21,145 nucleotides of DNA from Euperipatoides rowelli (lineage: Eukaryota > Onychophora > Udeonychophora > Euonychophora > Peripatopsidae), in NCBI GenBank assembly GCA_003024985.2, contig PXIH01S0017006.1, one strand, 5' to 3'. A program made the translations under genes and the position numbers. The notes beneath the pieces were generated by a model. The model searched no databases. It was given only the letters and a program-made list of their open reading frames with translations, and was not told where the DNA came from. How positions within the stretch are numbered: position 1 is the first letter of the stretch; each line of letters starts with the position of its first letter. Shown here piece by piece: positions 1 to 21,145 of the stretch.

Positions 1-99
1 AATAGTTTTATACCTGTGGCTAAATTAATGCATCTAGCCTACATGTATTAGTTGTAGTTATTTATTTGAAAAATAAACGTAATAATAATAATAAATTAG
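1..99. other. Unassigned AT-rich sequence at window edge
   Basis: No coding similarity is visible here. A short (TAA)n-like run lies near 80-95, just before the first recognisable Ty1/copia codons. It could be the tail of another insertion into the copia element or simply its decayed upstream part. Confidence 0.4.
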
Positions 100-462
100 T
101 AACAAATTAGAGAGTAAAACTAAAAAAGGAATATTAATTTTGTAGGATATTCAGTAAAAAGAACAGCTTATAGAATTTATGATCCTCTTGGTGGAAAAAA
201 TACACAAAGCTAGATCCATCAAATTTAATGATGAAGAAAGAGGTTCAACATTATTAATAAAAGAAAACTTTTAAAACATTGATAAAGAAACTTTGGCATA
301 TAATGACTTACAAATTGAGTTAAGATAAATTAATAGTAGAAGGAAAATTAAAAGAAAATATTAATCATAATAGAACCTGATAATTCTGACCATAGTGACT
401 ACAAAACCAGGTAGACCAGGTAGAAAAAGAGGTGAAACAAGTGAAGTTATTAAAAATAGACA
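100..462 (+). mobile_element. Ty1/copia pol remnant, end of integrase and linker (5' part of split element)
   Basis: Broken frames read as the end of a Ty1/copia integrase region. About 105-125 gives KLESKTKKG, then a small indel, then FVGYSVKRTAYRIYDP from about 139, and KFNDEERGSTLLIKENF further on. This matches the known copia pattern of a GYS motif, a DP motif, and then a linker ahead of reverse transcriptase. The linker shows a GRPGRKRGE-like basic stretch near 400-435. Several stop codons and frameshifts mean it is dead. The frame stops being copia-like at 462, where a LINE is inserted. The continuation (linker, RT, RNase H, LTR) resumes at 3544. The gag, protease and most of the integrase lie outside the window or are lost. 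Confidence 0.75.
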
Positions 463-1091
463 TGTTTATTCCCATGCGCCTCCTCGCTGCTAGCAAGGTG
501 TCTCAGGAACTTTCTCCAACTTTAAAATATGAAGTGAGTGAAATTTTTTCATTTTCTGCTGGTATAATATGTCAATACATATATAGTTTGATGAAATTAA
601 GTTTGTTAATTTACTTAATTGAAATTTTGATAAAATTTGGATACGGAAATACAAGTTTTCTTGCCTTAAACAAAGGAGAAGACGGTATCTGGGCTGGGGC
701 AGGTATCTGGGCTGGGGCTAACTGCGTTTGTTTTATTGCTGAAGTGGTTTGTGACTGTATTTTTATTTTGAATTTGTTGGAGCTGGAAATGTCTAAAATG
801 GCAAACACTTATCAAATGGGCTTAAAGAGTATGGTGATTGACAATTTGAATAAATATGTGTCTTTTGTTACGGAGTGTTCTCATGTGTTTGCAGTAGTTG
901 ATGAAACGTATCGGACCAAGCAAATCTCTAACCTTGACTATGTGATAAAACCAGTTATTTTTTCTGATCATGCATTGGTATTGGTAAATATTCAAATTGT
1001 AGATATAATTAAGTTCCTACATTATGTTAGTAAGCAGGGTCATTATTTTATTCTTCCAGATTTGATGTTTAATCCTGATCATTTTTTATAA
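463..1091 (+). pseudogene. LINE endonuclease remnant
   Basis: An open frame running from 432 to 1091 crosses the copia/LINE junction, so its first ten codons are copia linker. From 463 on it is LINE. The C-terminal part has the end of an exonuclease-endonuclease-phosphatase fold: NLDYVIKPVIFSDHALVLVNI-like sequence, with the conserved Ser-Asp-His at 963-971. In this family that Asp-His pair takes part in metal binding and catalysis. The usual N-terminal metal-binding Asn and Glu motifs and the GDFN motif are not recognisable, so the domain looks incomplete. The open frame is probably chance survival rather than selection. Confidence 0.6.
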
Positions 1092-1859
1092 ATGTACTAT
1101 ATATGGTATTGAAGAGATTATTTAGTTATTTATCGTTTTCTCTTATGCAATGGTTAGAATTTAAAGAAGTAGTAATGCAAAATATTTACAATGCTAATTA
1201 TGATTATAAACGAGTTTAGCAGAATCTCTGATGGTTGTCTACATTAATAGACTGTCTGATATAAATAAGGAAAATATTCTTTCTTTTTTTTTTCAGTTGT
1301 AAAAAAGAGTTAAATACTATTAATAAAATACAATGAAAAAATAATTTTATTAAATTTAAAAAAAAAGATAATACTATCATCTTATGAGATAACACAACTA
1401 CATTGTCTAGGTTTTTTAGAAAAGAAAACACATCTTCTCTTGATTATGTTTATCATAATGGACAAAATTTAAAGAGTTTGGATTTAATCGATTTTGTTTA
1501 TAATCATTTTTAATGAACTGTTTAACAATGTTACAACCTCATATTTGTTACAATGCGATGAGTCGATTACTTGTAGTGCAAATTTTCATATATCTAGACA
1601 AGGTATTAGTATAGCACTTGAGAATATTAATCAACACTGCTGCCTGGGCCTGATCTATTAAATTTTAGACTATGCAAATTGTTTGATCACTTTTTAATAC
1701 CAACGTATGAGGTTTTATTTAATTTTATGATTAATAAGCAATTTTTGATTGAATCTTATGTGATTCTAATTAAGAAAAATGTTAAGCCAACTCAGCATCT
1801 ATAGATTGGGTCTTTCCGACCTATATGTATACAAAATTTGGATTCTAAGATTTTTTCTA

Positions 1860-2630
1860 AGATTTTAAATATAAAATGAGTCCATTATTAGAGAAGATTT
1901 TGTCACCTTTTCAATTTGCCAGAAAAAGGTCTAACATTCACATTCCTATATGATGCTACAAGAGGCTAGTTATGAAATAAAAGTTAAAAATGAAAGCTGA
2001 AATAATTATCTTTCTTGATATATCCAAGGCCTTTGATATAGTTAATAAAGAAATGCTAAGTGAATTAATAGCCAGGCATTTTGTAAGTCTAATTTAGCTA
2101 TAAGCATTATAATTTATATTACCAATAAGTCTGTCAGCATTAAATAAAAGAACAAGTTGTTGTTTTTTTCTATACCTTTAAGAAGAGGTATTGCTCAGGG
2201 CTCTCTTTTAAGATCTATAGTTTATTTGCTTTATATATAAATAATTTAATTTTAGAATTAGGAGAAGTTGACTGTGGTATTTTTTTTACCAAATTTTAAT
2301 ACAAAAGTAAGCACATTTGCTTATTTAGATGATTTGATAATTATTGTTGAAAATAAATTATTATTACCTAGAATATTTAAAATTGTTAATGGTTTTGCTA
2401 AGATTTCAAACTCAGTTTTCAACAATAGTAAAACTTTTGTGTGGAAACCTTTCTACAATACTATTAATAGGAATTATAATCCTAATTTTCCAAAAAAAAA
2501 AATTTGGGGTATTCCTATGCCTTTTGTAGGGTTGGAATTGAGATTTAAGGTGCAAAACCAGTTGATTGATCAATTCAATTTATTGGCAAAAAAAATAGAA
2601 TATAAATATATCTTTATTGATCAAAGTTAA
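1860..2630 (+). pseudogene. LINE reverse transcriptase remnant
   Basis: Several frames together cover the RT palm and fingers. The LSPFQFARKRS-like stretch near 1905-1935 corresponds to the fingers region. Motif A, FLDISKAFD, lies near 2011-2037 with its catalytic Asp at 2017-2019. Motif B-like RRGIAQGS is near 2180-2205. An uninterrupted frame at 2268-2630 carries FAYLDD with both catalytic aspartates (2322-2333), and then a KIWGIPMPFVGLEL-like thumb motif. Frame changes between motifs A, B and C make the gene non-functional. It belongs to the LINE inserted into copia. Confidence 0.7.
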
Positions 2631-2639
2631 GATCATTAA

Positions 2640-3543
2640 TTGTTATTTTTTAGTAGGTTTAAACTATTTATCATGTAAATTTTACCAAAGCTTTTATAAA
2701 TAAAGTGTAGGCTATTGCAAACATAATATTATGGGGGGAAGGAATTGGTACCTATCTCAAGATCAAAAATATTAATGCCTTTGTCAAAAGGAGGATTGAC
2801 CTACAGGTGATTTTTACAACGATTAGGGCTAATGCATTTCTAGTGTTTGTAAGACTAAAGCGATTATTGAAAGATTTAATGATGTTGAGCCTACTGATAC
2901 CCCACAGCAAATTTGTTAATAAAACATCCTTTTTATGTAATTGCATTTATTTTTTCAGAGATTGCTGATACTTTAGATACAAATATTTTAAATAAGGTTC
3001 CGTACAAATTTTATCAAAACAGTACATGATAATATAGTGTACTCACAAGAGTTAAAGCTAGTGAGATTTTATGCCCTGTTTTTTTATGTGGAAGATGTGT
3101 AATGTTAAGGTCTTTAATGAAATGACGTTAAGAACGTGGATTTATTTCTCCATAGAAATTAGGAACAGGTATAGTTTTGATGTAAAGTAACTTCCTCAAG
3201 ATATTATAGATATTAAGTGGAATAACAGTCAGTGTGATCTTTTTATGAAAAATAATAGTTTTGCTAAATTAATATTTGTGGACACCTAACTTATGGTGTG
3301 TAATTTTTTTTTTTTTTTTTTAAATGTCTAAAATACTATAGATTTATACTATATGATGTGGTTGTTTTGTTATATTTTCTGTGATAAAAATATTGTTAAT
3401 TTATGTATAGGCTATTTTTTTTTTTTGATAAAAAATTTGGATTGATTATGTCATAATTATATGATATGTGTATTGATTTTTTGATGTTTTTATTTTTAGT
3501 AATAAAACATATTGTTTAAGGGGAATTTCCTTTTACAAAAAAT
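2640..3543 (+). other. 3' part of the inserted LINE, mostly non-coding
   Basis: AT-rich sequence downstream of the RT remnant with no clear domain. It includes long T runs (3307-3322 and near 3415-3426). Its right edge is set by the 10-bp target duplication at 3544. It probably includes the decayed post-RT region and 3' UTR of the LINE. Confidence 0.45.
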
Positions 3544-5274
3544 AAAATAGACAAGAATAAAATATAAGACAGAATGAAGAAAAACTAATTGTGTAAGGTG
3601 TTAGAAGATCAGAAATATTAGCTAAAAAACAAATGAATGTAGAAAGTGAGGAAGTAAATGTAATAACTGAAGAAATAAATGTAATAAATGAAGATATAAA
3701 ATGGATACTAAAAGGTTTGAAGATATTAAAGGAACAACATATCAAATAAAGTGGAGGAAAAGCATGGACATAGAGAAACAATCTTTAGATTTACATAAAC
3801 TTTGGTAGTTAGTACTAAGAGAGCAAGATATGAAAGTTATTAAGAGCAAATGGGTGTATAATATTAAGGAAAACCCTGATGGAACAGTAAATAAAAGAAA
3901 AGCAAGATTAGTAGCTATGGGATAATCAGGTAGTGGAATAGATTATGAAAAATCATTCTCGCCAGTTGAAAAAATGGAATCATTTAGAATTTTAATGACT
4001 ATGGTATCACATTTAAATCTTAAATATAAACAATATGATATTAAAACAGCCTACTTGAATGGAGATTTAACAGAAACATTATTTATGGAGAACCCAAAAG
4101 AGTTTATATGGAAAGGAGATGAAAATAAAGTATCAAACTGTTAAAGAGTAGATACAGAGCTACTACAGTCTGGGAGAAATTGGAATGAGAAGTTAAACTC
4201 AATAGTCAAAGAATGTGAAATGAAATGACTGGAAAGTGATCCTTGTATGTATGTGAAAAGAGAAAAAGAAAAGATATATATTAGGAGTTTAGTAGATGAT
4301 ATCATTGCAGAAACTAATATAGCAGAAATTGAAAAATTAAGTAAAAAGATGAGAGAAAATTTTGAATTAGTAGAAAGGAGTGATGAGATGTTCATAGGAA
4401 TTGAAATTAACCAAACACCAGATGGAATAGAGTTATCATAAAAAAAAAACTTTTATTGATAAGATACTGGATAAATTTTGATTAAAATACTGTAGGCTAA
4501 CTGTCTAAAATATCCTGTGGATCTGAGACAAGATTTAGATAATCATGAAGACTCTACACTTATTGATCAGAGCATATACCAAGAAATGATAGGTTCGCTT
4601 GTATATTTATCAAATGGTACAAGACCAGATATAGCATATAGTGTCTGTAGATTATCACAGTATAATAAGAATCCAAAACGAATGCATTTAACAGCTGTAA
4701 AATGAATATATCGTTATTTAAAAGGAACTAAAGATTATATAATTAAATATTCAATAGAAAAAGGGAATATAAATATAAGCATAGACTCAAGTTGGTGATC
4801 CACAGCTGATAGTAAATCTTTTGGTGGATATATTGTAAAACTGGGTGAGTCATTAGCTAGCTGGAAGTGCCAAAAACAAAATCTAGTTAGACTTTCAACA
4901 TGTGAGGCAGAGATGATTGTGATCAGTGAAGGTGTGAGAGACATTAAGTGGATAACTAGTTTATTGTCTGAATTATTGGAGTTGAGAGAGTATATACAAT
5001 TACCAGTAGTGATACACACAGATAACAAAGCTGTTATAGAATGGTTTAAAAGCTCAGTATCATTAGGAGACAATTAACATTAATAGAAAATTTCACTTTG
5101 TTAAGGAAGAATTATTGAAAGGACATATCAAGTTGAATTTTGTGAAATCTGAAGATATGGAAGCTGATTTTTTTAACAAAGCCTATATGTGTGGAACTCA
5201 TAATTATAATGACACTAGCCAAAAATTGAGTATTTGTAAGAAAACATTATCAGTCCATAGGTAAAAGGGGGAAT
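3544..5274 (+). mobile_element. Ty1/copia pol remnant: linker, RT and RNase H (3' part of split element)
   Basis: Broken frames give a copia-type RT and RNase H in the usual order. KWVYNIKENPDGTVNKRKAR (about 3850-3905) is the strongly conserved start of copia RT. Motif A reads QYDIKTAYLNGD, with its Asp at 4037-4039. The catalytic box reads LVDD at 4289-4300, against the family's YVDD, and both Asp are kept. DQSIYQEMIGSLVYLSNGTRPD (about 4570-4630) is the conserved post-RT block. RNase H shows STCEAE at 4895-4912 and HTDNKAVIEWF near 5018-5050. Many stops show that it is dead. A polypurine tract, AAAAGGGGGAAT, lies directly before the LTR. Confidence 0.85.
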
Positions 5275-5780
5275 TGTTATAAATGTATATTTAATATACG
5301 TTTGTATTGATAATTGTGTTAGTTATCTTAAACGAGATATTGTCTCAGACCGGATTCACTTCCGATGCTGAGGTGTACAGGGGTGTACAGGTTCGTGCCT
5401 CGGCTTGGGCAGTTAAGGATTCCTAGCATTAACAGCACGCCTTGGGTTTTTCCAAGTATGCTGCCCTTGTAACATCAAGGAACCTGTGAGTCCACGTTTC
5501 AATCAGTTAAATATTCAATTTAAGTTCAATTTAATTAACCAAAAAAATACATTTCTTCTCCTCTTGGAGAGGAAATTTATTTTAAAAAAATAAATAAACG
5601 AGATATTATTATTTTATCTGATGCTGATTGGTTCAGAAGATCGTCTGCTAGCATGTCTGCTCTTTATATTTTTAATGGATATGTAGTTTGTTATGTTTAA
5701 TGTATCCTGTTCCAACTTTATTTAAAATAACTGGATAAGTATGTTTAATCAAACTTCCTGTTGAGGTTGACAGCATAACA
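5275..5780 (+). repeat. Ty1/copia 3' LTR, interrupted by a SINE-like insertion
   Basis: It begins TGTTAT directly after the polypurine tract and ends ATAACA, a perfect 6-bp terminal inverted repeat with the expected TG...CA ends. Without the 253-bp insertion and its duplicated target (5342-5607), the LTR would be about 240 bp. The partner 5' LTR is not in the window. Confidence 0.7.
5342..5594 (+). mobile_element. SINE-like element (tRNA-type head, hairpin 3' end, A-rich tail)
   Basis: A 253-bp insert flanked by a perfect 13-bp duplication, TAAACGAGATATT, at 5329-5341 and 5595-5607. It begins GTCTCAGACCGG. A possible Pol III B box reads GGTTCGTGCCT (about 5392-5402), one base off the usual GTTCGANNC core. 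The A box is unclear. A 10-bp unit, GGTGTACAGG, occurs twice near 5372-5391. The body is GC-richer than its surroundings. The 3' part has an 11-bp stem with a 4-base loop (about 5550-5575, ATTTCTTCTCC / GGAGAGGAAAT, one G-T wobble), then an A-rich tail. Size, tail and duplication fit a SINE mobilised by a LINE. I cannot name the family. Confidence 0.65.
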
Positions 5781-6644
5781 GTTGTGAATACTTTATATAT
5801 TTCCCAATCTTCATCATCTCACCCATTTGGCTTCACCTCAGTTGTAGGTAGTGATCTTTGTAGACTTATAATATACAAAATAATGAATATTTATTTCTTC
5901 ATGGTCTTTGATATTTTCTACATCATTGATGAAGTCAACAATCTAATTATGAGGGGCATGTGGGATGAATGACATCATATCCTGTCCCATAAGGTTATTT
6001 TTAGTGTGAATACTCATAGGTATCGATTCCTTATCTTAGTTTAAAAAAAAAGTTTGGACTTAGACATTTTTTTTCAATGTCAACCACTTTCAATATTTTT
6101 TTCAAATTTTATTCCATAGCCATTACAAAATTTTATTCCATAATGCAACTTTAGAAAACTTCAGAAATTTCCATGTATAACTTCCTGTGATGTTACATTA
6201 GGATAAAGCATTCTACCAAACACTTAATATATTTTTTTAACTTTTTTCAAATTCTTCGGAAAATTTAACATGAAAGTCAAAAAATTAAAATGGCAGAGTA
6301 TAGTACAAATGAAGAAATATAAGAGATAAGCCTACCATTCCAATTTAAAAGTTGAAGATATACTTATTTTATAAAAATAAAAAAAAACAATTCCTATCCA
6401 TCTATGATGAACTATACTCATTTTGCAATGTTTTTAATCTAAGCATTCTACCTTTCAATCTTACCAAAACAATAGGTGGGAAAATTATGTTTTTCTATAG
6501 TTTTCACTTTAGGAAAACCAACTCTGAGTCACAACATTGTCCAATTATTATTATTTTTTAATGTCTTGGAATGCAGATTTAGAATATGTTATTGAAAATG
6601 AGCTGCATATGACAAGAAGTGCTACCGGTACACCAAAAATGCAC
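5781..6644. other. Non-coding AT-rich stretch
   Basis: No supported gene. Short open frames at 5784-5972 and 6352-6561 show no domain. A 16-bp motif, CAAATTTTATTCCATA, occurs twice near 6103-6140. Nothing else was recognised. Confidence 0.5.
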
Positions 6645-7120
6645 CTTTTCAGTTGAAACAGGAAGTGGCCATCTAAAATCTAAACCGGAAGGGCCGCCAT
6701 CTTTAAATTTAATTTGAAGTGACCTTTGACCTGGAACAGAAAGTTATCAAAAATCAGAAAATGAAATCATCATACTATATAAAACCTTTTATACCTTTAA
6801 GAAAGAAGAAGTGACCTTCTGCACAGGACCGAAAGTGCTCAAACTGGAACTGCAAGTTACCTAACAGGAATAGGAAATGGTGCTGGACCCAGAACAGGAT
6901 GGGTGACCATTGTAAATTGTGATGTCATCATATTGTATATGGACATATAAAAAACTTACTATATCTTTAAGAAACAGGAAGTGACCTTTGAACCCAAAAG
7001 TAACCTTTGAATCAAATTGTCTCATAAATACTAAAAGTGGGTGTGGCCTAAACCAGAAATTGCATCATAATATGAGTCATCTGCCTATATATACATTTAA
7101 AAAATAGAAAGTACCTCCCA
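6645..7120. repeat. Degenerate tandem repeat, about 130-170-bp units with GGAAGTGACC
   Basis: A block resembling ATACCTTTAAGAAACAGG then AAGTGACC recurs at about 6655, 6797, 6965 and 7096. Each later copy is preceded by an ATCATA...TATATAA-like segment (about 6767, 6926 and 7063). Spacing is uneven (about 146, 170 and 130 bp), so units have diverged and gained or lost sequence. Extra single GGAAG...GACC words lie between. There is no coding potential. It looks like a small decayed satellite or the internal repeats of a non-autonomous element. Confidence 0.6.
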
Positions 7121-7965
7121 CTCCAAATTAGAGGTGGAAAAATTGAAACCAGATTTATCTCAGAACCCATGTTTTTTCCTACATATAAGCAAAAAAAAAT
7201 TTTTGGTCTTTGTAGGCAATGTCTAGAATTTGAACCACAACCTCTACCAATATAGGAAGGCTCTTAATTTATATTGCATATTGCTCAATGGTTACTGTCT
7301 TTATAAATATAATTTATTTTCTCCTAGTAATTTATACGATTTAATTTGACTTTCCAGAATTATATTATGTTCGAAAATAGTTTTGGTTTTATTTTTCCCA
7401 GACAAATAAAAAATCTAAAGGTTTGGTATATTTATATTTTCTTGTTGCTTTGTTTAGCTATTACAATATTCATAAAAGTTTCTACAATTAAAGTTTACGC
7501 TTTATTAAACAAATTAACTATGCTCCAGTAAATATTATATTACATTTACATATTAAATGGCATTTCATATTATTCCAGGTAAGCTGAACATTTGATTAAC
7601 TTTCTATAATATTAAAAACAAAAACATTTAAACTTTTTTAGTTAAAAATAGCATTAAAGGTCATTTTATTTTAAATTTACAAGTAATAGCCTAGTGTCCA
7701 ACTTAGATTTACACGAAGCCTAAAATGAATAACTGGATAACAAAACATTATGGTTATTTTTGTTCTTTTAGATTAATTTCAATTTAATAAGAAAATGCCG
7801 TCTTCTTACAATATGTGCGCATTTTGTGTGTGTATGTGTGTGTGCATGCTAGTGCGAATATATAGACTAATGTATGCAAATGTAAGAATGTGATCATTTT
7901 AATAACTTTTAAACTTATAAACCCATTCCCACTAAATTGTTTTTGTTTTTCTTTTTAAAGAAACC
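7121..7965. other. Non-coding stretch with a GT-rich simple repeat
   Basis: No gene is supported. The open frame at 7346-7531 is short, AT-driven and without a domain. A TGTG/TATG simple repeat lies at about 7823-7853. The rest is AT-rich sequence without recognised structure. Confidence 0.5.
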
Positions 7966-8110
7966 TTTTTTTTTTTTTACTATCTGGAATTGAGTCCCGG
8001 TCTAACCAAATCGATTTTTAGTCTAAGGCTTAGCCAGATTAACCCTTGGCCTTATCCCATGGTCAAGTGTCAGACATTGTTCACTCTCCCTTCTCAAATA
8101 TGGTTTAATT
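7966..8110 (-). repeat. Possible SINE/LINE 3' tail on the minus strand
   Basis: On the minus strand a moderately GC-rich stretch (about 8050 down to 7980) ends in a run of 13 As (plus-strand T run at 7966-7978), the layout of a retroposon tail. No target duplication was identified. It may belong with the adjacent tRNA-like sequence or be a separate copy. Confidence 0.3.
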
Positions 8111-8124
8111 ATAAAAACATGATA

Positions 8125-8310
8125 TAATGTCAATGTCGGGTTAGAGCAATAAAATTCTGCAAACCTAGATCTTATGGGTTCGAATCCCAGATATTGCAAG
8201 GATGGTGTGTTCATTAAAAAAACTGGTCCTTTAAAATATACTAGTAATCCAGTCTTGGTCGAAATTCGACCAATAAGAAATTCCTTTGTAAAAAGCCGAC
8301 ACAACGCTAA
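8125..8310 (+). mobile_element. tRNA-derived SINE-like element
   Basis: GGTTAGAGCA at 8139-8148 resembles the 3' half of a tRNA D-arm. GGGTTCGAATCCC at 8176-8188 is an excellent B box / T-arm at about tRNA spacing. The A-box side (8125-8138) and the acceptor stem are degenerate, so this is not a functional tRNA gene. Downstream lies a perfect 9-bp inverted repeat, TTGGTCGAA / TTCGACCAA, at 8255-8273. The right edge is uncertain and no target duplication was found. The minus-strand open frame across this region is a by-product. Confidence 0.5.
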
Positions 8311-8379
8311 ACATTGAATGTTTTAATTTTCTATATAAATTTTAGCTCATTGCACTCCCTCTCCATATAAACTTTAACT

Positions 8380-8380
8380 N
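8380..8380. other. Single-N scaffold join
   Basis: One N between otherwise resolved sequence. Five such Ns occur in the window, and three abut duplicated sequence, so they look like zero-length contig joins. No overlap was found across this one. Confidence 0.7.
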
Positions 8381-9268
8381 TGCCAAATCTCACACTCCTC
8401 CAATGGCCCACTATGCTTAAAAAGGGATCCAAAGTTTTCCTTTCTCGTAATAATATATAAATATATAATATATGAAGAAAAGTAAAAATTTACAAATATG
8501 ACGTTAGATATAAAAAATGAAATTACAAAAGTGTGGATTTTGTTTTTTAAATAATTATGATTTTTTTTTTTTTTTTTTTTTTTTAGTAATAATGCCCTAC
8601 TTTCCTTTTTTTTTTTCTTGTTGCAGTTCTCGATGAATTATAATAAAGAATATAAATACCCTGGAATGGGCAGGGTAGAGGAGGGGGGGGGGGATTGAAT
8701 ACGGAAAATTGCATTAAAATTACGTAATTTCATTTTAAGGAAAACTGTCAAAAATCACAAAGATATTATTTATGTAATTCTTGAGTGTGTGTTTTTTTAT
8801 TATTATTATTTTTACACATTTTTTTTATAAGTTTTTTTTTTTGGGGGGGGGGGGGGGGTTAGTAGAGTGGTCGTTATGTTGCCTTTGTGTCCATTGAGTA
8901 AGATTTTGATGCTTTCTGTTTCATTTTATATAATTTTTATTTTTTCCCAATCTTCCCAGGGGGGGGGGTAGTTGTTTTGCTCCAGGGAGGGGAGGGATAA
9001 CTCCCCACCCAGAGGTATGCCTGAAAGAAACACTGGTTGTTTATTCACCAGATCTAATATTTTTGTGCAAAATAGTGGTGGGCAGATAACGGAATCTGTT
9101 AGAGATTATTAGCCTTGCATTTTATTTAAGGATTAATAAAAGTGCTTCTAAGCACAAAATGTAATATGCAAATAATAATATGAAAACAAAATATTTTTAT
9201 TATAGATCATTCAATTTGATTAATTTGTTTGAGTTTTTAACTTTAAATTTTTTATTGTTTAATTTCAG
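8381..9268. other. Non-coding stretch with T and G homopolymers; likely intron upstream of the glycosyltransferase exon
   Basis: Contains a T run at about 8561-8584 and G runs at 8683-8693, 8843-8858 and 8959-8968. TGAAAGAAACACTG, ending at 9035, looks like the end of a hAT-type element, whose termini often read CAGTGTTTCT inward, but no partner end was found. The stretch closes with a pyrimidine-rich splice acceptor, ending ATTTCAG at 9268. Confidence 0.4.
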
Positions 9269-9412
9269 ATATCAATTTTCATCATTTTTGTTTTTAATTT
9301 TAATTTGTCCAAAATGGATTATTTCATTCTTAAAGGACTGGACCCTTGTTTTTATATTTAAAATCATTATTATATTCTTCCATTTCTTGGATTTCAAAAT
9401 GTTGTGAACATC
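9269..9412 (+). other. Probable 5' UTR part of the glycosyltransferase exon
   Basis: Follows a good acceptor (TTTTATTGTTTAATTTCAG, ending at 9268) and leads to the ATG at 9413. It carries no in-frame extension of the glycosyltransferase: the frame used at 9180-9407 is different and stops at 9407. It is inferred to be untranslated leader, not proven. Confidence 0.4.
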
Positions 9413-10471
9413 ATGAAACGAAAAATCAAAAGATTTTTTATTTCTCGCTACCGATTTAAGATACTATTTATTTTTGTATCATGTTTTATTGTTGGACTAT
9501 TATCGTGGGGCTCTATTCTCTCATATATTCATAAAGAATATATAATCATTTATTCAAGGGAACATCCTTATATACCATGGATTTCAAATATTTCTATAAA
9601 CTGCAGTGCAGCTATCCTGGGGCAAGAAGATGAAATTAAGAAAATGGAAATGTATTCAATGCCCCTACCATCTGATTTGGAAATTTATCAACTAACTAAA
9701 AATTGTAAAAGTTATAAAAAGTTGAGAGGCTATTTTGAAATGCCTCTCTCAGCCGAAGAAGAAAATTTTCCCATTGCTTATAGCATTACAGTTCATAAAA
9801 CAGCAGCCGAACTAGAACATTTAATCAGAGCCATCTACTGGCCACAAAATTATTATTGCATTCATATTGATAAAAAGTCCGATTCTATGTTTCATAGTGC
9901 GGTAAGAAACATTGCCAAATGTTTTGATAATATATTTATTGCTTCAAAATTAGAACGTATTATATATCCATCAATTTCAATAATACAGGCTGATCTAAAC
10001 TGCATGAAAGATTTACTTACTTATCCTAATTGGAAATACTTGATTAATCTTGTGAGTCAAGATTTTCCACTTAAAACTAATTCTGAACTTGTGCAGATTT
10101 TGAAGATTTTTAATGGAACAAATGATATTGAAAGTTTTGAATCTCAGAGTATTATGTCACGTACAAAATACAAATTTATAGTAGAATATAAGAATAAGGA
10201 ATTTCAATTAGTTCAAACTGATGAACTAAAAGATTTGCCGCCAATGTCCTTAAGGAAAGGAAGCCGCTATGGAACATTTAGTCGTGGATTTGTAGACTTT
10301 ATTATAACTAATAATAACTCTATTAAATTATTTCATTGGCTTCATGATACAAGCAATCCTGATGAATCCTATTTTGGAACCTTAAATTCTAATCCAAGTT
10401 GTGACGCACCTGGTGGGTGGTATGGTAGGTATTTTACAATCAAATTCCCTGCATCTGCTTGCTTTAGATAA
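9413..10471 (+). CDS. Core-2/I-branching beta-1,6-N-acetylglucosaminyltransferase-like (GT14), C-terminus uncertain
   Basis: A 352-residue frame. The ATG at 9413, with A at -3, is the likely start; the frame also opens at a GTG at 9404. It has a basic N-terminus and one membrane segment (residues 16-38), as in type II Golgi glycosyltransferases, then a stem with Cys64 and Cys98. The GT14 domain follows: FPIAYSITVHK (119-129), RAIYWPQNYYCIHID (139-153), FIASKLE (175-181), QADLNCMKDL (192-201), QDFPLKTN (216-223), NDIES (237-241), KGSRYGTFSRGFV (282-294) and NPDESYFGTLN (315-325). Glu318 matches the catalytic Glu of the family. Members transfer GlcNAc from UDP-GlcNAc to O-glycans. The Cys usual in the NLCG motif is Val214. 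Family members run to about 400-430 residues with a basic phosphate-binding C-terminus, absent here. A donor, TATG|GTAGGT, after 10424 (phase 1) suggests that a last exon follows downstream. The alternative is a frame truncated at 10471. Confidence 0.85.
   Translation: MKRKIKRFFISRYRFKILFIFVSCFIVGLLSWGSILSYIHKEYIIIYSREHPYIPWISNISINCSAAILGQEDEIKKMEMYSMPLPSDLEIYQLTKNCKSYKKLRGYFEMPLSAEEENFPIAYSITVHKTAAELEHLIRAIYWPQNYYCIHIDKKSDSMFHSAVRNIAKCFDNIFIASKLERIIYPSISIIQADLNCMKDLLTYPNWKYLINLVSQDFPLKTNSELVQILKIFNGTNDIESFESQSIMSRTKYKFIVEYKNKEFQLVQTDELKDLPPMSLRKGSRYGTFSRGFVDFIITNNNSIKLFHWLHDTSNPDESYFGTLNSNPSCDAPGGWYGRYFTIKFPASACFR
10425..10430 (+). promoter_or_regulatory. Candidate 5' splice donor in the glycosyltransferase frame
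   Basis: GTAGGT follows TATG, close to the metazoan donor consensus, and lies just where the conserved PDE...PGG block ends. Using it would leave phase 1. No matching downstream exon was recognised before the next contig join, so it stays a candidate. Confidence 0.4.
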
Positions 10472-11689
10472 AATGTATTTGCTTATTATGCAATGTTTAA
10501 TAGTCTAGTTTTCTTATTGACTTTCCAACTTAATCATAATCTACAACTTTTAATTACATTCAGGTATATGTTTGTCCTGTTTGAGTACCTTTTATCTATT
10601 CATGTATTTCAACTTCCCTGGAACTATTTTCCTTCCTTAAAATCAAATTAACTATAATGTTTGTGTTAAGAATTTTTCCAGAATCGTTTTAAGAAGTAGA
10701 CCATGTAAAATAGACCTATGAGCACACAACAAAATAGCACCCAAAACATTTTTAAAATAAATATTACAAATACAAATATGCTGGACAACAACAGACTACA
10801 GTCCGACAAGATTGTCACTGGTCCATTGATAATGTATGGAGAATGTCCCTTATGAGCACAATACAGACATTACAATGCAATAGGTTGAAGTTCATGATAT
10901 AAATAATTCCCTCCCCTTTCTCTAATAGTACTAGTTTAAAAATCTAAGATTCTAAATAACCATGTCTTAATATTTCTTTATCTTTCAATTTTGTATTTTT
11001 AATTTCATCAGTTTATAGGAATCATCAGAGATTTCAGTCAAAATTTAAATCTCATGATGTTCTAAACACTAGGCCAAATAGCATAACTACATAGAACTGT
11101 AAAACATAATTATATTTATGCAACTATTTATTTTAAGATGCCCAACAAATAAAATCCTCAATAAAAATAGGAAATCGAAGATGAAAAAAAAAATTTTTTT
11201 TTTTTTTTTTGCTTTTCATTCAAAAAAATGTCTAATGCTTTGCCTAACCTTCTATATCAATTATTCCTTCTTACCAGCATCACTTTCTATTTTGTTTATT
11301 CTAAGAATCAAAAACACTTTCATTGTGATTCTACAATGAGGATACTTACAAACTAAAAATGATTTAAAATCAATAAGCTATCTAGCAAACACAAACATTT
11401 TCTTCATAAACCCCATGCGAGGGTTTATATGTCCTTATATTTTACCATATTTAAAAATGTATAGCCCAATGCCAAGAAATGCAATGTACCTCACTATCAG
11501 GCAGGTTGAAGACAGAAATCAACAAATTTAACCTCATTGCTATATACCACACAGCTTAATAGACAGGGAATACATTAATAGCCCTAAAGCTCCCAAGATA
11601 AAATCCTAATAAGACAATAATGCTATGAAAATAAACTATTAAAAATCTATTGACAAGGTGCTACCTACCAACAAATCAAAGTGTGTGGA
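10472..11689. other. Non-coding stretch downstream of the glycosyltransferase exon
   Basis: No exon for the missing glycosyltransferase C-terminus was found by reading the frames. The open frame at 11118-11339 is built on homopolymers. An A/T homopolymer pair lies at about 11184-11210. The rest is AT-rich intergenic or intronic sequence. Confidence 0.5.
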
Positions 11690-12062
11690 TAATGTAGTGT
11701 CCCCTAGATATGGGGGATATCTGTGAATATAATGAATAAGAAGTCACAGACAAACCAATGAAAATCCATGTTGCCCCTTGCTGCCTTTCAAGGTTAGGTG
11801 TTGGATCACCAAAGGCTAGGTCCACAACTTATAACTGTGGGACTCACCAACCTGTAATATTGCCAGCATTGTGAGATATGCTCATTTTCCTCTAGATAAT
11901 ACCATGAAAGTACAACTAAATAAATGGCCCTTATTCCCTGGAAGCCTGACTTATCCCATTTGAGACAGCGATCGGGAGTGCATGAAGGTGAGGGTGCTAA
12001 TAATCCCAAGATGAGTCTAGGCTGTCCTACATTGCTGACCCTATGTACCTATAGTTGTCAAA
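11690..12062 (+). mobile_element. Probable 5' untranslated part of the RTE-like LINE
   Basis: GC-richer than its surroundings and continuous with the endonuclease frame at 12063. No frame carries a domain; the minus-strand frame at 11806-12009 has no similarity that I recognise. The left boundary is a guess, from where composition changes. Confidence 0.35.
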
Positions 12063-12403
12063 TGGTTTAAGTGAAGCAAAGCTAGAAGATATAGAAGAAC
12101 AACTGTTTAAAATCAAGTGGGACATTGTAGGCCTAAATGTGATTAGGTGCAAAGGTAAAGGATAAATAGAACTCAAGAGTAGACATACAGTATCTTCTAC
12201 TACCAACTAAATACATCAGGATAGATGGGTGGTGTTAATAGTGTTATGTTTATTATCCACAAGAGATTAAGGAATAATATTGTAAAGATAAGAAGTGTGC
12301 CTGATAAAGTAGCCAAGCTTATAATTAAGCTAAGAGATATGAGATCCAGATAGTACAAGTATATGCACCAACTTCAAGCCATTCTAATGAAGAAGTAGAA
12401 TTT
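12063..12403 (+). mobile_element. RTE / craniofacial-development-protein-2-like LINE, endonuclease N-terminal half
   Basis: Broken frames give EAKLEDIEEQLFKIKWDIVG (about 12075-12134) and then LNVIRCKGKG. After frame changes come FIIHKRLRNNIVKIRSV and PDKVAKLIIKL. This is the first half of the AP-type endonuclease of the LINE family annotated across animals as craniofacial development protein 2-like. The usual SE of the metal-binding SETR motif is NV here, so the catalytic Glu is lost. The frame breaks at 12403 and resumes at 14093 after an insertion. One of the two 7-bp copies of AGAATTT is at 12397-12403. Confidence 0.75.
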
Positions 12404-12410
12404 GTTAATG

Positions 12411-12417
<7 letters not shown>

Positions 12418-12451
<34 letters not shown>
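12418..12451. repeat. (ATT)n microsatellite
   Basis: About eleven ATT units close to the left edge of the insertion. Possibly its 3' tail if the element lies on the minus strand. Confidence 0.8.
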
Positions 12452-13438
12452 TTTCTCATCACAAGTTTTTTTTTTTAACGTGAACAAAAGTTTTCCCAGC
12501 GCCACCTACTGTGTAGGATGGTGGAACTGGTATAATGATGCCGTATTGAGTTTTTTTTTTGTATGATGTCTTAAAGTAGTAACTTTATCATTTGAGAAAC
12601 CAGATTAGGGCAGTAGTTTGTGAAATGTCATGAAACTTTGACTGTATTAATTGGAATATTGGTCCAAGTGAAAGAAGGGAACAACTTGAATCAAAGTATT
12701 GAAGGTATTTATTGTTCAGTCATTTACGTTGTAGCCTACAGCTGGCTTTATTTGATAATATGAGTTGTGTGAATATTATTTGTCTTCATTGAAAAACAGT
12801 AAAAGTGAAATGAAAAATACTCTCCAGTGTGAAATGTCAACTGTGTTAATCAGAGAAAGATCATTTTGAGCTACAGTACTTGTTTAGGAGGAGTTGAGAA
12901 TAACGAAAAAAAAAAAAAAAGGATTAACCAAAAAGTAAGGCTATAAAGCAAACATATTACGTTTTTTTATTTGAACAAGATAAATATTTGAACTGAAAAT
13001 TTCTTTATTAAAAAAAAGAAAACGGTTTTGTTTGGAAATGCACAGAAAATGTTATTTCATTAAAATTAATGTTTATGTAAAATTGGAAATCTGAACTCTC
13101 CTGTATAAAACGTAAAAAATTCTGCTGACCTTGATCTGGTGTTCTTAGTAACATTAACAGTTATTACTTATTTCTGAAAAGATTAAAAATATTTAATTTT
13201 CAATAATCATTCAAAGTGTTTATAGATATTATGTTTCTCAAATGATTGATATAATAAAAATTTGTTAATTTAAATTGAAGTTGAGTTTTGATATCTAATT
13301 TATACATGTGATACTATGGATCAAGCTACAGTACTGTTAATCCCATTGTTTTTTGTTAAAGGAAATGTTATCTACTAAGTTTTTCACTTTAAAAGAGTCA
13401 TCCAAATTCTGTAAATGATTATTCATTACATTTTAATT

Positions 13439-13656
13439 ATTACATAATTTCTGTGGACTGAAGTAATTCCATAGCAATTGATAACTGTACACACCCTGTG
13501 TTTTTCTGATTAAATCATTATTCATTAATAGCAATATACTGTTGTTGTCACTTATCTTGATAGGCTATCTATTAGCACATTCTCCTAATATACAGCTAAT
13601 AAAATCTATTTTTTCGGCCCTCATTAAACTTTAGCATTACACTTAAGTTGGAACAG
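13439..13656 (+). repeat. Direct repeat, copy 1
   Basis: Nearly the same as 13863-14087, with about eight substitutions and a short indel. Both copies end at GGAACAG. After this copy the sequence continues with unrelated bases to the N at 13862. Confidence 0.85.
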
Positions 13657-13861
13657 TTATGACTACTGACTAGCATCTGGAATCTCTGGATCCCAGATAT
13701 GCATTTTCCCCTAGCGAGATTTTATCCTTTGGCTACGTCAAATTGACGTCAGCAGTCAGATTTTTTTTTTTTTTAAACAACTTAGAAACTTGCAAATTTT
13801 TATATGTTTCAGTTTAAATTTTCCAAATTGATTAATTAAACAAATATTTTTAGGTAAAACT

Positions 13862-13862
13862 N
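13862..13862. other. Single-N scaffold join
   Basis: The base after this N starts the second copy of a diverged repeat whose first copy begins at 13439. This fits a poorly resolved allelic or repeat overlap between two contigs. Confidence 0.75.
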
Positions 13863-14087
13863 ATTGCATAATTTCTGTGGACTGAAGTAGTTCCATAACA
13901 ATTGATAACTGTACACACCCTGTGTTTTTCTGATTAAATCATTATTCATTAATAGTAAGGTACTGTTGTTGTCACTCATCTTGATAGGCTATCTATTAGC
14001 ACATTCTCCTAATATACAGCTACTAAAATCACTTAATTATTTTTTCGGCCCTCATTAAACTTTAGCATTACACTTAAGTTGGAACAG
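13863..14087 (+). repeat. Direct repeat, copy 2 (right end of the insertion)
   Basis: Diverged copy of 13439-13656, starting at the contig edge. It runs directly into the 7-bp target duplication and then into LINE endonuclease codons, so this copy carries the true right end of the insertion. Confidence 0.85.
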
Positions 14088-15125
14088 AATTTTATGAGGA
14101 TGTGCAGAATTTGTATGATGAAGGTAAGACTTATTAGAAAATTATTATGGGTGACTTCAATGCAAAAATAGGAGTACAACAAAAAGATGACAATTCAGTG
14201 GGAAAATTTGGTCATGTTTTTAGGACTGATAGAGGAGACAGAATGGTAGAATTTTCAAAGAATAATAATTAATTGGTTCATTATGAAGGCACCAAACAGG
14301 AAATGGACTTGCAGAAGACCATATAGAGTAAAGGATGAAATTGATTATATTATTGTTAACAACAAGATAGTGCAAGACATCTCAGTACACAACCAATTCA
14401 ACACATGCAGTGATCACAAGCTAGTAAGGTGTCGTACAATTCTAAATACAGCACTTGAAAAGGTTAAACTTGTCAAAGGGAAGTTTCAGTCAATTGATAG
14501 GGAGTACCTAGGAAAACATGCACATAAGTATCAGAACTTAAAAACAGATTCAGCACATTACTAGATGTGCAGGAAGAAGTACAAGATCAGGAATTAATCA
14601 ACTTTACTATCAAAGAAATATCTTAGATGCAGCATAAGAATCATTGGTACAAAAGACAATAACTCTGATAAAAAAAACTAACACAAACGTGATGTTAAAC
14701 AAGAAAGATTCAAAGTTAATAATTGAATATGTTGAGCTCTTTGAAACATTAGGAAGATGCATTACAGAGGACATATGAGCTTTCAACTGTGATTTGATCA
14801 AGAAAACAATTGAGAAAAATAAAAGTGTGAAGAAAACTAAACAAAATTTAATGATTGGGAAAAATAAAATATTAGCAATAAAAAATGGGACCATTACTAG
14901 TAATAAAAAATTTATTGTCCAATGAGTTGACAACGACACTATCAAGATGAATCAGATAATACCAACATTAAAGATGAAGATCAAAAAGAAGACATAAATG
15001 ATTTAACTGACACAATGATTAATGTACCACATGTACTCACAGAAGAAGTGAAGCATGCAGTGAAACACATGAAGAATGGAAAGGGACCAAAGGAAGACAA
15101 CATAATTTATATTATAAAAGCAGGA
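14086..15125 (+). mobile_element. RTE-like LINE, endonuclease C-terminal half and start of RT linker
   Basis: Resumes the endonuclease with EFYEDVQNLYDEGKTY, then IIMGDFNAKIG (about 14144-14175), the core metal-binding motif of AP-type endonucleases. RTDRGDRMVEFSKNNN follows. After a frame change come KAPNRKWTC (14286 on), EIDYIIVNN and SDHKLVRCR (about 14410-14435), which holds the catalytic Asp-His. Further on, VLTEEVKHAVKHMKNGKGP (about 15030-15090) is the conserved block just before RT in this family. RT itself is absent: similarity stops near 15125. Stops throughout make it a dead, 3'-truncated copy. From 14570 to 15010 the linker is recognisable only by its Lys/Asp-rich composition. Confidence 0.75.
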
Positions 15126-15424
15126 ATAAGTTGACTATGATAGTACATTACATTACAGAGAGTTTGTTTATTATTAAATCTCACAATTGAGGATAAAAAC
15201 CCTGCAGCAATCATAGTTCTGATATGGTTTGGAAAATAACTGAATTTTGAATCATAACATCTATCTGAAATTATTAAGAATAGCTAGTAAAGTGTAGGCT
15301 ACTATTTTTTATTTGTTCACAATGTTTTAATTTACAATTAACTTAATATAAATTCATTTATGATTAAAACTTATTATAAATATTAGTTCTTGTTTACTTT
15401 TTGGTATTATAATATTTTCACTTT
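15126..15424. other. AT-rich non-coding sequence ending at a contig join
   Basis: No gene. The last 88 bases (15337-15424) are identical to 16278-16365 and end at the N. Confidence 0.6.
15337..15424 (+). repeat. 88-bp exact duplicate at contig end (partner 16278-16365)
   Basis: Identical over 88 bases by eye to the first 88 bases after the N at 16277. It ends at the N at 15425. Best read as an unmerged contig overlap. Confidence 0.9.
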
Positions 15425-15425
15425 N
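15425..15425. other. Single-N scaffold join (probably wrong order)
   Basis: Separates the 88-bp duplicate from a contig that carries a hAT end and a P4-ATPase exon. Confidence 0.8.
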
Positions 15426-15465
15426 TTTAGGGGTTCCTCCATGGAAAAAAGGTTGAGAAACACTG
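15426..15465 (-). mobile_element. hAT-type transposon terminus fragment
   Basis: Ends GGTTGAGAAACACTG at 15465, the reverse of CAGTGTTTCTCAACC, a widespread hAT terminal inverted repeat. The other end is not in the window because the contig starts within the element. GTCTACAC at 15466-15473 would be one copy of the 8-bp target duplication. The strand is arbitrary. Confidence 0.5.
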
Positions 15466-15910
15466 GTCTACACTATGGAACCTACAGTAATCTGTTAAAA
15501 CTTCTTGAGAGACAATATTTAGTCATTTATTATCACCATGTTTAGTCATTATTTTGATATTGTTTAAAAACCAACTTGTGATAATGCTACCTACAATTGT
15601 ACATTAGAAAATACAACTTTTGTAGTAGTCGCCAACAGAGTTTAGTTGTCAAGTCAAAAGTAACGTTAAAATGTTGAAAGCATGCAGCGATAACATAAAA
15701 TTAATGATAGATTTTAGGGTAAATTTATAACTTCATATTTTATATTTGATGTAAATCATCTTAAGTCTTAATAGAAGTAATATGTTCCATTTTAGATGTG
15801 TTTATTTGTTGTAGGAATCAATGTCCTTCAATCAGTCCTAATATTTTAAACTTTTTATATTAATAATTACATGATTTAGTAAATATATGTCTATATTTTA
15901 AATTTTTTAG
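15466..15910 (+). other. Intron upstream of the P4-ATPase exon
   Basis: AT-rich sequence with no coding signal, ending in a pyrimidine-rich acceptor, AATTTTTTAG, at 15910. Confidence 0.6.
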
Positions 15911-16155
15911 AAACCGCCATAAACATCGGCTATTCATGTAAACTGCTGGCAGATGACATGCATGATATATTTATTGTTGATGAAAGCACTTATGAGACTG
16001 TAGAACGTCAACTGATTGACATACGTAACAAAATTCGTTCCGTCCTGAGCCGTGAGGGATCGACTTCTGTCCACTTTAGGAATACCGTTACTGATCATCA
16101 TGACCTGGATGAAGACATGTCGGGCTTTGCATTAGTTATCAATGGCCACAGCTTG
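15911..16155 (+). CDS. P4-ATPase (phospholipid flippase) internal exon
   Basis: A 245-bp exon. The acceptor TTTTTTAG is at 15910 and the donor TTG|GTAAAT follows 16155. It enters in phase 1 (two bases of a Glu codon) and leaves in phase 0. It starts with (E)TAINIGYSCKLLADDM, directly after the expected TGDKQE of the P domain in an upstream exon, and ends GFALVINGHSL, the conserved block before the next P-domain motif. The middle is the variable linker (residues about 20-70). P4-ATPases move aminophospholipids from the outer to the cytosolic leaflet, usually with a CDC50 partner. GYSCKLL and INGHSL suggest the ATP8B or related subfamily, but one exon cannot settle it. The frame is intact and richer in GC than its flanks, so the gene looks functional. 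Other exons lie outside this contig, probably towards or beyond 20691. Confidence 0.9.
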
Positions 16156-16276
16156 GTAAATATATGTTTTTAATTGTGGTAAATGACTGGTAAAGATTTC
16201 AGTAAAACTTAATCGTAATAAATTTATTTATATGAATAGCATAATTTTTTTTAAAATTCTGATTAACCTTATAGGG
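16156..16276 (+). other. Intron downstream of the P4-ATPase exon, cut at a contig end
   Basis: Starts with the donor GTAAAT. Its last 20 bases (16257-16276) equal 20691-20710, so the intron probably continues at 20711. Confidence 0.7.
16257..16276 (+). repeat. 20-bp exact duplicate at contig end (partner 20691-20710)
   Basis: TTCTGATTAACCTTATAGGG sits directly before the N at 16277 and directly after the N at 20690. This is the pattern of an unmerged contig overlap. Confidence 0.9.
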
Positions 16277-16277
16277 N
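16277..16277. other. Single-N scaffold join (probably wrong order)
   Basis: The sequence right after it repeats the end of the contig before the previous N. Confidence 0.8.
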
Positions 16278-16365
16278 ATTAACTTAATATAAATTCATTT
16301 ATGATTAAAACTTATTATAAATATTAGTTCTTGTTTACTTTTTGGTATTATAATATTTTCACTTT
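16278..16365 (+). repeat. 88-bp exact duplicate at contig start (partner 15337-15424)
   Basis: First 88 bases of the contig that carries the gypsy element; identical to 15337-15424. Confidence 0.9.
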
Positions 16366-16375
16366 AAAATGTATC

Positions 16376-16590
16376 TGTAGTGTATTACACTAATTAAGGC
16401 TAATTATGTGTAATACACACAAGATGTCATGTTCCTTCTGGAACAAATGACCGATTGATTCTGTTCATATTGAATCTAGTTGTAACTATGTTATAAGTTA
16501 GTATTAGTTAAATAAATGTTATTTACCTGTAAGGTCCCAAGAGTCATTTGTTATAAGGACCTAGAATAATTTAACTGGTGAGATAGAAGT
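16376..16590 (+). repeat. Possible 5' LTR / leader of the Ty3/gypsy element
   Basis: Begins TGTAGTGTAT (16376-16385), which is the exact inverse of ATACACTACA at 20318-20327. AATAAATG near 16510 could be a polyadenylation signal. TTTAACTGGTGAGATAG (about 16569-16585) resembles the primer-binding region that follows the 5' LTR in K02A2.6-like gypsy elements. The sequence does not visibly match the 3' LTR candidate at 20116, and no 5-bp target duplication was found, so the LTR call is weak. Confidence 0.3.
16380..16418. repeat. Long inverted repeat / hairpin
   Basis: GTGTATTACAC (16380-16390) and GTGTAATACAC (16408-16418) are perfect inverses. The inner TAATTA pair extends the stem, with one bulge and an AGGC loop. 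About 17 paired bases in 39. Confidence 0.85.
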
Positions 16591-16618
16591 CTAAATAAAT
16601 TTTGATCGAAATATTAAT

Positions 16619-17061
16619 ATGTCTTTTAATCGAATCAAAGTTTTTGATCTGGAAATACAGTCTTGGGACGATATGTTAAAAGGTTAAGATTTTTTTTGCT
16701 AGCAACAAAAGATGAAGAAAAACTTTTGGTTCCTACAATCATTAAGCTATTAGGAGACAAAATGTATACTGTTTTATGCAATCTTTTTGCACCAAAAGAT
16801 CCAGACACAAAGAAAGCAGATGAATTATTAGATAGACTCTCGGAATACTTTTCTCCAAAGATTCTAATATCTTCTAGAGATTCCATTTTTCGAAAAGGAT
16901 ACAAAAAAGAACAATCCATTGTAGATTATATCCTGGAATTGAAGAAACTCAGTAAAAATTGTAAATATGGCAGTATCCTAGAACATCAGATTTGTGAACA
17001 GTTTGTTTATGGTCTAGTCAATCCTGAAATCCATACAAGATTATTGTTGAGGAAACCTTAA
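16619..17061 (+). pseudogene. Gypsy gag capsid-like remnant
   Basis: The ATG at 16619 opens FDLEIQSWDDML, the usual start of K02A2.6-like gag. One frameshift near 16665-16680 leads into the long frame at 16663-17061. This continues with FFLLATKDEEKLLVPTIIKL, LLGDKMYTVLCNLFAPKDP and YILELKKLSKNCKYGS, then FVYGLVNPEIHTRLL. This block is a typical gypsy capsid (FVxGLxNxxIxxxLL). A stop at 17059-17061 ends it early. Its role would be particle assembly. Confidence 0.7.
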
Positions 17062-17458
17062 CATTAGATTTAGAATAAATTAGCTAATAGTATGAATCAG
17101 CAAAAAAAGAGAGCAAGTATCTTTGGGTTAAATAAGAATGTAGAAGGAATCTTGTCTGTTAAAAAAGACGTACATTTTAAAAACACTAACATAACTCGAC
17201 CTGAACTTTCATTAGTGCTCACCATAAATCCAATTGCCAATTTAAATATGTCTATAACTACCATAAAAAATAGGTTAGCTAAAGTTTGTCCCTTGCTATC
17301 TTAAATTTCCAACGAGACATTTCAAAAATGGCCATAAACAAGAATATTATAAAGCTGACATCATTAAGCTAATGAAAATAATGTCACTGAGTATGATTTT
17401 TACCAGCTGATGTCAAAGCAACTTCTTTTGTTATTGGCGAACCAATCATGATCTAGCT
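17062..17458 (+). pseudogene. Decayed gag C-terminus / nucleocapsid region
   Basis: An open frame at 17092-17304 is Lys/Asn-rich without a domain. A cysteine-histidine cluster near 17282-17335 may be the remains of a zinc knuckle, but the CCHC spacing is not intact. Confidence 0.35.
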
Positions 17459-17636
17459 CTTGGTAAATAAACAAAACATTGTGTTTGAAATTGACACAGG
17501 AGCAGGAGTAACCTTAATCTCAAAAGAAATATATTTACATAAATTTTCACAGTGTAACTACTTAAAACTAACATACACCATCAAGAAAAAAATTAAACCT
17601 TTAGGGAAAAATAAAACCTTTTGTCTGTTTAAATAA
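17459..17636 (+). pseudogene. Gypsy aspartic protease remnant
   Basis: Uninterrupted frame with FEIDTGAGVTLISKEIY. The catalytic DTGA box is at 17493-17504 (family: DTGA/DTGS). It ends at a stop near 17636, before the flap and C-terminal Gly-rich part are clear. Its role would be to cleave Gag-Pol. Confidence 0.7.
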
Positions 17637-17789
17637 TATGTCAATAATGCACTAGATAGTACCATAATTCACTAGGTAGAAGCTGGATTTCAAAATTTTT
17701 AACTTAAACATACATAAACCAGTGAACTCTGTCAAAATTAATAAAATATAATCTATTGAATAGGAGAAGATGTTACACAGTTAAGCAAA

Positions 17790-18600
17790 ACTATTTTCTC
17801 CAGTGTTAGAAGAACTTCAAGGATTTGCAGTTCATCTAGTCCTACACACACAATGCAACTCCGAGACTTTAAAACTTCGACTAGCAATAGAATTTGATAA
17901 ACTACAAAAACAAGGAATATTAGTACCTATTCAACGCTCTAAATGGGCAGCCTTTGTAGTGCCTATTCTAAATAAGGATAACTCAATCCGTCTGTGTAGT
18001 GATTATAAGGTAGGGGTAAACCCTGTTTTTGCTAAAGACTATTCTCACTAAACAGGATTGAGGACCTTTTCAAAGTTAAATGGAGGAATAATTTTTAGTA
18101 AATTAGATATGACACAGGCATATCAACAGTTACATATGGACAAGGAGTAATGGTTTACATTAACTACAAACACTCATGAGGGCCTTTTTAAGGTACCTAG
18201 GATGCCATTTGGTATTTCTACAGCCCACACCATTTTTCAAACAATAATGGACCAAATATTAGTTGACATTGAAGAAGGCATTTTATTTGTTATCTTGATA
18301 TCATTGTCACTGGTAAATCTATTCCTGAACTTATAGCTAATTTAAACAAGGACACTGGTATTACATTAAACAAACACAAAATAATGTGAATTCCTAAAAC
18401 CTAGTGTGGATTACTTAGACAATCTATTGATGCAAAGGGACTACACACTCTGCAAGCAAAAATTTCTGATATTCTTTGAGCCTCCATACCCAAGAATATA
18501 TATCAACACTTAGATCATTTTTTTAGGATTAGTCAATTATTATCAGAAATTCTTAACTAACTTAGCCTCTACATTAGCCCCTTTAAATCCCAAATTCAAA
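17790..18600 (+). pseudogene. Gypsy reverse transcriptase remnant 1
   Basis: Frame 17803-18051 has LAIEFDKLQKQGILVPIQRS, WAAFVVPILNKDNSIRLCSD and YKVGVNPVFAKD, the fingers region of K02A2.6-like RT. Next comes FSKLDMTQAYQQLHMDKE (about 18075-18147, motif A Asp kept), then a stop, then GLFKVPRMPFGISTAH (motif B-like) and IFQTIMDQIL. The catalytic box reads YLD then IIVTGK at 18291-18317. The family has YLDDI, so one Asp codon is missing in frame. Stops follow in the thumb. Confidence 0.75.
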
Positions 18601-18829
18601 ATTCACATCAACAAAAACTGACTCATAAACCCACTCAGGTAAATGTTTCTAGTCTAGATGTCTAAACTGGAAACCATAAATGTCCCAAAACCCACATTTT
18701 CTATCTAATAATCAGGTTGGTTCTTAACCTGCATCAAATCAATAAGATACAAAATTATTAAATTACCTGCAATGCAATATACATGAAATTCTTGACCTTT
18801 TGGTTCCAGTTACTTCTTTAAAATTGATT

Positions 18830-19240
18830 TAAACAATGGTTATTGTCAGATCATCCCTGATCCTTTTGTCATAGATTGATGCTGCTTTATGATGCCTTGG
18901 GCCAGATATAATTTGAATCATTTGTACAGGGTTCTCTAATATCCACCACTGACTTTCAGAAATTATGAATGATATATTACCTGATAAATATCTTCAGGTA
19001 AGATCTTGAGTTATCAAGATGATGTGTTGGTACATACTGCAACAGCTGAGGAACATATTATGTTAAGAACATTATTTGAAAAGTTAAACTCTTTGGATTT
19101 AGATACTAGTCATCAAAATGCGGCTTTTTCTACACCATTAATTGACAAATTGAAATTGTAAGAGAATTTCCTAGTCCAAAAACTTTAAAGCAAGTAAGGT
19201 CATTTTTAGCACTGTTAAATTTATTGTAAATTTATTGTCA
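18830..19240 (+). pseudogene. Gypsy reverse transcriptase remnant 2
   Basis: A second, different RT piece in the same direction. IMNDILPDKYLQ-like codons (about 18964-19000) lead to a YQDDVLVHT box with both Asp (YQDD at 19012-19023), then EEHIMLRTLFEKLNSLDL and, after frame changes, EFPSPKTLKQVRSFLALLN (about 19165-19225), the conserved block ahead of RNase H. It cannot be a continuation of remnant 1, which already has its own catalytic box and post-RT part. Confidence 0.65.
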
Positions 19241-19289
19241 ATGTACAGTATTTAACAAGACAGCTCCATTATATGAACTTTTATTTACA

Positions 19290-19570
19290 CTAGAATTGGT
19301 TTCTGATAATGGTTCTAAGTTGTGTTCAGAAGAATTTGAACATTTCTTAAAATCAAATGGAATTATTCATACTTTAGTTCGACTTACCACCCTTCTTCAA
19401 ATAGAGTAGCCGAAAGATATGTTGGTACATTCAAAATAGCTTTGAAGAAGATGAACTATGATAATGCAAACTATGCTACACTGCAGTGCAAAATTGCTCA
19501 TTTTTTTATTAAATTATAGATCTACCCCTCATGCTACTACATTTGTGAGCCCATCTAAATTATTTATTAG
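19290..19570 (+). pseudogene. Gypsy integrase core remnant
   Basis: LVSDNGSKLCSEEFEHFLKS carries the second catalytic Asp (19305-19307). After a one-base frameshift near 19380, SSNRVAERYVGTFK carries the catalytic Glu (19412-19414). Then LNYRSTPHATTFVSPSKLF (about 19513-19566) gives the conserved end of the core. The zinc-binding domain and the first Asp are missing. The start joins directly to RT/RNase H-like sequence at about 19290. Confidence 0.75.
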
Positions 19571-19639
19571 CAAACCACTTATCATTAATAAGACCTAACA
19601 TTGCATCAAATGTATATAATAGTCTAATGAAACAAAAGT

Positions 19640-20056
19640 TAAACCATGATGGGAACAGTGATAAACATATGTTTGAATTTGGATAATCTGTTTAGATTTG
19701 AGAATTTACAAATGGTAAGGCACCTTGGTCAAAAGGTATAATAACTGGTATTCAGAGTTCTTGCATATAGTTTGGATTTGTATACATGTTAACCAAATGA
19801 GAAGCAGAGTGAGCAAGATGAACCAGTACTGCCTGCAAAAATAAGAAAAGAGCATAACCCTGTTGCGAATGAAACTTATGAATCATCATGATAATCTTGA
19901 AGATATTAATTCTACAATTACTCATCCTAAAGTTACTAACCCAGCAAACTCCACCAACACAGCTCAAGAAACTTCCAAGGAAAATGAACATGAAAATGAG
20001 GAGGTAGTGCCTACATCAAGATGTTACCCATCACGGAACCAAAAGGCACTTGATTG
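19640..20056 (+). pseudogene. Gypsy pol C-terminal tail
   Basis: Broken frames with a chromodomain-less tail. A frame at 19863-20057 is Asn/Thr/Glu-rich and ends TSRCYPSRNQKALD, matching the RYPSRxRxxPxRL end found in K02A2.6-like pol proteins just before the polypurine tract. Confidence 0.55.
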
Positions 20057-20115
20057 ATTAAACTTGTATATTCATGTCCAATGACTCTCACTTAATAAAA
20101 GGGGGGGGGGGTTAT

Positions 20116-20327
20116 TGTGGTATAAGTTGTGATCCCATGGTAGAACGAGAACAGGGGGAGACTAGAAGATGGGGAAATATTCAAATGGCGAAGTATTCAA
20201 ATGGCACTGATTTTACTTTCATTATCTCCAATTTGTATTTCTTATATCCCAGAATAAATATTCCTTCATCTATAAACTATTGTGTTTAGTATCTCTATGT
20301 CAAAGTACTTTTGACAAATACACTACA
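20116..20327 (+). repeat. Candidate gypsy 3' LTR
   Basis: Starts TGTGGTATAAG after a G-rich polypurine tract (A4 G11, 20097-20111). It contains a near-tandem 16-bp unit with TATTCAAATGGC twice (about 20182-20213) and AATAAA near 20254. A TG...CA end at ACTACA (20327) is possible. No matching 5' LTR was seen in the window. Confidence 0.45.
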
Positions 20328-20390
20328 CTAACCATCTATTCTGACTTAATTTTAAAATATTTAGAGAATAGTTAACTTAGAGCAGTTTCC

Positions 20391-20689
20391 ATTTAACGGG
20401 CTTTAAGAGTTTAACTTTGTTGATCATGAATTATTCTTGAGAGACATTATTGATATTCAAGTTTCTCTAGTATCATTTAATGGCTAACTACCACCAGATT
20501 CTTGTGCCCCTTTCAGGTATTCCTCAGGAGTCCATTCCGAGCAGTTTAATTTGTGCTATTTCTATAAACAAAATTGCTAAATAGATAGATGCCTGCTTTA
20601 ATTTTGTAGATGACTTAACTATTGTTTGTATTGCTGATAGCTCTAATATTGCTAATGTTGACCAAAATAGCTTTGACATCTATATATAT
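20391..20689 (+). mobile_element. LINE reverse transcriptase fragment
   Basis: FNFVDHELFLRDI (about 20411-20450) is an RT motif A region with its SxxFDxVDHxxLL pattern. In other frames, PLSGIPQESIPSSL (about 20510-20555) is a motif B-like GIPQGSPLSP, and FVDDLTIVC (about 20605-20632) is motif C, with both Asp. Frames are broken. The contig ends at the N at 20690, so the element is cut. It resembles the 463-3543 LINE in motif style, but I have not shown that they are the same family. Confidence 0.65.
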
Positions 20690-20690
20690 N
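20690..20690. other. Single-N scaffold join (probably wrong order)
   Basis: Directly followed by the 20 bases that end the P4-ATPase contig at 16276. Confidence 0.8.
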
Positions 20691-21145
20691 TTCTGATTAA
20701 CCTTATAGGGCTCAAGTACGGAAAAATCCGTATGGAACTGAATTGCTTTTATGCTCAACTACTGATTAATCCGTAGGTCAAAGTTTAAGCTCAATTCCAG
20801 ATCATGTGATACAGTTATCACTTTAATCTCATAAAAAAACAAGACTACATTTAACTATGATTTAAACAAACCAATTTGAAAGTCTCTAACTTAAACAGCT
20901 GATTTTACATGATGATTTTTTTTTAATAAAAAAATTAATGGAAACCTGAATCTTTTTGACGATTTTTCTTTTAAAGGTAAATAATTTTTTCAGCTTTTTA
21001 TTTTGTATGACGGTGTTATTTGTCATTTATAGGTCATTATATTTGAGTTATAATATTGTGCAATATGTCAAATGAAAGGTAAATTGGCATAGAATTGTTC
21101 TATGTGAGTGGTATGGATGCTTAATTTTAACAAAATCATTTATAA
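20691..21145. other. Probable continuation of the P4-ATPase intron
   Basis: Starts with the 20-bp overlap to 16257-16276. A small perfect hairpin, TACGGA-AAAA-TCCGTA, lies at 20717-20732. No exon with P4-ATPase similarity was seen before the window ends. Confidence 0.5.

Follow-up and report, generated by a model that had tools for sequence, protein, structure and literature searches.

The scaffolding errors of OPERA-LG were often errors of local order in under-constrained regions, according to the accessible part of its report, which adds that small contigs frequently have under-constrained positions (PMC4864936). A second close parallel is the overlap that is left unmerged: in the part of the Meraculous report available to us, negative gaps correspond to overlapping contigs whose overlap was too short or too repetitive for joining (PMC3158087). 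The locus analysed here resembles both. On one hand, it shares with local ordering (relocation) errors a small contig of 851 bp lying among repeats and adjacent contigs that have apparently been swapped with their orientation kept; the evidence, however, comes from unmerged exact overlaps and not from a reference genome. On the other hand, as in unmerged overlaps or haplotype duplications at gaps, sequence is doubled across placeholder Ns, including a pair of 93% identical segments (X and X′) at the N at 13862. In contrast to such cases, the two exact overlaps found here join next-but-one pieces and not scaffold neighbours.

The window, by which we mean the whole stretch of 21,145 nucleotides that was analysed, corresponds to positions 5012-26156 of the 26,156-base scaffold C2529, and its end is the right end of that scaffold. 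It contains single Ns only, at 8380, 13862, 15425, 16277 and 20690, and these five Ns separate six pieces with lengths of 8379, 5481, 1562, 851, 4412 and 455 bases (Table 1). Judging from the comparisons of contig ends and repeat copies described below, we think it likely that pieces 4 and 5 were scaffolded in the wrong order and that their overlaps were left untrimmed. The apparent duplications of 88 and 20 bases are then probably artefacts of assembly and not biology.

Table 1. Pieces, overlaps and paired segments in the right-hand part of the window
Feature	Position	Strand	Basis
Piece 3: X′, LINE-like unit and, truncated by the end of the contig, repeat R	13863..15424	+	Ns at 13862 and 15425; further copies of R and of the LINE-like unit in the genome searched
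Piece 4: contig of 851 bp that carries one P4-ATPase (flippase) exon	15426..16276	+	Protein and profile matches to the exon
Piece 5: 88-bp overlap first, then decayed retroelement-like sequence	16278..20689	+	Continuation of R; retroelement-like by eye
Piece 6: scaffold end, interspersed repeat from about the 7th base	20691..21145	+	30 other matches; shared sequence after TTCTGA
88-bp overlap, end of piece 3	15337..15424	+	Identical to 16278-16365
88-bp overlap, start of piece 5	16278..16365	+	Identical to 15337-15424
20-bp overlap, end of piece 4	16257..16276	+	Two exact places in the genome searched, the other being 20691-20710
20-bp overlap, start of piece 6 (14 bases of repeat after six of flank)	20691..20710	+	Exact match to 16257-16276
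X, in piece 2	13439..13656	+	93% identical to X′; pair at two places only
X′, start of piece 3	13863..14087	+	93% identical to X

Exact overlaps between contig ends

Among the 30 ordered pairs that can be formed from the six pieces, only two have an exact end-to-start overlap of at least 15 bases: piece 3 ends with the 88 bases that open piece 5, and piece 4 ends with the 20 bases that open piece 6. The earlier note had reported both identities and had remarked that the matches end at single Ns. On re-comparison both identities proved exact, and all four boundaries indeed coincide with an N that adjoins one of the copies: the 88-bp match is bounded by the N at 15425 on the right and that at 16277 on the left, the 20-bp match by the N at 16277 on the right and that at 20690 on the left. 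Neither match extends by even one base. For comparison, 2000 sets of 100-base piece ends were simulated from a first-order Markov model of the window, and the longest chance overlap among them was 8 bases.

Uniqueness was assessed in 100,911,507 bases of the genome (4324 contigs). The 20-mer occurs there twice, both times in this scaffold; as a control for the exact search, a 20-mer taken from base 7 of piece 6 onward was found once elsewhere. Of the 16 places listed for the 88-mer, two are perfect, both of them here, and the 14 others are 77-89% identical. For neither overlap does the genome searched hold an identical third copy.

Both matches lie within interspersed repeats and the Ns may conceal sequence, as could be the case if a real recent duplication had flanked piece 4 with two neighbouring copies of repeat R that share an identical stretch of 88 bases or more, and had likewise doubled the start of the other repeat. 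We regard such a duplication as highly unlikely, given that other R copies are at most 89% identical, that all four identity boundaries are tied to Ns, i.e. to contig edges, and that the 20-mer, absent from 17 other copies of its repeat and from the rest of the genome searched, includes six flank bases that are not part of the repeat. Still less probable, in our estimation, is that a single local rearrangement of the region around the flippase exon produced both pairs as real and very recent duplications, and that the assembly broke at each of the copies.

Repeat families at the two proposed joins

The 88 bases sit inside an interspersed repeat, R, which spans approximately 15127-15424 and runs on into piece 5. 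Seven of the 14 other matches to the 88-mer, located on six scaffolds, were read with their flanks. With piece 5 following the 88 bases, the alignment to these R copies extends by 7-13 more bases in all seven; with piece 4 following, it ends at or before base 88, again in all seven. Six of the copies have CACTTT and then CAAA.. or AAAAATG.., resembling AAAATGTAT of piece 5, and in the seventh (on C2637) the similarity is lost from base 76 of the 88 onward and resumes farther into piece 5. This continuation shows that piece 5 begins within an R copy, and because of the perfect 88-bp identity, pieces 3 and 5 would share the same copy. The join of piece 3 to piece 5, proposed in the earlier note, is thus well supported, the 88-mer having no other identical copy in the genome searched and the R family continuing into piece 5 in every copy read. 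When the window was searched for the sequence that follows R elsewhere, as a guide to where piece 5 leads, strong matches came only from additional R copies that two of the queries contained; the remaining ones had E values of 2e-5 or weaker and looked by eye mostly like A/T runs.

The elements on either side of this join were characterized only in outline. The LINE-like unit of piece 3 (14086-15124, about 1040 bases), tentatively classed by its motifs, has many copies elsewhere that share its left end and many that share its right end, as would be the case for a fixed-length derivative. The frame at 14138-14269 of piece 3 matched no family in the Pfam scan. In piece 5, the reading frames are interrupted by stops, an RT-like fragment can be recognized by eye at the end of the piece, and none of the three frames tried gave a Pfam family. 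The earlier suggestion that a LINE lies directly upstream of a gypsy element follows from the 3-5 join insofar as only repeat R would lie between the two; the label "gypsy", with two frames lacking a Pfam family, is unconfirmed.

Piece 6 represents an interspersed repeat with 30 other matches in the genome searched. Left edges were fetched for 17 of these matches (one copy, L052, which falls outside the flank pattern, was inspected by eye), and the repeat common to the copies starts at about base 7 of piece 6 (TTAACCTTATAGGG), the preceding TTCTGA being locus flank. The whole 20-mer is present in none of the 17 copies. Because it is absent both from these copies and from the rest of the genome searched, the join of piece 4 to piece 6, although short, is also well supported, in agreement with the earlier proposal. 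The evidence for continuity is weaker than at the 3-5 join, since it comes down to the six flank bases.

Assemblers break at repeat boundaries and unrelated contigs may share repeat ends, so that a mere chance or repeat-edge effect has to be considered as well, especially for an overlap of only 20 bases, 14 of which belong to the repeat. It is extremely improbable: the composition-based chance of the six flank bases is about 3e-4, only two of the 17 copies match the 14 repeat bases exactly, and the 20-mer as a whole is confined to these two contig ends. For the 88-mer, with its other copies at most 89% identical and a simulated maximum of 8 bases, such an effect is untenable.

Order of pieces 4 and 5

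Since exchanging pieces 4 and 5 once accounts for both joins, and piece 6 is the scaffold end, we infer a single event and a corrected order that would read 1-2-3-5-4-6. Under this explanation, pieces 3 and 5 would be neighbouring contigs with an 88-base overlap, pieces 4 and 6 would be neighbours with a 20-base overlap, and the scaffolder would have set the 851-bp piece 4 ahead of the 4.4-kb piece 5 rather than behind it. The misplacement would have moved the overlapping ends apart, so that they could not be merged; each overlap would then have been written twice, with a single N as a placeholder, presumably standing in for a gap whose estimated size was zero or negative. SSPACE is a program that marks a negative gap by a single N. 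In the accessible parts of the scaffolding literature, a statement that a given program does so was not found. Several points count against the swap: it requires a displacement of 4.4 kb, the end of piece 5 and the start of piece 4 are without a sequence link, and most of the 4-6 overlap is repeat.

Such a link was sought from the end of piece 5 to the start of piece 4, and was given up: the last 300 bases of piece 5 are single copy in the genome searched and offer no linking sequence. The very last of them, CTATATATAT, end in AT, as do the left flanks of the repeat with which piece 4 begins, which is too little for a link. Piece 4 itself starts with TTTAGGGGTTCC, the terminal bases of a mobile element other than R, which, by the look of this terminus, we take to be hAT-like. 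The first 36-54 bases or so of piece 4 recur elsewhere in the genome, and we read 10 of the 12 copies that begin at its first base, one being partly unreadable. In all 10, the left neighbour is an AT-rich element interior that ends in AT, unlike the ACTTT of piece 3; therefore, the junction of pieces 3 and 4 as given is not seamless. To judge from these copies, the N at 15425 is not a literal one-base gap, and real sequence, at the least the rest of the mobile element, must be missing ahead of piece 4.

The exon in piece 4 (approximately 15910-16158) matches yeast Drs2 (E 1.8e-5) and the profile TIGR01652 (E 5e-6, under the model's cut-off); no Pfam family was found for it at E 0.001. It is the sole TIGR01652 match reported in the 100.9 Mb, where one candidate only was scored, and this search found no partner exon for it. 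Exon order was also tried as an independent check of the order of pieces, and was set aside when no neighbouring exon was found before or after piece 4. Of 14 prokaryote control genomes, 12 also have matches to this profile; the search lacks specificity as well as sensitivity to short exons, which makes the absence of other exons weak evidence. An animal is expected to carry several P4-ATPase genes; the remaining part of the flippase gene may perhaps lie outside the sequence searched, or its short exons may have been missed. That the contig with the flippase exon continues at 20711, as previously claimed, follows from the 4-6 join.

These results matter chiefly to users of this assembly, as what we describe is an ordinary draft-assembly error and biologically ordinary as well. 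Neither the 88-bp nor the 20-bp duplication should be interpreted as the footprint of a transposition. The LINE-like unit and the retroelement-like sequence are not to be regarded as the flanks of the flippase exon, and the single N that precedes the contig of this exon should not be taken at face value as one missing base. As for method, exact overlaps between next-but-one contigs can reveal local order errors without reads.

X and X′, other single Ns and other genes of the window

X′ consists of the first 225 bases of piece 3. When its first 223 bases were searched alone, they were found at two places in the genome, both in this scaffold. X, near the end of piece 2, is followed by a high-copy repeat (13655-13861) with at least 42 other matches (42 of the 44 matches listed fall within it), and X′ leads into the LINE-like unit. 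Since the start of X′ coincides exactly with that of the contig and the pair was found nowhere else, it is best read as an unmerged overlap of diverged haplotypes; pieces 2 and 3 would probably be two haplotypes overlapping at the N at 13862. A local duplication is a possible alternative. The pair looks like another unmerged overlap in the same scaffold and, as such, counts in favour of an assembly artefact.

X and X′ also bear on the main rival to the swap, in which two chains, pieces 2-4-6 from one locus or haplotype and pieces 3-5 from the other haplotype or a paralogous locus, were woven together into one scaffold. Two segments that are 93% identical, confined to this scaffold and then followed by different repeats are what diverged haplotypes could look like, and the joins 3-5 and 4-6 are satisfied just as well. 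However, this explanation requires an alternation of two chains instead of one swap event, and a comparison of the window with itself (E 1e-3) finds nothing in pieces 3-6 that repeats the sequence of piece 2 downstream of X. On balance, we consider it unlikely. The idea of contigs "woven together", as the earlier note had put it, is supported as to both joins and broader than needed, a single exchange of pieces 4 and 5 being sufficient. Its underlying thought, that overlapping contigs were left unmerged, has gained support from the uniqueness of the overlaps and from the way in which other copies of the two repeats continue.

For a broader view of single Ns, we sampled 11 other places with 19 of them, considering pieces of at least 50 bases, which yielded 16 adjacent and 34 other ordered pairs. 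Nine of the latter are forward non-neighbours; the rest are reversed and often involve the edge of the locus instead of a contig end. An exact overlap of at least 15 bases was seen in none of the 16 adjacent pairs and in none of the 34 others. Thus, the swap error is not demonstrated as a habit of this assembly, nor does every single N hide an exact overlap. A cluster of three of the 19 Ns, all within 17 bases, looks like ambiguous bases and not like gaps. Inexact resemblances across Ns were found at L019 (24 bp, 92%), at L025 (251 bp, 82%, away from the edge, plus shorter pieces), at L041 across the N at 529 (82 bp, 77%, from base 5 of the next piece, plus a shorter piece) and at L062 (79 bp, 82%, and 175 bp, 70%, both interior). 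Repeats across Ns are not rare in the assembly, and none is exact in the other places sampled. The diverged resemblance at the N of L041 is perhaps comparable to X and X′.

The left part of the window holds two further coding regions. The region 3809-5261 reads as a decayed copia-like polymerase, with an RVT_2 match (E 3.2e-4, frame 3809-3922) below the Pfam cut-off. RNase-H-like text can be made out downstream by eye, and the corresponding frame (4799-5074) gave no family in the Pfam scan. At 9362-10468, an open frame of 369 amino acids encodes a core-2/I-branching GlcNAc transferase (PF02485, E 4.8e-46). It covers positions 1-209 of the 250 in the profile, so the end of the protein is either missing or located in another exon. 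Its best match is a turtle record that carries two copies of the domain, and several of the next named matches are from molluscs, at 43-47% identity.
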